Shown here piece by piece: positions 1-64,000 of a DNA stretch of 64,000 nucleotides (position 1 is the first letter of the stretch; each line of letters starts with the position of its first letter). The notes beneath the pieces are model-generated. The model saw only the letters and a program-made list of their open reading frames with translations, was not told the origin of the DNA and did no database searches. The stretch spans positions 43,170 through 107,169 of the IMG/VR virus record IMGVR_UViG_3300047510_000583; one strand, written 5' to 3'. Made by a program: the position numbers and the translations under genes. The stretch comes from a virus.

Positions 1-509
1 ATTTCATCTACGATGATGATGCAGTTGTCCATTGTAGTTCCACGAAGGAATGAAGTGGACCAGAAGCTAATGGTTCCCTGGTTCTTTAGATTGCCATAGA
101 GTAGTTCAAACTCTTCATCAGTAGGAAGTTCAAACATATACTTCACCATATTCTTATAAGGAATCTGGTAGAGCGATGACTTATCTTCATGGTCACCAGG
201 AAGGAAACCAATCTCACGGGTTGCTACGAGTGAGCGAACAATATAAACTTTTTCGTATGGAGTATTCTCATTGAGAACATCTTTAAGAGCGAGGTAAAGT
301 GCAACGAATGTTTTACCAGTTCCTGCGGCACCATAAGCAAATAGATGCTTATCATTTCCCCACTCCTCAAACATCTTACGTTGTGAATCGGTAAGAGGTT
401 CGATATCCTTAGCGAAATACTCCATGTTTAATGGCTTCTTGCGCTTCATTTGCTTGACGCTCATTCCCGATGGAACAGCTTGCTTTGTTTTACGAGTTCT
501 TACAGGCAT
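1..509 (-). CDS. phoH: PhoH-like P-loop ATPase (3' end cut by window)
   Basis: N-terminal 169 or so residues of a PhoH-family protein; the rest lies left of base 1. Walker A GAAGTGKT is at about residues 60-67, and a Walker B-like IIIVDE is the last thing visible. A basic N-terminal stretch precedes the ATPase core. PhoH is a near-universal cyanophage gene of unclear role; it is induced by phosphate starvation in bacteria. The ATG at 509 lies 2 bp after the upstream gene's stop, so the two are probably co-transcribed. Confidence 0.9.
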   Translation of the reverse strand, partial: MPVRTRKTKQAVPSGMSVKQMKRKKPLNMEYFAKDIEPLTDSQRKMFEEWGNDKHLFAYGAAGTGKTFVALYLALKDVLNENTPYEKVYIVRSLVATREIGFLPGDHEDKSSLYQIPYKNMVKYMFELPTDEEFELLYGNLKNQGTISFWSTSFLRGTTMDNCIIIVDE

Positions 510-510
510 A

Positions 511-741
511 TTAGAGACGATTAATGTTAGATCCAGGTGTATCTGCGGCACGATTGATAACGTGTTTCCAATCGCTATCAGTTTTGTTCTGCCAGTTTCC
601 TACCTCGGAAACAGCATGGAGAATAGTAGGCATCTGAGTGATATGAGGATTGGCTTCAAGATATGGTTCTCTCTCTGCCATATACATCCATTTCTCAAAC
701 TCTTCACCAGTATTATTATCCTTGAACTTGTAAGTTGGCAT
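511..741 (-). CDS. small conserved phage protein (MPTYKF-type)
   Basis: A 76-residue acidic protein beginning MPTYKFKDNNTGEEFEKWM. The beginning resembles the N terminus of FmdB-type regulators, but the Cys pairs of that zinc ribbon are absent. I use the internal ATG at 741 because the longer reading starts with a low-complexity stretch lying over the neighbouring gene. It overlaps the upstream gene by 26 bp and ends 1 bp before the phoH start. No function can be assigned. Confidence 0.6.
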   Translation of the reverse strand: MPTYKFKDNNTGEEFEKWMYMAEREPYLEANPHITQMPTILHAVSEVGNWQNKTDSDWKHVINRAADTPGSNINRL

Positions 742-1279
742 CTTCAATAAACCATAATGGGGGTGTAGATGGAGACTTCCAAGTAGCAAAAGCAACTTTG
801 TCTCCGACGTAATAGTTGCGGTATGACTGGATTGAATCTCCAGTTACCTTGTATTTATCAGGCATTGCGGGAGGAGGATCTGTCCACCCAGCATCTTTAA
901 TATTAAAAGGAGCAACCCAAAGGTAACTAACCAAACTTTCTGTGCTGTGATACTTACCATAGCGTCGTGTATATTCTACACAACAGTGTTGAAACAAATC
1001 AAACAACCAACGGTAGTGTGACCGTGACTGTCTTGCCCACACAGCAGACGGGTGATTGATATGCGATGCTTTATAAAGAATATCTTCGCGTGGTTTGTCA
1101 AGTCGCCAGCGTTTGATATTACGATTGTTAGCAGTCTTGGCAGTATAAGGAATGCCGTCAAGCACACGATGAGCAGTGGAGAGAAGCTGAGCGTACTCAA
1201 CAATCATTTTAACCACATGCTTATCGCAATGCTCGGCGGCACACGTTCGGGGATCGTAGCTGAGATAGAAAATATTCAT
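716..1279 (-). CDS. conserved hypothetical protein
   Basis: A 187-residue protein with a conserved-looking N terminus: Cys/His-rich CAAEHCDKHVVKM, then a helical AQLLSTAHRVLD segment. Many His, Trp and Tyr residues suggest a compact, possibly metal- or nucleic-acid-binding domain. I do not recognise the family. A sigma70-like promoter sits just upstream at 1301-1329, inside the end of thyX. Confidence 0.7.
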   Translation of the reverse strand: MNIFYLSYDPRTCAAEHCDKHVVKMIVEYAQLLSTAHRVLDGIPYTAKTANNRNIKRWRLDKPREDILYKASHINHPSAVWARQSRSHYRWLFDLFQHCCVEYTRRYGKYHSTESLVSYLWVAPFNIKDAGWTDPPPAMPDKYKVTGDSIQSYRNYYVGDKVAFATWKSPSTPPLWFIEDANLQVQG

Positions 1280-1300
1280 TGGGTCTACGTGGTTGACCCT

Positions 1301-1329
1301 ATTATATCACCATTCCATTGCTTCCGCAA
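1301..1329 (-). promoter_or_regulatory. sigma70-type promoter
   Basis: On the minus strand, TTGCGG, a 17 bp spacer and a perfect TATAAT, placed so that transcription would begin a few bases before the ATG at 1279. It overlaps the 3' end of thyX. Confidence 0.5.
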
Positions 1330-1951
1330 CCGCTGGAAACTGCTCCTTAAAGATTTCTCTACACTGCTCAGCGATGACCATGTGTTCCTTCTGGGTGCCG
1401 TGGGCAGAGCGAAGGTCAATGTAATGCAACCATGACCTGCACGAGCCTGTCATGTAGATCCTTGTGGGCGTTGCCAGGGGCAGCACGAAGCGGGCACACT
1501 CCTTGGCAACTCCCGCGTCTAGGAGGCGCTTGTAGAGGTTGTTGGCAGCGGCAAAGTGCTCAGCAATCTCGGACTGGAACTTGAGTTTGACATACTCACC
1601 GAGATCATCAGTAGAGTTCTGACGATTCTTAGTATCCTGCCTGCGAAGATCAGGAATAGGAATATGTTCTGTGATTAGATTGGTATCAGCATAGCGTTGT
1701 GAAAATTCCTGAAATGTAAACGAACGGTGGCGCAGGATCTGAGCTGCGATACCACGATTCGTTTCAATCTCAAGTGTCATATGAGATTGTTCAAACACAG
1801 ACCAATGATTATGCTTAATGCAATAACGAAGTAACCCCGCATAGTTCTCGTTATCTTGGTTACTAGGGTTAGACACTCTAGCAACATATGCCATTGTCTT
1901 TTCTGCATCTGGCGTTACGGAAATGAGTTTAACTTGCGAATGAATTGTCAT
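1307..1951 (-). CDS. thyX: flavin-dependent thymidylate synthase ThyX
   Basis: 214 residues, the usual ThyX length. The signature RHR-x7-S is present as RHRSFTFQEFS at residues 74-84. The enzyme makes dTMP from dUMP using FAD, NADPH and methylenetetrahydrofolate, supplying the phage's AT-rich DNA synthesis together with NrdA/NrdB encoded at 22.7-26.2 kb. The ATG at 1951 lies 1 bp after the upstream stop codon. Confidence 0.96.
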   Translation of the reverse strand: MTIHSQVKLISVTPDAEKTMAYVARVSNPSNQDNENYAGLLRYCIKHNHWSVFEQSHMTLEIETNRGIAAQILRHRSFTFQEFSQRYADTNLITEHIPIPDLRRQDTKNRQNSTDDLGEYVKLKFQSEIAEHFAAANNLYKRLLDAGVAKECARFVLPLATPTRIYMTGSCRSWLHYIDLRSAHGTQKEHMVIAEQCREIFKEQFPAVAEAMEW

Positions 1952-1952
1952 A

Positions 1953-2348
1953 TCAGTTTGATGTCAGGTTTAATGTTACAGAAATCTTATCCCCATTATT
2001 AGCAACATTATAGGGAGCACTTGGAAATCTTTCTGCGAATAGAACAGTATTATTTGTTGCAGTTATAACATAATACCCATAGATATTACCAACTGATCCA
2101 GTAAAATCCCACGTTTGCACAGGATATGACGCGGTAGTTCCATTAACTAACCATGAAGATCCCACTAAACTTTTTTCTTCATATCCGTTTCCAGAAGTTA
2201 CTTGAATAAAATCTGAAGATATACTTTCCTGGTCGGGGGTATAATCATTATTGTACAGTCGAAGTTTTAAATTTTCAACCGTAGTATCATTTGCTACCAA
2301 GTAAGCAAGTGCTAAACTTTTAGCTCCATTAGTAACTTGTAAAGTCAT
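1953..2348 (-). CDS. phage protein of unknown function, probably virion-associated
   Basis: 131 residues, rich in Thr, Asn and Tyr and predicted mostly beta. The order of motifs (LRLYNNDYTP near the start, IYGYYVITATNNTVLFAERF, then a C-terminal NNGDKISV) matches a widely scattered small phage protein that I have seen next to structural genes. Function unknown. It sits between thyX and two small unknown genes, an odd place for a structural protein. Confidence 0.6.
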   Translation of the reverse strand: MTLQVTNGAKSLALAYLVANDTTVENLKLRLYNNDYTPDQESISSDFIQVTSGNGYEEKSLVGSSWLVNGTTASYPVQTWDFTGSVGNIYGYYVITATNNTVLFAERFPSAPYNVANNGDKISVTLNLTSN

Positions 2349-2351
2349 TTA

Positions 2352-2603
2352 CTATTTCCTCTTTTCTTTTGGTGGTTTATTTCCCCAAAGTTTGGGGTTT
2401 ACTCTTCCTTCAGATTGTTTCCAACCTTTTAGACCTTCTCTATATCTATCCCAATAATAATCAAAGATTTCCATTTGTTTATCTGGGATAACTATATCGT
2501 AAGCAAGTGCTCCATCAATCTCATAGGTAACTAAGTAAGCAGTGTATGGCAGACCTCTATCGTTTGCCAGTTCGGGGTCACAGTTTTGATGGAGAATCTT
2601 CAT
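2352..2603 (-). CDS. hypothetical protein
   Basis: 83 residues with a basic C terminus (NKPPKEKRK). Its ATG overlaps the upstream gene's stop (TGATG), which suggests coupled translation. No recognisable domain. Confidence 0.65.
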   Translation of the reverse strand: MKILHQNCDPELANDRGLPYTAYLVTYEIDGALAYDIVIPDKQMEIFDYYWDRYREGLKGWKQSEGRVNPKLWGNKPPKEKRK

Positions 2604-3052
2604 CAGCTACGACCTCCCCATTGAATCTGAGGAAATGTTTCTTCGATGAGTGCTTTTGAAATACGAGTATATTTTTTCTGTAGTTTTTTATCTTTCACCA
2701 AGCAAAGAACTTCTGCTTCATCTGGATGTAGATTTTCAATCATCCCCAAAAAGATTTGCTCACGCTTACTCTGAGTAATACCAGATCCACCTTTTACGAA
2801 GTGAAACATTTTCTTTCCCTCATTCTCCAAAAGAAGATGATCCGTACCTTCTGGTGCTGGATTTGGAGTATAAGGAACTTCTCCTTCTGGCAGCATAGAA
2901 ACTACAGTCTCATCGAAGTTCCAGATAAACAGTGAACGAAGAACCTGAGTGTTGTTCTCAAGCAGAATCTTTTTCTTTTCTTCTTTAGTCTTTGCGTTGT
3001 TAGCTTTACGAAGCACCTCTGAGATTAGAGGGCGGTATGTTTTAGTTGCCAT
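2603..3052 (-). CDS. conserved cyanophage protein near RNase H
   Basis: 149 residues, mixed charge, helical, with a Lys-rich segment (KEEKKKILLENN) and a C-terminal QWGG. It follows RNase H by 6 bp. In T4 the genes beside rnh are dsbA, 33 and 59, but I see no clear similarity to those. This type of protein is common in cyanomyoviruses; function unknown. Confidence 0.7.
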   Translation of the reverse strand: MATKTYRPLISEVLRKANNAKTKEEKKKILLENNTQVLRSLFIWNFDETVVSMLPEGEVPYTPNPAPEGTDHLLLENEGKKMFHFVKGGSGITQSKREQIFLGMIENLHPDEAEVLCLVKDKKLQKKYTRISKALIEETFPQIQWGGRS

Positions 3053-3058
3053 GTCAGT

Positions 3059-3949
3059 TCAAAATGGTTGTGTGTTACGAAATACAAAATCTTCCATCAA
3101 CTTCGTAAGTTGATGTTGCTGAAAGTATTCTAATGGAACTTTCCTTTCGTTGCTATTTAGTGATTTGTAATAAGATACAATCTCAGTGGCAAGATGTTCA
3201 GGTATACAAGAAAGATCGATCAGTTTTCGATTACGTTCATAGTTTTCTCTGGCTTGTTGATCTAAACAGAATACAGATGGATCTAGATTGACCCACTTTT
3301 CTAAGTTTTTCTTACTTATAGGTTTCTGTCTCTTGCCTACCACAAATGTATCAGCATCAGATAAGAAGTTAGGTATGCCATCTGACTTATCTCCCTTAAT
3401 GATATGCTCTCTGGCGTATGCTTTAGGGTCTGCATGTTTAATCTCTTTCTTAAGAATCGGATTGTATTGCTTCACAAATGGATACTTCTGTAACTGAATG
3501 AAGTCTTTATCTCCCGAGAGAATCAATACTTCCTCAGCATCTTTACCTTCTTTCTGCAGTTTAATATTGCGATAAGATTGATAGGTAGTAAGAGTGCTAA
3601 TAACATCATCAGCCTCAGCACCATATACTTCTACTACCTTATAAGGAAAGAACGTTTTGATCTCATCGCGTATTTTATTCAAGACTTCAAAGATAGCATT
3701 CCAATCTAAGTCAGATGCTTCTCGGTCTTTCTTTCTATTCTGTTTGTAATAGGGAAATGCTTCTTTCCGCCAGTAGTGCTTACTGTCATAAGCTAGAACA
3801 ATCTCACCATACTTAGGAGAGTATTGTCTTTCAAATGCGCGAAGGGCAGTAAGCACCATATGACGAACAAGATTTTCATTTAAAGCATCGCCCTTCAGTT
3901 GCATCATCAGATTACTAATCATAATCTGATTCATATCAATAAGAATCAT
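3059..3949 (-). CDS. rnh: RNase H, 5'-3' exonuclease (T4 Rnh type)
   Basis: 296 residues (T4 Rnh is 305). It has the FEN-family metal ligands: D5 in MILIDMN, D55 in LAYDSKHYWRKEAF, the EADD cluster at 112-115, and GDKDF at 146-150, followed by the helix-hairpin motif GDKSDGIP at 186-193. The enzyme removes RNA primers and flap DNA from Okazaki fragments. Confidence 0.93.
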   Translation of the reverse strand: MILIDMNQIMISNLMMQLKGDALNENLVRHMVLTALRAFERQYSPKYGEIVLAYDSKHYWRKEAFPYYKQNRKKDREASDLDWNAIFEVLNKIRDEIKTFFPYKVVEVYGAEADDVISTLTTYQSYRNIKLQKEGKDAEEVLILSGDKDFIQLQKYPFVKQYNPILKKEIKHADPKAYAREHIIKGDKSDGIPNFLSDADTFVVGKRQKPISKKNLEKWVNLDPSVFCLDQQARENYERNRKLIDLSCIPEHLATEIVSYYKSLNSNERKVPLEYFQQHQLTKLMEDFVFRNTQPF

Positions 3950-4192
3950 TTAATCCTCGTCGTCGTACTCCTCAAAATCTTCAGAATTTTCAAAGCGAAC
4001 CGCTACGATTTCATCAGGAATCAGTTGACCGTTTTCATCAAACATTTCAGGATGCATGGGAGCAATCCTGTTCTTGTTTAGAAATGCATAGATGATATCG
4101 TTTCCGAACCACCCAGCGATGAACCCAATAGCGAATGAACCGATGATACCTATCCCGCTGAAGAACAGGATGTATGGTGTTGCTGACTCCAT
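3950..4192 (-). CDS. small membrane protein with acidic tail
   Basis: 80 residues: a short polar N terminus, one long hydrophobic segment (about residues 6-34, Gly-rich) and a very acidic C terminus ending EEYDDED. Start chosen at the ATG at 4192, which has a GGGAG ribosome site 7 bp upstream; a longer in-frame start lacks one. The stop lies 1 bp from the rnh start. Confidence 0.65.
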   Translation of the reverse strand: MESATPYILFFSGIGIIGSFAIGFIAGWFGNDIIYAFLNKNRIAPMHPEMFDENGQLIPDEIVAVRFENSEDFEEYDDED

Positions 4193-4196
4193 CTTA

Positions 4197-4331
4197 CTAC
4201 TCCCTTGTTGGTTTGTCAACCTCCCAAGAGAACTCCATATTAAAATGAAATGTTCTGCGTAGGAGGTTGAATGTTTTACTCAGTTTTAATCCATGTTTAG
4301 GTTTGACTTTATCAACCCTCCTACGCAACAT
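4197..4331 (-). CDS. tiny basic protein
   Basis: 44 residues, Arg/Lys-rich, beginning MLRRRVDKVKPKHGLKL. Start chosen at 4331, downstream of the previous gene's stop and preceded by AAGGG; an in-frame extension would overlap that gene by about 95 bp. Role unknown. Confidence 0.45.
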   Translation of the reverse strand: MLRRRVDKVKPKHGLKLSKTFNLLRRTFHFNMEFSWEVDKPTRE

Positions 4332-4344
4332 GAATTCTATACCC

Positions 4345-4728
4345 TTATTTATTCGTAGTTGCTGTGCCTTTCTTTTTGTTTTTGCTTCCTGGTTTTCTTC
4401 CTCTCCTTTTTGATTGTTCATATTTTTTAGCATCTTCAACTATAGTATTCAAATAATCTTTAACTTTTCTTGCTCTAGATTTTCCCATCCAACTATATGC
4501 TTCTTTGAGCAGAGCAGCAGAGTCTCCTCCATCTAAATACATATCAATCTCTTGTATTTGATCCTGAAGAGCTTTACATAAGTTAGATCCTAGAAACTCT
4601 GTTATAGTTTCCCTCTTAAAATTTTGAGATTTTAAATACGCATAAAAATCCAACTGATATTTTTCATTAAAAAATGCCAGTTCTATAGCATTATTAATAA
4701 TATCATATATGTCTTCAAGGAAAACCAT
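4345..4728 (-). CDS. conserved hypothetical protein with AT-hook-like tail
   Basis: 127 residues. The body is helical; the last 25 residues are strongly basic, with KRRGRKPGSKNKKKG, close to the AT-hook core R-G-R-K-P. This suggests binding to the DNA minor groove, but that is inference from a short motif. Confidence 0.65.
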   Translation of the reverse strand: MVFLEDIYDIINNAIELAFFNEKYQLDFYAYLKSQNFKRETITEFLGSNLCKALQDQIQEIDMYLDGGDSAALLKEAYSWMGKSRARKVKDYLNTIVEDAKKYEQSKRRGRKPGSKNKKKGTATTNK

Positions 4729-4729
4729 G

Positions 4730-4984
4730 TTATGCCTTCTTTGAACTACTTACTAATCCATTCTTAACAAACATTCTGACTACTTCAACCAGTCCACCAA
4801 CACGTTCGCCGTCTATAACAACAAACGGAAAAGAAGAAACATTTGGATGTAAAGAGTTAAACTCAGAAATAGTCATATCGTTTTTAACTGTCACTTCTTT
4901 ATATTCTACTTCTGCTCTCCTAAAAAGTTCTCTTAAATGACTACAAGATGGACAACCTGGAAGTGTATACGCTATGATGTTCAT
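4730..4984 (-). CDS. grx: glutaredoxin
   Basis: 84 residues, a typical phage glutaredoxin size. The redox motif is C11-P-S-C14. Further motifs are the cis-proline segment SSFPFVVIDG and the following GG. A likely role is reducing the phage class I ribonucleotide reductase. A second glutaredoxin lies at 16486-16758. Confidence 0.88.
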   Translation of the reverse strand: MNIIAYTLPGCPSCSHLRELFRRAEVEYKEVTVKNDMTISEFNSLHPNVSSFPFVVIDGERVGGLVEVVRMFVKNGLVSSSKKA

Positions 4985-4985
4985 T

Positions 4986-5336
4986 TTATATTCCTCTAAA
5001 ATATACTTTAATGTTTGGTTGCATACATTCTAACACCTCCACCATGTATTCGCAAGCCTTATCTGGCATGGTGTGGTCGCCACAGGTAAAGATATCTACG
5101 GCAGCATATCTTTTCTCTGGCCATGTATGAATACTGATATGACTTTCTGATAGCAAGCAAACAGCAGTGATTCCCTGTGGCGTGAACTCGTATTTAACTT
5201 CTTCAATCAGTGTTGCGTTAGCATGTTCTACTGCTTGCCTAAGGGAAGTGCTGATGAATGCTGAGTCATTTAAAAGGTCTGCATTGCACTCGCATAACTC
5301 AGCAATGTGATGCACACCAAGCACTTCATCTACCAT
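4986..5336 (-). CDS. speD: S-adenosylmethionine decarboxylase proenzyme
   Basis: 116 residues, the length of the short prokaryotic SpeD. The self-cleavage and catalytic motif LSESHISIHTWPE is at residues 62-74 (pyruvoyl Ser65 after Glu64), with the catalytic Cys85 in FTCGDH. It makes decarboxylated SAM for spermidine synthesis. I use the ATG at 5336, which has GGAGAA about 9 bp upstream; a longer reading would run back to the end of psbA. Cyanophages often carry speD near psbA. Confidence 0.93.
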   Translation of the reverse strand: MVDEVLGVHHIAELCECNADLLNDSAFISTSLRQAVEHANATLIEEVKYEFTPQGITAVCLLSESHISIHTWPEKRYAAVDIFTCGDHTMPDKACEYMVEVLECMQPNIKVYFRGI

Positions 5337-5361
5337 CAATGTTTCTCCAATATCGTTTGAA

Positions 5362-5369
5362 TATTTATG
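5362..5369 (-). promoter_or_regulatory. late promoter variant for speD
   Basis: CATAAATA on the minus strand, one base from the T4-type late consensus TATAAATA, 26 bp before the speD ATG. Confidence 0.4.
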
Positions 5370-5371
5370 GC

Positions 5372-5397
5372 AATAAAAAAGGAGGGTTGCCCCTCCT
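5372..5397 (-). terminator. intrinsic terminator after psbA
   Basis: Minus-strand hairpin GGAGGG-GCAA-CCCTCC followed by TTTTTTATT, 26 bp after the psbA stop codon. Confidence 0.9.
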
Positions 5398-5426
5398 AGT
5401 ATATCAGATTTTAACTGAAGTATCAA
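5398..5426 (-). promoter_or_regulatory. sigma70-type promoter between psbA and speD
   Basis: TTGATA, 17 bp, TATACT. The TGA inside the -35 box is the psbA stop codon. A transcript from here would begin at the psbA terminator hairpin. Confidence 0.5.
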
Positions 5427-6505
5427 CCGATTGCAGGTGCGGTGAGAGCAACAGGAGTCATCTCAGCAGCAGCAAGGTCAAGCGGGAAGTTGTGAGCGTT
5501 GCGCTCGTGCATCACCTCCATGCCCAGACCACCACGATTGAGGATGTCTGCCCAGGTAGGGATCACACGGTTCTGACTGTCAACAATGGACTGGTTAAAG
5601 TTGAAACCATTCAAGTTGAATGCCATCGTGCTAACTCCGAGAGCAGTAAACCAAATACCAACGACAGGCCAAGCAGCCAAAAAGAAGTGTAGGCTACGAG
5701 AGTTGTTAAAGGAAGCGTATTGGAAGATGAGGCGTCCGAAGTATCCGTGAGCGGCGACGATGTTGTAGGTCTCTTCTTCTTGTCCGAACTTGTATCCATA
5801 GTTTTGTGATTCGGTTTCAGTTGTTTCACGAACGAGTGAGCTAGTGACCAGAGATCCATGCATAGCAGAGAAAAGAGAACCGCCAAATACACCAGCCACC
5901 CCAAGCATATGGAAGGGGTGCATGAGGATATTATGCTCCGCCTGAAAAACAAGCATGTAGTTAAATGTTCCACTAATGCCAAGCGGCATGGCGTCAGAGA
6001 ATGAACCTTGTCCAAAGGGATAGACGAGGAAAACTGCAGAAGCAGCAGCAACGGGTGCGCTGTAGGCAACACAAATCCAAGGACGCATACCCAATCGGTA
6101 AGATAGTTCCCATTCACGACCCATGTAGGCATAGATACCAATCAGAAAGTGGAAGACGACCAGTTGGAAAGGTCCACCATTATATAGCCATTCGTCAAGT
6201 GAGTTGGCTTCCCAGATAGGATAGAAGTGAAGACCGATTGCGTTGCTAGAAGGAACGACAGCACCAGAGATGATGTTGTTTCCATACATAAGCGAACCAG
6301 CAACAGGTTCACGGATGCCGTCGATGTCCACGGGGGGAGCGGCGATGAATGCGATGATGAAGCAGATGGTTGCTGCAAGAAGGGTAGGAATCATAAGAGT
6401 TCCGAACCACCCAACATAAAGACGATTGTTGGTAGAGGTAACCCACTCGCAGAAGCTTTCCCATCCACTGCCAACACCGCGACGTTGTGCGATAGTTGCA
6501 GTCAT
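5423..6505 (-). CDS. psbA: photosystem II D1 protein
   Basis: 360 residues, full-length D1. It is the reaction-centre core subunit binding P680 chlorophylls, QB and the Mn cluster. All family landmarks are present, including [21 protein letters not shown] and a processed C terminus ending LALTAPAIG-like. The residue aligned to position 130 is Glu (131 here because of one extra N-terminal residue), the high-light form. The ATG at 6505 has CGGAG about 9 bp upstream; the longer frame is untranslated leader. Phage D1 replaces turned-over host D1 during infection. The gene has overlapping early and late promoters and its own terminator. Confidence 0.98.
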
Positions 6506-6566
6506 TGAAAATACTCCGAGTAGTTGAGGTATGTATTGTGAAGAAATGTTTCCATTCCTTAACACT

Positions 6567-6574
6567 TATTTATA
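6567..6574 (-). promoter_or_regulatory. T4-type late promoter for psbA
   Basis: Perfect TATAAATA on the minus strand, 61 bp upstream of the psbA ATG, overlapping the -10 box of the sigma70-type promoter. Confidence 0.75.
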
Positions 6575-6600
6575 GTAGCACGGTTTCCCGCACCTGTCAA
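6572..6600 (-). promoter_or_regulatory. sigma70-type promoter for psbA
   Basis: TTGACA, 17 bp, TACTAT on the minus strand, preceded by the run GGGGGC found before several promoters in this window. Confidence 0.7.
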
Positions 6601-6618
6601 GCCCCCGCCAGAACCATT

Positions 6619-6626
6619 TATAAATA
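6619..6626 (+). promoter_or_regulatory. T4-type late promoter for the tail fibre gene
   Basis: Perfect TATAAATA on the plus strand, 35 bp before the ATG at 6662 and divergent from the psbA promoters. Confidence 0.75.
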
Positions 6627-6661
6627 ACATAAATAGAACTCATTTTTACGAGCGTCGTGTA

Positions 6662-9298
6662 ATGGCAAATCGCTTTCCGTTAATAGGTAACTCTGTAACT
6701 AAACGTCTAGAAGAACTAGCAGCAACGGACAATCTAAATCTTTCAGAGAGTGGGATTTATGACGGAACAGGTATAGGTAATCCTGGTCAAATCCTATATT
6801 CAACTGGGGAAGGAATCGAATGGGCAAATGTTCCTGCAGAAATCGATACTACTTATTCTATTAGCGCAGAAGATGGTGGCAGTGGCAAAAAAATAATCCG
6901 TTTAACTGATGTAAACTTCGTCACTGATGACGTAACTCTAGCACCTGGAACAAATATTTCACTCACAAGGAGTGGAGATGAAATAACCATAAACGCAACA
7001 TATGTAGATACAGATACTATCACAAGTATTAAAGGTGGTGTTGCTGGTTCTTTTGTTACTGGCGAAGTTTCTTTGTTGCCAACTGGTTCTGTTTTTATAT
7101 CTCAAGTAGGAAATAACATTACCATTGGTGCTTCTGATACCAACACTATCACAAGAATCAAAGGTGGTAGTGCTGGAAGTTTTGTCACAGGTGACGTAAC
7201 TATTACTGCTTCTGGTGCTTCATCTGCAACTCAAGCAGGAAATACAGTAAACATTTCAAGTACAGACACTGTAACAAGACTAAAAGCAAGTGGGGCTGGT
7301 GGAACATTTACAACTGGCGACATTACGTTAGCGGGTGGTGGTGCTGCCTCAATAACTCAAAGTGGTTCTACTATTACTGTTAACGCTCCAAACACTACAT
7401 ATGGTCTTAATGTATCAAGCACTTCAACTACAGTAAAAACTATCTCACTAGCTGGTTCAGATAATACTTCTGTTGATGTTACTCTTACCGCTGGTCCTGG
7501 AGTTGTATTAACAGTTGACAATAATGATATCGAGTTTTCTGTTAACGTTTCAACTATCGACATCAACGACTTAGGTGATGTTACAATCACAGATCCTGTT
7601 AATAATCACTCATTAAAATATTTAAATGGTTCTTGGATAAACGGTTTTGTAAGTTATACAGATCTCACCAATGCTCCTGCTTTAGCGACTGTAGCAACCA
7701 GCGGAAGTTATAGTGATCTATTAAATCTCCCTGACTTACAACCAGTAGCAACATCTGGATCATACAACGACCTAGATGATTTACCCGTATTAGTTATCGA
7801 TGCATCGGATTTAACTGACACAACGAATCGTTTCTTCTCTGGAGATTATAGTGACTTATTAAATGCTCCCGCTTTAGCAGATGTAGCAACGTCAGGAAGC
7901 TATAGCGATTTACTAAGTCTTCCAGATTTAAAACTAGTTGCAACCACAGGTGAGTACAGTGATCTATTAGGATTGCCAACTATTCCACCAAATAGAGAAT
8001 ACATTATATCAGCAGAAACAGATGCATCTGGAGCTAAGATCAGACTTAGAGAAAACAATAGCTTAACAGATGATGATTTAGTTTTAGTTTCTGGAACTGG
8101 TATCACTGTCAGCAGAACTAATGAAAATACTATTAATATTGCATCAACGGTAAGTGGATTGCCTTCAGGATTAACTGCCACTGCATCTTCATTGGTGTTT
8201 GAAGGGTCTACAGTAGATACTTTTAAAACTACAGTTCAAGTAGCAAATCCAACTGCAAATAGAACCCTAACACTACCCAACTTAAATGGCACTATCATTG
8301 TAGATAGCACCAACAAAACTTATACGATGGATGTTTCTGAAACTGATACTCGTTTTTACGAAGGAAAAATAGGTTTACTAGGATCAAACACAGGTGGTAC
8401 TACATACGCTATAGTTTCTGGCGTGGGTGGTCTTAAAGTAGATACAGATAGCGTAACAGGTTCTCAGCAATCTGCATCAATAGGTGGACTAACTATCACA
8501 CCACCCCCAGCAGTACATGTAGGAACTTCTGCTCCAGCATGGGCAAAAGATGGAGATCTATGGTATAACAATACCACAGGAGTTTTAAAAATATTCGATG
8601 AAAGTTTATATCCAACTCCAGATGCTACTGTAGATTATTTTCAAGCAGTAGACTTAGGAGATAGTAGATTTTTCTGTGACAGAATCCCACTGATTTACAT
8701 TCCCACAGATAACCAGTTTATTGTTGGACCTGGCATACCATCAGGTGCTTTTGTTTCCAGTAGATTTGATCCACAAACAGGTAATAATGTTGGGTGGTTC
8801 AACTTAAACACTCCAGTTACCACAAACATTCCACATAATGCAAAATTAAGAGTTTATAGCACAAATCCAAACGTAAATATTAGTACTATTTGGAGAACTG
8901 TATACGAACCACAACCACAAAAACAACTACAATCAAGAACAACTTCTGTAGGAACAACACCATTACTAGCACAAGACGAATCTGCAAACATAACCATAAC
9001 AGGATTCAAATCTTATGCACTATTAAAAGTACAAACAAATAACTCTGCGTGGGTTCGTTTGTATACAAGCTCGACTGCTAGAGACAATGATTCTGGAAGA
9101 AACTATGGAGATCCGATTCCTGAAAATGCTGGTGTTGTCTGTGATGTAACAACGATATCCAATCAAGTTCTCCCAATAACCCCATCTCTTGTAGGATTTA
9201 GTGATGAAGATACTACTATATTTGCAACCATTGTAAATAAATCTGGTTCAAATACTGCGATTACGACTACATTAACTATTTTAAAACTAGAAGATTAA
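6662..9298 (+). CDS. tail fibre-like protein
   Basis: 878 residues, rich in Thr, Ser, Gly and Asn, with a short conserved N terminus (MANRFPLIGNSVTKRLEEL) of the kind that attaches cyanophage fibres. Residues about 120-245 hold three repeats around IKGG-AGSFVTGDV. Residues about 340-445 hold repeats around TSGSYSDLLNLPDL. This repetitive beta-rich make-up suits a trimeric fibre shaft; the unique C-terminal third (from about residue 620) is the likely receptor-binding part. It is the only large plus-strand gene here and has its own late promoter and terminator. Fibre identity is inferred from composition and repeats. Confidence 0.75.
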   Translation: MANRFPLIGNSVTKRLEELAATDNLNLSESGIYDGTGIGNPGQILYSTGEGIEWANVPAEIDTTYSISAEDGGSGKKIIRLTDVNFVTDDVTLAPGTNISLTRSGDEITINATYVDTDTITSIKGGVAGSFVTGEVSLLPTGSVFISQVGNNITIGASDTNTITRIKGGSAGSFVTGDVTITASGASSATQAGNTVNISSTDTVTRLKASGAGGTFTTGDITLAGGGAASITQSGSTITVNAPNTTYGLNVSSTSTTVKTISLAGSDNTSVDVTLTAGPGVVLTVDNNDIEFSVNVSTIDINDLGDVTITDPVNNHSLKYLNGSWINGFVSYTDLTNAPALATVATSGSYSDLLNLPDLQPVATSGSYNDLDDLPVLVIDASDLTDTTNRFFSGDYSDLLNAPALADVATSGSYSDLLSLPDLKLVATTGEYSDLLGLPTIPPNREYIISAETDASGAKIRLRENNSLTDDDLVLVSGTGITVSRTNENTINIASTVSGLPSGLTATASSLVFEGSTVDTFKTTVQVANPTANRTLTLPNLNGTIIVDSTNKTYTMDVSETDTRFYEGKIGLLGSNTGGTTYAIVSGVGGLKVDTDSVTGSQQSASIGGLTITPPPAVHVGTSAPAWAKDGDLWYNNTTGVLKIFDESLYPTPDATVDYFQAVDLGDSRFFCDRIPLIYIPTDNQFIVGPGIPSGAFVSSRFDPQTGNNVGWFNLNTPVTTNIPHNAKLRVYSTNPNVNISTIWRTVYEPQPQKQLQSRTTSVGTTPLLAQDESANITITGFKSYALLKVQTNNSAWVRLYTSSTARDNDSGRNYGDPIPENAGVVCDVTTISNQVLPITPSLVGFSDEDTTIFATIVNKSGSNTAITTTLTILKLED
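7021..7395 (+). repeat. three tandem 41-43-codon repeats in the tail fibre
   Basis: Units starting near 7021, 7150 and 7273 encode variations on TxIKGGxAGSFVTGxV followed by xxSxTQxGNxxxI. Confidence 0.7.
7690..7990 (+). repeat. SGSYSDLLNLPDL repeats in the tail fibre
   Basis: Five imperfect copies of a roughly 15-residue motif (YSDLLNLPDL, YNDLDDLPVL, YSDLLNAPAL, YSDLLSLPDL, YSDLLGLPTI) separated by linkers. Such repeats are common in phage fibre shafts. Confidence 0.7.
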
Positions 9299-9325
9299 AA
9301 AAGGGGGTCTTACGACCCCCTTTAA
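9299..9325. terminator. bidirectional intrinsic terminator
   Basis: Perfect stem GGGGGTC/GACCCCC (9303-9309 with 9314-9320) flanked by A and T runs, between the convergent tail-fibre and hli genes, so it can stop both. Confidence 0.88.
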
Positions 9326-9329
9326 AGTA

Positions 9330-9449
9330 TCAGAGCACTCCAGGAATAATCTGACCTGTAGTGAGATAAGTGCCAACAGCAATGACAAAACCGAGCATTG
9401 CCAGGCGAGCATTGAGGATCTCTGCCTCAGGGGTGAATCCGAATTTCAT
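9330..9449 (-). CDS. hli: high-light-inducible protein (short)
   Basis: 39 residues with the Hlip/chlorophyll-binding signature E-I-L-N-A-R-L-A-M-L-G-F at residues 10-21, followed by a hydrophobic helix. It is a single-helix thylakoid protein that binds chlorophyll and protects photosystem assembly under stress. Short phage Hlips of this length are normal. Last gene of the hli-peptide-petF-hli operon, ending at the shared terminator. Confidence 0.9.
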   Translation of the reverse strand: MKFGFTPEAEILNARLAMLGFVIAVGTYLTTGQIIPGVL

Positions 9450-9464
9450 AGTAGTTCTCCTAGA

Positions 9465-9758
9465 TTAAAGATTTTCTTCTTGTTCAGTCAGAATAACACA
9501 GTCGCTGGTGGGATATGCTACACAAGTTAGAACACAACCATCTGCCATTTGTTCATCATCAAGGAAGGATTGCTCCTCGTTATCAACAGTGCCGCTGATT
9601 AGTTTACCAGCACAGGCACTACAAGCACCCGCACGGCAACTGGAAGGTAGGTCGATACCTGCAAACTCAGCAGCATCAAGAATATATTGGTCGTCAGGGC
9701 ACTGAATAGTTTGCTCAGTGCCATCGGGGGATTGAAGAGTAATGGAATAGGTAGCCAT
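9465..9758 (-). CDS. petF: plant-type [2Fe-2S] ferredoxin
   Basis: 97 residues, the normal length. The cluster ligands are C41, C46 and C49 (CRAGACSAC) and C79 (LTCVAY). It carries electrons from photosystem I to ferredoxin-dependent enzymes; in phage it could feed reductive reactions during infection. The ATG at 9758 shares its A with the TGA of the preceding 28-codon gene (TGATG), which supports this start over a TTG one codon earlier. Confidence 0.95.
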
Positions 9759-9844
9759 CAATAAGTCTCACAAAGTTTTTCTACGGAGATTGCCAGCAAT
9801 ACGAAGAAGGCAACCGAAGTCATTGTAAACAAAAGCGAAGTCAT
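9758..9844 (-). CDS. 28-residue membrane peptide in the photosynthesis operon
   Basis: 28 residues beginning [18 protein letters not shown], almost entirely one transmembrane helix, with a short polar tail. The ATG has GAGGG 8 bp upstream and the stop is fused to the petF start (TGATG). Its size and topology are like the small subunits of photosystem II or cytochrome b6f (PsbM, PsbT, PetL, PetN), but I see no clear match to any of them. Confidence 0.6.
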
Positions 9845-9858
9845 TGTCAAGCCCTCAG

Positions 9859-10062
9859 TCAGAAGATGCCGAAGAAGAGTTTGCCAGTGCCAACATAAGA
9901 AATGAACCCAGCAATAATACCGACCATAGCCCAGCGTCCATTGTACATCTCCGTAGTTTGCATAGGAGTCATAAGACCCTTGCGATTGTATTCTTGGTAA
10001 ACCATTTCAGGTTCTTTGGCCCACATGTTTTGCTGGCCATACTCATTTGTCGTAACAGTCAT
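9859..10062 (-). CDS. hli: high-light-inducible protein
   Basis: 67 residues. The C-terminal half carries the Hlip signature E-M-Y-N-G-R-W-A-M-V-G and a transmembrane helix ending KLFFGIF. The polar N terminus is typical of phage Hlips. First gene of the operon, directly behind a strong promoter. Confidence 0.94.
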   Translation of the reverse strand: MTVTTNEYGQQNMWAKEPEMVYQEYNRKGLMTPMQTTEMYNGRWAMVGIIAGFISYVGTGKLFFGIF

Positions 10063-10087
10063 TTACGTTTGTCATAAATCTTTACAT

Positions 10088-10116
10088 AGTATATAGCATC
10101 TCAGCGCCCCTGTCAA
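10088..10116 (-). promoter_or_regulatory. sigma70-type promoter for hli-peptide-petF-hli
   Basis: TTGACA, 17 bp, TATACT on the minus strand, 26 bp before the hli ATG, with GGGGGC directly upstream of the -35 box. Confidence 0.85.
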
Positions 10117-10149
10117 GCCCCCTTTTGTTAGGAAACTCTGATAGGTATA

Positions 10150-10177
10150 TTGACCCATCTAAATAGCTCGTTATACT
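10150..10177 (+). promoter_or_regulatory. sigma70-type promoter for the micro-ORF operon
   Basis: TTGACC, 16 bp, TATACT on the plus strand. The predicted start falls about 2 bp before the ATG at 10186, so that first gene would be nearly leaderless. Confidence 0.6.
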
Positions 10178-10185
10178 ACAGGTGT

Positions 10186-10314
10186 ATGAGATACATTCAC
10201 ATTTGCCTATTACTTTGGAATGGAAAAACTGAATGGAGGACTATACCATGGGGCAAAAAGCACCTTGATTTTCACAGAAAACACGGCGACATTATAATGT
10301 ATTACGAAGGATAA
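10186..10314 (+). CDS. small hypothetical protein
   Basis: 42 residues, rich in aromatic residues and His (MRYIHICLLLWNGKTEW). No good ribosome site; it would rely on leaderless translation. Its stop lies 4 bp before the next ATG. Confidence 0.45.
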   Translation: MRYIHICLLLWNGKTEWRTIPWGKKHLDFHRKHGDIIMYYEG

Positions 10315-10318
10315 TCAA

Positions 10319-10531
10319 ATGTATAACCTATCAAGTAGAGACGTTAATAGAATCATCACAGCATGTAAGCACTATGCCTACCACGAAACTGGTAGTGATT
10401 GGATGCACGACGAGTATATCAAAATCATCAATAAACTTTGTGTCTACCTAGACCAGAACTTTGATGCAGAGACTCAGAAGCCACTTGAATGTTACATCAA
10501 TGTAAAGAAAGATGACTCATCTGATAGTTGA
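10319..10531 (+). CDS. small hypothetical protein
   Basis: 70 soluble residues beginning MYNLSSRDVNRIITACKHYA, ending KKDDSSDS. GAAGG lies 8 bp upstream. No recognised domain; part of the early plus-strand block. Confidence 0.6.
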   Translation: MYNLSSRDVNRIITACKHYAYHETGSDWMHDEYIKIINKLCVYLDQNFDAETQKPLECYINVKKDDSSDS

Positions 10532-10652
10532 AATCTTAAATAATCCCGTCAGTTTGGGCATCCTTTGCTTTGCCCTTGTAATGTTTCCCATTATAGGAAT
10601 CGCTAAAATCCATGACACAAGTAACGAAAGAAGAAGTGAAGGAGATGATTGA
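10512..10652 (+). CDS. small membrane protein
   Basis: 46 residues: a central hydrophobic helix (VSLGILCFALVMFPIIGIA) and a charged C terminus. It overlaps the genes on both sides in other frames by 20 and 41 bp. Confidence 0.45.
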   Translation: MTHLIVEILNNPVSLGILCFALVMFPIIGIAKIHDTSNERRSEGDD

Positions 10653-10800
10653 TGATGCAATACGAAGACACAATCGTAATGCTGCGATTACTTCAATGTG
10701 TATTGGTTGGGTTGTTCTTGCACTTTTTGCTGAGGGTCTTCTTAGACTCATTGGAGTAATACCACCTCTGCTACCATGGCTCAGCATTACCCTGAAATAA
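10612..10800 (+). CDS. small membrane protein
   Basis: 62 residues: a charged helical N terminus (VTKEEVKEMIDDAIRRHNR), then one or two hydrophobic segments ending PPLLPWLSITLK. Tail-anchored topology is likely. Function unknown. Confidence 0.55.
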   Translation: MTQVTKEEVKEMIDDAIRRHNRNAAITSMCIGWVVLALFAEGLLRLIGVIPPLLPWLSITLK

Positions 10801-10955
10801 TAGGAATAGTTTTCCTGCTAGTGTTTGCTGCCACCATGTTTTATCAAGGAACATGTATCATCAAAGGGCAGCGTGGTTATTCATGTAGAGATTACATGAA
10901 ACAAGATAGCACAAACATGCGTAAAAGAATAGAAGAAATACTTAAGGACAAATGA
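10776..10955 (+). CDS. small membrane protein
   Basis: 59 residues: an N-terminal hydrophobic helix (EIIGIVFLLVFAATMFY), two Cys residues, then a basic soluble tail. It overlaps the previous gene by 25 bp and the next by 4 bp (ATGA). Confidence 0.5.
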   Translation: MAQHYPEIIGIVFLLVFAATMFYQGTCIIKGQRGYSCRDYMKQDSTNMRKRIEEILKDK

Positions 10956-11062
10956 TAACTCTTACCGAAGAAGACTTACAAGAACTACAAGAAATAGTTT
11001 TCCAACAAAAGATGGACGAGTTATTTGAAGAACCATCTACCTACGAGGATGAACATGAGTAA
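10952..11062 (+). CDS. tiny acidic protein
   Basis: 36 residues, strongly acidic (MITLTEEDLQELQEIV, ending YEDEHE). ATGA overlap with the preceding gene and 8 bp overlap with the next support real coupled translation. Confidence 0.45.
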   Translation: MITLTEEDLQELQEIVFQQKMDELFEEPSTYEDEHE

Positions 11063-11183
11063 CTTACCTTGGGGAGTGTTTGCTATTCTAGGAGTAGGAT
11101 TAGCAGGTACTGCCTATGTCATCTATTACATCTTAAAACTAGCATACGAGGAAATGAAAGATGAACCACCTAGCTCTCACTAG
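11055..11183 (+). CDS. tiny membrane protein
   Basis: 42 residues with one transmembrane helix (VFAILGVGLAGTAYVIYYIL) and a charged tail. Overlaps its neighbours by 8 and 23 bp. Confidence 0.45.
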   Translation: MSNLPWGVFAILGVGLAGTAYVIYYILKLAYEEMKDEPPSSH

Positions 11184-11250
11184 TATCTGTTTGTTTGGAG
11201 CGATAGGATTGTTTATTTACTGGGGGTTGACTCACGCATATCCCAGTTGA
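11161..11250 (+). CDS. tiny membrane peptide
   Basis: 29 residues, nearly all one transmembrane helix (LTSICLFGAIGLFIYWG). Its TGA stop is part of the next promoter's -35 box. Confidence 0.4.
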   Translation: MNHLALTSICLFGAIGLFIYWGLTHAYPS

Positions 11251-11275
11251 CAAAATCACATATATATCTTATAAT
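11247..11275 (+). promoter_or_regulatory. consensus sigma70-type promoter
   Basis: TTGACA, 17 bp, TATAAT on the plus strand, perfect match, 23 bp before the ATG at 11299. Confidence 0.88.
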
Positions 11276-11298
11276 CAGCCACATATATCTGTTTTGTT

Positions 11299-11499
11299 AT
11301 GACGCACTACAAACCATACTCAGCTGAGTGGCATCGCAAACGCTATCTAAAGGAAGCGTTGGACAAGTATTTGGATGAATACATTGACAACGAAGTAATC
11401 GTTGAAGATATTTTAGACATTCTATCTGAACGCTCTGAGAAAGCATACCAAGAGTTCAGTAAAATCAACGATTTAGAAGCAATGATTAATGCTAAATAA
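11299..11499 (+). CDS. small hypothetical protein
   Basis: 66 residues, highly charged and helical (YLDEYIDNEVIVEDILDILS). First gene of a three-gene plus-strand operon that ends at the terminator near 12010. Function unknown. Confidence 0.65.
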   Translation: MTHYKPYSAEWHRKRYLKEALDKYLDEYIDNEVIVEDILDILSERSEKAYQEFSKINDLEAMINAK

Positions 11500-11518
11500 C
11501 CCTATATGGAGATTGCAC

Positions 11519-11845
11519 ATGCTCTCTACACAATATCGCCTACGCTTGGAAGGTATCTGCAGCAAGATTGCCAAGCATGAATCGGTAGGTTTAGAAGATA
11601 TGATTTGGGCAGAGAAACTGGCCAAAGCAAATCGTTCTGCTGCAACAATACTACGCCAAGCAAGACGTAAAGCAGAGAACCCAGACATGCAAGAAGGAGA
11701 TATGGATGATTTTTTAAATCAACTTGACATCGGTGGTCTTGGACACGAACGTTTCGGCAAGCGTGGTTTTGATAGTGTAGATGATATGGTTGATTGGTTT
11801 ACTGAAGGTAGAGACAAACCCGAAGACTGGAGGCAACGTGACTGA
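11519..11845 (+). CDS. hypothetical protein
   Basis: 108 residues, helical, charged. The ATG at 11519 is preceded by GGAG 8 bp upstream; an ATG ten codons earlier overlaps the previous gene and has no ribosome site. Function unknown. Confidence 0.65.
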   Translation: MLSTQYRLRLEGICSKIAKHESVGLEDMIWAEKLAKANRSAATILRQARRKAENPDMQEGDMDDFLNQLDIGGLGHERFGKRGFDSVDDMVDWFTEGRDKPEDWRQRD

Positions 11846-12005
11846 AGACAACGACAAATGGAACAGAGGATTAGATTTGTTTATTGAGAGCGTACACAAA
11901 CCAGACAACGAACTGAGGCAGTGTGCTCACAATCAGAAATGCTACCACGAGCTAATGTATATCAGGGAAGCAATGATTCAATACTTACATACACTAAGGA
12001 AATAA
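11838..12005 (+). CDS. small hypothetical protein (GTG start)
   Basis: 55 residues. I choose the GTG at 11838 because it overlaps the upstream stop and follows GGAGG by 4 bp; the alternative ATG at 11781 sits inside the previous gene. Contains CAHNQKCYHEL, a possible metal site. Function unknown. Confidence 0.55.
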   Translation: MTEDNDKWNRGLDLFIESVHKPDNELRQCAHNQKCYHELMYIREAMIQYLHTLRK

Positions 12006-12030
12006 AAAAGGGGGCATATGCCCCCTTTGC
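12004..12030. terminator. bidirectional intrinsic terminator
   Basis: Perfect palindrome GGGGGCATATGCCCCC (12010-12025) flanked by A and T runs, between convergent transcription units. Confidence 0.85.
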
Positions 12031-12031
12031 T

Positions 12032-12118
12032 TTATCCGAGAGTTGCCATATGATATTGGGCAATCTCTAGTCTCTTTTGTTTTTCAATCTGTCTACGGAT
12101 TAGATTCAACCAGTTCAT
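12032..12118 (-). CDS. 28-residue basic peptide
   Basis: 28 residues, helical and basic (MNWLNLIRRQIEKQKRLE). The ATG overlaps the upstream stop (ATGA) and has GGAGG 7 bp upstream. Confidence 0.45.
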   Translation of the reverse strand: MNWLNLIRRQIEKQKRLEIAQYHMATLG

Positions 12119-12273
12119 TGTGCTACCTCCGAGTTCTTACAAGGACGGTAGGCAACACCACGATATGTATTCTGTGGATGTGCTGGTGCATGAGTTTGTG
12201 AATACCAACGCTGATATTCTTGCTTAGGTACGTCAGTGTTGTACTGACAACCTCTGTAGGTTGCTTGTGACAT
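12115..12273 (-). CDS. small YRG-repeat protein (DUF4278-like)
   Basis: 52 residues with two copies of the T-Y-R-G-x-x-Y motif (ATYRGCQYN near the start, NTYRGVAYRP near the end), the hallmark of the cyanobacterial DUF4278 family. Function unknown. AAGGAG lies 6 bp upstream. Confidence 0.6.
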   Translation of the reverse strand: MSQATYRGCQYNTDVPKQEYQRWYSQTHAPAHPQNTYRGVAYRPCKNSEVAQ

Positions 12274-12312
12274 TAGGTTTCTCCTTAGTTTTTTAGGTTA
12301 AAGAGCGTTCCT

Positions 12313-12465
12313 TCAGTCGGCTTTTGCGTCTATCTTGCACTCCTTAGGAGAGATCTGTTTGACCTCCCATATGAGATCGTTGCGAGTTTGCTTAGGCATG
12401 TCTGCCGCAGCAACTCGGGTGGCAATCAGTTGTGCCTGCAAGCAGGTTAGAATGAGTGCTTCCAT
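12313..12465 (-). CDS. small peptide downstream of a glutamine-aptamer-like RNA
   Basis: 50 residues: a hydrophobic, possibly secreted or amphipathic N terminus (MEALILTCLQAQLIATRVAA), then DLIWEVKQISPKEC and a charged end. Its position right behind a downstream-peptide-type RNA element fits the short unknown ORFs that follow such elements in cyanobacteria. Function unknown. Confidence 0.55.
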   Translation of the reverse strand: MEALILTCLQAQLIATRVAAADMPKQTRNDLIWEVKQISPKECKIDAKAD

Positions 12466-12469
12466 AGAT

Positions 12470-12520
12470 GAACGATCCGTTCCGAGTCGGCTTACTTCCG
12501 TCCCAAAGGGATGAACGTAT
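12470..12520 (-). promoter_or_regulatory. glutamine riboswitch-like RNA (glnA / downstream-peptide type)
   Basis: On the minus strand, CGTTCATCCC-TTT-GGGACGGAAGTA, then AGCCGACT and CGGAACG. This has the P1 strands CGTTC/GAACG, the P2 hairpin TCCC/GGGA and the near-invariant CGGAAGTA core of the glnA/downstream-peptide RNA class, which binds L-glutamine. It ends about 10 bp before the ATG at 12465. The 3' half departs from the usual GAAGGAACGC. Confidence 0.7.
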
Positions 12521-12559
12521 TGTATATATTTATCTACAACTGTAGTCTATTATACAATA

Positions 12560-12631
12560 TGGAACCGACAAGATTTGAACTTGTGACCGCTCGGTTATCA
12601 GCCGAGTGCTCTACCACTGAGCTACGATTCC
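12560..12631 (-). tRNA. tRNA-Ile (GAT)
   Basis: Full cloverleaf, 72 nt: acceptor GGAATCG/CGGTTCC, anticodon loop CTGATAA, T-loop TTCAAAT. CCA not encoded. Confidence 0.95.
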
Positions 12632-12632
12632 A

Positions 12633-12719
12633 AGTTGACCGTTTCCCCACAGCGGTCAAGGAAAAAATCTAAACCTCAAAGAGGAAACATTGGAGCTGTT
12701 TTACAAGATAATCCCAAGG
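12633..12719 (-). other. spacer with hairpin between tRNA-Tyr and tRNA-Ile
   Basis: No ORF. Contains perfect inverted repeats TTGACCG/CGGTCAA (12635-12641 and 12653-12659) and a smaller CCTC/GAGG hairpin; possibly a processing signal in the tRNA precursor. Confidence 0.5.
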
Positions 12720-12801
12720 TGGGCAGGGAGGGATTTGAACCCCCGAAGGCGGAGCCGACGGATTTACAGTCCGTTTCCATTAACCACTCGGACACCTACC
12801 C
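12720..12801 (-). tRNA. tRNA-Tyr (GTA)
   Basis: 82 nt with the long variable arm expected for bacterial Tyr; acceptor GGGTAGG/CCTGCCC, anticodon loop CTGTAAA. Confidence 0.95.
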
Positions 12802-12804
12802 GAA

Positions 12805-12876
12805 CTGGAGTGGCAGGGATCGAACCTGCGACCAATCGGTTAACAGCCGACCGCTCTACCGCTGAGCTACACTCCA
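12805..12876 (-). tRNA. tRNA-Asn (GTT)
   Basis: 72 nt; acceptor TGGAGTG/CACTCCA, anticodon loop CTGTTAA, discriminator G. Confidence 0.95.
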
Positions 12877-12882
12877 ATAAAA

Positions 12883-13047
12883 TCACTGTTGAGATAACAT
12901 ATATTCTACAGTATTTGCAACGTCATTCATGGCGTCGCGTAGATCTGGGCGTTGACCAGATTCCATTTTAACAATGGGTCGATGGTCATCTACGAGAGTC
13001 CATCGCCATTGTTTCATTGTTTCGCAATACCACAGATTAATCTTCAT
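12883..13047 (-). CDS. small hypothetical protein
   Basis: 54 residues, beginning MKINLWYCETMKQWRWTLVD, with a helical end (DLRDAMNDVANTVEYML). Overlaps the previous gene by 11 bp; sits between tRNA-Gly and tRNA-Asn. Function unknown. Confidence 0.55.
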   Translation of the reverse strand: MKINLWYCETMKQWRWTLVDDHRPIVKMESGQRPDLRDAMNDVANTVEYMLSQQ

Positions 13048-13207
13048 GTTTGTAATACTCTAATCTAATCCAGTTAAGTAATGCGTTGATTTCAGATGCT
13101 GAGTGATGCGAAGACCCCAGATAATACTCTGCAGTTTCTGCCTCAGCAGCATACATTTCAAGTGCTCTGATGGCAACTTGTCTGTCTCTCTGTGAAATAA
13201 GTGACAT
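13037..13207 (-). CDS. small hypothetical protein
   Basis: 56 residues, helical (RQVAIRALEMYAAEAETAEY). The ATG is preceded by GAGGATAAATAAC, giving GAGG at 9 bp. Function unknown. Confidence 0.5.
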   Translation of the reverse strand: MSLISQRDRQVAIRALEMYAAEAETAEYYLGSSHHSASEINALLNWIRLEYYKHED

Positions 13208-13229
13208 GTTATTTATCCTCAGGGATAAG

Positions 13230-13301
13230 AGCGGAGTATCGGAATCGAACCGACGACATCTAACTTGGAAGGATAGCGTTCTACCGCTGAACTAACTCCG
13301 C
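13230..13301 (-). tRNA. tRNA-Gly (TCC)
   Basis: 72 nt; acceptor GCGGAGT/ACTCCGC, anticodon loop CTTCCAA, discriminator T. The anticodon stem has one T-T mismatch. Confidence 0.93.
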
Positions 13302-13552
13302 AGGTGCTCGCTACTACACTATATATCTGCTACGATACTATGTAGTTTTGAGCATTCTCCCCCTAAAGAGAGATTGCAACTCAACCAATCAGGTTAAAGT
13401 TACGGGATGATAGAGGCTTGATTGCGAAAGGCAATCTGTTTGAGCATATCATAACGACCGTGCCAATCTCGGACTAGGCTAACTTTATACTACCTGGCCA
13501 GATAGTTGAGAAAGGAGAGCTCTTGGGCGAACCCGCAGGATCACTTTCTCAA
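13302..13552 (-). other. 250 bp structured spacer between tRNA-Leu and tRNA-Gly
   Basis: No convincing ORF on either strand. Contains hairpins: TTGAGAAAG/CTTTCTCAA (13506-13514 with 13544-13552) enclosing GGGCGAACCC, and GATTGC/GCAATC around 13421-13437. Could be precursor RNA or a small stable RNA. Confidence 0.4.
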
Positions 13553-13634
13553 TGTCGCTGAAAGGACTTGAACCTTCACGAGTTACCTCACTGGAACCTA
13601 AACCCAGCGCGTCTACCAATTCCGCCACAGCGAC
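13553..13634 (-). tRNA. tRNA-Leu (TAG)
   Basis: 82 nt class II cloverleaf with long variable arm; acceptor GTCGCTG/CAGCGAC, anticodon loop TTTAGGT, T-loop TTCAAGT. Confidence 0.93.
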
Positions 13635-13638
13635 GTGG

Positions 13639-13712
13639 GGGCGGGAGCAGGATTTGAACCTGCGACCTGCGGCTTATGAGACCGCTGAACTACCAGACTG
13701 TTCCATCCCGCG
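13639..13712 (-). tRNA. tRNA-Met (CAT), initiator-like
   Basis: 74 nt; anticodon loop CTCATAA. The 5' part (CGCGGGATGGAACAGTCTGG) closely follows bacterial initiator tRNA, and base pair 1-72 is C-C, an unpaired end as initiators need. The three G-C pairs of initiator anticodon stems are not fully kept. A CCA follows at 13638-13636. Confidence 0.85.
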
Positions 13713-13723
13713 TTGACCCTCAT

Positions 13724-13752
13724 ATTATATCCGAGAGGGTGGGGGATGTCAA
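13724..13752 (-). promoter_or_regulatory. consensus sigma70-type promoter for tRNA-Met
   Basis: TTGACA, 17 bp, TATAAT, perfect match, with the predicted start about 5 bp before the tRNA. Confidence 0.9.
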
Positions 13753-13893
13753 CCCCCCGTTGCTCGGCTCGCCACCTGCCCTTTGACCAGAGGCAGGAAA
13801 CTGGGCGGGAGAGAGTCCCATCCGCACCACTTGTTTTTTAATGGGAAAACAAGAAACCAGAAGGGGGTTCACCCGACCAGGGCAAGTTTAGTG
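13753..13893 (-). other. GC-rich intergenic stretch
   Basis: No supported gene. Markedly more GC-rich than its surroundings at 13740-13820, with an 8 bp hairpin CTTGTTTT/AAAACAAG near 13830-13855 but no following T run. Confidence 0.4.
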
Positions 13894-14073
13894 TCATTCC
13901 GAGACAGGTATTAAGTTGTCATATGCAGAATCTACTGCATCTTGCATGTTCCCAAAAGGACCATGTTGCTCACCATCATACTCCCAATGATAACCATTGT
14001 CAAGTTCATGAACTTGAAAGTAAGTAATGACTTCATCATTATTATCTAGTTGCTCAACAATACGAAAGTTCAT
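13894..14073 (-). CDS. small hypothetical protein
   Basis: 59 residues, acidic, beginning MNFRIVEQLDNNDEVI and containing WEYDGEQHGPFG. I prefer the ATG at 14073 to a GTG nine codons upstream; neither has a good ribosome site. Function unknown. Confidence 0.55.
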   Translation of the reverse strand: MNFRIVEQLDNNDEVITYFQVHELDNGYHWEYDGEQHGPFGNMQDAVDSAYDNLIPVSE

Positions 14074-14126
14074 AGCATTCAAAGGGTAACTTGACTCCAC
14101 CAGTTCTGTTATAGACCATCCGTGTC

Positions 14127-14405
14127 TTATTTATTTGCGGATACAAACGATGTTTGATTATCCCATTTAAAAGGAGTATTGTTCATTTCGTATTTAACAT
14201 TTCCATCAGGTTGCTCCTCTTTGGTAATAGAGATTGAACCTTCAGCAGCACGTTCAGCAAACAAACTATTATCAATCTCAATCAATGCCTTAGAAATAGC
14301 AGAGATTACATAAACACTCTCTTTACTATCCAACATCATAAGAGCAGAACGCAAAGCATCTTCCGCTCGCTCTAGTTGATATTTAACTTGATCACTCATC
14401 TTCAT
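14127..14405 (-). CDS. hypothetical protein
   Basis: 92 residues, helical in the middle (YQLERAEDALRSALMML). The ATG at 14405 has AAAGGAG 8 bp upstream and overlaps the upstream gene's end. Function unknown. Confidence 0.6.
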   Translation of the reverse strand: MKMSDQVKYQLERAEDALRSALMMLDSKESVYVISAISKALIEIDNSLFAERAAEGSISITKEEQPDGNVKYEMNNTPFKWDNQTSFVSANK

Positions 14406-14661
14406 CGTTGTCGTCTCCTTTAATATAGCATGGAACTGTGTCTGGGTCAAGCCACTTGGTATACTCAAAATCTTCGATCGCTGTCATAAACTGCATTTCA
14501 TTGTCGCAGAGATACATATCACGATAACGACTGGTGTAAGAACACATTTTTTGAATACGATAATCAGGTTTGCCGTTGATCTCTAAGATACCTGCCTGTA
14601 CGTATCTATATGGAAAACGATCAAGGATTGTCTTCACGCGGCTTTGGTTTGTTGCAGTCAT
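14392..14661 (-). CDS. hypothetical protein
   Basis: 89 residues with an acidic end (GDDNDEDE). Many Tyr and two Cys. Overlaps its neighbours by 14 and 41 bp. Function unknown. Confidence 0.6.
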   Translation of the reverse strand: MTATNQSRVKTILDRFPYRYVQAGILEINGKPDYRIQKMCSYTSRYRDMYLCDNEMQFMTAIEDFEYTKWLDPDTVPCYIKGDDNDEDE

Positions 14662-14803
14662 TGCAGTAGTAGGAGAATCCTGTACGAAAGTATTTTACCA
14701 CTTGGTAGTGGTCCTTGTCAAGGGGTTGCTCGGTGTGGCACTTGGAACAGGTTCTAGTCCCACCACCAACAGAGGTTTGTGAGCGTTGAGAGGAACTGCT
14801 CAT
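14621..14803 (-). CDS. small zinc-ribbon protein
   Basis: About 60 residues with two Cys pairs, CSKC and CNDC, 25 residues apart, as in the zinc ribbon of phage HNH or endonuclease VII-type proteins, but with no nuclease domain. The start is uncertain because the 5' end overlaps the upstream gene by at least 50 bp. A similar protein is at 62648-62875. Confidence 0.55.
   Translation of the reverse strand: MSSSSQRSQTSVGGGTRTCSKCHTEQPLDKDHYQVVKYFRTGFSYYCNDCNKPKPREDNP
14692..14721 (-). promoter_or_regulatory. possible internal sigma70-type promoter
   Basis: TTGACA, 18 bp, TAAAAT inside the zinc-ribbon gene, pointing at the genes at 14661 and 14405. Confidence 0.4.
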
Positions 14804-15329
14804 GATAGACCGTGCGGCTTGGATTAGGTTTACCATCTTTCATGTCTTGGAGATACTGTATTATACCACGAACTACTGGTGTGTCTTGAAAGTATTCGTG
14901 CATTCGGTAACAATCGAACTTCTCATTGTATTCAATGAAGTCATGTAGTGGATCCATGTTGCGACGGTATCCCCAGATGAATACATCTTCATCTTTGATA
15001 CCTTCTTTGTTGATGATGTCAAGCTTATAAAACTTTTCACCATCTTCATTTACTTCTTCCTTTTCTCTGTCAAACTTGAAGTGAAGACCATCGTAATACT
15101 TGTTATGTAACTCCTCGTCTGGTGCTACACGAACTCTTTCATTCTCTCTCATAATGTATTCCATGCGACCTTTCGCATCTTCGTTAGTCAAACGAAATAC
15201 AATGTTGCCGATGTAGTAATCTACAGGACCACCATAGAGTTGTGAAGATTCACGTTTCCTGAAAGACAGATGAGTAATCACAAATCCAGGCTCTTCGTGT
15301 TCAGTTTCAACTAATCCTTGTGACAACAT
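14754..15329 (-). CDS. hypothetical protein
   Basis: 191 residues, charged, aromatic-rich, ending LTNLCWWWD. A long acidic middle (DREKEEVNEDGEKFYKLDI). I use the ATG at 15329, 3 bp after the upstream stop. No recognised domain. Confidence 0.65.
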   Translation of the reverse strand: MLSQGLVETEHEEPGFVITHLSFRKRESSQLYGGPVDYYIGNIVFRLTNEDAKGRMEYIMRENERVRVAPDEELHNKYYDGLHFKFDREKEEVNEDGEKFYKLDIINKEGIKDEDVFIWGYRRNMDPLHDFIEYNEKFDCYRMHEYFQDTPVVRGIIQYLQDMKDGKPNPSRTVYHEQFLSTLTNLCWWWD

Positions 15330-15331
15330 AA

Positions 15332-15544
15332 TCAATACCTATCAGGGATTTGGTCGTAATCTAATGGATGATCTTGTTTCTTTTCTTGTTTGCGAAACTT
15401 TTTGAGGTCTTCAAACAAATGTTTAATCTTTTTGTATGCTTCGTTAGCATCTTCTTTGCCTGCAAGCTCTGCAGCAAGAATGTATTCTACTTTTTTACCA
15501 AACTCAAAAAGGTGCCATTCAAAATCTGTTTGATTTTCATACAT
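15332..15544 (-). CDS. small hypothetical protein
   Basis: 70 residues, strongly charged helix (EAYKKIKHLFEDLKKFRKQ). Its ATG overlaps the end of the oxygenase gene by 8 bp. Confidence 0.6.
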   Translation of the reverse strand: MYENQTDFEWHLFEFGKKVEYILAAELAGKEDANEAYKKIKHLFEDLKKFRKQEKKQDHPLDYDQIPDRY

Positions 15545-16157
15545 TTTTTTTCTCCCTATCTTTAAAAAAGCAAGTCCAAATCACTTTTTTATTCCCAGAT
15601 TTTATTGGTGATGATTTGTGTACCCACCAATGACCAACAGGAAAACATATTAGACTTCCTTTCTTTGGTTGAATAGAAATCTTATCATTTAAGAACATAA
15701 GTTTTCCACCAGAATAATCTTCATTCAAGTACCATAAAAATGAAAGAAGATTTTCTTCTTGAAGATCATGATCTATATGCCAATCATAATAATCTTTTTC
15801 ATCATAAGTTCGATAGTAATACGCACTACCAAAGTTTAAGATTTTTTGTCTTATCATAGTAAAAGATAACCTAGGGCAATCTTTTAGATACTCACGGTAT
15901 ACTTTTGAAAAAACTTCGTGAGAAATACTATCTACACTATGTAGGTTTTGTAAAGTATTTTGATCTGTCCAACCCTGTATAGTTTTATAAGTTGTTAAGT
16001 TAATAACATTATTATTTCTAATATCATTTCTGCCAGCATTCCATATTTCGGAAGAAATATTTGAAGATTGCATGATTGATGTTACGTGATCACACACATC
16101 ATCACTTACAAAGTTTTGATATTCGTATACGTAATTTGTATGTTTAATCAGTTTCAT
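15537..16157 (-). CDS. 2OG-Fe(II) oxygenase (prolyl 4-hydroxylase-like)
   Basis: 206 residues with the double-stranded beta-helix iron motif H-x-D in YDWHIDHD (about residues 125-132), a distal His in VGHWWVHKSSPI and a 2-oxoglutarate-binding basic residue in the following KSGNKKVIW. Such oxygenases are frequent in cyanophages, with unknown substrates (proteins, nucleotides or sugars). Located next to a cluster of tRNA genes. Confidence 0.85.
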   Translation of the reverse strand: MKLIKHTNYVYEYQNFVSDDVCDHVTSIMQSSNISSEIWNAGRNDIRNNNVINLTTYKTIQGWTDQNTLQNLHSVDSISHEVFSKVYREYLKDCPRLSFTMIRQKILNFGSAYYYRTYDEKDYYDWHIDHDLQEENLLSFLWYLNEDYSGGKLMFLNDKISIQPKKGSLICFPVGHWWVHKSSPIKSGNKKVIWTCFFKDREKKNV

Positions 16158-16173
16158 TTTTTATCTATCCTAA

Positions 16174-16266
16174 TAGGGGTGGAGGGAGTCGAACCCCCAA
16201 CCGCGCACTAATCTGGTGCATACAGAAGGTATAAGCTTCTCGCTCTGCCAATTGAGCTACACCCCC
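16174..16266 (-). tRNA. tRNA with anticodon TAT and long variable arm (Ile-type reading AUA?)
   Basis: 93 nt. Acceptor GGGGGTG with CACCCCT (one G-T pair), D-arm GCTC/GAGC, anticodon stem AGAAG/CTTCT with loop CTTATAC, T-loop TTCGACT. The variable region is about 25 nt with its own stem GCAC/GTGC, unusual for an Ile acceptor, which is normally class I. Confidence 0.75.
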
Positions 16267-16269
16267 TTA

Positions 16270-16342
16270 TGGAGAGTAGGGGATTTGAACCCCTGACCTC
16301 CTGCTTGCAAAGCAGGCGCTCTACCAACTAAGCTAACTCCCC
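16270..16342 (-). tRNA. tRNA-Ala (TGC)
   Basis: 73 nt; acceptor GGGGAGT/ACTCTCC, anticodon loop TTTGCAA. Its 5' end overlaps the antitoxin gene's last 15 bp. Confidence 0.95.
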
Positions 16343-16489
16343 TTGTATTCGCTCATAGTTTTCGTATGGCATCAGAAGAACATCACTACCATCTGATGTG
16401 GTAATGATAAAACTTTCTTTGTTAAGCATCACGTTGTCCATAATCTCATCAAAGTCGTGACAAAAAGTTTCTTCTGTGATCGTTTTCAT
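16328..16489 (-). CDS. Phd/YefM-like antitoxin, no partner toxin seen
   Basis: 53 residues, beginning MKTITEETFCHDFDEIMDN and containing SFIITTSDGSDVLLMPYENYE, the classic N-terminal fold of Phd/YefM antitoxins (dimerising DNA-binding part); the C-terminal toxin-binding tail is short. No toxin gene lies next to it. The start overlaps the glutaredoxin stop (ATGA), and the end runs into tRNA-Ala. Confidence 0.75.
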   Translation of the reverse strand: MKTITEETFCHDFDEIMDNVMLNKESFIITTSDGSDVLLMPYENYERIQGELA

Positions 16490-16758
16490 ACCATACACTC
16501 CATGTCTTTTTCTTCTTGTAGGCAACCAATGCTGGTTAGGTATTCAATGGTTTCAGTACAACCCCCAACAGAGTGACCATCAAGGGTCACCTGAGGAAAT
16601 GTAGAACCTTCACCAAACTCATTATAGAATGTTTCCCTATCAAAGTCAACATCCAGTTTGTACTGTGTGTATTTGACAGTAAAACTATCAAGGATGACCT
16701 TGAGTTTACGACAATATTCACAGTTATCTCGTGTGTAAATAACCAGTTGCGAAATCAT
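16486..16758 (-). CDS. grx: glutaredoxin
   Basis: 90 residues; redox motif CEYC near residues 13-16, TFPQVTLDGHSVGGC as the cis-Pro/GG region. The ATG at 16758 is 6 bp from GAGGAG. Distinct from the glutaredoxin at 4730-4984 (different flanking residues). Confidence 0.88.
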   Translation of the reverse strand: MISQLVIYTRDNCEYCRKLKVILDSFTVKYTQYKLDVDFDRETFYNEFGEGSTFPQVTLDGHSVGGCTETIEYLTSIGCLQEEKDMECMV

Positions 16759-16779
16759 TAACATCTCCTCTAAGAAGAA

Positions 16780-16853
16780 TCGGGATGATAGGATTTGAAC
16801 CTACGGCCCCTCGCTCCCAAAGCGAGTGCTCTACCAAACTGAGCTACATCCCG
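16780..16853 (-). tRNA. tRNA-Pro (TGG)
   Basis: 74 nt; acceptor CGGGATG/CATCCCG, anticodon loop TTTGGGA. Confidence 0.95.
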
Positions 16854-16988
16854 TGATGGAGTAAGTGTGATATACCTCAAGGATATAACAGGGACTTACC
16901 CTCTGTCGTATCACAGCAGACAAGTTTATCTCCAGGCGCTTGTGATAAGTTGGTCTCCTTCTAGGCTATCTGCCTAACGAGTACCAAG
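16854..16988 (-). other. structured spacer between tRNA-Ser(TGA) and tRNA-Pro
   Basis: 135 bp without ORF. A long imperfect inverted repeat (TATCAC and ACAAG with CTTGT and GATA, about 16913-16955) suggests a folded RNA. Confidence 0.4.
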
Positions 16989-17073
16989 CGGAAGTGGTAG
17001 GATTTGAACCCACGATGGCTTTCACCATGCTTGTTTTCAAGACAAGTGCCTTAAACCACTCGGCCACACTTCC
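16989..17073 (-). tRNA. tRNA-Ser (TGA)
   Basis: 85 nt class II; acceptor GGAAGTG/CACTTCC, anticodon loop CTTGAAA, long variable arm, discriminator G. Confidence 0.95.
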
Positions 17074-17089
17074 ATTTGTTGACCCTCAT

Positions 17090-17118
17090 ATTATATAGGA
17101 GGGTCGGGAGCATGTCAA
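17090..17118 (-). promoter_or_regulatory. consensus sigma70-type promoter for tRNA-Ser(TGA)
   Basis: TTGACA, 17 bp, TATAAT, perfect. The -35 TGA is the stop codon of the membrane protein gene at 17115. Confidence 0.9.
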
Positions 17119-17489
17119 GCCCCCTCGTCGGACTCTTTTGTTTTCTTCAGTTGCTTGGCGCTCCAAGCAGCGAATGCCATGATAGCAAAGTAGAACAGGT
17201 AGTCATCAATCATAACCAAAAAGAATATAACTGAGCCACCTATTCTCAGATAGTCTGGCATTGGAATCTTACTAAAGAACCAACGAACTTGTTTCTCGAA
17301 GAGAAAGTATAGTGGTATGAGTGCAGTGACTACAAACTCACTATACGGAACCACGAAATACAGAGAGAGCAATACAAAGATTGGAAAGTATTGCCTCTCT
17401 GGTATCCTCTTCAAATATGAAACATATAAATCAATCCACCCTTGGCGAGTTCTTGGTCTATTTTTCCAACGCTTGAAGAGTTTTTTCAT
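17115..17489 (-). CDS. membrane protein of unknown function
   Basis: 124 residues: basic N terminus (MKKLFKRWKNRPRTR), about three hydrophobic segments between residues 35 and 110, charged C terminus. It lies 6 bp behind the porin gene and may be co-transcribed with it. Function unknown. Confidence 0.7.
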   Translation of the reverse strand: MKKLFKRWKNRPRTRQGWIDLYVSYLKRIPERQYFPIFVLLSLYFVVPYSEFVVTALIPLYFLFEKQVRWFFSKIPMPDYLRIGGSVIFFLVMIDDYLFYFAIMAFAAWSAKQLKKTKESDEGA

Positions 17490-17495
17490 CACTTA

Positions 17496-18350
17496 TCAGA
17501 ACTTGAATCCAAGACCCGTAGTGAACACAGGAGAGTAAGAACCCGTACCAACTTTCTCAGTAGGGAACTTCAGATCAGCAAAACCAATCAGAGAGTTAGT
17601 GATGCGACCTTCCAAACCAAGAGCAAGCACAGCAGTACCAGTGCCTACAGCAGACTGAGAGTTTGCTTCAACACCATTGACAAAAGGAACTTGGTAACCA
17701 GCAGCGGCATAGATGTTAGCGGCGCTTACACCTGCCTTGCGGGCGATGCTCCAGTCATAAGAGAGCATAGCACCACCAGCGGCACCGATGTTGCTATCAG
17801 GTCCAGCAACAGCATTAATGTAAGGGCGAACCGATACAGCATTCTGGTTGCCGAAAGTCTTCACAGCATAGCGAGCTTGGAGAGTACCACCAGAGATGGT
17901 GCTGTTGGCAGTCTTACCACCACCGTCAACGCCTTGCTTATTCAGCAGAACGCCAAGACCAACGTAGTTACCAACGCCTTGTGCCTTGCGAGCAGCAGCG
18001 ACCTCAAGGGCGCTCACGCGGGTGTTAGTAGCAGCAATCTCTTTGGAGAACTGAGCGCGTAGAGCGGCAGCCAGAGCAGCGTCAGCGGCGCTCTGATACT
18101 CGCTGATGCGGTCAAGGCAAGCGTTGGTGAGAGCGGCGAGCTCAGCACGGGAAGCAGGTTGACCAGGCTGGAAAGTGCCATTGGGGTAACCAGCAACACA
18201 ACCGTAGCGAGAGATCAGGTTAGAGATAGCCTGATACGACCAATCAGTAGGTTGCACATCTTTCAGTTGAGTCACACTGGTGACTTGTGCCATGGCGGGA
18301 GCAGCAATAGAAGCAGCAGCGACGCCAGCAGCAATAAATGAACGAATCAT
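17496..18350 (-). CDS. SLH-domain porin-like outer membrane protein
   Basis: 284 residues. Signal peptide ending AMAQ at about residue 22, then one S-layer homology domain (LKDVQPTDWSYQAI ... YPNGTFQPGQPASRAELA), a short coiled coil and a Gly/Ala-rich beta-barrel-like C terminus ending in Phe (GLGFKF). This is the layout of cyanobacterial SomA/iron-uptake porins, which are about 450-550 residues, so this is a shortened form. Host origin is likely; it may alter the host envelope during infection. Confidence 0.8.
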   Translation of the reverse strand: MIRSFIAAGVAAASIAAPAMAQVTSVTQLKDVQPTDWSYQAISNLISRYGCVAGYPNGTFQPGQPASRAELAALTNACLDRISEYQSAADAALAAALRAQFSKEIAATNTRVSALEVAAARKAQGVGNYVGLGVLLNKQGVDGGGKTANSTISGGTLQARYAVKTFGNQNAVSVRPYINAVAGPDSNIGAAGGAMLSYDWSIARKAGVSAANIYAAAGYQVPFVNGVEANSQSAVGTGTAVLALGLEGRITNSLIGFADLKFPTEKVGTGSYSPVFTTGLGFKF

Positions 18351-18395
18351 AATAGTTTCTTAAGATTTAAACGACATGTCATGCCCATAGGGCAA

Positions 18396-18484
18396 CGGAA
18401 GTGGTTGGATTTGAACCAACGGATGCCCATAAAGACATCGGCGGTTTAGCAAACCGCTGCATTAAGCCGCTCTGCCACACTTCC
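18396..18484 (-). tRNA. tRNA-Ser (GCT)
   Basis: 89 nt class II; acceptor GGAAGTG/CACTTCC, anticodon loop TTGCTAA, long variable arm. Shares 1 bp with the gene at 18484. Confidence 0.95.
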
Positions 18485-18741
18485 TAGCGGATTTCAAAGT
18501 CCAGTTTTCTGGGTATTCTCTTAGTATAACCTGCTACGGGAGGATTGTCAACCTTTTTCTCTTTCGGTTTTCCGACTCCATCAACAGCAGTAATGTGCGA
18601 CAAGTCATTGCCACTGATAATAGGCATACCACTTCTATCTAACCTCAGAAGGGTATGATTATCGCAGCCACATGACTTGCTTTTGTTTGGTTGATATACT
18701 TCTAACTCTACGCCACATGCGTTACATCTGATCTTTGCCAT
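18484..18741 (-). CDS. small zinc-finger-like protein
   Basis: 85 residues; N-terminal CNAC and KSCGC can form a four-Cys zinc site within 26 residues, followed by a basic C-terminal part. Common in cyanophages; function unknown. Confidence 0.65.
   Translation of the reverse strand: MAKIRCNACGVELEVYQPNKSKSCGCDNHTLLRLDRSGMPIISGNDLSHITAVDGVGKPKEKKVDNPPVAGYTKRIPRKLDFEIR
18523..18551 (-). promoter_or_regulatory. sigma70-type promoter for tRNA-Ser(GCT) and porin
   Basis: TTGACA, 17 bp, TATACT inside the zinc-finger gene, start about 30 bp before the tRNA. Confidence 0.8.
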
Positions 18742-18952
18742 TTTTTTCTTTTAACCACTCTGCCATTTCTTTTTGCATTTTTTTAGATTCTCTATCAAGT
18801 TGTCGCTTCATATTTCTTGCCATGTTCCACCGAATAAAGTTGATATGCATTAACTTTATCCTTAGGTTAATGTACTCTGGTACATTTGGATCCTGCCAGA
18901 TGATATACACCAGAGCACAGATTAGTATTAAAGAAATATAGTATGTATTCAT
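18722..18952 (-). CDS. small membrane-anchored protein
   Basis: 76 residues: an N-terminal transmembrane helix (YYISLILICALVYIIW), then a long basic helix (RNMKRQLDRESKKMQKEM). Overlaps the next gene by 20 bp. Function unknown. Confidence 0.6.
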   Translation of the reverse strand: MNTYYISLILICALVYIIWQDPNVPEYINLRIKLMHINFIRWNMARNMKRQLDRESKKMQKEMAEWLKEKNGKDQM

Positions 18953-18960
18953 AGTTTATA

Positions 18961-19032
18961 TGGGCGATACTGGAATCGAACCAGTGACTTACCACTTGTA
19001 AGGAGGCCACTCTACCGCTGAGTTAATCGCCC
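18961..19032 (-). tRNA. tRNA-Val (TAC)
   Basis: 72 nt; acceptor GGGCGAT/ATCGCCC, anticodon loop CTTACAA; one T-T mismatch in the anticodon stem. Confidence 0.93.
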
Positions 19033-19035
19033 TGG

Positions 19036-19109
19036 CGTCTCGGACAGGACTTGAACCTGTGACCAACTGCTTAGAAGGCAGATGCTCTATCCAACTGAGC
19101 TACCGAGAC
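19036..19109 (-). tRNA. tRNA-Arg (TCT)
   Basis: 74 nt plus encoded CCA (19035-19033); acceptor GTCTCGG/CCGAGAC, anticodon loop CTTCTAA. Directly abuts tRNA-Val. Confidence 0.95.
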
Positions 19110-19117
19110 ATGAGAGT

Positions 19118-19146
19118 ATTATACTACTGCTTAGGGCAGTTGTCAA
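19118..19146 (-). promoter_or_regulatory. consensus sigma70-type promoter for tRNA-Arg/Val
   Basis: TTGACA, 17 bp, TATAAT, perfect; predicted start falls at the 5' end of tRNA-Arg. It overlaps the end of the gene at 19124. Confidence 0.9.
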
Positions 19147-19525
19147 GCCATGGAGCACAGAGTCTCATTGGTGGAGCGAGTGCTTTGCACTCATCACTGT
19201 AGCATAATGTTTCGTCATTTGCTTCTTCTATATAGCGAGGTTTGTATACTTCTGCTTTTGATAAACCAGATTGTCTCCAATAATCATCGATGGCATTGGT
19301 GACATCTCGTTCTACTCTACGTTTTACTTTGTCAGGGTCTTTAACAATAACCCTGTTAATAGTAGTCTGCGGGAAAAACTTTCTTTGAACTTCGTCAAGT
19401 AAATCCCAAAGGTTGTTTTCATGTATTCCAGTGCATTGGGAGAGTGCTGCAATGATAGAAGATAATACGATACTGGTTGTTATAATAGTTTTATTAGAGG
19501 GCTTGCCAATGTGAAAGTTAAACAT
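19124..19525 (-). CDS. membrane-anchored or secreted protein, unknown
   Basis: 133 residues: N-terminal hydrophobic segment (TIITTSIVLSSIIAALSQC), possibly a lipoprotein-like or signal anchor, a charged middle and a Cys-rich end (CYSDEC, LCAPWLDNC). The ATG at 19525 directly follows a hairpin; a TTG start further up lies inside it. Function unknown. Confidence 0.6.
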   Translation of the reverse strand: MFNFHIGKPSNKTIITTSIVLSSIIAALSQCTGIHENNLWDLLDEVQRKFFPQTTINRVIVKDPDKVKRRVERDVTNAIDDYWRQSGLSKAEVYKPRYIEEANDETLCYSDECKALAPPMRLCAPWLDNCPKQ

Positions 19526-19528
19526 AAA

Positions 19529-19550
19529 GGGGAGTTCTGCAGCACTCCCC
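19529..19550 (-). terminator. hairpin between the RlpA-like gene and the next gene
   Basis: Perfect stem GGGGAGT/ACTCCCC with loop containing CTGCAG, followed by only TTTAT before the ATG. Either a weak terminator or a structure masking the start region of the next gene. Confidence 0.5.
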
Positions 19551-19567
19551 AATATTTATTCAGTTAT

Positions 19568-19930
19568 TCAAACCCTTGTGTAGCAGACGCTTGCGACGCC
19601 TTGACCTGGGGAAGCAATAGAAGAGAATGCACCATAAGACAAATCAAGGCTCCTTCCACCTACGAAAGGACCGCGATCATTTACTCGCACGATGACTGAC
19701 CTACCATTTCGCTGATTTGTAACCTTCAATCTAGTTCCGAAAGGAAGCCATCTGTGTGCTGTTGTGTTGCCATAAGCATTGTATCTTTCGCCGTTTGCAG
19801 TCGTCTGCCCATGATATCCGTCACCAACTCCATAATGTGATGCGAGGGAACATCCGCTCGCTGCCTTTGCTTGAAGGGGTGCTAGTCCTGCAGCGGCAAT
19901 GGCGAGAATAGAAAGTGTTTTAAGAAGCAT
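19568..19930 (-). CDS. RlpA-like double-psi beta-barrel protein
   Basis: 120 residues: signal peptide to about residue 23 (AAAGLAPLQAKA), then an RlpA domain with SHYGVGDGYHGQTTANGERYN, LPFGTRLKVTN and VRVNDRGPF, the usual RlpA motifs. RlpA proteins bind or cleave peptidoglycan. In this phage it could act on the host wall at entry or lysis; the lysis genes are 1.6 kb away. An own promoter lies at 20061-20089. Confidence 0.88.
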   Translation of the reverse strand: MLLKTLSILAIAAAGLAPLQAKAASGCSLASHYGVGDGYHGQTTANGERYNAYGNTTAHRWLPFGTRLKVTNQRNGRSVIVRVNDRGPFVGGRSLDLSYGAFSSIASPGQGVASVCYTRV

Positions 19931-20060
19931 TTAGTTAAATAGAACTCTACATCCCAATAGAAGAGGGGTACACCGCAACCATCTCTGGGGGCATCTTCCT
20001 GGGCTCTGATTGTCACTCACGTTATAATAATGAGACTCTCCACAAATGTGAAGAAAACAT

Positions 20061-20089
20061 AATATAACACGTATTTAGCTTTCTGTCAA
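20061..20089 (-). promoter_or_regulatory. sigma70-type promoter for the RlpA-like gene
   Basis: TTGACA, 17 bp, TATATT, with GGGGGC before the -35 box. Leaves a leader of about 120 nt in which I see no gene longer than 15 codons. Confidence 0.82.
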
Positions 20090-20126
20090 GCCCCCTCCTA
20101 AATATAGTGTATCGGTATACCGAATC

Positions 20127-20231
20127 ATGTCTAAGGCAAAGAACAAGGGCAGCAAAGCTGTCAAAAAACCTAAGCAAAATCAAGGGAATGCGACTGCGAA
20201 GAAGGCAAAGAACGGGGGTAAGAAAAAGTGA
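20127..20231 (+). CDS. 34-residue Lys-rich basic protein
   Basis: 34 residues, 14 of them Lys, no acidic residue (MSKAKNKGSKAVKKPKQNQG...). Histone-tail-like; probably binds nucleic acid. A perfect palindrome TCGGTATACCGA (20112-20123) sits 3 bp before its ATG. First gene of a four-gene plus-strand block. Confidence 0.55.
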   Translation: MSKAKNKGSKAVKKPKQNQGNATAKKAKNGGKKK

Positions 20232-20234
20232 AGT

Positions 20235-20426
20235 ATGCCAAGAGAATGGAACACTCCCAAACGTGAGCCTTGGAACGCACCTATACATAATATTCTCAAA
20301 GCAATAGACAACCACACTCAAGAGTATTTCAAGAGTGGTAATACGTGGCATCTACAAAAAGCAGACGAACTTAGACAATATCTACACGAGTTAAAAACAT
20401 GGATTCATAAGGAGGAAGGACGATGA
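20235..20426 (+). CDS. small hypothetical protein
   Basis: 63 residues, Trp/His-rich, helical (QKADELRQYLHELKTWIHK). It begins 3 bp after the previous stop. Conserved-looking; function unknown. Confidence 0.6.
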   Translation: MPREWNTPKREPWNAPIHNILKAIDNHTQEYFKSGNTWHLQKADELRQYLHELKTWIHKEEGR

Positions 20427-20719
20427 ATGAAACACCAGAAGAGTTAGCAGTAGAAGAAAAGAAAGAAAAAAAGTCTCACCTAGATGCGGTGATTAGTTGG
20501 TTGCTAGGTGCAGTTGTAACAGCAATCATCTCAATGGTATTCTTCAACTATGCTGTGTGTAACATCAAACATCCATTGAACCTTCAGTATCTTTATACTG
20601 TCAATGGGTTGAGTAAAAATAAAACTCCTCCTAGCAAATGTGACGATACAAACTCCAAGTCTATAGAGACATTGGTTGGGTTGCTCGCTACATTAATCGC
20701 ACTTAAAACTAAGCTTTAA
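20423..20719 (+). CDS. small membrane protein
   Basis: 98 residues: acidic N terminus, transmembrane helix (WLLGAVVTAIISMVFFNYAV), a Lys-rich linker and a second hydrophobic stretch at the C terminus. ATGA overlap with the previous gene and GGAGGAAGG upstream. Confidence 0.6.
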   Translation: MNETPEELAVEEKKEKKSHLDAVISWLLGAVVTAIISMVFFNYAVCNIKHPLNLQYLYTVNGLSKNKTPPSKCDDTNSKSIETLVGLLATLIALKTKL

Positions 20720-20723
20720 GAAA

Positions 20724-21065
20724 ATGTATACTTACAAAGTAAAAAAAATCAACCGAGTCGTTGATGGAGACACAGTTGATTTGGATATTGATTTAGGATT
20801 TGGTATTACGATATCACAAAGAGTCCGTCTTAAAGGTATTAATACTGCTGAAACTAGAACTAAAGATTTAGCAGAGAAGGAAAGAGGTCTAGCAGCAAAG
20901 GTATGGTTAGAAGAACAACTATCCCGTGAAGGTAAGTGGATCATTGAAACCACAAAAGAGGACAAGTATGGAAGAATACTTGGCACTCTTTATCTTGCAG
21001 GTGATTCAGTCACAATCAATGAATGGATGATGAATGAAGGTATTGCCGAACCTTATTCATGTTGA
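20724..21065 (+). CDS. staphylococcal-nuclease-like (thermonuclease) protein
   Basis: 113 residues matching the SNase fold: RVVDGDTVDL (Asp of the calcium site), RVRLKGINTAETRT with catalytic Arg, a Glu at EKERG, and DKYGRILGTLYL with second Arg. Degrades DNA and RNA; could take part in host nucleic acid breakdown. No signal peptide. Its 3' end overlaps the convergent lysozyme gene by 9 bp. Confidence 0.88.
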   Translation: MYTYKVKKINRVVDGDTVDLDIDLGFGITISQRVRLKGINTAETRTKDLAEKERGLAAKVWLEEQLSREGKWIIETTKEDKYGRILGTLYLAGDSVTINEWMMNEGIAEPYSC

Positions 21066-21545
21066 CCAGAGTTTACCCTCTGCTTTTCTACGTCTCAGTA
21101 GTCCTGCCTCTACATTGCTGCCAGGATTACGATACATTTCCAGCACCTTAGGCACTTCATTCCATTTACGCTCTCTTAGGATGCGTGTAATAGTATAGAA
21201 GTCGCTACTACCATAGAAATCTCCACCAAGATTATACCCAAAGCTAAGTAAAGCCCCTCTTTGATTGTCATTCATCTCGCTCCAATAAGGAATCTTAGAT
21301 AGTTTAGGTAGAAACTCTTTCTTCAGTTGCTCATACAGAAGTTGATCTGCCTGAAACTGAGTAATAGTAGCACCTAGTTTGAATGGTTTACCGTTAAAAT
21401 CTCTAGTACTTCCCCATCCTATAGTAATAGGTAATCCACCAGTGAGAGGGTCATTGTATGCATACAAATGGCATCCTTCAAACTCTTTGATAAGTCTGAT
21501 ACCCCCCGCTGGCAGACCATCATCTATAGAGATGAGGGGTGTCAC
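21057..21545 (-). CDS. phage lysozyme (glycoside hydrolase 24), endolysin
   Basis: 162 residues (T4 e is 164). GH24 motifs: catalytic Glu in IKEFEG (about residue 23), YAYNDPLTGGLPITIGWGST with the Asp and Thr of the active site, then NQRGALLSFGYNLG. Cuts peptidoglycan at lysis. No signal peptide, so a holin is needed. Starts inside the stop region of the C39-type gene. Confidence 0.92.
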   Translation of the reverse strand: MTPLISIDDGLPAGGIRLIKEFEGCHLYAYNDPLTGGLPITIGWGSTRDFNGKPFKLGATITQFQADQLLYEQLKKEFLPKLSKIPYWSEMNDNQRGALLSFGYNLGGDFYGSSDFYTITRILRERKWNEVPKVLEMYRNPGSNVEAGLLRRRKAEGKLWST

Positions 21546-22237
21546 TTTTTTGCATCAAAGATTCTGCCCCATCCATCGTTGCCTGCAGGACACCACCTAC
21601 GAGCGAGTTCTGAACGCTTGTAGACTGCGCCCTTACCGTTGCTCACAGCGCCTGTGTAACCATCGTTGAGACTGCCGTAGGGGTCGTTGACGACGTAATC
21701 GCCTGCGGGGGTCTTGCCGATGACTACAACCATGTGCCCACCAATAGGATTAGATAGAGGACCACGATGGAGGATGCCAATAACAACGGGTCTCCCAGCA
21801 GCAAGCTCACGGTCAAGGTCAGCAAAAGAAAGACCATAACTAAAGTGTGACTTAATGCCATAAGACGCCAACACACGGGTCTGAACCACATGGTCAGTTG
21901 AGTCACCGATTGCAAATACTTTTTGAACGTAAGCATCATCGCCTTTCGCTCCTTTGAGTGTGCCTGGTTTGAAGTATTCTAACACCATAGCACAGGCAGA
22001 TGAGTTACAGGTGCGGTTAGCATCTCTATAGTTATCTGTCTGTGGAAAATAGGGCACATCAAGGATTGATGATTTTGGTTTCTCTGGTTGAGTTCTATAG
22101 ATTTTAACCCAGTTTGCTGAGTCTTCCATGAGTGGAGAATCCTTGAGGTCAACCTCAAGTTGCTCTACAGCAGCAACGTGCTTTGGATTCTTCTCGTCAA
22201 AGTGTTTGAAGAAGTTGTGTAAATCAATCTTTGCCAT
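21542..22237 (-). CDS. C39-type cysteine peptidase
   Basis: 231 residues. Papain-like core with Cys77 in NRTCNSSACAM, His168 in IGGHMVVVIG and Asp185 in VVNDPYGS. The N-terminal 55 residues are a helical extension. Family members process peptides or cell-wall cross-links; here, fused by overlap to the endolysin gene, a role in cell-wall lysis is the simplest inference. Confidence 0.82.
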   Translation of the reverse strand: MAKIDLHNFFKHFDEKNPKHVAAVEQLEVDLKDSPLMEDSANWVKIYRTQPEKPKSSILDVPYFPQTDNYRDANRTCNSSACAMVLEYFKPGTLKGAKGDDAYVQKVFAIGDSTDHVVQTRVLASYGIKSHFSYGLSFADLDRELAAGRPVVIGILHRGPLSNPIGGHMVVVIGKTPAGDYVVNDPYGSLNDGYTGAVSNGKGAVYKRSELARRWCPAGNDGWGRIFDAKK

Positions 22238-22571
22238 CTTTGTCTCCGAATAGTTGAATATAATACTCTGCGTCTACGACTACCAGTGGTTTCTTGCCAT
22301 TCTTTTTGATAACAACAATAGGCTCATAGTCACCACGATTGGCAGTTGCCTGCTCATAGGCTTCCCAGATATTTAGTTTCTCTACATTCTTACATTCAAT
22401 ACTATGTGGAAACTTCTGGCGAGCAGCACGAGCCATGATAAGGTCTTCGCCACCAGCACCCATGCTACGAGATTCAATATCTTCTGGGTGAACCTCAAGC
22501 ATCTCAATGAGTTTATCTCTCACCCACTGTTGCAGACGGCGACCCTTCGCTTTCGCTGAACTTGGATTCAT
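22224..22571 (-). CDS. PD-(D/E)XK-type nuclease, resolvase-like
   Basis: 115 residues: N-terminal GRRLQQWVRDKL, GGEDLIMA (acidic metal ligand) and SIECKN (E-x-K), the order found in small Holliday-junction-resolvase-like nucleases. Possibly acts in recombination or restriction of DNA; the exact substrate is unknown. Own late-type promoter upstream of the terminator at 22574. Confidence 0.7.
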   Translation of the reverse strand: MNPSSAKAKGRRLQQWVRDKLIEMLEVHPEDIESRSMGAGGEDLIMARAARQKFPHSIECKNVEKLNIWEAYEQATANRGDYEPIVVIKKNGKKPLVVVDAEYYIQLFGDKDGKD

Positions 22572-22596
22572 AATAAAAAACCTCCATGATGGAGGT
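22571..22596 (-). terminator. intrinsic terminator after the nrd operon
   Basis: Hairpin CCTCCA-TCA-TGGAGG then TTTTTTATT on the minus strand. Confidence 0.88.
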
Positions 22597-22603
22597 ATTT
22601 ATC
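22596..22603 (-). promoter_or_regulatory. late promoter variant for the lysis block
   Basis: GATAAATA on the minus strand, immediately before the terminator hairpin and 25 bp before the ATG at 22571. Confidence 0.35.
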
Positions 22604-22740
22604 TATTCAGTTGAACCAGGGATCTGGTATTTTTCCATTAGAATCTTTAGCATCCACCGTTGCTGATGGTTTAGATTCTCTATATTTTGTTGCTGCTCCT
22701 CCAGTTTCTTTTGAATCTTTTGAAGCTTTTTCTTTTTCAC
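22603..22740 (-). CDS. 45-residue coiled-coil peptide (GTG start)
   Basis: 45 residues, beginning with a Lys run (VKKKKLQKIQKKLEEQQQ) and ending YQIPGSTE; a single amphipathic helix. The GTG overlaps the nrdB stop (GTGA). This frame reads like a protein, unlike the overlapping longer frame ending at 22607. Confidence 0.55.
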   Translation of the reverse strand: MKKKKLQKIQKKLEEQQQNIENLNHQQRWMLKILMEKYQIPGSTE

Positions 22741-23918
22741 AGTTTAAAACCAGCGAAAGTATCTTTCTTAACATCCTGTTTAATACCTCCAATGACATAG
22801 GACTCTACCTCAGTCTCCTGTGGTGCAACTTGCAGACCCTTAGATGACAACCAGTGCTGAGTCCAAGGCAGTGGATTATTTGACATAGGAGTATCAAACA
22901 CAGGCTTCAAACCAATCGCTCGCATACGACGGTTGGCAATATACTCAACATAAGAGTTGAGCAACTTATCATTCAATCCAATGATGCTACCATCTTTGAA
23001 TAGATACTGCGCCCATGCTTTCTCTTCATCAACAGTCTTTTTAAACTGCTCTACTGTCCATGCTTCTTCTTCTTTAGCGATTTGAAGAATGTCTGGGTCA
23101 TCTCCATTAAGCCAGTTTTTGATAATGTTTTGCGTAAGGACAAGATGTTGGCTTTCGTCTCTGGCGATGAGAGAGATAATCTTAGCGGATCCCTCCATAA
23201 GCTTAAGTTCGCCAAAAGCGAACGAACATGCGAACGAAACATAGAATCTAATCCCCTCTAAAATGTTTACATTAATCACTGCACGATAGAGTTTACGCTT
23301 CAAATCATAGAGAGTCTGTTGTGCAGCAGGAACTCCTTCTAGTTGATGCTGCCATTGATTGCCCGAAGAATACTCTTGGGCAGCACGAATGAAATCATCG
23401 TATGCTTCTGTTACGCTTTTCGCTCTATCAAGGATATTCTGATCATCAAGGATAGTATCAAATACTTCCGATGGGTCAGAATAGATATTTTTAATAATGT
23501 ATGTATACGAGCGACTGTGAATCATCTCCATCGTCTCCCAGATAGTCATCGCTGACTCTAGTTCTGGGAGAGAACAGTAGGGAATGAATGCCATACCAGG
23601 ACCACGACCCTGAACAGAGTCAAGCATAATCTGATACTTTAGATTAGCAGTATAGATATGCTTCTGCTCTGGGCGAAGGGTGGCATAGTCAGCACGATCC
23701 TTCTGGAGGGAGACCTCTTCAGGTCTCCAGAAGTATCCAAGTTGTTGTTGAGTTAGCTTGTCAAAGATAGGATACTTAAACGTATCATACCTCTGAACTC
23801 CCAGTGGAGCACCGAAGAACATCGGTTGCTTCTTTACATCTACACGTTTTGTATTAAAAACAGTCATCCCTTCTACAGTTGGGGTGGTCTCGGTTAGTTT
23901 AAATTTTGCAACTGTCAC
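22737..23918 (-). CDS. nrdB: ribonucleotide reductase class Ia small subunit
   Basis: 393 residues. Di-iron and radical site motifs are in order: DRADY, EQKHIY, the tyrosyl-radical Tyr in NLKYQIMLDS, EMIHSRSYT, ILEGIRFYVSF and ARDESQH. Together with NrdA it makes dNDPs. It starts with GTG at 23918 inside the nrdA 3' end, with GAGGAGGAAG just upstream, so the two subunits are translationally coupled. Confidence 0.96.
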   Translation of the reverse strand: MTVAKFKLTETTPTVEGMTVFNTKRVDVKKQPMFFGAPLGVQRYDTFKYPIFDKLTQQQLGYFWRPEEVSLQKDRADYATLRPEQKHIYTANLKYQIMLDSVQGRGPGMAFIPYCSLPELESAMTIWETMEMIHSRSYTYIIKNIYSDPSEVFDTILDDQNILDRAKSVTEAYDDFIRAAQEYSSGNQWQHQLEGVPAAQQTLYDLKRKLYRAVINVNILEGIRFYVSFACSFAFGELKLMEGSAKIISLIARDESQHLVLTQNIIKNWLNGDDPDILQIAKEEEAWTVEQFKKTVDEEKAWAQYLFKDGSIIGLNDKLLNSYVEYIANRRMRAIGLKPVFDTPMSNNPLPWTQHWLSSKGLQVAPQETEVESYVIGGIKQDVKKDTFAGFKL

Positions 23919-26214
23919 AGTCTTCCTCCTCTTGTGCTCCTTCTAAGATTGAATTAAGTAGATTTTCTAACGATTTTTTCTTTTCATCATCCTCAACATC
24001 ATCTTTCTTAATATCATATGTGTTCTGATAATAAGATGTCTTCCATCCATATTTGTATGTGTTAAGTAGGTCTTGTGCCATTACCGACACAGGTACTTCA
24101 TTATCGGCATAATGCTCTGGATTATACGACCAGTTACCCGAGATTGCCTGATCAAAGAACTTCTGCATAACAGCAACAATATTGATATAACCAGTATTGT
24201 CAGGCATATCCCAAAGAAGCGTATAAGCATTCTTAAGAGTTTGATACTGGGGGACAATCTGCTTAAGAACCCCTTTCTTGGACTTCTTAACGGACAGGAA
24301 GGCACGGGGAGGTTCGATTCCGTTTGTCTCGTTTGACACAACGGAACTGCTCTCCGAAGGCATCTGTGCGGACAGTGTTGAGTTCCTAAGACCGTGCTGT
24401 TTAATAGATTCCCTGAGCTTATCCCAATCATAATGGAGGACATTAGGTACGATTTCGTCTACATCTTTCTTGTAGGTGTCAATGGGAAGAATCCCATCGG
24501 CATATTTAGTACGATCAAAGTAACCACACTTGCCCTTCTCAATAGCAAGTTGATTAGAAGCCTTCAGCAGATAATACTGGAATGCTTCAGTCAGACCATG
24601 CACAAGATGAGCAGCAGCACCATCAGAATACTTAACCTGATGACGAGCTAACCAGTGTGCCAGTCCGATGTAACCAATGCCCAGTGAGCGGCGGTTACGG
24701 GTGGATGCTTCAGCAGCAACCACAGGATACTCTTGGTAATCAATCAACTCGTCCAGCGCCCTCACAGAGAGGTCACAGAGTTCTTCTAGGTCGTCTAGGT
24801 GCTTAATCTTACCTACGTTAACAGCAGACAGAATGCACAGGGCAATCTCACCATTAATATCATCAATGTGCTGCAGAGGATTAGTTGGCAGGGTAATCTC
24901 TTGGCAGAGGTTACTCATCCAAACTTTATCTTTGAAAGAAGAATGCTCGTTACAGTGGTCGATATTCATGATGTAGATACGACCAGTCTCTGCTCTTTCT
25001 TTTAGGAGTGAAAGAAATAGTTCTTGAGCGCCAATAGTTTTTCTTGGAATAGAAGCATCTCGTTCGTAAACGCCATACAACTCGTCAAAACCAGCAAGCC
25101 CAAAAGCATCTGAAAGACCAGGCACGTCATGTGGTGAGAAGAGAGAGATGTCTTCGTTACGGATGAATCGCTCATAGAACAGTTTGCTGATTTGAATACT
25201 GTAGTCTAACTTACGAACGCGGTTATCCTCAGTTCCTTTGTTATTTTTTAATACTAGGATATCTTCTATTTCCCTGTGCCAGATTGGGAAGTGGACTGTC
25301 GCGCTTCCTCCTCGTATACCATTTTGCGTACAGCAACGGACAGTGCTTTCAAACTTTTTGAGAAACGGTATAACACCAGTGTGGCTGACTTCGCCACCTC
25401 GAATTTTAGAGTTGAGAGCGCGGATTCTGCCTGCGTTGATACCGATGCCCGCCCTTTGAGCAACATAGCGACCAATAGCCATGTCGCTACTGAAGATGCT
25501 ATCAAGGGTGTCATCAGAATCAACCAGCACACAACTAGCGAACTGTCGCAGAGGCGTCCTAACTCCTGCAAGGATGGGAGTTGGCACGTTGATTTTGTGC
25601 TTGCTGATTGCGTCATAGTATCGCTTGACATAAGATAGACGATTTACCTGAGGATACTCTGCGAAGATGGTTGCTGAAACCAACATATAAGCGTATTGTG
25701 GTGTCTCAAAGACACTTCCGCTGCTTCTATCCTGCACCAGATATTTATCTACAACCTGGCGAAGACCAGCATATGTGAAGAGATAGTCACGATCATGGTC
25801 AATGAAACTATTAATCTTATCCCACTCCTCATCGGTATACTTAGCAGCCAGTTGCTTGTCGTAGATACCTTTTAGAATGCCTTTGGTAAGATGCTCTCCT
25901 ACTGTGGGGAAACCGTGCTTCCAATCATTTCCAAAGACTTGCTTATATAGACCGAACAGGAGAAGACGAGCAGCAACAAACTGATAGTTTGGAGTGTCAA
26001 GGTCAATAAGGTCACTAGCTGACCTAACAAGGATTTCTTGGATTTCATTAGTGCTAATGCCATCATAAAACTGAATACCAGAGTTGATTTCTACTTGTGA
26101 TGGGGACACTCCAGCGAGTCCGCCACAAGCACATTCTACCATACTGTGAATCTTATCAAGGTTAAGGGATTCTGTAGAACCGTCACGCTTTTTAACTTTG
26201 ATTCCGTTGCTCAT
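23899..26214 (-). CDS. nrdA: ribonucleotide reductase class Ia large subunit
   Basis: 771 residues. N-terminal ATP-cone-like region (VKKRDGSTESLNLDKIHSM), active-site NLCQEITLP and MPSESSSVVSNETNGIEPPR region, and a C-terminal CDSC redox pair that takes electrons from glutaredoxin. The start at 26214 overlaps the primase stop by ATGA. Supplies deoxynucleotides with NrdB and ThyX. Confidence 0.96.
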   Translation of the reverse strand: MSNGIKVKKRDGSTESLNLDKIHSMVECACGGLAGVSPSQVEINSGIQFYDGISTNEIQEILVRSASDLIDLDTPNYQFVAARLLLFGLYKQVFGNDWKHGFPTVGEHLTKGILKGIYDKQLAAKYTDEEWDKINSFIDHDRDYLFTYAGLRQVVDKYLVQDRSSGSVFETPQYAYMLVSATIFAEYPQVNRLSYVKRYYDAISKHKINVPTPILAGVRTPLRQFASCVLVDSDDTLDSIFSSDMAIGRYVAQRAGIGINAGRIRALNSKIRGGEVSHTGVIPFLKKFESTVRCCTQNGIRGGSATVHFPIWHREIEDILVLKNNKGTEDNRVRKLDYSIQISKLFYERFIRNEDISLFSPHDVPGLSDAFGLAGFDELYGVYERDASIPRKTIGAQELFLSLLKERAETGRIYIMNIDHCNEHSSFKDKVWMSNLCQEITLPTNPLQHIDDINGEIALCILSAVNVGKIKHLDDLEELCDLSVRALDELIDYQEYPVVAAEASTRNRRSLGIGYIGLAHWLARHQVKYSDGAAAHLVHGLTEAFQYYLLKASNQLAIEKGKCGYFDRTKYADGILPIDTYKKDVDEIVPNVLHYDWDKLRESIKQHGLRNSTLSAQMPSESSSVVSNETNGIEPPRAFLSVKKSKKGVLKQIVPQYQTLKNAYTLLWDMPDNTGYINIVAVMQKFFDQAISGNWSYNPEHYADNEVPVSVMAQDLLNTYKYGWKTSYYQNTYDIKKDDVEDDEKKKSLENLLNSILEGAQEEEDCDSCKI

Positions 26215-27197
26215 ATTTTCTTCCAAAGACTAAGTTTTACTTTTGCTTCTAAACCATTATAGGTGTTACATTCTACCATGGATTGTACATCATGTCCAGC
26301 TAGAACCATGTCATTGATATCTTTTTCTTTGACTGATTCAGGCCAGATTACAATGCTTTCTCCTTTATCAATACACCTCTCGTATCGTTCAACGATTTGT
26401 TTGTTTCTGGGTTCGTTGTCGTAAACAAATGTGCGATGAGGGTAAGATACCCTGTCAAGTACAACATCAGCGCCACACATCGCCAATCCATTAGACAAGA
26501 AAAGAGAGTCAAACGGACCCTCTGTGACGTAGATGTTTTCATTTTTGTTTATACGATCAAGTCCAAATAGTTTAGGGTATTTCTTATCCAAGATGGTAGT
26601 GATATAGCGAAGGCTTGCATTCTTATTAAGAGACCTTGCTTGATATCCAAATACATTTCCATCTTCCGAGATTAGTGGGAGTATAATTCGTGCTTCTTTA
26701 ATTGTATTTTTATTATTCTCCCAAGCGTTGAAGTCTTCTGCGTAATAGAAGTTTGAGAAGTATTTCTCTGGTATCTTTCGTGCGAGCAGATATTGCTTTG
26801 CTGGGTGTGTACTATTTAGTGATTCGATGGTTGAGAGGTCACTAAAAATATTTTTTTTAAATACTGGTTTGGAAACAAACGGTTTGAAATCAGGAGTCTT
26901 GACCTGATAGTTCTTGCCTGTCATGCCTTCCTTATAACGCTCCAGTACATACTCATCATGGAGCATGGTGTTCTGATCCTTCAGAAACTGTGAGAAGTTA
27001 CGAGTGACGCCACAGTTATGGCACTTGAAAACAAAACTATCCCTCATGGTGAAGAGATAGCCTCGTGCTTTATTCTGCTTCTTCTCGGAGTCACCACAGT
27101 AGGGACAGCGGAAGTTGTATGTTCCTTTCTTTTTCTCGGTAAACTTAAGGAGTTGCGAAGAGACCAAACCAATATATTTGGTGTCAATGTAGTTCAT
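26211..27197 (-). CDS. 61: DNA primase (T4 gp61 type)
   Basis: 328 residues. N-terminal zinc site C31-P-Y-C34 and C59-H-N-C62, followed by a TOPRIM-like domain with the acidic YVTEGPFDSLFL. It makes RNA primers with the gp41 helicase. Its ATG overlaps the upstream TAA (TAATG). Confidence 0.93.
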   Translation of the reverse strand: MNYIDTKYIGLVSSQLLKFTEKKKGTYNFRCPYCGDSEKKQNKARGYLFTMRDSFVFKCHNCGVTRNFSQFLKDQNTMLHDEYVLERYKEGMTGKNYQVKTPDFKPFVSKPVFKKNIFSDLSTIESLNSTHPAKQYLLARKIPEKYFSNFYYAEDFNAWENNKNTIKEARIILPLISEDGNVFGYQARSLNKNASLRYITTILDKKYPKLFGLDRINKNENIYVTEGPFDSLFLSNGLAMCGADVVLDRVSYPHRTFVYDNEPRNKQIVERYERCIDKGESIVIWPESVKEKDINDMVLAGHDVQSMVECNTYNGLEAKVKLSLWKKI

Positions 27198-27616
27198 TAT
27201 CTAACGATGGTCTGCTGGTTACCCCCATTATAGTGCGATCCGAGCATGTTGTCAACAAAGGGAACGACCAACCCCACAAGCAAAACGGCAGCGCCCACAA
27301 GAGCCGCTGCCTGCCATTTGAACTTTGATAACTCGTTAACGTTGTTTTCAACTGTCTCCAGTCTTTTGATGACTGCAGAATGTTCTACTGAGTTTTGGTG
27401 CTTGACATCCTCAATCATTTTGATAATGAGTTCGTCTGTCTTTATACTTTGTTCAATACGTTCATCATGTTTTGTCAGAATGTTAGCAATACGCTGATTT
27501 GCATCAGAGATTTTATCTACTGCTGTTTCCAACTTGTCTAGCATCTCCCTTGAGAGTGATTCGTAGATGTTTAATTTAGATTCCAATACATCTAGTTTTG
27601 AGTTTCCGTTAAACAT
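27197..27616 (-). CDS. coiled-coil protein with C-terminal membrane helix
   Basis: 139 residues: about 95 residues of heptad-rich coiled coil (LESKLNIYESLSREMLDKLE, then VIKRLETVENNVNELSKF), then one transmembrane helix (AAALVGAAVLLVGLVVPF) and a short tail. The layout is like XhlA-type holin partners or other tail-anchored phage proteins, but identity is unproven. Start chosen at ATG 27616 (GAGGAAG upstream); a longer frame overlaps the previous gene. Confidence 0.65.
   Translation of the reverse strand: MFNGNSKLDVLESKLNIYESLSREMLDKLETAVDKISDANQRIANILTKHDERIEQSIKTDELIIKMIEDVKHQNSVEHSAVIKRLETVENNVNELSKFKWQAAALVGAAVLLVGLVVPFVDNMLGSHYNGGNQQTIVR
27227..27255 (-). promoter_or_regulatory. consensus sigma70-type promoter for primase-nrdA-nrdB
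   Basis: TTGACA, 17 bp, TATAAT, perfect, inside the 3' end of the coiled-coil gene and about 30 bp before the primase ATG. Confidence 0.85.
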
Positions 27617-27629
27617 CTCTTCCTCTGCA

Positions 27630-28376
27630 TCAAACGTTACGAACGGCAAAGTCAAGAGCCTTTTGATAAGATGAAGCACTCATGTTTAGCATGACGCGAA
27701 ACTTATCTCTGTTCTCTGGTGATAAACCTTCATAAGTTGCTAGGATTCTCTTGGCATCGAAGACACCGATTCTGCCGCCAGTGCCATCTTGGAACACAAG
27801 ATTTGCAAATGATGTCTCTGGATCTCTACCCCAGCTGCTACCCTCTTCAGCAACTTTCATTGCTGTAGTGAATACATCTACGCCGCCAGCAGAACCAGTT
27901 CTAGGTTGAGAAATCATTTCAACTTCCTCTTTCTTCATGATTTGTTTTGATGCTCTCTGTTGCTTCTGGGCAGATTTCTTTTTGAAATCAGACATACGAG
28001 CACGAAGCAGAGTATTCATTTCATCTGACTTGTCTTGTGCTTGTTGCTTAGCAGCAGTGCGCTTTGATTGAAGTTCTCTCTTTGCTCTCATCTGCTTAGA
28101 AGCTTTGATTTGCTTCTGTGCCTTTTCGGTTTCGGATGTTGCTTCCGAAATATTTTCCATATTCTCTTCGGACATTTTAGTTGTTCTCCTAGACATTACA
28201 CGTTGGATTAGTTTTCTAGCACTTTTCTTGCGACCATCAATCTTTTCATCTTTGGTCTTTTTCAAGTTTTTCTTTTTCTTTGCTGTGTTAACAAAGACAA
28301 AGGCAGGAGGAAGTGCTAGTGACGATCCATCACCTGCCATCATTTCATTCATATTAGCATTAACATTTTTAGACAT
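27630..28376 (-). CDS. Lys/Gln-rich protein, probably structural
   Basis: 248 residues. Residues 30-155 are extremely basic and Lys/Gln/Ala-rich, predicted long helices; the C-terminal 90 residues form a compact domain (VDVFTTAMKVAEEG ... YEGLSPENRDKFRVML). May be a virion-assembly or DNA-binding protein. I do not recognise the family. Confidence 0.65.
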   Translation of the reverse strand: MSKNVNANMNEMMAGDGSSLALPPAFVFVNTAKKKKNLKKTKDEKIDGRKKSARKLIQRVMSRRTTKMSEENMENISEATSETEKAQKQIKASKQMRAKRELQSKRTAAKQQAQDKSDEMNTLLRARMSDFKKKSAQKQQRASKQIMKKEEVEMISQPRTGSAGGVDVFTTAMKVAEEGSSWGRDPETSFANLVFQDGTGGRIGVFDAKRILATYEGLSPENRDKFRVMLNMSASSYQKALDFAVRNV

Positions 28377-28708
28377 TGCTCATCCATATCTGATTTGTCT
28401 ACTTCTTCTGGCAATCTATTCAAAAATATCATAAATGCTTTCAAAATCGACCAGTATTGTGATTCTATTTTATAGAATAGAAGCAGCGTTGCTGCATCAT
28501 TAAAAACATTATATAGAGTAATCATATGATTAAGAATCAAATGATGTTTCAACTCACCAGTAGTATCATAGCGTCGAAGTAATCTCTTTATATATTTAAA
28601 CTTTTGAAGGTCTTCTTCAAAGTCATCATATGTAACAGATAACGGGTTGTTGTAGTTTTTGATTGCGAACATCAACCAGTTATCTGGAGTCAACTCATGA
28701 AAAATCAT
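28349..28708 (-). CDS. conserved hypothetical protein
   Basis: 119 residues, helical, aromatic-rich, beginning MIFHELTPDNWLMFAIKNYN. Overlaps the next gene by 28 bp. Function unknown; the position between structural genes suggests an assembly role. Confidence 0.65.
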   Translation of the reverse strand: MIFHELTPDNWLMFAIKNYNNPLSVTYDDFEEDLQKFKYIKRLLRRYDTTGELKHHLILNHMITLYNVFNDAATLLLFYKIESQYWSILKAFMIFLNRLPEEVDKSDMDEQCLKMLMLI

Positions 28709-28714
28709 ATATCA

Positions 28715-29836
28715 TCAAGCAGCAGTTACAGTAAGAGTTGCGGTGTTGGAAATAACTTCCTCACCACCTGCAGAACCACCAACCTTAACTCTATACTTCT
28801 TACCAGTATCTGAAGTTGAGAGACCAGTAAGAGCAAGCGAAGCGGAAGTAGCACCAGAGATGTTGGTCCACTTCGTTGTAGACGCAGCAGTTTGAACTTG
28901 CCACTGATAGGTTAGAGAACCAGTTGTAGCGGAAGCAGTAACTGAGAATGTAGCAGCAGCGGTTGCAACAGTAGCAACATCAAAGGTTAGAGCAGCAGCG
29001 CCGCCACCACCTAGTTCAGCATCAAGGATAGTGATTGTCTCGTCAACAACGAAACCAGAACCAGCACCAGTTACTGTTACAGTAGCAGCACCAGAACCAT
29101 TAACAACTACACTGAATGTAGCGCCAGTTCCAGCAGCGTCTGTTGTGTAATCAGAAGCAGTGATGGTGTATGTGCCAGCAGTTCTGAGTGCATCAGCAGC
29201 GCCAATAGTGTCAACCGTTAGAATACCACCAGCTGGTGCTTGTGTTGACTGGTTGGAAGGTTGTGCTGAAATGCTAATAGCGGATGCTACATCAGCAGCA
29301 GGATTATCTTCAGTTCCACCTTGGGCAGTACCATAGTCACCAACAGATGCTCCAGCAGTTGCATTAGCGAATGCTAGACATTCTGCCTTATGACGAGTAT
29401 TGCCATCGCCATCAGTATAGGTTCTATATGCCCACCAACCTGGCCACTTAAGACCACGAATCTTATTCTCATCTAGAGCAGCTTCAGTGTCATCGATGAA
29501 GATAAGATTTGTTCCTGTTGGGAAGTGTGCTAGTTGACCATTCTCGTCAAGAAGAAGAGTAGCAACTTCTTTTGGAGGAGTTCTGCGAATAGCATTAGCA
29601 GCAAGAACGGTTCCAGTTGAACCTGCATATGCTGTTCTGAGTTTAAGTGATGTTGCCGAAACTACTGACTCAACCGTATATTGCACACCACCAAGGGAAA
29701 GAACATCTCCATTCTGAACAAAGTTAGCGGAAGTTCTGTCAGTAAAATCACCAGTTGTTGTTACCGTCGTGCTACCATTTGCAACACTAACATTATTTGC
29801 CAACGCCTTCGCGTCGATTGTTCCGAAAATTGCCAT
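28715..29836 (-). CDS. virion protein with Ig-like C-terminal domain
   Basis: 373 residues, Ala/Thr/Gly-rich and beta-rich. Residues about 285-370 look like an immunoglobulin-like fold (SLTYQWQVQT ... WTNISGATSASLAL ... KKYRVKV), as in Hoc-like decoration proteins. The N-terminal 110 residues form a separate domain. The late promoter TATAAATA lies 35 bp upstream. Decoration or neck role is inferred. Confidence 0.7.
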   Translation of the reverse strand: MAIFGTIDAKALANNVSVANGSTTVTTTGDFTDRTSANFVQNGDVLSLGGVQYTVESVVSATSLKLRTAYAGSTGTVLAANAIRRTPPKEVATLLLDENGQLAHFPTGTNLIFIDDTEAALDENKIRGLKWPGWWAYRTYTDGDGNTRHKAECLAFANATAGASVGDYGTAQGGTEDNPAADVASAISISAQPSNQSTQAPAGGILTVDTIGAADALRTAGTYTITASDYTTDAAGTGATFSVVVNGSGAATVTVTGAGSGFVVDETITILDAELGGGGAAALTFDVATVATAAATFSVTASATTGSLTYQWQVQTAASTTKWTNISGATSASLALTGLSTSDTGKKYRVKVGGSAGGEEVISNTATLTVTAA

Positions 29837-29871
29837 CGGTTTCCTCTATAAAATATTCGTATTCTAAAAAG

Positions 29872-29879
29872 TATTTATA
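29872..29879 (-). promoter_or_regulatory. T4-type late promoter
   Basis: Perfect TATAAATA directly behind the terminator's T run, 35 bp before the ATG at 29836. Confidence 0.75.
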
Positions 29880-29904
29880 AAAAAAGGGATGCCTAAGCAT
29901 CCCT
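29879..29904 (-). terminator. intrinsic terminator
   Basis: Hairpin AGGGATGC-TTAG-GCATCCCT then TTTTTTT on the minus strand, ending the unit that includes the genes at 29925-34222. Confidence 0.9.
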
Positions 29905-29924
29905 AAGACACTTATTATTTTTTA

Positions 29925-30095
29925 TCAGCAACCCTTCATTAGGGCAACTCTTACTGTTGATGCGATTACATTGTCAACATCGTTGTCAGTTTTCTCAACA
30001 TATCTGTCAAGTAGATCACATACGAGTCTCTTGGTGTGGCAGCTGTTGAGTGCTGCGAAGATGATTGGTTTTACTAGTTCTACAAGTGCGCCCAT
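29925..30095 (-). CDS. small conserved protein
   Basis: 56 residues, helical, beginning MGALVELVKPIIFAALNSCH, with two or three Cys (CHTKRLVCDLL, end KGC). GAGG lies about 8 bp upstream. Function unknown. Confidence 0.6.
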   Translation of the reverse strand: MGALVELVKPIIFAALNSCHTKRLVCDLLDRYVEKTDNDVDNVIASTVRVALMKGC

Positions 30096-30122
30096 GATAG
30101 TATCCTCTAAGAGAGTTTAAAG

Positions 30123-30884
30123 CTATTTAGCAGATTTCTTTGCCATGGCAGTCGCAGTTCCATACATTACATCTTTTGCTTTCTCACCATACTTAGATTT
30201 AAAAGAACCAAACTTCTTTTTCATTCCCTTAACAAACTTTTCTTTCTTTGCCTTTTCTTTAGCAGATAGTTTTTTCTCTTCAAGAGGTTCTACCTCTTCT
30301 TTCATCTTCTTTTTCTTTTCGTCATACTTTGAGTTCTTGGCATCCGAAGAAATCTCACTGCTTTCCTTTTCGCCTTGCTCTGTAGGATTGTCGTTGATAG
30401 TTGGCATCACTTCAATCTTTGTTTTGTTTTTTGCTTCTACGATATCAGCAGCTTGTTGCCACATTTCTTTTACTGATTTCTTAGATTTTCTAGCGCGAAG
30501 AAGAGCAAAATCATGAGCATCCACTTTACCATTCTTATTAGCATCAATTTTCTCCTGGTTACCAGGCATATCTTTCCTTTCGGATAGTTCTTCACCACCT
30601 TCCATTTCGTATCCTGCCTTCACACACTTGTCTTTTCCGTTCTCAGTGCCAGCATACTTATAACCTTTCCAACAAGCTTTGCCGTCAGCACCTTGTTCCT
30701 TACCTTCTTTGTTCTTGCCTTCAGCAGTAAACTCTTCAGCACGATTCTGCTTCGATGAGTTGCAATCAGCATCACCATGTAGAGGACATGATGATCCAGC
30801 ACCGCTGTGATTACACTTACCCTTTTCATCTAGCTGAATAAGTGCTTTCTCAATCAGTTGTTTTGAGAACTCGTCAATCGTCAT
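30123..30884 (-). CDS. EF-hand-containing charged protein, probably virion component
   Basis: 253 residues. Cys-rich N-terminal region (CNHSGAGSSCPLHGDADC, later ACWKGYKYAGTENG), a dockerin/EF-hand-like loop D-A-N-K-N-G-K-V-D-A-H-D near residues 114-125, then a long Lys/Glu-rich helical C terminus. The EF-hand loop implies calcium binding. Family role unknown; its basic tail and neighbours suggest a structural protein. Confidence 0.65.
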   Translation of the reverse strand: MTIDEFSKQLIEKALIQLDEKGKCNHSGAGSSCPLHGDADCNSSKQNRAEEFTAEGKNKEGKEQGADGKACWKGYKYAGTENGKDKCVKAGYEMEGGEELSERKDMPGNQEKIDANKNGKVDAHDFALLRARKSKKSVKEMWQQAADIVEAKNKTKIEVMPTINDNPTEQGEKESSEISSDAKNSKYDEKKKKMKEEVEPLEEKKLSAKEKAKKEKFVKGMKKKFGSFKSKYGEKAKDVMYGTATAMAKKSAK

Positions 30885-31161
30885 TGTTCTTTTGTCGTTT
30901 ATTTTTATTTATAAACGACTTCACTTTCTCTTTAGCAGATACTTCTTGATGATCACACCCACAATGTTCTTTAATGTCTTTCACCCAAGCACGAAACATT
31001 TTACCTTCTTCAGTTACAGCAATAACATAGTTAACGCCACGACGATGAATCTTTCCCACTTCGCCATCAATATTTTGAATCCAATCCCCCTCCGCAAATA
31101 CATTCCCAAGTCTAAAAGACTTCTGTTTTGATTGCGCTAACAGTTCTTTAAGTGATTTCAT
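30874..31161 (-). CDS. small basic protein, possible RNA/DNA binding
   Basis: 95 residues; a beta-rich KOW/SH3-like middle (GDWIQNIDGEVGKIHRRG), CGCD, and a basic C terminus (KSFINKNKRQKNNDD). Overlaps both neighbours by 4-11 bp. Confidence 0.6.
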   Translation of the reverse strand: MKSLKELLAQSKQKSFRLGNVFAEGDWIQNIDGEVGKIHRRGVNYVIAVTEEGKMFRAWVKDIKEHCGCDHQEVSAKEKVKSFINKNKRQKNNDD

Positions 31162-31712
31162 TTAATACCCAACCCTTCTCTAACTTCTTTCATTAGTTTC
31201 ATCATTTCTTTATCGTCTAAAGTAGATGGTATACCTTTACGAAACTCAGCAACGTTTGCATTCGTTGCTGCTTCTCTCATTTTACTAGCAGACATTCCAG
31301 TTGCTCCATCAGCATCAGGATCTCTTTCACCAGCAGATTTTGTTTCAAGAGTTCTAAATGTATACTCCGTTCCATTATAACGCTGGATCAAAGTGTCCAT
31401 TTCCTGTACACGATCACTACCAACAACAAGAGTCAGATCCGAATATTCACCTTGCAAACTCTGAAGAACTTTAATGATAGTCTTCAAATCAGTATCAAGC
31501 ATAATATTATTTTTATGTTTCGGAAACATCTTTTTCATGTATCCTACTTTTTGTTCGGAAGATAGAGGATTCTTCTTCTTGTCTTTGGTATGACTGGTAT
31601 AGATTTTATAGTCATCGGTTCCTGCAATCCTCGCCACAGCATCAATAAGTTTTTCATGACCAATAGTGGGAGGATTAAAGCGACCGAAAGTAATGACTAC
31701 TCTCTTAAACAT
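31158..31712 (-). CDS. nucleotidyltransferase (cytidylyltransferase-like)
   Basis: 184 residues with the family's GRFNPPTIGHEKLI (residues 10-23, HxGH-like motif) and SASKMREA near the C-terminal third (the SxTxxR-type motif). Such enzymes add AMP or CMP to a phosphorylated substrate (NMN, phosphopantetheine, sugars). An NMNAT-like role is possible but not shown. Its gene lies directly beside the ligase-like gene. Confidence 0.78.
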   Translation of the reverse strand: MFKRVVITFGRFNPPTIGHEKLIDAVARIAGTDDYKIYTSHTKDKKKNPLSSEQKVGYMKKMFPKHKNNIMLDTDLKTIIKVLQSLQGEYSDLTLVVGSDRVQEMDTLIQRYNGTEYTFRTLETKSAGERDPDADGATGMSASKMREAATNANVAEFRKGIPSTLDDKEMMKLMKEVREGLGIK

Positions 31713-31724
31713 TTTTATTAGTAT

Positions 31725-32936
31725 TTAGTTTCCCTTTACCCAGTTCTTTGCGAGAGTGAAGTTTGCCAAACTAAACTCTAAACGATCAACAAGCTTGGTA
31801 GCATTTCCATCTTTAATAGCAACAAATCCTTCAGGAGCAGTAACACGGAATCCATCATCAGTACGAAGGAACGTGCGAGTGCTATCAGCAGATTCTAGTT
31901 TCTTCACAAACATGTTCTTAGCATTCTGAAGAATAACATAGAGAGTGATCGTTGCCTTGAATCCAGCGATGTTGGAATCCACGAACTCAATACCATCATA
32001 GAGTTTCTTCAGTTTTGCAGCCTTAGTCTTTTCCTGTTTCACTTTGTTAACTTCCTTCATCATCGTTTCATGATAAGCATTTTTGAAATCACTAATAAAA
32101 CGATTGACATTACTAATACGTTTACCTTCCCTCACATAAGTATTGAAGTAAGTTTTAAGGCGAGTGCCAACGCTTAAGTTATCCTTAGAGTTAATCTGTT
32201 CAGAAATCTCATCCAAGAAAGATCCTGCATTGCGAAGAAAAGTAGGTGCAGTTCTTTTCATGTTATTGAGATTTCTTTTTTCTGTAGCATTAAGAATCAT
32301 GTTACTACCCAGAGTATCAACCTCAGCACTGATTACAAACACATCATCAGTCTTATTAAACTTACTGATGTCAACTCCAAACGTAGCGTTAGAAGTTGCA
32401 ATGCTGGAACCAACATAGCGAGTGTGAAAAACTACACCAATCTTAGCTCGCTTTGCTTTCTTGTATGCTTCCGTTCCTTTGGGAATAGCGTAGGTGATAG
32501 TGTTTGGAGTGAAGGTAAGATAATCTACACCATCAATCTTCTCCTCTTTGGCATCATCAGTAAATAACAAATCTCCCTGAATGATTCCTTTGATGCCGAG
32601 TTTAGGAAAATGTTCTAATGCTACTTTGAGTTTATCCACCAGACCAGAAGAGTTGCCGTGGTTTGCTTCAATATGATAATCAGTATAGTTAATCTTTGGT
32701 TCTGTTTTATTAAAAACAGATTTAGTTCCAACAAAGAAATCTCGGTTTTCAGGATCTTCACCACAGATCACAGCAGGAGCACCGTCCCACTTAGTAGTAA
32801 TTTTAAAGTTACTTGTTTGAGTTCCACTAAAAGTTTTGGTGAGAGCATCAAGAAATGCAAATGCATCTTTAGCACCCTCTTGACCATCAAAGAGAATGCT
32901 GTCTTCTAAATGCTCTAGGTGAGTATTCTTGCTCAT
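31725..32936 (-). CDS. ligase-like protein with KxDG motif
   Basis: 403 residues. Residues 46-56 read ITTKWDGAPAV, matching the K-x-D-G nucleotidyl-lysine motif I of DNA/RNA ligases and capping enzymes; IIQGDLLF (118-125) resembles motif III, and EGFVAIK (369-375) with following KLV resembles motifs IV and V. The 230-350 region is an inserted helical segment. A ligase-like role is an inference from motif order; the protein is common in cyanophages but uncharacterised. Confidence 0.6.
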   Translation of the reverse strand: MSKNTHLEHLEDSILFDGQEGAKDAFAFLDALTKTFSGTQTSNFKITTKWDGAPAVICGEDPENRDFFVGTKSVFNKTEPKINYTDYHIEANHGNSSGLVDKLKVALEHFPKLGIKGIIQGDLLFTDDAKEEKIDGVDYLTFTPNTITYAIPKGTEAYKKAKRAKIGVVFHTRYVGSSIATSNATFGVDISKFNKTDDVFVISAEVDTLGSNMILNATEKRNLNNMKRTAPTFLRNAGSFLDEISEQINSKDNLSVGTRLKTYFNTYVREGKRISNVNRFISDFKNAYHETMMKEVNKVKQEKTKAAKLKKLYDGIEFVDSNIAGFKATITLYVILQNAKNMFVKKLESADSTRTFLRTDDGFRVTAPEGFVAIKDGNATKLVDRLEFSLANFTLAKNWVKGN

Positions 32937-34222
32937 GCTGGATTCATTTGGTAGTTTCCGTTACGGTCTTTGGTTACAATAAATTTGGCGGTGCGACTTT
33001 CCCTCGGTTGCACAACCACCCTAGCACCTGGGATCCCAAGATCATTTCGATCACCCTTGTATATTATCATAAGAACTGGATCATATCCACCAGTCATCAC
33101 ATAAGGATTTATGTGGGCATGAGCACTCATCTGCAACTTATACTTATCATTTCCATTCCTCACAATAGATGCATCACCCTGGAGGACACCAGTGCAGTTT
33201 GACTTGCCGAAGTTTGCGCCAGGACTAAAATCTTTACCATAAACAGATTGCATTTTTAATGCATTGTCTTCGATATCCATCATCGCAGTAAATCCTTTTC
33301 CCGCTGGAGTAGTAAAATCATACAGACCTCCTCGCCCACAAATCTGTTTCATATAATCACCAAACTTTCTAATCTCGGGAAACACATCTAAAGTTTCATC
33401 CTTATCATTCAAAAAGTGAGAAACTCCACCCCATTGCTGAAAATGATTTGCCCTGGAACCTTCCTTATGAGAAAACCAAGCAACGTCCTTTAGTGTATTT
33501 CCGTCTTTCTGAACCATGACAATATCAGCTTTAACTTGTCCCTCTTGCTTATTAAATCCAACAATATTAGTATATGTTTTTGGATTATTTTCGCCAACAC
33601 TTATAGTAATACCATCAGCAAAAGACATGCCTCTGTGTTCAACAATAGACATGATTGCTTTGTTGAGAGTAGTAAGTAAATCTAACTCTCCCCTTTCTTT
33701 AATGGAAGGAACATTCAGTTTATATCTCATGCCATGTTCATTTACCCAATATCCAAGTAACCCCCAGTTAACTTGTATAGATTGACCTGGAGCTAGTTGC
33801 CCACCAAAATCAAAGTCTTTAAGAAAATGACTAAGAGCATAACGAGTTCCTGTTTTAGTTTCACTTAAAGATATCTCTACTGGAAACTGATTAAATGCCC
33901 CAGACATAACTACTCGTCTAGGAACACCTTCTCTATATATTGCTTGTAATAATGCAGTAGCACTGCGGAAAGAGTTATTACCTTTACCAAGATTAAAAGA
34001 TCTATCTATAGATTTTTTGTTTGCAACTAATCTACCATTCTTAATATTAGGTATCGCCATATGCAAATATTTTGCATACAACTTCATACCATCTCCATTG
34101 ATGTTGCCGTGCTTATCGACAAAGTGCATTGGTTCGTTATTTTTAGCTCGATTGTAAAGAACCGTTATATTATTTTCAAAACGATTTCTTTTAGCGAACT
34201 GACCCCAAGTTAGATTTGCCAT
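32933..34222 (-). CDS. conserved protein of unknown function, possible nuclease
   Basis: 429 residues. The segment KADIVMV followed by DVAWFSHKEG has the spacing of a D-x(n)-(S/E)xK nuclease core, but I would not call it a nuclease from this alone. It overlaps the ligase-like gene by 4 bp and starts just behind the mazG terminator. Confidence 0.6.
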   Translation of the reverse strand: MANLTWGQFAKRNRFENNITVLYNRAKNNEPMHFVDKHGNINGDGMKLYAKYLHMAIPNIKNGRLVANKKSIDRSFNLGKGNNSFRSATALLQAIYREGVPRRVVMSGAFNQFPVEISLSETKTGTRYALSHFLKDFDFGGQLAPGQSIQVNWGLLGYWVNEHGMRYKLNVPSIKERGELDLLTTLNKAIMSIVEHRGMSFADGITISVGENNPKTYTNIVGFNKQEGQVKADIVMVQKDGNTLKDVAWFSHKEGSRANHFQQWGGVSHFLNDKDETLDVFPEIRKFGDYMKQICGRGGLYDFTTPAGKGFTAMMDIEDNALKMQSVYGKDFSPGANFGKSNCTGVLQGDASIVRNGNDKYKLQMSAHAHINPYVMTGGYDPVLMIIYKGDRNDLGIPGARVVVQPRESRTAKFIVTKDRNGNYQMNPA

Positions 34223-34224
34223 AA

Positions 34225-34255
34225 GAAAAAACCTCCCCTAGTTATTTAGGAGAGG
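34225..34255 (-). terminator. intrinsic terminator after mazG
   Basis: 9 bp hairpin CCTCTCCTA/TAGGGGAGG (one T-G pair), loop AATAAC, then TTTTTT on the minus strand. Confidence 0.88.
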
Positions 34256-34261
34256 CATATA

Positions 34262-34666
34262 TCAAAGGTCGTTGGCAACTCGGTTTTCACTTCGCTCAAT
34301 ACTAAAGGTTCCTTCAGGGTATCGAGCAGTTAGTTTCTCAAAGTTCATTTGAGCAATCTCCTCAAAAGAAATATCGAGAGCGATACATGCTTGAGCAATA
34401 TACCAAAGAATATCACCCAGTTCGCGTTTCATATGAAAGATATTATCTTCATTATAAGGTTTGCCTTGGAAGGCAATCTTCTTCACAATCTCAGTGAACT
34501 CACCACCTTCAGCAGTAATACCACAAGCAGCAGTCATCAGACGTTGAATGTCTACACCTTGAGATTTTAGTTCATTGACGCGAGCAACAAACTCACTGGT
34601 ATCTCGGGATGCAGGGCTGGTGACGGCACCAACAAACTCAATATACTTATTAAAATCAATCGTCAT
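34262..34666 (-). CDS. mazG: MazG nucleotide pyrophosphohydrolase
   Basis: 134 residues with the MazG metal motif EGGEFTEIVKK and ELGDILWY. Single-domain phage form. Hydrolyses dNTPs or alarmones; in cyanophages its substrate is debated. ATGA overlap with the gp41 stop. Confidence 0.93.
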   Translation of the reverse strand: MTIDFNKYIEFVGAVTSPASRDTSEFVARVNELKSQGVDIQRLMTAACGITAEGGEFTEIVKKIAFQGKPYNEDNIFHMKRELGDILWYIAQACIALDISFEEIAQMNFEKLTARYPEGTFSIERSENRVANDL

Positions 34667-36048
34667 AAAATAAAACTGGTAAACTTGTTTTGTGTGTTTC
34701 GACTTTGTTCCGCCGCCATTTCTTCAAAGTCATACTCCTCTTCTTTATCAGAGGATAAGTCAACGGCGTTATCAACATTATAGAGCTTCATACGTGCTCT
34801 GTCAACCCCAACAAGGAAACGCTTATACATGGTAGGGTCATTGTATCTGTTCTTCAACTGCTTCACCATTATCTTCCCATCTTTCTCCAAATCCTCTGTA
34901 GCGATGAGAGCAAACATGAAGTCAGCAGTAGCAGGGAGACCAAAGGACTCACTGGTATCAGTGAGATCGACATCACTATTACCAAACCCAGACCTTGTAG
35001 TTTGTGTAGCAGAGACAAGTGGTACGTTGTGTTCCACTGCCAATCCTCTGAGTTCCTCTGCGATTGCCTTGACATATGTGTAAGAGTTTACAATAGCTCC
35101 CTTATATCGAGCGGAAGCACAGATGTTAAGGTAGTCGATAAAGATAATATCAGGTTTAAATGTTTTCTTCAGTTGCAGTTCATTCAAAAGAGATTTGAAA
35201 TGCCCAACGTGTGCCGATGCTGTTGGATATTCCTTGATGATAAGACGACCAGCAGTTTTACGCTTCAGTTCATTGATGCGACTTTGAAAGATTGTCTCAG
35301 GCAAATCAATCAGGTCTTTGATATTGACGTTAAACAGGTTAGCATCAATACGTTCGGCAATCTTTTCTTCTGCCATTTCCATAGTGATATAGAGAACGTT
35401 GCGACCCATCGACAAACAATGAGCGGCAAGGTCACACATGAAGAGTGACTTACCTACACCAGTACCAGCAAGAGCTACGTTAAGAGTCTTGTTTGGCAGA
35501 CCACCTTTGGTAATCTTATTGAAGTATTCAAGGTGGAAAGGAATCTTATCTTCCTCACGATGGTAGAACTCATATCGCTCAACACTATTCTCTAGATAAT
35601 CGTGACCTACATGTTCGTCGAACGATACTGCCAGGGCCTCTTGAAGGATTGCTGGGATCGCATCTTTTGATATTTTTGTATTACCTCCATCCGCGATCTT
35701 GATTGAGTCGAGGAGAGCAAGATAGATTGCTCTGTCCTTACACCACTTCTCTGTGGTGTCGAGCAACCAGTTGTATTCGATTGGTGAGTCACTAAGTTCA
35801 GCAATCGTTTTAACCGCGTTTTGATATACTTCCTCATTTAAATCTTTTCTTGCTTCAAGGTTGATAGTTAATACTTCCTTCGTAGGCACCAGCTCATAGG
35901 TGCTTGCGAAGTTCCAGACCTCTTCATAGATTACACGTTCGTGAATCTCATTAAAGTAATCTGGTTTTACAAAAGGAACAACCTTCCTGTAGAACTGTTC
36001 GTTGCACAGAAGGTTGCGTAGTATAGTTGTTTCGATTCTCTCACTCAT
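34663..36048 (-). CDS. 41: replicative DNA helicase (T4 gp41)
   Basis: 461 residues, DnaB-type. Walker [10 protein letters not shown] at about residues 194-202, Walker B in IIFIDYLNI and the SATQTTRSG sensor region. Unwinds DNA ahead of gp43 with the gp61 primase. Confidence 0.95.
34777..34805 (-). promoter_or_regulatory. consensus sigma70-type promoter inside gp41
   Basis: TTGACA, 17 bp, TATAAT, perfect, within the helicase coding sequence; would transcribe mazG. Confidence 0.7.
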
Positions 36049-37063
36049 CCGCTACTCCATATAGAAACTCTTTACGGGCACACTCATCTAGGGCTTGCAT
36101 CACTTCGGGCGTGAAATACTTCTGAGGATCGGCAAGGATAACAGAAGGATAAACGGAAGATTCCCCAACAACCACGCGATTCCCCTTACGTTGGAATACT
36201 CCGTACTTCTCACCCAACTCCAGTAGTCCATAATACTTGTCCAGTCCCCGTGCGTCATAGAATAACCTCGTCTCGATGTCTGAGTTTTCTTTGGTGAAGC
36301 GCGACTTCTGTGCCTTCACTTTGATAATGTTACCTACAACTTCAGTGCCATCCTTCTCTTTCTTCTTAGACAGGAAGAGAATAGTTGAGGCAGAATATTT
36401 GAGACCAGTACCACCGCCCATTTCTTTAGTTGGCACATAAGCACCCACCACTTCATATGTATGGTTGGTAACGATAAGAGGAATACCCGCTTGACCTAGC
36501 TTGAGTGATAGAATCCTAAAGATAGATTTAATCACCTGAGCGCGAGTCATGTCGCGTGTCTCCTTGCCAGCAGTGGCATCGTCAATCTCCTTCGTGGTAG
36601 AAAGCATCCCTAAGGAGTCTAGCACAAAAAGCAGCGGAGGTCTATCCTCTTTCTTCAGTTTCATGTACTCGTCTACCACCTTGATAGACTGGGTACGAAA
36701 CTCTTGTACGGTGGACACAGGCACAAGACCCACACGCTTAACATCAATGCCACGAGAAACCATCATGTCTTTAGAGACAGCTGATTCAGTTTCAAAGTAA
36801 ATCACCTGAGCATCAGGGTTATTATTCAGAAAGTGTTTTACGATTGAGAGCGCAAAAAAAGTTTTACCAGTTGAGGATTCCCCCGCGAGGGCTGTGATTT
36901 TGTTTGCAGGCAGTCCACCATAAATGCTCCCAGAAATAAGAGCATTGAGAATGAAGCTACCAGTATCAACGAACGATTCACAGTCACCAGCAGCGACTCC
37001 ATCTTCAACCACGCTTGCGAACTCATTATCTAACTCCTTAATAACAGATTGTAAGAAACTCAT
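36041..37063 (-). CDS. uvsX: recombinase UvsX (RecA-like)
   Basis: 340 residues. Walker [10 protein letters not shown] (about 61-69) and Walker [10 protein letters not shown]; RecA-type core. Drives strand invasion with UvsY. Overlaps gp41 by 8 bp. Confidence 0.95.
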
Positions 37064-37069
37064 AATACC

Positions 37070-39562
37070 TCAAAAGAAAAAACTACTTAAACTGCCTTTA
37101 CGTTCCGCTTGCCAACCGATGCATTCTAGCACGTTCTTCAGCGGTTCAAAGAAACTCTTCTCAAATTGTAGCGTGTAATCAATGTATTTGTCAAGGTTCA
37201 GTTCCTTCGGCAGTTGTTGAAAGAACGAAATGACATTCTCGCGGATAGGGTTTGGTGTCTTCAGATAGATGAACTTAATCTTCTCACCTTCTTGGATGAT
37301 TGGATACTTATGCTCTAGGTTGTTTTTACGAATGTAATAGTTGTAGAGCAACGCACCGCGTACTTGAATAGGAGTGCCCTTAGCATAGATGTCAGCAGCA
37401 CTGCGATACTTCTTCAGACCATTACAACCACGAGGGAAAGCAATGTTGAGATAGTTCTGCTTCTTGGTGTCTTCCTTGATTTCATTAATGAAGTCCAGCA
37501 CATCCTCATTTGTTTTAGTAACAATGATACGATATGCCTGTTCCAGTTTGTCACGGTAGTAAGCTGGGGTGGAAGAACGTGCAGTTTCCATACCACAGAT
37601 TTTCATCTTAGGTTTGGCATAACGCACACCTTCGCTATCCCAGACGTTAAGAACATAGCGTTTCTTGGCAGTCCAAAAACCACGCTCAGCAATGTTCTCA
37701 CGCTTCATCTTCATTTTCTGGTCGTATGCCTTGAGATAGTCGGCCAGTTCTTGGTAAGAACTTTCAATAAACTTCTCAAGTTCCATAGAAGCGACCTTAT
37801 CAAGGAACGTAACAATGCTCTCAGCAGTTTTCTCTCTTCCCTTGTATACAGTCTCAACCAGAGGACCGAGATTAAGATACATGGAATCAGTATCTGAAGC
37901 AATAACATAATCAACATCCTTTGTCTTTAGAACTTTATTGAGATAGGCATTCATCTTCTTCTCAATCCAGCGAATAGATAGCTGACCAGAAAGAGTGATT
38001 GCCTCAGCGATTTCAAGTTTGTAATAGCGGAAGTGCTCGTTACCGATAGCACCATAAGCAGAGTTGAGTTGAATCTTTCGTGCCATCTGAATGTTATTAC
38101 AGCGGGCAATCTCTTTCTTCAACTCAATCGTTGGAGTCTTCTCATACTGCTGCTTGGCAGCAATCATCTTCTTCTTATAGATGGTGCGATCCTCATAGAT
38201 CTTCTCCATGAGCTTGGGGAGAAACCCCTGCTGCTTGGTGGTGTAGTGTGTCCCATTGGCGCACAGAGTCTCCCCTACGAGGTCGCTGGTATCGAATGCC
38301 TTGTCCAGCAGCATGTCCACGTTGACGCTGCTACGGCGCGGTAGGAGGGTCTCAGGGGACAGGTTGTACTGCATGATCAGGTGTGGGTACAGGGAGTTCA
38401 AGTCAAAGTTTACGATCCAATCGTACATGCCAGGCACAGGTTCTTTCACATATGCACCAGCATACTTGGCATCCTTTGTGCTATCTTTCTTGGGGGGAAT
38501 GACAATACCCATCTTCGCCAGATAGATGAAAATGATGTTGTCCCACATACGCACCTGAGAATAAACATCTTCGTAGTTTACTTTGGCATCATATGCCATA
38601 GTAAAAGCGAGTTCCAATAACTTCATCTTGTCATCAAGTTGATCAACAAGGCGAACGTCATGGATGTTGTACTTAACAAACTTGTCCCAGTCCTTAGTGT
38701 AGAACTCTTTGAAAGTATCAAACTCAGAGTGGTCAAGTTTCTTGGCATCAAGTTCTACAGATGCGATATGATCAAGGCGATATGATTCTTGGTTGGTGTA
38801 TGTGAACTTCTTGTAGAGTTCAAGGTAATCCAACGTGGCAATGCCAGGAATATCATATGCAATCTGTTTGCGACCCTTGATAAAAATCTCACGCGATGAG
38901 ATTAGTTTCCATGGCGATAGAAGTTTAGTATGATCCTCACCAAGAATCCTATCCATACGTCGGCAGATGTATGGCATATCGAATAGCTGAACGTTCCAAC
39001 CAGTGATTACGTCGGGGGTATTCTCCTGCCACCATTTGAGGAAGCACGAAAGGAGTTTCGTCTCATCGTTACAATGGATGTAATCAACCTGTCGGTCTTC
39101 ATTCTGGAAACTCTTTGATCCCCAGACAGTGATCCTGTTTGTAAAAGAATCACGGAGAGAAATAAGAAGAATCTCTTGGTCTGCTGATTCAATATCAGGG
39201 AAACCGTTTTCTGCTCCAGTTTCAATATCCAGAGTAAATGTGCGAATGAGGGAAGAATCGAAACGAATCTCATCATCGGAATATGCTTCGTTGATATACT
39301 GATACAAGTATCTAGTATTTCCATGGATTTCAAATCCTTCCACACCCTCATACTGATTAATAAACTGCCTACAATCATTAATAGAGCCTGGAGAGATTTC
39401 CTTAAGGAAACGCCCATCCAGACTCTTGTGGTCTGTCTGCTTATTACTAAGCACATACAGTTTAGGATTGTAGTTTACACGATACTGAACTCGCTCACCT
39501 TTCTCATAACCACGAACGAGGATGCGATTCCCCGCCTGTTCAATGTTCGTATAAAACTTCAT
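37070..39562 (-). CDS. 43: DNA polymerase (T4 gp43, family B)
   Basis: 830 residues (T4 gp43 is 898). Exonuclease motifs TLDIETG, TGWNVQLFDMPY and YNIHDVRLV; polymerase motifs DLNSLYPHLI and ASDTDSMY; C-terminal PIP-like FFF end for clamp binding. Full length, no intein or frameshift. Confidence 0.97.
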   Translation of the reverse strand: MKFYTNIEQAGNRILVRGYEKGERVQYRVNYNPKLYVLSNKQTDHKSLDGRFLKEISPGSINDCRQFINQYEGVEGFEIHGNTRYLYQYINEAYSDDEIRFDSSLIRTFTLDIETGAENGFPDIESADQEILLISLRDSFTNRITVWGSKSFQNEDRQVDYIHCNDETKLLSCFLKWWQENTPDVITGWNVQLFDMPYICRRMDRILGEDHTKLLSPWKLISSREIFIKGRKQIAYDIPGIATLDYLELYKKFTYTNQESYRLDHIASVELDAKKLDHSEFDTFKEFYTKDWDKFVKYNIHDVRLVDQLDDKMKLLELAFTMAYDAKVNYEDVYSQVRMWDNIIFIYLAKMGIVIPPKKDSTKDAKYAGAYVKEPVPGMYDWIVNFDLNSLYPHLIMQYNLSPETLLPRRSSVNVDMLLDKAFDTSDLVGETLCANGTHYTTKQQGFLPKLMEKIYEDRTIYKKKMIAAKQQYEKTPTIELKKEIARCNNIQMARKIQLNSAYGAIGNEHFRYYKLEIAEAITLSGQLSIRWIEKKMNAYLNKVLKTKDVDYVIASDTDSMYLNLGPLVETVYKGREKTAESIVTFLDKVASMELEKFIESSYQELADYLKAYDQKMKMKRENIAERGFWTAKKRYVLNVWDSEGVRYAKPKMKICGMETARSSTPAYYRDKLEQAYRIIVTKTNEDVLDFINEIKEDTKKQNYLNIAFPRGCNGLKKYRSAADIYAKGTPIQVRGALLYNYYIRKNNLEHKYPIIQEGEKIKFIYLKTPNPIRENVISFFQQLPKELNLDKYIDYTLQFEKSFFEPLKNVLECIGWQAERKGSLSSFFF
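37165..37194 (-). promoter_or_regulatory. sigma70-type promoter inside gp43
   Basis: TTGACA, 18 bp, TACAAT near the end of gp43; would transcribe uvsX. Confidence 0.5.
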
Positions 39563-39566
39563 GCGG

Positions 39567-39953
39567 TCAACCCACGGTCTTCTGGTAGTATTCTAGCACA
39601 GAATACGACGGATCGCAAATGGTCAGGATGTCATCTGCTCGCATGTAGATTTGAGTTTGATTAGTGTACTTCGGAAACTTTTGAAGAAGAATATAATCCG
39701 TTTGAGTAACTGTTACCTCATTACCATCTTTGTCTAGTTCTTTTTCGATAGACTCTTCAACAAAAAGAGCTTCGGGATTATGAACGTTTTTATAATCAAC
39801 GTTAGAATGATCCCAATAAGTTAGGTCAGTTATTCTATATGGATTTGTCAGAAGACACTCGGGACTTTCTTCTCTTTCTTCAATCCCCGATATCAGATAC
39901 TCCTGATTCTTCAACACTATCACTTGAATCACTGGTTGTTGCGGCGTCGTCAT
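39567..39953 (-). CDS. small Sm-like-looking protein (paralogue 1)
   Basis: 128 residues: short strands with VIVLKNQEYLISGIEE, ECLLTNPYRI, then ADDILTICDPSYSVLEYY. The pattern (xxLKNGExLIxxVEE ... NPYxI ... DIhTxxxP...hxYY) repeats in the neighbouring gene and at 51661. It starts inside the end of the upstream gene with a 74 bp overlap in another frame. Confidence 0.6.
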   Translation of the reverse strand: MTTPQQPVIQVIVLKNQEYLISGIEEREESPECLLTNPYRITDLTYWDHSNVDYKNVHNPEALFVEESIEKELDKDGNEVTVTQTDYILLQKFPKYTNQTQIYMRADDILTICDPSYSVLEYYQKTVG

Positions 39954-40239
39954 TTAATCTATCTCCAAATTTTTCAATGTAAATATTAGCAATATCTGGT
40001 TCTGGATCTCCAATAGCAGCAACTACATCATAAGGAACTTTATATTGACTATCGGTAGCATATGGAATCCATTTAGTGAAGTTTACAGAGAACTGACCAT
40101 CTCCATTAGGAGTCATAGAAAGGACATATGGACACCTAAAAACAAATCCCAATCCTTTGTCTGTTTCTGGATCAGTAAACTCACCAACTGCAGCAATGAG
40201 TTTTTCTCCATTTTTAGTAAGAATAATCTTCGGAATCAT
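39880..40239 (-). CDS. small Sm-like-looking protein (paralogue 2)
   Basis: 119 residues beginning IPKIILTKNGEKLIAAVGEF, with FRCPYVLSM and VPYDVVAAIGDPEPDIANIY, the same order of elements as its neighbour; the last 25 residues are an acidic Ser/Asp tail. Own promoter at 40263-40291. Confidence 0.65.
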   Translation of the reverse strand: MIPKIILTKNGEKLIAAVGEFTDPETDKGLGFVFRCPYVLSMTPNGDGQFSVNFTKWIPYATDSQYKVPYDVVAAIGDPEPDIANIYIEKFGDRLNDDAATTSDSSDSVEESGVSDIGD

Positions 40240-40347
40240 AAAATAATCTCCTGTTTAATAATAGTATAGCACAAAAAAGAAAATAGGGCAAGGGCTGATA
40301 GTTGCCAGCCCCGCCCTTGCGCCGACGATATTTGGGTTGCCCCGCGC
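40240..40347 (-). other. intergenic region with hairpins and promoter
   Basis: 108 bp; contains a GC-rich stem-loop GCAAGGG/CCCTTGC (40288-40294 with 40314-40320), a nested GGCTG/CAGCC and the promoter at 40263-40291. No ORF. Confidence 0.5.
40263..40291 (-). promoter_or_regulatory. sigma70-type promoter
   Basis: TTGCCC, 17 bp, TATACT; start predicted about 15 bp before the ATG at 40239. Confidence 0.55.
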
Positions 40348-40794
40348 CTATTTATCCTCAGTCAAAAACTGAGGATCTAAGTGTCTGCCGATGTTGTAGG
40401 TGATCTTCTTCTGATGTTCTGGGATGATCTTCTCCAATGAGATTGTTAATAGACCATCAGCAAAATCTACAGAGGATACTCTGACATCATCTGCGAGTTG
40501 CCATGAGTTATTAAAGGAACGTTTGGATAAACCTTTGTGCAGGTATGTTCTTTCAGTATCTCGTTTTGCAACTTTCGAGGTAACTCTGAGAATGTTCTGT
40601 TCTGTAGAGACTTCAATCTCATCTGCTTTAAATCCAGCCAGAGCGATTTCAATTTCGTAGTTAGATTCATCGTTTTTGACGATATTGTATGGTGGATAGC
40701 TTGTGTTGTGACCAGACATTGCATCCAGTCTATTAAAAATGCTATCTAATCCAACGCCAAATGGGGCGTAAATATCCCAGGTGTATTGTGACAT
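40348..40794 (-). CDS. hsp20: small heat shock protein Hsp20
   Basis: 148 residues, alpha-crystallin domain with IEIALAGFKADEIEV, RSFNNSWQLADDVRV and DGLLTISLEK. Prevents protein aggregation; a standard cyanophage auxiliary gene. A perfect 9 bp inverted repeat covers its last codons and stop. Confidence 0.94.
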   Translation of the reverse strand: MSQYTWDIYAPFGVGLDSIFNRLDAMSGHNTSYPPYNIVKNDESNYEIEIALAGFKADEIEVSTEQNILRVTSKVAKRDTERTYLHKGLSKRSFNNSWQLADDVRVSSVDFADGLLTISLEKIIPEHQKKITYNIGRHLDPQFLTEDK

Positions 40795-40871
40795 GATTGT
40801 TCTCCTTTAATAAGCGAGAGTTTTTATCGAGACCCCGTAGGCATCTCTTCAATATTATATATCAGATAGCA

Positions 40872-40897
40872 ATAAAAAAGGGAGTGTGGAACTCCCT
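40872..40897 (-). terminator. intrinsic terminator after regA
   Basis: Hairpin GGGAGT-TCCAC-ACTCCC followed by TTTTTTATT on the minus strand. Confidence 0.88.
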
Positions 40898-40903
40898 ACA
40901 AAA

Positions 40904-41332
40904 TTATTCGGTTACTTCGGTCTTCTTACGACCAATGTTATATTTACTTTCAAGCGTCCATTCGTCTTTTTCTTTAAAAGCAAGAACTTTGATTTGATTC
41001 AACGGAGCAACATCAGCAATCGCTTCTGCTTTAACAACAGAAATCAATCCCCAATCGGATAACAGTTGAATGATTCTGTTTCTACGTTGCACATCATTCA
41101 CTGAAAGATTTGTATTCTTTCCATCAAGGGCAAACAGCTCCTTGAAATGAACGATGTAATACTTGCCTTGCTTGTGAAGAATATGGCAAGATTGGTAAAT
41201 CTTTTTTTCTTTACGGGATGCGACACCGATACGAGTTAGGGTCTCACGAACTTTGAGGAAATCATCAGGTTCATTGAGAGTCACCTCAACCATATCAGCT
41301 TGCTTCCATTCTACTTCGATATCAGGAGTCAT
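40904..41332 (-). CDS. regA: translational repressor RegA
   Basis: 142 residues (T4 RegA is 122), in the conserved 62-regA position, with VEVTLNEPDDFLKVRETLTR at the start and the KYYIVHFKELFALDG central strand. Binds start regions of early mRNAs to shut them off. Confidence 0.9.
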   Translation of the reverse strand: MTPDIEVEWKQADMVEVTLNEPDDFLKVRETLTRIGVASRKEKKIYQSCHILHKQGKYYIVHFKELFALDGKNTNLSVNDVQRRNRIIQLLSDWGLISVVKAEAIADVAPLNQIKVLAFKEKDEWTLESKYNIGRKKTEVTE

Positions 41333-41715
41333 CGTTTTCCACCTTTGTCTACAAGTTTTTTAATGTGTTCAAGTTGATCTTTAGATAAAATTCTCAATGC
41401 CTGTAGAGCCTTATCGTCGTTATAACCATAATACTCCTTAATCGCATCAAGGTATTCTACTTGAGTTTTTTTCGCCCATGGCGAAAACCGCTTGCGCGGA
41501 TTGATACTATTTATAAAAAAGTCATACTGCAACTTCTTGTCTAGATGTGGATACATGTTCATCTCATTAGCAAAGAGAACTGTATCATGGAAAGCAGCAA
41601 GACACTTGTTTACAATGAAAGGTGGATACGCTTTTTCTGATTCTTCGTCAATAACTACCGACTTCTTGTTTTGATTTATTGAGTTCAAATATTCCGCCAG
41701 AGATGGTTTCGTCAT
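41329..41715 (-). CDS. 62: clamp loader small subunit (T4 gp62)
   Basis: 128 residues; position and size as in cyanophage gp62, helical, with the WAKKTQVEYLDAIKEYYGYN segment. Its 5' end overlaps the DNA methylase gene by 68 bp. Confidence 0.85.
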   Translation of the reverse strand: MTKPSLAEYLNSINQNKKSVVIDEESEKAYPPFIVNKCLAAFHDTVLFANEMNMYPHLDKKLQYDFFINSINPRKRFSPWAKKTQVEYLDAIKEYYGYNDDKALQALRILSKDQLEHIKKLVDKGGKR

Positions 41716-42538
41716 AGTTAGTAATCAATAGTTCAGCGCGGTCTTTTTGCTCATTCATGTAGTCACCTACTGAACGCATAGTATAAGTCAAATCCCATTT
41801 GGTTTGGTAGTAACCATCATACCACTCCATAAGAGTTGGGTTGGTATTGTAAGTAATCATCCAACGGTCTTTTACATTCCCCTGGGTAATCCAAGCATGA
41901 AACTCTTCATGGTTAAATCCTTTATGCAGCTCCCCTTTCTTACCGTAGAGATTATCTTTGATATCATAAGGAGGATCAAAGAACCAGAACGTTCCTACAG
42001 GAGCAGATGTCATCATCATATCCCAGTAAGGACCACAAGTAATCTTCCAGTTCTCAATCAGTTCTGAGTATTTGGGAAGGTTTGTAATACCACGCATGGT
42101 GAAGTTGTGGTCACTTGCTTGTGCTGAGAAAGAAGATGACTCGGTGAGACCAGAGAAACTACACTTGTTGACAACATAGAAAGCAGCAGCTCTACAAAGT
42201 TCTGGTTTCTCTTTGTCATTTACATCTACTTTACAATAGTTGAATAACTCTCTAGCAGTATCTGGTGTAGAATATTCTTTTTTATATGCTTCCAACAAAA
42301 CAAACAATCCATCAGGTCTCGTTTGTAACATCTGCCAGAAGTTTACCAGCGGTTCATACAGGTCATTCACCCACACAGGAATGTCTGGATATTCTTTTGT
42401 AAATGCGATTGCCACACTACCACCACCCAGAAAAGGTTCTCGGTATTCGGTAATATCTTTTGGAATCTTAGGAATAAGATATTTTACTGCACGAGATTTA
42501 CCACCAGGATATCTTAACGGCGTCTTCAATGATTTCAT
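41648..42538 (-). CDS. dam: DNA adenine methylase (Dam type)
   Basis: 296 residues. D12-class N6-adenine methylase: motif I LRYPGGKSR and EPFLGGGSVAI, catalytic DPPY in WFFDPPYD. Methylates adenine, possibly to protect phage DNA or to set expression. It is inserted between genes 62 and 44, which are adjacent in T4. Confidence 0.92.
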   Translation of the reverse strand: MKSLKTPLRYPGGKSRAVKYLIPKIPKDITEYREPFLGGGSVAIAFTKEYPDIPVWVNDLYEPLVNFWQMLQTRPDGLFVLLEAYKKEYSTPDTARELFNYCKVDVNDKEKPELCRAAAFYVVNKCSFSGLTESSSFSAQASDHNFTMRGITNLPKYSELIENWKITCGPYWDMMMTSAPVGTFWFFDPPYDIKDNLYGKKGELHKGFNHEEFHAWITQGNVKDRWMITYNTNPTLMEWYDGYYQTKWDLTYTMRSVGDYMNEQKDRAELLITNYDETISGGIFELNKSKQEVGSY

Positions 42539-43479
42539 TTAAACTTACACTCCACCATAATCTCAGTTAAACAAGCTAAGAGATTAATCTCTTGGTCTGC
42601 CACAAAGGCAATCTGATATTGATACTTAGCAAGCACCAGAACAGCTGGGGGAATAGAAGAACCTTCCAGCACTTCATTCAATGCATTGTAGATTTTACGA
42701 ATGATAGTGTTAGGGTCACTATCCATATTATCCACAACCCACTGACGAACAACCTTGTATTCCTTAGACTTCATTGCTCGCATGAGCTGGTCTAGGTTTA
42801 CATCAGCGATGTCACAGAGCACAGCAGAGTCCAGTGACCCGCTAGCAGAGTGGCGCTGTGCTTCGTTCAGCAGGCGTCGCCAGTCGGGGTAGTAACGCTG
42901 AATCAGTTTGACCAGCACCTTGTCCTCATACGCCACGCCAGAGGCGTCTAGGATGCCCTGTAAGCGCCCGAAGAACGCCGCCTGTAACTTCTTCTGCTCC
43001 TCTGGTTTGATGCGGAAATCAACGACCGTGCAGCGGGAGTGCAGGGGGTCAACGATTTTGTTAATGAAGTTGCAGGTAAAGATGAAACGACAGTTACTAT
43101 GGAACTCCTCAACAAAGGCGCGAAGAGATAGCTGAACGTCATGAGTGGTGTTATCCGCCTCGTCAATGATGACGACTTTGTGTTTGCCACCGCCAGTTAA
43201 ACTGACAGAACTGGCGAACTGTTTGACACGGGTACGAATGGTGTCAAGGAAGCGACCTTCATCCGAACCGTTGATAACAATGTATGAAGCACCAATCTCT
43301 TCACACAAGGCTTTGGCAACTGTAGTCTTACCAACGCCAGGAGGACCAGACAGAAGAAGATTAGCAATCTCCCCCTGCTCTACAAATCCAGTGAATACTT
43401 TCTTTAACGAATCAGGGAGGATACAGTCTTCAATCTTACGAGGACGATACTCCTCCACCCACAAAAAGTTTTTCATCAA
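42535..43479 (-). CDS. 44: clamp loader large subunit (T4 gp44)
   Basis: 314 residues, AAA+. Walker A SGPPGVGKTT, Walker B VIIDEADN, SRC sensor motif in HSRCTVVDF. Loads the gp45 clamp. Overlaps gp45's stop by 4 bp. Confidence 0.95.
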   Translation of the reverse strand: MMKNFLWVEEYRPRKIEDCILPDSLKKVFTGFVEQGEIANLLLSGPPGVGKTTVAKALCEEIGASYIVINGSDEGRFLDTIRTRVKQFASSVSLTGGGKHKVVIIDEADNTTHDVQLSLRAFVEEFHSNCRFIFTCNFINKIVDPLHSRCTVVDFRIKPEEQKKLQAAFFGRLQGILDASGVAYEDKVLVKLIQRYYPDWRRLLNEAQRHSASGSLDSAVLCDIADVNLDQLMRAMKSKEYKVVRQWVVDNMDSDPNTIIRKIYNALNEVLEGSSIPPAVLVLAKYQYQIAFVADQEINLLACLTEIMVECKFK

Positions 43480-44138
43480 GGTTCAAGTGCGATGTAATAT
43501 GTAACGTCAAGGTTGAGATGCTTCCACTCAGAAATGTGATGCTTAGAAACACCAACCTGATAATCACCTTGAAGAAGACGAATGTTCTCAACCTTCAGGT
43601 CAAGCGAATGCGTTCCTTCAAATGTGCCTGGTACAATGATATCATACGTGTTAGACGTTGACACTTCATTGTCGCGGACTGACAGAATAATCTCTTCATC
43701 AGAGCTGATGTTCAGGTCAGGTAGTTTGTAGATACCAGTTGCTTTCTGAATGGCAGCGATGTTAGCAGCAGACAGAGTGAACTGAATATCGGAACCAGGA
43801 TACTTTACTGATTTATCAGGCGCAGTTTTGAGCGTAATCTCAGGATCACTGAAATAATATTTGACACGACTTCTCCCATCTTTGATAGTAACATAGTCGG
43901 TATTATCAAAATCCAAAGAGGGATTGTCAAACAAACTGAGACCAGCAATAAACTGATTGAGGTCATAGATAGCAAAGGTCTGAGGAAAAGACTCTTCCAC
44001 GTTTGCCGCAGCCAGGATGTTCTCAGCGTTGGAAATGGTTCGTAGCGTGTTGCCTTTTTTGATGATGATGCCATTGTTAATCGTGGCGAAGTTCTTTAGA
44101 ATATTCAGAGTAGTTTGGGAAAGTGCAACTGTGCTCAT
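43476..44138 (-). CDS. 45: sliding clamp (T4 gp45)
   Basis: 220 residues (T4 gp45 is 228). Low pI, beta-alpha pattern of clamp domains, located beside gp44. Processivity factor for gp43 and activator of gp55-dependent late transcription. Confidence 0.9.
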   Translation of the reverse strand: MSTVALSQTTLNILKNFATINNGIIIKKGNTLRTISNAENILAAANVEESFPQTFAIYDLNQFIAGLSLFDNPSLDFDNTDYVTIKDGRSRVKYYFSDPEITLKTAPDKSVKYPGSDIQFTLSAANIAAIQKATGIYKLPDLNISSDEEIILSVRDNEVSTSNTYDIIVPGTFEGTHSLDLKVENIRLLQGDYQVGVSKHHISEWKHLNLDVTYYIALEP

Positions 44139-44422
44139 CGGTTGTAATCTTCTCGCTGTGCGTTTTGGTCATTGAAGTGTAGAAGCAGAAGTGCGTAGTG
44201 CAGCACTTTCATAATATCATGTCGGGCGCTTCCTTTCTTATCATACCGCGAAGCATACTTGAGAATATTACTACGACAGAATGGTTCACCATCACCACAG
44301 GCAGCGATCAGATCTAGGGTCTGAACACCATCTACGCCAGACGAATAGTGTTGGCGATATGTATTGGTGATGTAATCTCGCAGTTCATTGAGCAGTTGCT
44401 CTTCATTGTATTTCCATTGCAT
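44135..44422 (-). CDS. DUF3310-like protein
   Basis: 95 residues; the segment FCRSNILKYASRYDKKGSAR with HDIMKVLHYALLLL matches the family of small proteins called DUF3310, often near nucleotide metabolism genes. Function unknown. First gene of the unit from the promoter at 44458. Confidence 0.7.
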   Translation of the reverse strand: MQWKYNEEQLLNELRDYITNTYRQHYSSGVDGVQTLDLIAACGDGEPFCRSNILKYASRYDKKGSARHDIMKVLHYALLLLHFNDQNAQREDYNR

Positions 44423-44424
44423 AG

Positions 44425-44622
44425 TTAGATTTCCTTGATAATAGAATCTATTTGTTCAGTATAGCATCTTGTGGTCATGTAGTCAACCTCGGTGACGTAA
44501 CGTAATCCAAGGTAACAGGGAATCTCCAATCCATTGTGAAGCTCCATGACTTTACATTTGATTAAAAAAACACCCCCATCCGTCAGGCGAATGAGGGTGT
44601 GGCGAGAGAGGTTATCAAACAT
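44425..44622 (-). CDS. small hypothetical protein containing a terminator and a promoter
   Basis: 65 residues beginning MFDNLSRHTLIRLTDGGVFL. Its ATG overlaps the upstream cobS stop (TGATG), which speaks for a real gene. Yet its first codons contain a 13 bp terminator hairpin and its last third a sigma70-type promoter, which speaks against full transcription through it. Confidence in the gene is therefore moderate. Confidence 0.5.
   Translation of the reverse strand: MFDNLSRHTLIRLTDGGVFLIKCKVMELHNGLEIPCYLGLRYVTEVDYMTTRCYTEQIDSIIKEI
44458..44486 (-). promoter_or_regulatory. sigma70-type promoter for gp45-gp44 unit
   Basis: TTGACT, 17 bp, TATACT, inside the preceding ORF, 29 bp before the ATG at 44422. 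Confidence 0.75.
44563..44600 (-). terminator. intrinsic terminator after cobS, inside an ORF
   Basis: 13 bp stem (ACACCCTCATTCG with CGGATGGGGGTGT, two G-T pairs), loop CCTGA, then TTTTTTT on the minus strand. Confidence 0.88.
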
Positions 44623-45725
44623 CAGAAGGGATCAGATTCAACAGTCAGTTCGGGTTGAGTGGTTTCAGTAGGTTGAGCATCAATGGAAGCGTCAATCTTG
44701 GAATAGAGTTCCATGAAGGATTGCTTAGTCTCATCATCAAAACGAGCGATGCAAACCTCAATCGCTTTTTTACGCTTGCCAAAGATACTGAAGGCGCGGA
44801 TAACGTGAACCAGACGACGAGTGGAAATGATTTCGTCAACACCACCATCGTAGAAGGTCTTACGAATAATCTCTGCCCATGCAACCAGACGACTCACAAA
44901 CTCTTCATCGTAGCAGTTCAGCGAATCAGCAGCTTTCTTAAGGATAGCAGTTTCAACCTTAGGAGTGGGATATGCCTGCTCAAAGGTCACAGGAAAACGC
45001 TCAAGGAATGCTTCGTTGAGAACGTTAGTGCCGATGAAGCGACCGTCATCGCTACCCTTACCTTTGGTGTTGGCAGTAGCAACAACGTTGAAACCAGCAG
45101 CGGGTTTGACATACTTGCCGATCTTCTTAAGGAAGACACCCTTACCCTCAAGCACAGATTGCAGGCAGAGGATTTTGTTAGAGGCAAGGTCAATCTCATC
45201 CAGCAGGAGAATAGCGCCACGGTTGAGTGCCTGCACCACAGGACCATCGTGCCACACGGTCTCACCGTTAACGAGACGGAAACCGCCGATCAGATCATCC
45301 TCGTCGGTCTCAATGGTGATGTTGACACGAATCAACTCACGCTTCAGTTGAGCACAAGCTTGCTCCACACTGAAAGTTTTACCGTTACCAGAGAGACCAG
45401 TGATGAAGATAGGATAATACTGGCGAGAAGAAACAATCTTCTTAATATCACTAAAGTTACCAAAGCTGACGAAGGAAGCATCTTTCGCAGGAATAAAGTT
45501 TTCAGGGTTTTCTGCCACAGGTTCAACAGCGGGTTGATTATAGGTTTGCTCAAGTTGCTCAGCAGCAGTCAGATGCCACAGACCACGCTGCACCTTGAAC
45601 TGTTCCAGTTTCTTAGTGAGCGTTTGGTAACCCATGCCAATCTCGTCGGCATAGGCACGAACGTCAGCAGCAGTCACAACAGGACCGAAGCGGTCAATCA
45701 TGGGGGCGACTTCAAAGTTTTTCAT
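44622..45725 (-). CDS. cobS: CobS-like AAA+ ATPase
   Basis: 367 residues. Walker A GLSGNGKT (110-117), Walker B ILLLDEID, ATANTKGKG sensor segment; C terminus acidic. It is the cyanophage CobS type, similar to the ATPase partner of cobaltochelatase; a chaperone-like role with the neighbouring VWA protein is likely. Own promoter and terminator. Confidence 0.9.
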   Translation of the reverse strand: MKNFEVAPMIDRFGPVVTAADVRAYADEIGMGYQTLTKKLEQFKVQRGLWHLTAAEQLEQTYNQPAVEPVAENPENFIPAKDASFVSFGNFSDIKKIVSSRQYYPIFITGLSGNGKTFSVEQACAQLKRELIRVNITIETDEDDLIGGFRLVNGETVWHDGPVVQALNRGAILLLDEIDLASNKILCLQSVLEGKGVFLKKIGKYVKPAAGFNVVATANTKGKGSDDGRFIGTNVLNEAFLERFPVTFEQAYPTPKVETAILKKAADSLNCYDEEFVSRLVAWAEIIRKTFYDGGVDEIISTRRLVHVIRAFSIFGKRKKAIEVCIARFDDETKQSFMELYSKIDASIDAQPTETTQPELTVESDPF

Positions 45726-45751
45726 GGTGTGGGGTCGTTTCGTATGTAAGT

Positions 45752-45780
45752 ATTATAGGGCAAAGGGGATGGGGGCGCAA
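45752..45780 (-). promoter_or_regulatory. sigma70-type promoter for cobS
   Basis: TTGCGC, 17 bp, TATAAT, about 26 bp before the cobS ATG. Confidence 0.7.
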
Positions 45781-45796
45781 GCCCCCATTGATCAGA

Positions 45797-47944
45797 TCAA
45801 CTGATGAGTGTGGCGAAGGAGGTCAGCATCTTCTTATTGACGCCTTTCTTGGCGAGTGCTTTAGTAAATGCCTTGCCGATTTCTTTCTCGGTAGCATCAT
45901 CTTCAACATCAAATTCGCTATTCGCAGATAGCGAATCAGTGCCCATCATGTAAAGTGCTTGATAACCAAGATGCTCAATCAGTTCAGCGGACTTGTTTTT
46001 CTTCCACTGCTTTTGAACTTCATCCCAAGAAGTTTTACAATCTTCAGCATTGTAGGTGGTGTTAAGACCACGACCATTCACCAGACGAATACCGATAAGG
46101 TTTACATCAGGGAAACGATCACGCACATTCTGAAGAAACACTTTGGTGATTTTATCAGAGTTACCATAGTAACCACCATCATCAAAGCGAGGATACACAC
46201 GACCAGTTTTACGATCACGCAGAACACAATCATTGGTTACATGATTCGTGCCCATACGGCTACCATACTTCTGGTCAGTGTAGTAGTTGATGCTGGCAGA
46301 TTCACCGTCAGTCAGAATAATAACGTTGGTCTTTTGAACCTTGTTACGCTTCTGAAAGGCAGGGATAAGTGCAGTCAGAGAGATTGCTGCCTCATGGAGA
46401 GGAGTGCCAGACAGACCATAACCAGCAGGAATAGAGTAACCAGAGTAGCTACCATTGCCAACAACAAGACGCCAGAAGTTTTTAAGTTGTGCTTCAAGGT
46501 CTTTGCCGTTGCGACCGTTGCTGCTGACAAGATTCAGCATGTTGAAGTGGTCACACAGTTTGACTTGACCCGCCTTAGGAGTTTGAATGCGAGGAGATTT
46601 GTTGCGAGTTTGAGTGTGATAATCGTAGCTTCGGTGATACCAGTAGTCATTGGTAAAAGCATAGATGTCAAAAGGAATCTGCACTTTCTTACAGAACCAT
46701 GCAAGGTTCAACAGTTGCTTAGCAGTATCTTGCAGGATACCACCCATAGAACCAGACCAGTCAAGGATAAAAATCAGACCATGATTCTTACCATCAGGCA
46801 CAACATTGATTTTCTTAAACACATCCTCATTCCACTTGTAGGTATGAAGCAGCGCAGTATCAAGGATACCAGTCTTGGCAGTAGATGCACGGGCATACTG
46901 GTCCGCCGACTTACGCATCTCAAACTCTTTTACAAGATAGTTAACCTCACGCTGAGCTTCGCTACGGAAAGTCAGATACTGTTTGTCAACCTCAGCAAAC
47001 ACACGAGAGGTTTGCTCATTGAAGCAAGTGTTGCAGTCTTCCTGCACTTGCTTGTTAGAGACAACAATGTTATCTACTTTGAGGTCAGGCAGCTCAATGT
47101 AGTTGAGGTGCTGCGAACGAGGATACTGACTAATCAGTTGTTTCTGATTCTCAGTAAATGCCTTGTCAGTTTCAGACTCAAGCGTATTCGTTTGACCACC
47201 ACCATTGGTAGCACCTTCACCCTGATCATCGGGTTGATCGGAATCAGCGTTACCTTCAGTTTGGTTACCGTCACCAGAAGTTTGCTGAGGTTGCTCACCC
47301 TCACCATCAGTAGAGTCACCCCCACCTTGAGTGGAATCACCCCCACCTTGAGTAGATTGCTGAAGGTCGCCTTGCGCCTCAACAACCTGCTGTTGTTCCT
47401 GTTGCTCAGTGTATGCAAGAATCTTGCGAGCAACATCCACAACTTGCTCAAAAGTTTCGGCATTAGCAAGCTCATCTACGATTGCTTTTTCTTGCTCATT
47501 CCAAGAGAAGACTTCACCAGCGTGAATGCCAATCTTAAAGTAAAGATTCACACGGTCAATCAAAGCATAACTATCCAGCTCACGCTCACCGATACAGAAG
47601 AAATCATCATCCTGCAGTTCTTTATAACCAGCGTAGAAGTTACGGGCGAGACCAGGAAACTTACGCTTCATCAGTTTCTCAATACGAGCATCCTCGCACA
47701 CGTTGAGATACGACTGAGGAATGCCATAGTCATCACCCCAACGGTCAGGGGTGTAGAGAGCGTGACCGACTTCATGCCCCACCAGCATATCGTAGACGTT
47801 GGCGGATGCCCGCTCCCACATCGGCAGGGTGAGGATACGGTCTTTCACGTTGAACATCGCCGTCTCTACAGGGCGGTGCTCAATGATAAGGTTCTCGGTG
47901 GCGAGAAGGCGAGCGAGATTGCCCTTGACTTCGGCGTTGAACAT
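45797..47944 (-). CDS. cobT: CobT-like protein with HExxH and VWA domains
   Basis: 715 residues. HEVGH at about residues 57-61 (possible zinc protease or remnant), a low-complexity Gln/Ser/Gly/Asp linker (about 195-250), then a C-terminal von Willebrand A domain with MIDAS motif DWSGSMGG. This matches the CobT partner of CobS-type ATPases. I use the ATG at 47944 because the promoter at 47968 would not transcribe an upstream TTG. Confidence 0.85.
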   Translation of the reverse strand: MFNAEVKGNLARLLATENLIIEHRPVETAMFNVKDRILTLPMWERASANVYDMLVGHEVGHALYTPDRWGDDYGIPQSYLNVCEDARIEKLMKRKFPGLARNFYAGYKELQDDDFFCIGERELDSYALIDRVNLYFKIGIHAGEVFSWNEQEKAIVDELANAETFEQVVDVARKILAYTEQQEQQQVVEAQGDLQQSTQGGGDSTQGGGDSTDGEGEQPQQTSGDGNQTEGNADSDQPDDQGEGATNGGGQTNTLESETDKAFTENQKQLISQYPRSQHLNYIELPDLKVDNIVVSNKQVQEDCNTCFNEQTSRVFAEVDKQYLTFRSEAQREVNYLVKEFEMRKSADQYARASTAKTGILDTALLHTYKWNEDVFKKINVVPDGKNHGLIFILDWSGSMGGILQDTAKQLLNLAWFCKKVQIPFDIYAFTNDYWYHRSYDYHTQTRNKSPRIQTPKAGQVKLCDHFNMLNLVSSNGRNGKDLEAQLKNFWRLVVGNGSYSGYSIPAGYGLSGTPLHEAAISLTALIPAFQKRNKVQKTNVIILTDGESASINYYTDQKYGSRMGTNHVTNDCVLRDRKTGRVYPRFDDGGYYGNSDKITKVFLQNVRDRFPDVNLIGIRLVNGRGLNTTYNAEDCKTSWDEVQKQWKKNKSAELIEHLGYQALYMMGTDSLSANSEFDVEDDATEKEIGKAFTKALAKKGVNKKMLTSFATLIS
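47316..47357 (-). repeat. tandem repeat in the cobT linker
   Basis: 21 bp unit repeated (encodes STQGGGD repeated), part of the low-complexity linker. Confidence 0.6.
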
Positions 47945-47967
47945 CGGTCTCTTTCGTTGATGAATCA

Positions 47968-47996
47968 ACTATACAGCAAAGGGGTCGCCGCAGCAA
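47968..47996 (-). promoter_or_regulatory. sigma70-type promoter for cobT
   Basis: TTGCTG, 17 bp, TATAGT, about 24 bp before the cobT ATG. Confidence 0.65.
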
Positions 47997-48007
47997 CCCC
48001 TGTTAAG

Positions 48008-49732
48008 CTATTCTGATGTCTCGTCTGTGACGTATGAGAAGTTCTTATGCTTCTCAAATCTGAGGCAGCGGTCAAACTTGTCTGCCATATTGTCGCGGTG
48101 TGAAATAACAAACACATTAGTTTTGTCATCAAATGTTTTTAGAATCCATCCAAGGTCGCTGTTACCAGATTGGTCAAGTGACCCGTCAAAGATTTCATCA
48201 AGAATCAGAAGATTAGTATCCACGCTATTCTTAAGTTTAGCAACGCTACGCCAAGTAAGCAGCAGAGCAATATCGATTCTAGCTTTTTCTCCTTCAGAAA
48301 AAGATTCATAACTAAACTCGTCCCTATATCGTGATTTGATTACCTCTTCAAAACTTTCATTTAACATGAACGATGCTGGAAACTCCATCTTATCAAGGTA
48401 ATCATTGATAAGTTTGTTCATCGTTGGGAGGTATTTTTTGATGATCCTCGTTTTGATCCCCGAGTCTTTGAGAAGTTGTGCCGCCGTGAGGAGGCAATCT
48501 TTTTCTTCTTTTGTTTCAGAAATAGTTTCTTGGATTTGCTTCCCGTCTTCGCTGAGGGATTTAAGTATTGAAAACTGTTCCCGTTGACTGATATCTGAAT
48601 CCCGCAGTTTTCTGATGTCGTCGTCCAGTTCTTCAATTCGTTTATGAAGTGACTTAATTTCATTATTGAGTTGTCGATTCTTTAGATTGAGTTCGTTTAT
48701 TTCATCAATCAAAAGAATAAAGGTATTCTCTTTACTTTGGAGATCGGAAAGTTGTTGTCCCAAATCAGACATAGCTTTTTCCACCTCAACAAGTTTATCC
48801 GAGAGAACTTGGATCTTCTCTTGTTTAAAATGCTCCTCAATACTCTGTCCGCATGTCGGGCACGAATCATTCTGCTCAAAGAATATTTTTTCCTTATGAT
48901 ATGTTTTTTGTTTGGATGATATTTTGTTGCTGAGCGTATTAACCTTAGTGATCGTTGCTTTAAGCGTCTGCGTGTCTGAAACGGCAGAGGTCTTAGCGTC
49001 GATTTCCTTGTCATTATCGAGGATTTGTGTCTCATAATCTAGAGCCTCTTGTAGAAGAGTTTCTTTGCGATTCTCTTTTTGTTGAATGTCTTCTTTATTC
49101 TTCTTTTCAATGTCAAGCATAAACTGCTTCTGCATGTCAATCTTCTCTTTGACAAGTGAGAGTTTATATTCGTGGTCTTTAAGTTCGTCGTTGATTACTT
49201 TGATTTTTTCTTTCAGATTGACATTCATAGTCGAGAAGATTTGAATGTCAAGAATGTCTTCGATGATTTCTCTACGAGCTGCCAGTGGAAGACGCATGAA
49301 TGGCACAAAGGTCGATGACCCCAGCACAACAATCTGAGTAAACGATTTGTAGTTCATCTTCAGAATCGTTTGCTCAAAATGTTTCTGCTGATCTACGGCA
49401 GATGAATCTTGGTTGAGTAGCGCACCATTCTGATAGATTTCAAACTTCGCTGGTTTAATACCACGAATCACTTTGTATTTATTATTGCCAATATCAAAGT
49501 TAACTTCTACAACACAATCAGATTGATTGATAGAGTTGAGAAGTTGTGGTTTATTAATCTTGCGAAAAGGTTTACCAAACAAAGAAAAAGTAAGGGCATC
49601 TAAAATGGTTGACTTGCCAGCACCATTGGTTCCTACAATCAAACTACTCTTTCTATCAGTCAGAGAAATCTCTGTGAACTGAGCACCAGTAGAAAGAAAG
49701 TTTTTCCATTTAATCGTCTTGAAAATTATCAT
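48008..49732 (-). CDS. 46: recombination endonuclease subunit gp46
   Basis: 574 residues (T4 gp46 is 560). SMC/Rad50 type: Walker A GTNGAGKST (34-42), long coiled coils, zinc hook CPTCGQS, C-terminal signature and Walker B. Works with gp47 in end resection. Start at 49732 overlaps the previous gene. Confidence 0.95.
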   Translation of the reverse strand: MIIFKTIKWKNFLSTGAQFTEISLTDRKSSLIVGTNGAGKSTILDALTFSLFGKPFRKINKPQLLNSINQSDCVVEVNFDIGNNKYKVIRGIKPAKFEIYQNGALLNQDSSAVDQQKHFEQTILKMNYKSFTQIVVLGSSTFVPFMRLPLAARREIIEDILDIQIFSTMNVNLKEKIKVINDELKDHEYKLSLVKEKIDMQKQFMLDIEKKNKEDIQQKENRKETLLQEALDYETQILDNDKEIDAKTSAVSDTQTLKATITKVNTLSNKISSKQKTYHKEKIFFEQNDSCPTCGQSIEEHFKQEKIQVLSDKLVEVEKAMSDLGQQLSDLQSKENTFILLIDEINELNLKNRQLNNEIKSLHKRIEELDDDIRKLRDSDISQREQFSILKSLSEDGKQIQETISETKEEKDCLLTAAQLLKDSGIKTRIIKKYLPTMNKLINDYLDKMEFPASFMLNESFEEVIKSRYRDEFSYESFSEGEKARIDIALLLTWRSVAKLKNSVDTNLLILDEIFDGSLDQSGNSDLGWILKTFDDKTNVFVISHRDNMADKFDRCLRFEKHKNFSYVTDETSE

Positions 49733-49997
49733 AAGATCTAGGGGGAACAATAATGTCGTCAGGTTCAACAATGAGGTATTTCATACCTCGCAACTCACAC
49801 ATACCAACACCTGCTTTAGTATCAACTTCATAAGTCATGAGTGGAGGAAGACTGTCATCATCTTGATTTGCTACAAGCAATCCAAGATAACGCTCCGCAT
49901 CATCTTCCTCCCGAAAAAAGTATACCACATGATCACCCTCTTCGTCAAGAACCGAGTATACTCCGTCTGGATGTTCAGCAAGAGTGATCAAAAACAT
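49710..49997 (-). CDS. DUF3110-like protein
   Basis: 95 residues; the layout (GVYSVLDEEGDHVVYFF-EEDDAERYLGLL, acidic) resembles the cyanobacterial DUF3110 family. Sits between gp47 and gp46, where T4 has small extra genes. Function unknown. Confidence 0.65.
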   Translation of the reverse strand: MFLITLAEHPDGVYSVLDEEGDHVVYFFREEDDAERYLGLLVANQDDDSLPPLMTYEVDTKAGVGMCELRGMKYLIVEPDDIIVPPRSYDNFQDD

Positions 49998-51047
49998 TTA
50001 TACTACCTCACAGCTTTCAATATATAGTGATTTCATTATACTCTTTAACTTTGCTTTGTCTACAGCAATCTCTACCTCATCAATATATTCATTAAGAAGG
50101 GTGAGTGTATCTTTGATTTCTACGTTCTCGTCTTCTTCTACAAAAGAATCATTGACAAGCGTTTCGATAATTTTGACATCGTGAGGAGCAACTGCAAACA
50201 CAGAGTCTACAAACTTTTCAAACTCAGTATAATCTTTTTTATCTTCTACGATAATCTTGACAAAAGAATTTGCACACTCACTGGTATCGAAGCTGAGATG
50301 AGAACCAGTAGAATCATTATAATAGATTTTCTGGAAAATCTCATAAGGGTTCTTGACCCGCTTGAGTTTATTTGTTGTTGGTTCATATAGATGAAATCCT
50401 CGCTCGTCTTTGTAATCATTCCAAAACATCTGATAGGGGTTACCAAGATAAGTAATGTTACCTCTGGATGATTTGTGATGATAGTGCCCAGAAAATACTT
50501 GTTTGAACTTTTTGAAGATGGAAGGATCCATACCATGTTCTTGTTTGTTGCCAGGCGTCACTTCAAAACCAGATAGTTCAAGATGACCCATAGCAATCTC
50601 AGCACTGGTGCCCTCAAGATGCCTCATGGTATCCTCATAGTTGCTTGAGTTGATCCAAGGCAACATCAGAATCTTAGCACCATCAATCATTACCGTCTCT
50701 GGGTGAGCGTAGATTTCAATGTTGCTGAAGTCCTTGAGCAGAAGTTCGGGTGAGTTAATCTCGTTCGTATTCTTGTAGTAGGTGCAGTGATTGCCAAGGA
50801 TCATGTGAACGAAGATACCCATATCTTCAAGACGTTGAAAATAATAGCTACGCACACGGTTCCAAACATTAAAGTCAATGCCTTTGCGATTGTCAAAGGT
50901 ATCGCCTAGGTCAATGACTGTTTTGATATTCTGCTTTTCCAACGTAGGAAAGAATACATCATCATAAAACTTTTTGAAGTATTCCCAAAAAGCAATACTG
51001 CCTTTCCTTCCATCAAGATGCTGGTCTGTGATAAGTGCAACTGTCAT
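49998..51047 (-). CDS. 47: recombination endonuclease subunit gp47
   Basis: 349 residues (T4 gp47 is 339). Mre11-type metallophosphoesterase motifs: LITDQHLDGR (D8, H10), DLGDTFDN, MILGNHC and FSGHYHH. Nuclease partner of gp46. Overlaps the sigma factor gene by 4 bp. Confidence 0.94.
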   Translation of the reverse strand: MTVALITDQHLDGRKGSIAFWEYFKKFYDDVFFPTLEKQNIKTVIDLGDTFDNRKGIDFNVWNRVRSYYFQRLEDMGIFVHMILGNHCTYYKNTNEINSPELLLKDFSNIEIYAHPETVMIDGAKILMLPWINSSNYEDTMRHLEGTSAEIAMGHLELSGFEVTPGNKQEHGMDPSIFKKFKQVFSGHYHHKSSRGNITYLGNPYQMFWNDYKDERGFHLYEPTTNKLKRVKNPYEIFQKIYYNDSTGSHLSFDTSECANSFVKIIVEDKKDYTEFEKFVDSVFAVAPHDVKIIETLVNDSFVEEDENVEIKDTLTLLNEYIDEVEIAVDKAKLKSIMKSLYIESCEVV

Positions 51048-51559
51048 CGTTTAGATCTGATCTCAAGGTTTTCTTTAATGCTGTTCATGTCAGCACTGCT
51101 GCTACTATAACCATACATGTCACCACCGTGACTGTCCATATGCAAAACTTCATCAAACCCAGACCTTTCAAGAATCTTAGCTTTGATTTCTAGTTGCTTT
51201 TTCTCTCGCTGAATACGACGAAGAAAAGCATAATAGATGATTTGAGTAAAATAAGCAAATGGGTTAGTAGATTTTTCTGGATTAAAGTTGTCAATATACT
51301 GAAGACAGTTTTCAATACCGTCACAGATCATATCTTCCCTAAACATGTAGTTGACAAAGTTAGGTTTATATGATAGGTGTGTGGCAATCTTTAGAAAACA
51401 CTCTCCAATGTAGTTTGGTACTTTTGGTTTTGGTATTCCCTTTTCTTTGGCAGCAGCAACTTGTTGCCGATAAACCATAAGGGCATCCAAAAATTCCCTG
51501 TTGTTTACATAGTTTTCTTTGGTTGCCCTTCTAGCCATGGGTTTGTTTGCTACTAACAT
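51044..51559 (-). CDS. 55: late-gene sigma factor gp55
   Basis: 171 residues (T4 gp55 is 185). Contains a sigma region 2-like segment (CLQYIDNFNPEKSTNPFAYFTQIIYYAFLRRI). Directs host RNA polymerase to TATAAATA late promoters such as those before psbA and the tail genes here. Own early-type promoter. Confidence 0.9.
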   Translation of the reverse strand: MLVANKPMARRATKENYVNNREFLDALMVYRQQVAAAKEKGIPKPKVPNYIGECFLKIATHLSYKPNFVNYMFREDMICDGIENCLQYIDNFNPEKSTNPFAYFTQIIYYAFLRRIQREKKQLEIKAKILERSGFDEVLHMDSHGGDMYGYSSSSADMNSIKENLEIRSKR

Positions 51560-51582
51560 TTGCTTTTATTTACTCTGTGTGT

Positions 51583-51611
51583 ATTGTAACACACCGAGCA
51601 ACGTTTGTAAA
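51583..51611 (-). promoter_or_regulatory. sigma70-type promoter for gp55
   Basis: TTTACA, 17 bp, TACAAT, about 24 bp before the gp55 ATG. Confidence 0.65.
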
Positions 51612-51616
51612 GGGGC

Positions 51617-51645
51617 TTGACAAGACCTTATATTCTGTGTATAAT
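51617..51645 (+). promoter_or_regulatory. consensus sigma70-type promoter, antisense to uvsW region
   Basis: TTGACA, 17 bp, TATAAT, perfect, on the plus strand, with GGGGC before it. All genes to its right for 12 kb are on the minus strand, so the transcript would be antisense. Confidence 0.75.
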
Positions 51646-51660
51646 AGCAATGTCGCGCTT

Positions 51661-52080
51661 TCAAGATTTATTATATATCTCTTCTAATAACTTCTTAGCT
51701 TCTTTAATAGATCCTAGATATCCTTCATGATCTTTGGGGTCTTGTTTTTTTGTATTTGATTTTTGTTCCTTCGATCTGGATTTTCTATATTTACTTTTAT
51801 CATTTAAATGATCTTCGTAAAATCCACAGATTTTATTATCTAGTTCAATCATAGTTATAATATGACTTCTGGGAATAATAAACATATCTTCGTGAGTGGC
51901 GTTGATCCAATCATCAAAGACGATTCCTTCTACAATCATATTAGTTTTTTTAATTTCTATTTTTTCAACTATGCGAGGATTAAACACAATAACAACATCA
52001 TCATCTGGATCATAACTAACTTTAGCTACGATCTCTTCTCCAGATGTAAGTTTCATTGATGCATAAAAATCTTCTTCCAT
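51661..52080 (-). CDS. small Sm-like-looking protein (paralogue 3)
   Basis: 139 residues: MKLTSGEEIVAKVSYD, VIVFNPRIVEKI, then MFIIPRSHIITMIELDNKICGFY and a Lys-rich tail. The element order matches the proteins at 39567 and 39880. Lies 2 bp after uvsW's stop and shares the region with an antisense promoter. Function unknown. Confidence 0.6.
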   Translation of the reverse strand: MEEDFYASMKLTSGEEIVAKVSYDPDDDVVIVFNPRIVEKIEIKKTNMIVEGIVFDDWINATHEDMFIIPRSHIITMIELDNKICGFYEDHLNDKSKYRKSRSKEQKSNTKKQDPKDHEGYLGSIKEAKKLLEEIYNKS

Positions 52081-52081
52081 G

Positions 52082-53560
52082 TTACTTTAAATCCAGTTTA
52101 ATGATTTCTACATTGAACTTTTCTTCTTCATAGATTTTCAAACGTTCATCTAAATGTTTCAGCGTATAGTTTTTTTGTGGTGTTCTGCAATACTCATCGG
52201 CAATGTCATAAAGAGTAGCGTAAGTTTTGTTATTGCCCTTACGCAATACACGACCGATAGACTGTAAGTTTCTTACTCTTGATTTTGAAGGTGAAGCAAA
52301 TACAACATTGTGTAGGTTACGAATGTTGATGCCAGTGCTAAATGTTCCGTATGAAGCAACAATCACTGCGTTGTTTTCAGTTTCAGTGATGCGTCTAATC
52401 TCTTCGCGTTCTTCAGTGTCTACACCACCATAGACCAGAAAAACTTTACGACCTTCTTCAACAACACTATTTATCGCCTCGTAAAGTGGCATCCCGTGAC
52501 GCTCCACATAGTTGAAGAGAACCAGAGAGTTTCCTTCTAAGTCACGCACAAGATTTTTAATCAACCTATTGCGTTTTGGATTATCTACAATCGCATCAAT
52601 CTCTCCTTGATAATCAAAGAACTCCATTCTCTCATGCTTCAGCAAAAGAACTTTGATTCTGAAATCAGATAGGTGACCTTCTTTGATAAGTTTTTCTGTC
52701 TTGGTAACATGCTTACATTCACCAAACAATCCTTCAAGCACCCACTTATGAGTAGCAGATCCATCAAGTGTGCCAGTGAAACCAAAACGATACTTAGCTT
52801 CATGCAACTTAGTCATGATGCCAGTAAGAGATTTAGATTTGAATAGGTGTGCCTCGTCACCGATGACACAGGAGAAGTCATCAAACCAACGCTTAGGAAA
52901 CTTGTAGATAGATTGCCAAGTAGAAATGATAACTGCTTTCTCTACGTTTTTATCTTTGCCGCCATAGATTCTGTGACAGTGTTCATCAACATCCCATCCA
53001 TAATCAGCAAAGTCATTATACATCTGTTCCACTAGTGAAGTAGTAGGAACAATGATAAGTGTTTTCTTTCCTGACTTTTTATACTCTGCTGCATAGTAGT
53101 AACGTACTAGAGAATAAATCATCAAAGATTTACCTGAAGCAGTTGGAGAGAGTAGAAGTCTACGATTGTTTAGCAGTGCTTCATACACTGCTTGAACTTG
53201 ATAGTCGCGTGGTTCGTGATTGGGGCATACAGCTCCCATGAAACCTTTGACACCCTCTAAGGTAATCTGTTCATTTTTTTCTTCTACATCGCCATAGAAC
53301 TTATTAGACTCATAAGAAATAGAATAGTTTTTAATACCACACCATTCTTTTAAGTGAGAAATAAGACCACAATATAGTTCACCTGTTCCTGGTGAATACA
53401 ATCTAATCTTGCCATCCCATACACCACTTTTGTATTGTGGCATAAACTTGGCATTAGGAATATCGAACGTAAAATAATCTGCTAACTCGTAATGAACGTG
53501 AGGTTCTGCTTTGATGGTCAGATAAATGTTGTTCTTTTTTGCAACTGCCAGATTTGTCAT
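52082..53560 (-). CDS. uvsW: DNA/RNA helicase UvsW
   Basis: 492 residues. SF2 helicase: Walker A SPTASGKSL, DEAH in GDEAHLFKS, FTGTLDG and the C-terminal SIGRVLRKG motif VI. Branch migration and late-stage origin shut-off in T4. Overlaps uvsY's stop by 1 bp. Confidence 0.95.
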   Translation of the reverse strand: MTNLAVAKKNNIYLTIKAEPHVHYELADYFTFDIPNAKFMPQYKSGVWDGKIRLYSPGTGELYCGLISHLKEWCGIKNYSISYESNKFYGDVEEKNEQITLEGVKGFMGAVCPNHEPRDYQVQAVYEALLNNRRLLLSPTASGKSLMIYSLVRYYYAAEYKKSGKKTLIIVPTTSLVEQMYNDFADYGWDVDEHCHRIYGGKDKNVEKAVIISTWQSIYKFPKRWFDDFSCVIGDEAHLFKSKSLTGIMTKLHEAKYRFGFTGTLDGSATHKWVLEGLFGECKHVTKTEKLIKEGHLSDFRIKVLLLKHERMEFFDYQGEIDAIVDNPKRNRLIKNLVRDLEGNSLVLFNYVERHGMPLYEAINSVVEEGRKVFLVYGGVDTEEREEIRRITETENNAVIVASYGTFSTGINIRNLHNVVFASPSKSRVRNLQSIGRVLRKGNNKTYATLYDIADEYCRTPQKNYTLKHLDERLKIYEEEKFNVEIIKLDLK

Positions 53561-54036
53561 TAGGTGCTACCGTTAATAAACTTCTCCCACTCGATAGCGT
53601 TTTTAATTTGGAAACTTCTGTTGGAAATCATTTTAAGAACATTATCCAAAAAGAAAAGTGCCTTATTAATAAACTCTATTTTCATCTCAATGTTAATCAA
53701 ATCCTCATCCGCTTCTAGATATACTTTCATCTTCTCGGATGTTTTTATGGATTGCCCAAAAGGTTTTTCTTTGTAAACTTCAGGATCGGCTTCGCCTTGA
53801 TAATATTCTCTTTTTTCTTTTAACTTCATACGATACTGGAACTCCAGTGCAGTCTTCTCTGTAGAAAAATCGTTGTAGAAGTTTAAATATTTATTGTGTT
53901 GGTAAGGAATGTCTAGCGAGATTTGTGCTAGGTCTGCTGAGTATTGTTTGTTTTTAAACTGGAAGTCGATATGTGAATCTTCTTGCCATTCTGATTTAAC
54001 ATGATTAAAAAGGGTTCTCAAATCATCAAACTTCAT
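53560..54036 (-). CDS. uvsY: recombination mediator UvsY
   Basis: 158 residues (T4 UvsY is 137), helical and charged, beginning MKFDDLRTLFNHVKSEW; helps UvsX load on gp32-coated DNA. Position beside uvsW as in T4 relatives. Confidence 0.85.
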   Translation of the reverse strand: MKFDDLRTLFNHVKSEWQEDSHIDFQFKNKQYSADLAQISLDIPYQHNKYLNFYNDFSTEKTALEFQYRMKLKEKREYYQGEADPEVYKEKPFGQSIKTSEKMKVYLEADEDLINIEMKIEFINKALFFLDNVLKMISNRSFQIKNAIEWEKFINGST

Positions 54037-54039
54037 AAA

Positions 54040-54552
54040 TCACAACTCCTCGTTATTTTTATTTGTAAAATAATATCTAAAAAACTTAAAGGTTACATTA
54101 GCAGTAATGTATTCTACATCTTGATCACCAACATCAAACTCAACTCCAGACAAATCTATTGGAAATAATCTTTCAAAAAATACTATTCTATTTGTTTTAA
54201 AGTTACTATTCAGTATATGAAGTTCAGCATTACAAAACTCTATACCACTATCATCGTAAGTTTCTGCTAGATTATTTTTTTGAATCCAATCAAAAATAGA
54301 GAGATAGTTTTTTAAATCTTCATCAATAATAAACTGTAATCTGAAATCTCCATAAGTTACACCACCTGCAGAAGGTATAGACAAACTTCTAAATGGAGTT
54401 GGAACTTCTGTAGTAGGAACTGAAATATCAGGAACTCCAGCTCTTTGACAGAAAAAATCTACACCTGGAAAAAGTTCTAACTCTAGTTTAAAACCCGCTG
54501 GAGCAAGAAAGTTTCTATTTGCTGGTTGTTCTTCAAACCATTTTGCTGGCAT
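54040..54552 (-). CDS. tail-tube-fold protein (gp19-like)
   Basis: 170 residues; NRNFLAPAGFKLEL, GVPDISVPTTEVPTPFRSL and TYGDFRLQFIIDEDLKNYLSIFDWIQKN follow the order seen in T4-type tube proteins (compare gp19 at 59799-60395). Probably a tube initiator, neck or baseplate protein. Confidence 0.7.
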   Translation of the reverse strand: MPAKWFEEQPANRNFLAPAGFKLELELFPGVDFFCQRAGVPDISVPTTEVPTPFRSLSIPSAGGVTYGDFRLQFIIDEDLKNYLSIFDWIQKNNLAETYDDSGIEFCNAELHILNSNFKTNRIVFFERLFPIDLSGVEFDVGDQDVEYITANVTFKFFRYYFTNKNNEEL

Positions 54553-54582
54553 GATCTTATCCTTTTTTTACTATTTATTTCC

Positions 54583-54612
54583 ATAAAAAAAGACCCCCCT
54601 TGCGGGAGGTCT
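54583..54612 (-). terminator. intrinsic terminator after gp23
   Basis: 9 bp stem AGACCTCCC/GGGGGGTCT with GCAA loop, then TTTTTTT on the minus strand. Confidence 0.9.
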
Positions 54613-54629
54613 GAGAAGAACCTGATAAA

Positions 54630-56045
54630 TCAGGTGAGGTTGGTAACCTTAACTCTTCTGTAATACTGGTTAGTATTAGGAGTAAGGATGCCGCCATCTG
54701 GAGTACCACCAGCGATACCATTAACGTTTGTGGTTGAAACGAATGGGTTGCTGACCATACCGTAACGAGTCTTGAATCCAATCTTAGGCTGGAAGGTGTC
54801 AGGATTGATCGAACGAACCATTTGGAGGGGAACGTATGGGCAATAGAAGAGACCAGCATCATAAGGTGATGTGCCCTTATAACCCATGACGTAGTAGTGC
54901 TTAGCAGCCTGACCTTGTGAGTAAACAGGAGCACCGAATGGATCGATGTAAACACGGATACCACCCTGAAGAACACCAGCAAATACGTTACCAGTGTCAT
55001 CAACGTTGAGTGAAGTGTTGAGAGCAGGAGCGTAATCAAGCATACCAGCCATGCTCATAGCGGAAGCAACGTCTGCTGAGCAGATCATGAAGTTGCCCTT
55101 ACCTCTACGGGTGAGTTGACCGATTGCGTTTGCATCACGCTGGATTTGGAATAGGAGACCCTTGAACTTCTCTGCCATCCAACGACCGTTTGAATCGATA
55201 TCAAGGTCGAAAGTACCCTGAGTAGCAACGTCTTGCTGAGCACCAGGAAGTGCAACAGTGTAAACGGTACGGATGATTTCACGGTTGATCTCAGCGAGGA
55301 TCTCGCTTGAGAGTAGGTTGGCGAGCTCTTGCTCAGCATCAAGACCATGGATTGCCTTGAGGTCTTGTGCTAGCTCTAGGGTGTACTCAGCCTTGAGAGC
55401 GCGTGTCTTAGCAGTCACCGAGGTCTTCTCGATGCTGAACGCCATCTCGCGGAATAGAGTATTTGCTTCACCTAGAACTTCAGAAGTCTCACGGCTCATG
55501 CCACGAGCAACTTCGTATGCAGAAGGTACTGCATCGTTAAGAACTGCAGGGTTGTTGCCCTCAGCATCTCCACCAGTTCCGTCAGCACCACGAACGTTAT
55601 AAGCGCCCTTGGTTGCATCGTAACCAGCTGAGAATGCCTCGTCTGGTTCGTAGTAGAGAGCCTCAGCGCCGCCTTGGTTCTCGTAACGAGCACGCATTGC
55701 GAAGATAAGACCAGTAGGACCGCTCATTGGTTGAACGCCAGCGATGTCATAAGCGACAAGGTTAGGCATTGAACGGCGGATTAGGCTGATTAGGATAGGA
55801 TCGAAACCAGCGAGACCAGCAGTGTTGGTCGATGATAGAGCTGAACCAGAAGGTGAAATTGAAGTAGCGCCAAGCGAGTTGACAGCAACTTCGTTGAGCA
55901 TTCCATACTCTTCACGAACTGCACGCTCTTGGTTTTCTAGCAGGGTGGCGACAACCTGTTTACGATATGCATCCTTGATTTCAGGGAGGCCACCGTGATT
56001 AAGAACAGGTGCCCACTTTTCCTGCAAAAGTCTTGAATCTGACAT
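54630..56045 (-). CDS. 23: major capsid protein gp23
   Basis: 471 residues (T4 gp23 is 521). Typical cyanophage gp23 with the N-terminal SDSRLLQEKWAPVLNH start and the CPYVPLQMVRSINP segment. Probably trimmed by the gp21 protease. First gene before the strong terminator at 54590. Confidence 0.96.
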   Translation of the reverse strand: MSDSRLLQEKWAPVLNHGGLPEIKDAYRKQVVATLLENQERAVREEYGMLNEVAVNSLGATSISPSGSALSSTNTAGLAGFDPILISLIRRSMPNLVAYDIAGVQPMSGPTGLIFAMRARYENQGGAEALYYEPDEAFSAGYDATKGAYNVRGADGTGGDAEGNNPAVLNDAVPSAYEVARGMSRETSEVLGEANTLFREMAFSIEKTSVTAKTRALKAEYTLELAQDLKAIHGLDAEQELANLLSSEILAEINREIIRTVYTVALPGAQQDVATQGTFDLDIDSNGRWMAEKFKGLLFQIQRDANAIGQLTRRGKGNFMICSADVASAMSMAGMLDYAPALNTSLNVDDTGNVFAGVLQGGIRVYIDPFGAPVYSQGQAAKHYYVMGYKGTSPYDAGLFYCPYVPLQMVRSINPDTFQPKIGFKTRYGMVSNPFVSTTNVNGIAGGTPDGGILTPNTNQYYRRVKVTNLT

Positions 56046-56090
56046 TTTGCTTTACTCCTTTGAGTTTAGTGGATTGTTTTTACGTTATGA

Positions 56091-57218
56091 TCAGTTGCTC
56101 CAGCGTGATAGCGCCTGTAGATATGCCGCCATTACTGGGGAATGTTCTGCAGATGCTTCGCCAGAGACTTCAGGTGTTACTTGCTCAGTTACTACATGCT
56201 TAGGGAAGTAGCTGCTAATGAGAGTTGTGACTTTGTTCTTGAAGTCTTCTTCAGAAACAAACTCTACTCCTTCAGCAAGAGAAGCAAGTTTTTCTCTTTG
56301 AGTATCAACAAGACCTTCGCTCATTTGATGAAGGATTACTTGTTTGTGATAACCAGCGAGTTTATTATTAAGTTCAATATTACGCTCAACCTGTTCGTTA
56401 AGGCGTGTTTCCATTTCACAAAGCTCCTCGGTCATTTCTTCCACGACTTGAATCTTCTCGTCGGGGATGCTGAGGTAGTTATCTTCAAAAACTTTTTTGA
56501 GACCACCCATGAACTCTTCAGCGATCTCAAGCTTGAGACCTGCATCGAGTGCAACTTGGTTCTCTTCTACCCAAGTGGTGATTGCATACTGGAGAGTTTC
56601 ATCAACTTTCTCTGAGAGAGCAGCAATCTCTTCGTTGAGTTTGGCGGAGAACTGCTCTTCTAGAGTAGAAGCAATAGCAGTTACTTGCTCTTCGATGCGC
56701 GACTTAACTGCAGCTTCAAAGATTGTGGTTGCTTTTGCTTTGAACTCTTCTGAGAACTCTTCGCCTTCGGTAAGGGCAGCAACATCTTCCGCAGCGGAAT
56801 AGTTGATTGCTTCCATACCAAATACTTTTGTATTGTTGGGGCCGTTTTCGACACCGTAACCAGATGACTTAACCGAGAAGCCTGAATCTTGGTGCTTACC
56901 GCGTGTTTGTGCATCGCTAACTCTGCTGTTATGCTTAGCAGCTTTTGCTCCAGGATTCTCTTCACCTTCTGGATCTTCGAAATCTGAACCACCATTATCT
57001 TCCTCCGATTGACCAGGAGCAAGAGAAGTGGGTAGTTCGAAACCTGAGTCTTTGTGACCGCCGCGTGTTTGCGCGTCGCTTACTTGACCAGTAACGGGAT
57101 GCATGTATTGACCGATACCAGATGATTGACCAGGAACAATAGATGGGGAGAGCGCACTTGTGCCAACTTCTGACTCAGTTACAAGCTCCTCAAACTTTTC
57201 GTTTAAGTTATCTGACAT
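56091..57218 (-). CDS. 22: prohead core scaffolding protein gp22
   Basis: 375 residues, very acidic, coiled-coil C-terminal half, located between gp21 and gp23. The N-terminal part carries a duplicated motif VSDAQTRGxHxDSGF (56879-56921 and 57040-57083). Removed from the head during maturation by gp21. Confidence 0.9.
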   Translation of the reverse strand: MSDNLNEKFEELVTESEVGTSALSPSIVPGQSSGIGQYMHPVTGQVSDAQTRGGHKDSGFELPTSLAPGQSEEDNGGSDFEDPEGEENPGAKAAKHNSRVSDAQTRGKHQDSGFSVKSSGYGVENGPNNTKVFGMEAINYSAAEDVAALTEGEEFSEEFKAKATTIFEAAVKSRIEEQVTAIASTLEEQFSAKLNEEIAALSEKVDETLQYAITTWVEENQVALDAGLKLEIAEEFMGGLKKVFEDNYLSIPDEKIQVVEEMTEELCEMETRLNEQVERNIELNNKLAGYHKQVILHQMSEGLVDTQREKLASLAEGVEFVSEEDFKNKVTTLISSYFPKHVVTEQVTPEVSGEASAEHSPVMAAYLQALSRWSN

Positions 57219-57260
57219 TTGAGATTCCTCGTAAATTCTACTATATGTTTATTCTATGAT

Positions 57261-57268
57261 TATTTATG
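57261..57268 (-). promoter_or_regulatory. late promoter variant before gp22
   Basis: CATAAATA on the minus strand, 42 bp before the gp22 ATG. Confidence 0.45.
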
Positions 57269-57271
57269 AAA

Positions 57272-57916
57272 TTATAAATTTTGTAAGAAGTGGTTAAACG
57301 CTTTTAACGACCTCTCCTCAAGATTTTTTCTGGTAGATTCAGAAATATACTTATGATATTTAGCAACATTAACTTCCTTAATGATACCATTTTCCCACAC
57401 CCATTCTTTACCTTCCATAATTCCGTTCACGAATGCGTCAGGCGCGGAGGGATCTGCTACAATGTCAGCAGCAGTTGCGAGCATGAAATCATCACGAACA
57501 TAATTGGCACCGTTCTTCTCTTCGATAGAACCCATGCCTCTAGAAGAAACGCCAAGTTTCACTCCTGATTCCAAAAGTGATCTAGCAATGTTTCCCATAG
57601 GTGTATTTAGTATCTGTGCTTTACCAATAAAATTAGAACCTTCTGCTTTGAGGGAAACAATTTTATGTGATACACGATCTAAGTTAACAGTGGGACCATC
57701 GGGATGACCTAGTTCACCGAGAGCACGACCAACGTTTACATACTGTTCGTTGTATCTACCAACTTCACGCTCTAAAACGCCGAAGGGATAAACACGACCA
57801 TTACGATTTTTAATATCTCCCTGAAGAAATACTCCTTCAATATGAAGAATTTTTTTTCCGTTTGATTCTTCCTCAAGGATTTGAATATCCTCGATTGCTT
57901 CGGTGATTAGTTTCAT
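57272..57916 (-). CDS. 21: prohead protease gp21
   Basis: 214 residues (T4 gp21 is 212). Herpesvirus-protease-like family: FLQGDIKNRNGRVYP, LGELGHPDG (His) and LGVSSRGMG (catalytic Ser). Cleaves gp22, gp23 and core proteins at maturation. Confidence 0.93.
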   Translation of the reverse strand: MKLITEAIEDIQILEEESNGKKILHIEGVFLQGDIKNRNGRVYPFGVLEREVGRYNEQYVNVGRALGELGHPDGPTVNLDRVSHKIVSLKAEGSNFIGKAQILNTPMGNIARSLLESGVKLGVSSRGMGSIEEKNGANYVRDDFMLATAADIVADPSAPDAFVNGIMEGKEWVWENGIIKEVNVAKYHKYISESTRKNLEERSLKAFNHFLQNL

Positions 57917-58113
57917 TGTTCTGGTTCCTCTGATGGTGTTTCTTCTACCTCCTCTTCAGGAGCTTCAGGTTGATCGAAAAATGTATGAGCAACTGTTTGC
58001 TTATAATCTTTCATTGCTTCTGCTGCTTTTCCATAGAGGATGTCAGCAATTTTATCAAGTGCTTGAACACGATTGCCATCGCGGATGGCATTTACAACTT
58101 CAATAGTATCCAT
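57913..58113 (-). CDS. small prohead core protein (gp67/68-like)
   Basis: 66 residues with a helical start (DTIEVVNAIRDGNRVQALDK) and an acidic Pro-rich tail (EEEVEETPSEEPEQ). It lies between gp20 and gp21, the place of T4 genes 67 and 68. Confidence 0.7.
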   Translation of the reverse strand: MDTIEVVNAIRDGNRVQALDKIADILYGKAAEAMKDYKQTVAHTFFDQPEAPEEEVEETPSEEPEQ

Positions 58114-58136
58114 TTAATTTACCTATAATAAATTAT

Positions 58137-59765
58137 TTATTTTTCTGATGTTTTAGGTTTAGGTGGAGCAGCAGGTGCTGGAGGTGGTGGAGGCATTGCT
58201 CCTACTTCAAGAGTTGCTGCATTCATTAAGTTGGTATGAACAGGATCGGGAATCTTACCTTCCGCAATCTCATTCTCCATTTGCATAGAGATTTCTTCAT
58301 ACTCCGTATCAGTTTGCATGAGAACTTGCTTTCTAACATACTCAATCGAGTAATACTTTCCGAGGAAAGGATCGAGAGCAGTTGCTACCTGAAGGCGATT
58401 GCCCATGAGTTCTGCTTGCTTGAGTTCTTCAAAATGATTGTCGAACTGAAAATCATATTGAATATGCTCTTGCATTTCTTCCCAATCTTCAGGCGCAATG
58501 ATGCCCTTTAGAATGAGTTGAGTCTTAAGCATGTCATGGAAGATTGCGCTAAACTTCTTGCGAAGTCTTGCAATCCACTTGGCAAATTTAAGTTCATCGC
58601 GCAGAATCTCAGATGAACGACCAAGTGAAAATCCTTGGTTGGCATCATCCAAACGCGATGGGGGTAAGTTTAGTGAGTTGTAAAGTTTCTTTTTAAAATA
58701 CTCTACGTCTTTTAATTCACCAAGATTTTGACCACCAGGGAGAGTCGTAATTTCTGTTCCTCTACCACCTTCACGACGAGGCAACCAGAAATCCTCAAGC
58801 ATACTCATATGCTTTTTGTCATCGCGGATTTCACCAGTTTGTGCATCATACACAAGTTTGTTACGATAGCGAGCCATAACTTCACGAAGGTATTGCTCTG
58901 CTTTTACCTTAGGAAGATTGCCTACATCGATATAGAAGATACGGCGTTCTGGGGCGCGTGAAAGTCTGTAGATAACCAGCGCATCTTCAATCATGCGTAA
59001 CTGGTTGAGTGATTTGATTGACTTGTGCAAGAAACTCAACACCATCTTTTTGTTGAGATCTTGTAAACCTGATGTTACATATGTGATGGCATCGTTAGCA
59101 ATCTTGACGCCACTCGTTGCGTTGTTGACATCAAAGGTTGAACTGATAAATCCTTTTGGATTATACATGTAGTATTCTACATACTCACCAAAGTCATATG
59201 ACATTGCTGTATCAACACCGCCTCTATTTGCTGAAAGAACTGTGTTAAACTTAGGATCTTTGTTTTGAACTCTGACCTTCTTGATTTTCAATGGGTCGAT
59301 GAATCTGAGTTCAGTAATACCTGCCTTAGGATTAGACAGATCGATAACTTTATGGTAATATAAGCGACCATCAATATACCAAGTTCTAAAAATTTCATGC
59401 GCTCTTGTATCGAAAGATAATAGACGCTTCAAATAATCAAACTCTTCACGAATCTTTCTTTTGATTGGTTCGCCAACTTCAAGGTTTGAAAGTTCAATCT
59501 GAACTGGAGAATCGTCTAAACTAGAATTAATTGCTTCGTTAACAATTTCGTCAATTGCAGAGTCAACCTCTGGATGCATAGACATGTCGCGGTAGCGTTT
59601 GATAAGATCAAACTCATTACGTGCTACGCCATCGATATCTACGTACGAACCAAAATAACCACCTGCTACGGTGGTTACTGCATCATCAGCGTTGGGAGGA
59701 ATTGGAGATTGACCTTTCAATTCCTCCGCTTTGCTTTTAATTGAGAATCCAAATAATTGACTCAT
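58137..59765 (-). CDS. 20: portal protein gp20
   Basis: 542 residues (T4 gp20 is 524). Portal family with YRDMSMHPEVDSAIDEI near the start and the conserved IVYRLSRAPERRIFYIDVGN segment; ends in a Pro-rich tail. Forms the vertex that threads DNA. Confidence 0.96.
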   Translation of the reverse strand: MSQLFGFSIKSKAEELKGQSPIPPNADDAVTTVAGGYFGSYVDIDGVARNEFDLIKRYRDMSMHPEVDSAIDEIVNEAINSSLDDSPVQIELSNLEVGEPIKRKIREEFDYLKRLLSFDTRAHEIFRTWYIDGRLYYHKVIDLSNPKAGITELRFIDPLKIKKVRVQNKDPKFNTVLSANRGGVDTAMSYDFGEYVEYYMYNPKGFISSTFDVNNATSGVKIANDAITYVTSGLQDLNKKMVLSFLHKSIKSLNQLRMIEDALVIYRLSRAPERRIFYIDVGNLPKVKAEQYLREVMARYRNKLVYDAQTGEIRDDKKHMSMLEDFWLPRREGGRGTEITTLPGGQNLGELKDVEYFKKKLYNSLNLPPSRLDDANQGFSLGRSSEILRDELKFAKWIARLRKKFSAIFHDMLKTQLILKGIIAPEDWEEMQEHIQYDFQFDNHFEELKQAELMGNRLQVATALDPFLGKYYSIEYVRKQVLMQTDTEYEEISMQMENEIAEGKIPDPVHTNLMNAATLEVGAMPPPPPAPAAPPKPKTSEK

Positions 59766-59792
59766 GTTTAAAATATCTCAAGGATTATATTC

Positions 59793-59800
59793 TATTTATC
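59793..59800 (-). promoter_or_regulatory. late promoter variant before gp20
   Basis: GATAAATA on the minus strand, overlapping the end of gp19 and 27 bp before the gp20 ATG. Confidence 0.4.
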
Positions 59801-60395
59801 ACTGCCCAATAACTTTGTCTGTTTCATTAGAACCAGCACCTCTAGTCCAGTATTGGAGTTGGAACTCAACTGTAAAATCTTCAATTTGATCATTGCTATC
59901 ATAAGCAAGATCAATCTGAGAAATATTAGTTGGGAAGCATCCCCATAGTTTATATGTTGCTAGTTGTGCTCCATCATTAGCACCAGAACCTTGTCTATCT
60001 AATTGCTTAACAACTAGATCTGCTAGATAACCATTTGCTCCTGAATCTGGAACATAATAATCTGCAGTGTTTCTTTCATGATAATTAATTTTTTGCATCC
60101 AATTTTCAAAAGCTTCTCTTACTTTGAAATCTTTGTCGTTGATGAAAGTTGCTGTCCAAGTATCAAATGTTCTATCTCCAGCAATTTTTACGACTCTTCC
60201 TCTGTAAGGAACTTCGATAACACCTAAGTTTGAAGCTGGTAGAGCAGCTGCTTTACAAAGGTGAGATGTTAGATTGAGGGCAGTTGCATCTACTCCACTT
60301 GGGAATGCAAAGGTTACCTCAAATAGATTAGGTCTTACACCATTTTTTACTGAAGTTAAAAATGATGAAATACCATTGTTGTTAGTGATTGCCAT
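59799..60395 (-). CDS. 19: tail tube protein gp19
   Basis: 198 residues (T4 gp19 is 163). HLCKAAALPASNLGVIEVPYRGRVVKIAGDR-like tube core, beta-rich. Builds the inner tail tube inside the gp18 sheath. Confidence 0.92.
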   Translation of the reverse strand: MAITNNNGISSFLTSVKNGVRPNLFEVTFAFPSGVDATALNLTSHLCKAAALPASNLGVIEVPYRGRVVKIAGDRTFDTWTATFINDKDFKVREAFENWMQKINYHERNTADYYVPDSGANGYLADLVVKQLDRQGSGANDGAQLATYKLWGCFPTNISQIDLAYDSNDQIEDFTVEFQLQYWTRGAGSNETDKVIGQ

Positions 60396-60429
60396 TTTTT
60401 GTTACCTCGTTTTATTGAAAATTTATTAA

Positions 60430-62559
60430 TTATCTACCAACGACTTCAGCAAATGAAACACCTGTTCTGGTAGCAACAAATGTTAAGGTAATGTAGTTGA
60501 TTGATCTAGATGGCTTCAGATAAATCTCAGCAACAAATTCATTTCTATCGATAACATCAGGAGTGTTATTTGTTTCGTCACAAACAACTAGATAGTCGGT
60601 AACACCTCTCTTTGCCTGAACTTCGGAAAGATATGAAGTTACGGCAGTTGCAAAATAACTGCGTGTAGAAGCATCGTTCAATTCAAATAGAACATTCTTT
60701 GCTAGTTGATTTACACGCTTTTCAACAGCAAGGAAGAGACGACGAACATTAATTCTGTCGAATGCACTTGGAGTTGATAGAGCAGTCTTATCACCGAATA
60801 GAACTGTTCCTTGACCAGGGAAAGATGCAATTGGGTTGACTCTTGCTTGATAGAGTTTGTCTCTATCTGTCTTGGTTGGAACATAAGCGAGTTTAACAAC
60901 TCCTCTTAAGTTACCTCTGTTGTTACCAGCAGGTGAGAACCAATCTTCAGAATTTGCAGAAACTTCTACGCATAATCCAGCAATATCTCCGTTGCAAGGA
61001 ACATAACGATATACATCATTGAATCTATCGTAAACATACTTGTATCCAGAATCGAATACTGCATATGATGTGCTGTTTCCTACGGAATTAAAGAATGCAA
61101 TGATATCATCTCTCTGAGCACTTGTGCTTGATAGATTTACAAACCCGTTGTGTGGAGAAACGAATGCAATGCAATCTTTTCTTTCTACTGCAACACTAAT
61201 TGCTTTTTGTGCTTTGGTTACTTGGTTTGCTTCATTTGCTAAACTACCACCAGTAAGAACAAAATCAATAGTAATATTTTCTACGTCGGAGAATAGATCA
61301 AATGCATCTTCAATTTCAGCAACTACTGTTGAGTAACCATCAACTCCAGCGGAAAGAACATGTAATTGATTACCAGCAGATACTTGAGCAGCTGCATAAA
61401 CATATGATGATTTACGATTTAATACATCAATATAATATCTTGATGCACCTTGCTCATCTAAAGTTCCAGGTGTTTTTGATAAGAAAGTAAACGTTTCGAT
61501 AATATTATTTGAAGAATCTAATATCGCAACGTGAATATTATCATCCGCTAGAGGATCTCCAACAATAGTTGACCATAAAGGACCGCCTGAATATAGAGAT
61601 TGGGTTGCATATGTAGCAACAGTTCCATCTACTGTGCAAATTTTAAATCCGTTTGCCCAGGATCCAGCAGTTTTAGCTGCAAATTTCCATGAGTATGATG
61701 ATTGATTGGATTCAAAATCTTCTGGTGATTTGATTAAAGGAGCAGATCCACCAGATGTTAAAACTGGATATGCTTGTGATAGAGTAGTCGTTGTTCCAGT
61801 AGCAGCAAAATCTAATTTAGTAAAAGTATAATTAGGAGATCCAACTAATGCAGTTGTGCCAAGTTGTGCTCTAATTACAACTACTTGATTGCCTTCTTCT
61901 ACAGAAACAATCTTAACAATCTCTTCTTCGTTATCTACAGTATCTACAACTCTTACATAATCATTTGCTGCAAATCCAGTAGAATCATTTAAATCAAATA
62001 CCGTCTCGGTGCCATCAACAGATTCTACGATTGTAGTAGTATCTGTAGAGTCTGAATACTCCCATGCTTCTACAGTTGAACCTACTAAGTGGGATACCTC
62101 AGAGGATCCTAAAACTCCTCTTGCATCAACCCAAATATAATCTTCACCTGATGTATTAACACCGTCTGGGAAGAAATATTCGTTACCTACTTTTACTAAA
62201 ACAGCAGATCCAAAGAGAGAAGCATCTTCAACATATAGTTTGCTTTCGTCAGTAGTTGGAGCGACTCCACCACCATCAACTGAATTTTTTAATGCTGAGT
62301 TTTCGATTCTCACAACTTGTAGTTGACCACCATAACCTAAGAATGTTTGTGCAACAAACCAATCTTCGTAATTATTATTATTTGGTTTACCGAAAATTTC
62401 GATAAGTTCTTTTTCTGTTGAAATATTGGTAATCGTTCCTACAGGACCTTTTTCAAAATTACCAACAAAAGCTGCTGTATTTGCTTGAGTATTGATAATT
62501 GTGGATGTAGTTAAGTCACGCTCTCTTAGAACAATTCCAGGTGATACTTGACCTGCCAT
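60430..62559 (-). CDS. 18: contractile tail sheath protein gp18
   Basis: 709 residues (T4 gp18 is 659). N-terminal QVSPGIVLRERDLT, C-terminal NVRRLFLAVEKRV and conserved sheath motifs. Contracts to drive DNA injection. Confidence 0.96.
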   Translation of the reverse strand: MAGQVSPGIVLRERDLTTSTIINTQANTAAFVGNFEKGPVGTITNISTEKELIEIFGKPNNNNYEDWFVAQTFLGYGGQLQVVRIENSALKNSVDGGGVAPTTDESKLYVEDASLFGSAVLVKVGNEYFFPDGVNTSGEDYIWVDARGVLGSSEVSHLVGSTVEAWEYSDSTDTTTIVESVDGTETVFDLNDSTGFAANDYVRVVDTVDNEEEIVKIVSVEEGNQVVVIRAQLGTTALVGSPNYTFTKLDFAATGTTTTLSQAYPVLTSGGSAPLIKSPEDFESNQSSYSWKFAAKTAGSWANGFKICTVDGTVATYATQSLYSGGPLWSTIVGDPLADDNIHVAILDSSNNIIETFTFLSKTPGTLDEQGASRYYIDVLNRKSSYVYAAAQVSAGNQLHVLSAGVDGYSTVVAEIEDAFDLFSDVENITIDFVLTGGSLANEANQVTKAQKAISVAVERKDCIAFVSPHNGFVNLSSTSAQRDDIIAFFNSVGNSTSYAVFDSGYKYVYDRFNDVYRYVPCNGDIAGLCVEVSANSEDWFSPAGNNRGNLRGVVKLAYVPTKTDRDKLYQARVNPIASFPGQGTVLFGDKTALSTPSAFDRINVRRLFLAVEKRVNQLAKNVLFELNDASTRSYFATAVTSYLSEVQAKRGVTDYLVVCDETNNTPDVIDRNEFVAEIYLKPSRSINYITLTFVATRTGVSFAEVVGR

Positions 62560-62600
62560 GTTTTTTTCCTCGTGAAAAGTAGTTCATTTTTAACTACAAA

Positions 62601-62608
62601 TATTTATG
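62601..62608 (-). promoter_or_regulatory. late promoter variant before gp18
   Basis: CATAAATA on the minus strand, 41 bp before the gp18 ATG. Confidence 0.45.
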
Positions 62609-62647
62609 AAATTGTCTATTTCAAATGGGGAAACAATGCATGAACAA

Positions 62648-62875
62648 TTACCAGTCAGGATATTCCCACAAAAAAGACTGTTTACCCATTCTCCTATTGA
62701 TGATTCTTTTTATAGTGCAATCTTTACATTCGTATGAATATGATGACGGTAAATATTTTTTGGATTTACGAATTACATAATAATCTGTTATAAGATCTTT
62801 TGTTTCTCCACAAGATCTACATTTTCTTTCTCTGAATAATAAATGTTCTAATTCAAATTGATCTTCGATATCCAT
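62648..62875 (-). CDS. small zinc-ribbon protein
   Basis: 75 residues with CRSC and CKDC 27 residues apart and a basic C terminus, similar to the protein at 14621. The ATG overlaps the gp17 stop (TGATG); a longer frame runs back into gp17 and is unlikely. Confidence 0.65.
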   Translation of the reverse strand: MDIEDQFELEHLLFRERKCRSCGETKDLITDYYVIRKSKKYLPSSYSYECKDCTIKRIINRRMGKQSFLWEYPDW

Positions 62876-64000
62876 CAGAAACCTATCATGTATTCTACAT
62901 CGGCAAAAGGATTGCCATATCCATCTGTATACCAAACATTCCCATCTTCATCAATAAACTTCTCTTCCACATCACTAATGCCATCTGAGATAAATCCAAA
63001 CGGTGCCATGTCTTGTTCGATCTGATTCTTTTGTTCTTCGTAGATACGCTTGCGAACATCATTGTCAGTCATCTCCCTGAAATAAGGTTGAACTGCCAAC
63101 CACGCAAACAGAACCAGACACATTACGAGGTCATCATTGTAACCATCGTCGGCTTCAAACGATTGATTCTTTTGAATAAATGTGGTAAGCTCGCTGATGA
63201 TTTCATAATCAGAGATTAAAAGTTTATCGTCTTCAATCAGTGTCTTTAAGTTGGAGCATCCAACCTTCTTGGTCACTTTCGACATCTTCAGACCAAGTTG
63301 AGATTTGGTGCCAGAGAATCCCTGACCTACAATCTGACCTGCTCTACCACGCATGGCACACATCAGAATGTTTGGATACTCCAAATCATAGTGAAGAATG
63401 TTTGTTACCTGTTCTCCAATATCATTGACTTCTGCGAGGATGTATGCTTTGTTGTAGTTCTTGGCAACCTGTTCTATAATGTTGGGGAACAGGATTGGTT
63501 TGATTTCGTTGTTTCGATACTTAGCAACTGTCTTCCAAGGCAGTGTGGTAATATCGAATACGACAAAAGCGGAGTAATCATTGTTGGTTCCACGGGATAC
63601 ATCGACTGTCATAATGTAGTCGTGATCTTTCTTTGCTTCCTCGTATACCTTCAATCCTTTACTGTTATCTTGTATAGGATCCTCAAACACCATCGAGCGT
63701 AACTTAGATGCTGAGATCAGAGTATCAACCGATCCAAGGAACTCACACTCAAACTCTTGAGTGAACTGTCTCTCAGAGGTGTTCCTGATCGTCTCCTCTT
63801 TCCACTTCTCATCTCTACCAGGAACTGCACTCCAGTGAACTTCAAGGGGCACATAACCGTTCCTACCGCGCTCTGCGTCGTGCCACAGCTTATAGAACAT
63901 GTTCATACCCTGTGGGGTAGAAATGATAATAACCTTTGTGGTCTTACCTGACGAGATAGTAGGATACACAGAGCTAAAGAACTGCTCTGCCATGTGGTTG
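62875..64000 (-). CDS. 17: large terminase subunit gp17 (5' end cut by window)
   Basis: The visible 375 or so residues are the C-terminal part of gp17: the IISTPQGMNMFYK coupling region, then the RNase H-like nuclease domain with TVDVSRGTNNDY, EVNDIGEQ and YNDDLVMCL carrying the three catalytic acids. The frame stays open to base 64000, so the ATP-binding start lies outside. Packages and cuts phage DNA. Confidence 0.95.
   Translation of the reverse strand, partial: NHMAEQFFSSVYPTISSGKTTKVIIISTPQGMNMFYKLWHDAERGRNGYVPLEVHWSAVPGRDEKWKEETIRNTSERQFTQEFECEFLGSVDTLISASKLRSMVFEDPIQDNSKGLKVYEEAKKDHDYIMTVDVSRGTNNDYSAFVVFDITTLPWKTVAKYRNNEIKPILFPNIIEQVAKNYNKAYILAEVNDIGEQVTNILHYDLEYPNILMCAMRGRAGQIVGQGFSGTKSQLGLKMSKVTKKVGCSNLKTLIEDDKLLISDYEIISELTTFIQKNQSFEADDGYNDDLVMCLVLFAWLAVQPYFREMTDNDVRKRIYEEQKNQIEQDMAPFGFISDGISDVEEKFIDEDGNVWYTDGYGNPFADVEYMIGF

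Follow-up and report, generated by a model that had tools for sequence, protein, structure and literature searches.

A cyanophage glutamine-riboswitch relative with nested halves and a small gene apparently embedded in its sensor fold

What does a short glutamine-riboswitch-like motif on the minus strand of a viral DNA do directly ahead of a small open reading frame? A sequence-only reading of the window, the whole 64,000-nucleotide stretch analysed here, had placed at this locus a P1 helix, a P2 hairpin and a glutamine-type core in front of a 50-codon ORF. The letters it named are all present. Minus-strand 12517-12474 reads CGTTCA-TCCCTTTGGGA-CGGAAGTA-AGCCGACTC-GGAACG and then enters a second CGTTCA, with CGTTC at 12517-12513, the P2 hairpin TCCC-TTT-GGGA at 12511-12501, the core CGGAAGTA at 12500-12493 and GAACG at 12482-12478.

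The glutamine-I model of Rfam (glnA RNA, RF01739) matches minus-strand 12519-12474 over its full length (1-53 of 53) with 34.3 bits, just below the gathering score of 35. The E value is 6.5e-6 for the 341 bases searched and 4.9e-7 for the whole 107,169-base virus record, in which this is the sole match at E <= 0.001; a scan of the 64 kb at the gathering threshold does not list the glutamine motif. The glutamine-II model (Downstream-peptide RNA, RF01704) reaches 18.0 bits under a cut-off of 33. Among 14 other loci scanned, three exceed the RF01739 gathering score (L064, 38.1 bits; L048, 36.0; L122, 35.6) and one, P-RSM6, exceeds the RF01704 cut-off with 33.1. Chance is not a sufficient explanation for the motif, given that hundreds of cyanophage sequences contain this element.

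The motif is just the front of a 213-nt element (minus strand, 12517-12305) that extends from the first P1 strand to the pocket base past the last P1 strand and that is supported by the nested consensus fold of ORF-free relatives. P1 strands, P2 and the CGGAAGUA core of glutamine-I are found in the front half; a local P3 hairpin followed by GAAG and a P1 3' strand is not found at this locus. The aptamer parts absent from the front half, namely the loop-E strand GAAG and a GAACG directly after it, are supplied by the stretch on the far side of the ORF, ATAGA-CGCAAA-AGCCGACT-GAAG-GAACG-C (12333-12305). Behind P2, the outer core contributes the loop-E strand AGUA and a third base that pairs with the outer-pocket C at 12305, and is followed by the first P3 strand AGCCGACT (12492-12485). 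The sequence continues with GGAACG-GAT-CGTTCA-TCTAT. Here GAACG, the triloop GAT (12477-12475), whose G makes the inner pocket pair, and CGTTC (12474-12470) form an inner hairpin, and TCTAT (12468-12464) pairs with ATAGA (12333-12329) beyond the ORF. After ATAGA come the inner core CGCA (12328-12325), the second P3 strand AGCCGACT (12322-12315), the loop-E strand GAAG (12314-12311) and the outer P1 3' strand GAACG (12310-12306), which pairs with the first CGTTC some 200 nt upstream.

In ORF-free relatives such as S-PM2 and S-CREM1 the same ends surround a short hairpin, TTCGCTA...TAGCGAA, which identifies the ORF as an insertion into the loop of another P2-type hairpin, P2'. This ORF, referred to here as ORF2, occupies 12465-12313 on the minus strand. 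Its start codon overlaps the 5' strand of P2', which includes the AU, and its stop codon lies at the junction of P3 and loop E, where the last T of the P3 strand opens the TGA that the GA of GAAG completes. The P1 strands and the 50-codon ORF of the sequence-only reading thus exist, but the first CGTTC most likely pairs with the distal GAACG and not with 12482-12478, and the ORF lies within the aptamer and not behind it. The window motif is a real glutamine-riboswitch relative tied to a small ORF in a cyanophage; it is not a simple leader, since what was taken for its target ORF belongs to the sensor. In the conventional sense, its downstream target is instead a DUF4278-like gene of 52 amino acids at 12273-12115, preceded by the ribosome-binding site AAGGAG (12286-12281).

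The same strand carries a 28-codon ORF (MNWLNLIRRQ..., 12118-12032) that overlaps the end of the DUF4278-like gene, and a terminator-like hairpin, GGGGGCAT/ATGCCCCC plus a T run (12025-12004), read directly in the sequence. The neighbourhood is a cyanophage tRNA cluster of 13 tRNAs, within which lies a wcaG RNA (13861-13761, 92.9 bits). Directly before the first CGTTC, several loci (L005 4335-4365, L013, L047, L089, L102 and others) have a TATAAT-like box flanked by inverted repeats, for example AGGTC-TATAAT-GACCT, GAGGT-TATAAT-ACCTC and GAGA-TATAAT-CTC; the window has TATTGTATA...TATACAATA at 12559-12518. These repeats are possibly an operator over a promoter or a 5' hairpin.

Relatives were collected by scanning IMG/VR with an aptamer pattern, by three scans with parts of the element and from ten phage regions. 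A strict parse gave at least 193 distinct elements and a wider parse at least 287 distinct elements from 312 loci. Inserts of ORF size (above 100 nt) occur in the P2' loop of 232 of these elements, in the P2 loop of 66 and in both loops of 52. Among twenty named phages that we chose from BLAST hits, all twenty parse as the element, 18 have ORF2, and three (Syn9, S-CAM1 and S-TIM5) also have an ORF in the P2 loop, ORF1, so that the model phage Syn9 contains two embedded ORFs. In ten of these phages the position of the element is between nrdB and talC, and the isolated phages that carry it include Syn9, S-SM1, S-RIM2, S-TIM5 and P-SSM7. A tblastn search with an ORF2-like query returned 313 phage records, all of them named Synechococcus phage, Prochlorococcus phage or cyanophage. 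In cyanobacterial genome contigs, none of the loci among the matches listed (117 stretches, obtained with too loose a pattern) parsed as the element.

Other RNAs were seen in these collections. A manA RNA lies between the element's operon and talC in P-RSM6 (L129 2462-2647) and P-TIM40 (L131 2478-2672). Three loci (L402, L297, L330) show a half element, CGTTCA-P2'(ORF)-CGCA...GAACG, and a first half is absent from the bases viewed. On the reverse strand of L111, from 5693, an ordinary glutamine-I aptamer has a P3 loop of about 90 nt with a short ORF (19 codons, counted by eye), and ORFs may thus also have been inserted into P3. Many single glutamine aptamers in viral contigs (L062, L024, L006, L002, L057 and others) stand upstream of diverse short ORFs (YRG, MNRFDHL..., MSWTDYC... 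and others), which represent little-explored riboswitch-linked phage microproteins.

The four P1-type strands follow one another as CGTTC, GAACG, CGTTC and GAACG, and can pair either in tandem (first with second, third with fourth) or nested (first with fourth, second with third). Among 279 elements having all four strands, strands 2 and 3 have changed jointly in six, to GCAACG with CGTTG, while strands 1 and 4 remained unchanged. The subset of 147 elements first obtained with queries that leave strands 1-3 free contains 141 GGAACG/CGTTC, six GCAACG/CGTTG and no mixed form. After a scan aimed at the changed pair, GCAACG/CGTTG is present in at least 38 of 306 elements, among the matches listed. 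CGTTC and GAACG are kept outside in 32 of these 38; three have the outer double change CGTTT/AAACG (L540, L551, L644), two have CGTTC with the distal strand GAACA (L596, L606), and in one no first strand was located. L551 is closely related to L644, with 51 of 54 ORF2 residues alike, and L540 shares 27 and 24 of 54 with them. The two mixed forms of strands 2 and 3 occur in 34 and 48 stretches of IMG/VR, which are all the matches there, and none of these is the element. On a FastTree tree of 251 ORF2 peptides the state of strands 2 and 3 requires at least 19 changes, a rough figure given peptides of about 50 residues each.

RNAalifold, run on 40 of the 55 ORF2-free elements, found the nested outer P1, P2, the inner hairpin and P2' unaided; P3 was not returned from the same 40. 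For the nested structure, counted with P3 and the pocket pair, this alignment shows 15 pairs changed on both sides, compared to 8.2 in shuffled alignments, and 98 double-change cells compared to 26.0. For the tandem structure the figures are 7 pairs compared to 4.5 and 62 cells compared to 15.9, every one of them within P2 or P2', which both structures contain. Because P1 is nearly constant in the 40 elements, the evidence on P1 itself comes from the joint strand changes, the scans for mixed forms and the pocket pair. Support for the nested P1 comes from a minority of the relatives, its strands being almost invariant.

Predicted folding energies were compared for those 213 of 287 elements whose P2 does not exceed 60 nt, and the nested energy lies below the tandem one in 40/40 and in 171/173 of them. 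Unconstrained minimum free energy (MFE) structures of the 279 contain the outer P1 in 258 cases, the inner hairpin in 214, the first tandem unit in 12 and the second tandem unit in none. The window sequence itself (L121) folds more weakly than most: its designed nested fold has -9.3 kcal/mol, its tandem fold -6.1 kcal/mol, and its unconstrained MFE structure does not include the inner hairpin. The arrangement of the tandem class, in which both aptamers are complete and have a P1 and a P3 of their own, is not found. Comparison across the family makes a nested architecture with an embedded gene very probable.

We examined whether the pockets agree with this arrangement. According to the available text of PMC6698751, the pocket helix in the glutamine-II crystal structure is capped by a long-range pair, which the third base of the CGC strand makes with the base that follows GAACG; an equivalent pair exists in glutamine-I. 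The outer pocket pair with its nested partner, the base after the distal GAACG, is present in 287 of 287 elements (249 C-G and 38 G-C), compared to 250 of 287 with the tandem partner; no query had both of its sides fixed. In 97 ordinary aptamers from 88 fetched loci, many of them retrieved with CGG fixed, this pair is G-C in 96 and G-U in one. The inner pocket pair, between the C of CGCA and the base after the proximal GAACG, is present in 284 of 287, the base being absent in three, so that the CGCA half has the C19:G41-type pair of glutamine-II. Both pairs are present in the window's sequence. The A6:C17 contact is replaced by G:U in seven of 279 elements; L343, L364, L389, L390, L399, L198, L291 and L313 read CGTTCG...TGCAAGTA where CGTTCA...CGCAAGTA is usual, so that G:U stands for A:C at this position. 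The RNA seems, from these base patterns, to hold two interlocked glutamine pockets.

P3 is formed by the strand after the first core and the strand before GAAG. It occurs as AGUCG/CGACU, AGUCA/UGACU, AGCCGACU/AGCCGACU, AGCCGACG/CGCCGACU, AGCCGACA/UGCCGACU and other versions, and its statistics refer to the 184 of 193 strict-parse elements with the two standard lengths. In the long form, which the window has, the variable pair 8 is paired in 77 of 77 elements (T-A, A-T, G-C, T-G) compared to 41.9 in shuffles, and positions 3 and 6 are mostly C-A or A-C mismatches, with standard pairs in 2 and 15 of 77. The variable pair of the short form is paired in 107 of 107 compared to 102.2. For P2' with an ORF, pairing was counted in the strict-parse set, where it was not required. 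Pairs 3, 4 and 5 form in 154, 153 and 139 of 154 elements compared to 135.9, 103.7 and 100.0 in shuffles, and pairs 6 and 7 do not exceed the shuffled values in these 154. Pairing of P2' in the 287 set was left out of the evidence because the wider parse demanded a stem of four. The compensatory changes in these helices support the nested fold. The loop-E strand is AAAG in 126 of 287 elements; in ordinary aptamers it is GAAG in 97 of 97.

The embedded ORFs are bound to fixed structural positions. The ATG of ORF2 lies 3-5 bases into P2' in 226 of 232 elements, its stop codon, mostly GAC-TGA or GAC-TAA, takes a constant structural position in 221 of 232, and this stop is in frame with the AUG in 227 of 230; some of the queries fixed ATG or GACTGAAGG, and none fixed the frame. 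In the named phages the stop is off its usual place in two of 18, S-SRM01 and S-CAM1. The interior of ORF2 has a median dN/dS of 0.21 (503 pairs of equal length and 60-97% identity), and its coding nature is supported by these comparative measures. The frozen codons at its 3' end were not counted, because CGCA was fixed by the parse and GACGCA or GACT by some queries. The inner hairpin bears a ribosome-binding-like GGAG in 145 of the 232 ORF2-containing elements and in none of the 55 that lack ORF2 (Fisher p 2e-20). In the commonest form this GGAG stands 10 nt upstream of the ORF2 AUG, where the window reads GGAT.

ORF2 is a phrog_504-related small protein: the profile matches the window's copy with E 0.0022, and 59 of 60 chosen members. 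The 60 rows of the alignment, taken from 109 representatives with long or divergent ones left out, have two invariant cysteines. For ORF1, which occupies the first P2 loop, 37 of 38 chosen members match phrog_6471, and two cysteines are likewise invariant in the chosen rows (38 of 45, the excluded ones being mostly other, divergent ORF1 types). The ORF1 stop codon lies at either of two positions in 55 of 66 elements, the P2 3' strand (30) or the core AAGTAA (25). A Pfam search gave no convincing family for either protein. AlphaFold models are short, with two helices for ORF2 (pLDDT 78.9) and three for ORF1 (pLDDT 79.5), and a Foldseek search of the ORF2 model against the PDB returned nothing at E <= 0.001.

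The downstream gene carries a YRG or YRK motif, by which we called it YRG (DUF4278-like), in 255 of 261 assessable elements, 26 of the 287 being not assessable. The window's copy scores 21.4 bits with PF14105, under the Pfam gathering score of 25.3 (E 0.00033), and matches phrog_5049 with 2.9e-9. DUF4278/IF17 genes are described as targets of glutamine riboswitches acting as ON switches in the accessible parts of PMC6316151 and PMC6698751. We folded 264 leaders having a recognisable ribosome-binding site with and without P1. The site is paired in both states in 123 (22 of them using P1) and free in both in 73; it is freed in 40 and closed in 28 when P1 is taken. No uniform switch at the downstream ribosome-binding site is therefore seen across these 264 leaders. 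In the window (L121) the MFE of the leader goes from -7.3 to -1.7 kcal/mol once P1 and base 12305 are taken, with the ribosome-binding site still paired. This modelled shift would suit an ON switch, in a family that is inconsistent on this point. We also considered the hairpin GAACG-GAT-CGTTC as a simple expression platform; it exists, but it is the inner hairpin of the larger fold.

Taken as a whole, these observations are best explained by a composite glutamine riboswitch with interlocked halves and an embedded gene, a reading that we regard as likely. Its outer half would be built as in glutamine-I, from P1 (first CGTTC with last GAACG), P2, the core CGGAAGTA and loop E. Its inner half would be a circularly permuted pocket made of the proximal GAACG, the triloop, the inner CGTTC, P2' and CGCA, and one long-range P3 would be common to both. 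The small gene would sit in the P2' loop: its start codon would belong to P2', the inner hairpin would contain its ribosome-binding region, and it would end at P3 and loop E. L-glutamine would bind both pockets and stabilise the nested fold, which would conceal the start and ribosome-binding region of ORF2 and turn ORF2 OFF at high glutamine. A ribosome on ORF2 that reaches the stop codon would unfold the sensor, so that the two states would be mutually exclusive. The DUF4278-like gene would be turned ON by glutamine, as known for the glutamine-riboswitch class. That the element binds glutamine is quite probable; the reciprocal OFF/ON logic is only slightly favoured.

A sharper version of this explanation is that P1 exchanges strands. 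Without glutamine the first CGTTC would pair with the proximal GAACG and leave the ORF2 ribosome-binding site open; with glutamine it would move to the distal GAACG, and the inner hairpin would close over the site. The P1 strands are identical in 273 of 279 elements, so that either pairing can form; it is the proximal one that Rfam recognises in the window, and GGAG sits in the region that would be exposed. However, the GCAACG/CGTTG elements tolerate the loss of one of the five base pairs of the proximal pairing, and the first tandem unit, which is this pairing, is rare in the MFE structures. We hold strand exchange to be possible but doubtful.

The fold could also have been kept for another purpose, such as translational coupling, mRNA stability or a protein-binding site, with glutamine sensing lost. 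The AAAG version of loop E and the three elements that lack the inner pocket base would fit such a loss. Against it, the outer pocket pair is kept without exception across its C-G and G-C versions, A6:C17 is swapped for G:U, and the downstream gene is of a known target type, which makes a loss of sensing improbable.

A further alternative is a pseudo-cooperative doublet of two ordinary glutamine aptamers, each with its own P1, the second with an ORF in its P2 loop. Such tandems are common, with 157 doublets and 4 triplets counted in the accessible part of PMC9481103, and in viral contigs we observed ordinary ones (L058, L069, L081, L103, L107) in which each half has its own GAAG and GAACG and other small ORFs lie downstream. 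In addition, cmscan splits the ORF-free S-CREM1 element into two adjacent RF01739 matches of 33.5 and 20.4 bits, both below the cut-off, and the double changes in the 40-element alignment also exceed shuffles for the tandem structure, all in helices that both structures share. Nevertheless, the inner and outer P1 double changes are compatible with nested pairing only, the pocket pair and the energies favour the nested partners, the second tandem unit never appears in an MFE structure, and P3 and loop E link both halves in the ORF-bearing form; a doublet is thus very unlikely. That a single ordinary glutamine-I aptamer at 12517-12474 stands before a small ORF and the remainder is incidental, as originally proposed, would agree with the Rfam match in the window but is hardly credible, being strongly contradicted by the P2' ends, CGCA, P3 and GAAGGAACG conserved beyond the ORF in many relatives and by the same ends around a short hairpin in ORF-free versions.

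Riboswitches are usually seen as untranslated leaders, whereas here the start, ribosome-binding region and stop of an ORF are built into the ligand-binding fold. In its most complete form, the composite reading says that hairpin loops of a metabolite aptamer are themselves protein genes. A pair of glutamine pockets, one in circularly permuted form, would share a helix and hold up to two genes whose start and stop codons lie within the sensor, translation and folding would exclude each other, and the result would be a reciprocal switch with a DUF4278-like protein, widespread in T4-like cyanophages, the embedded genes being so far only hypothetical proteins. To this full statement we give an even chance. 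If true, it would be a compact way for two proteins to depend oppositely on one metabolite, and would give a regulatory setting to hypothetical small ORFs with relatives in 313 phage records. We infer, as did the earlier reading, that the phage may sense host nitrogen status through the element; if so, it would provide a testable handle on how a lytic cyanophage reads that status. The presence of the element in isolated phages makes it directly testable. The role of the class in phages was said to be little studied, which is in part superseded: the available texts of PMC9964418, PMC9602691, PMC9004378 and PMC10665884 already report glutamine riboswitches in phages, including those of the T4-like cyanophages S-CREM1 and S-H34 (PMC9964418, PMC10665884). 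In the open-access literature, most subscription papers being outside this scope, we found no publication in which an ORF is placed within a glutamine aptamer.

With the glutamine-I riboswitch the element shares P1 (CGUUC/GAACG), P2, the core with loop E, the pocket pair and a DUF4278-type target. It differs in that P3 is long-range, its loop holding a second, permuted pocket and a whole gene, and in that the 3' half in the window is about 180 nt away, with a score around the Rfam cut-off. With glutamine-II it has in common the CGUUCA-hairpin-CGCA strand, the GAACG+G pocket, the link to a short ORF and the occurrence in marine cyanobacteria; in contrast to that class it has no PK with a P2 of its own behind it, its inner half presents the pocket strands in permuted order, and the short ORF lies inside and not downstream. 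Tandem glutamine riboswitches likewise have a pair of pockets that share one ligand upstream of a single gene, whereas here the pockets are nested and P3 is common to both; the tandem survey, in its accessible part, took only cases without an intervening ORF (PMC9481103). The wcaG and manA cis-regulatory RNAs of cyanophages, wcaG in the window itself, are structured RNAs of the same phages that belong to other Rfam families. Group I introns also carry ORFs in peripheral loops of a structured RNA, and share with the element a protein gene in such a loop; the element differs from them as a small RNA of the metabolite-sensor type, with small proteins that match no Pfam family. It is thus a new architecture within a known kind of riboswitch.
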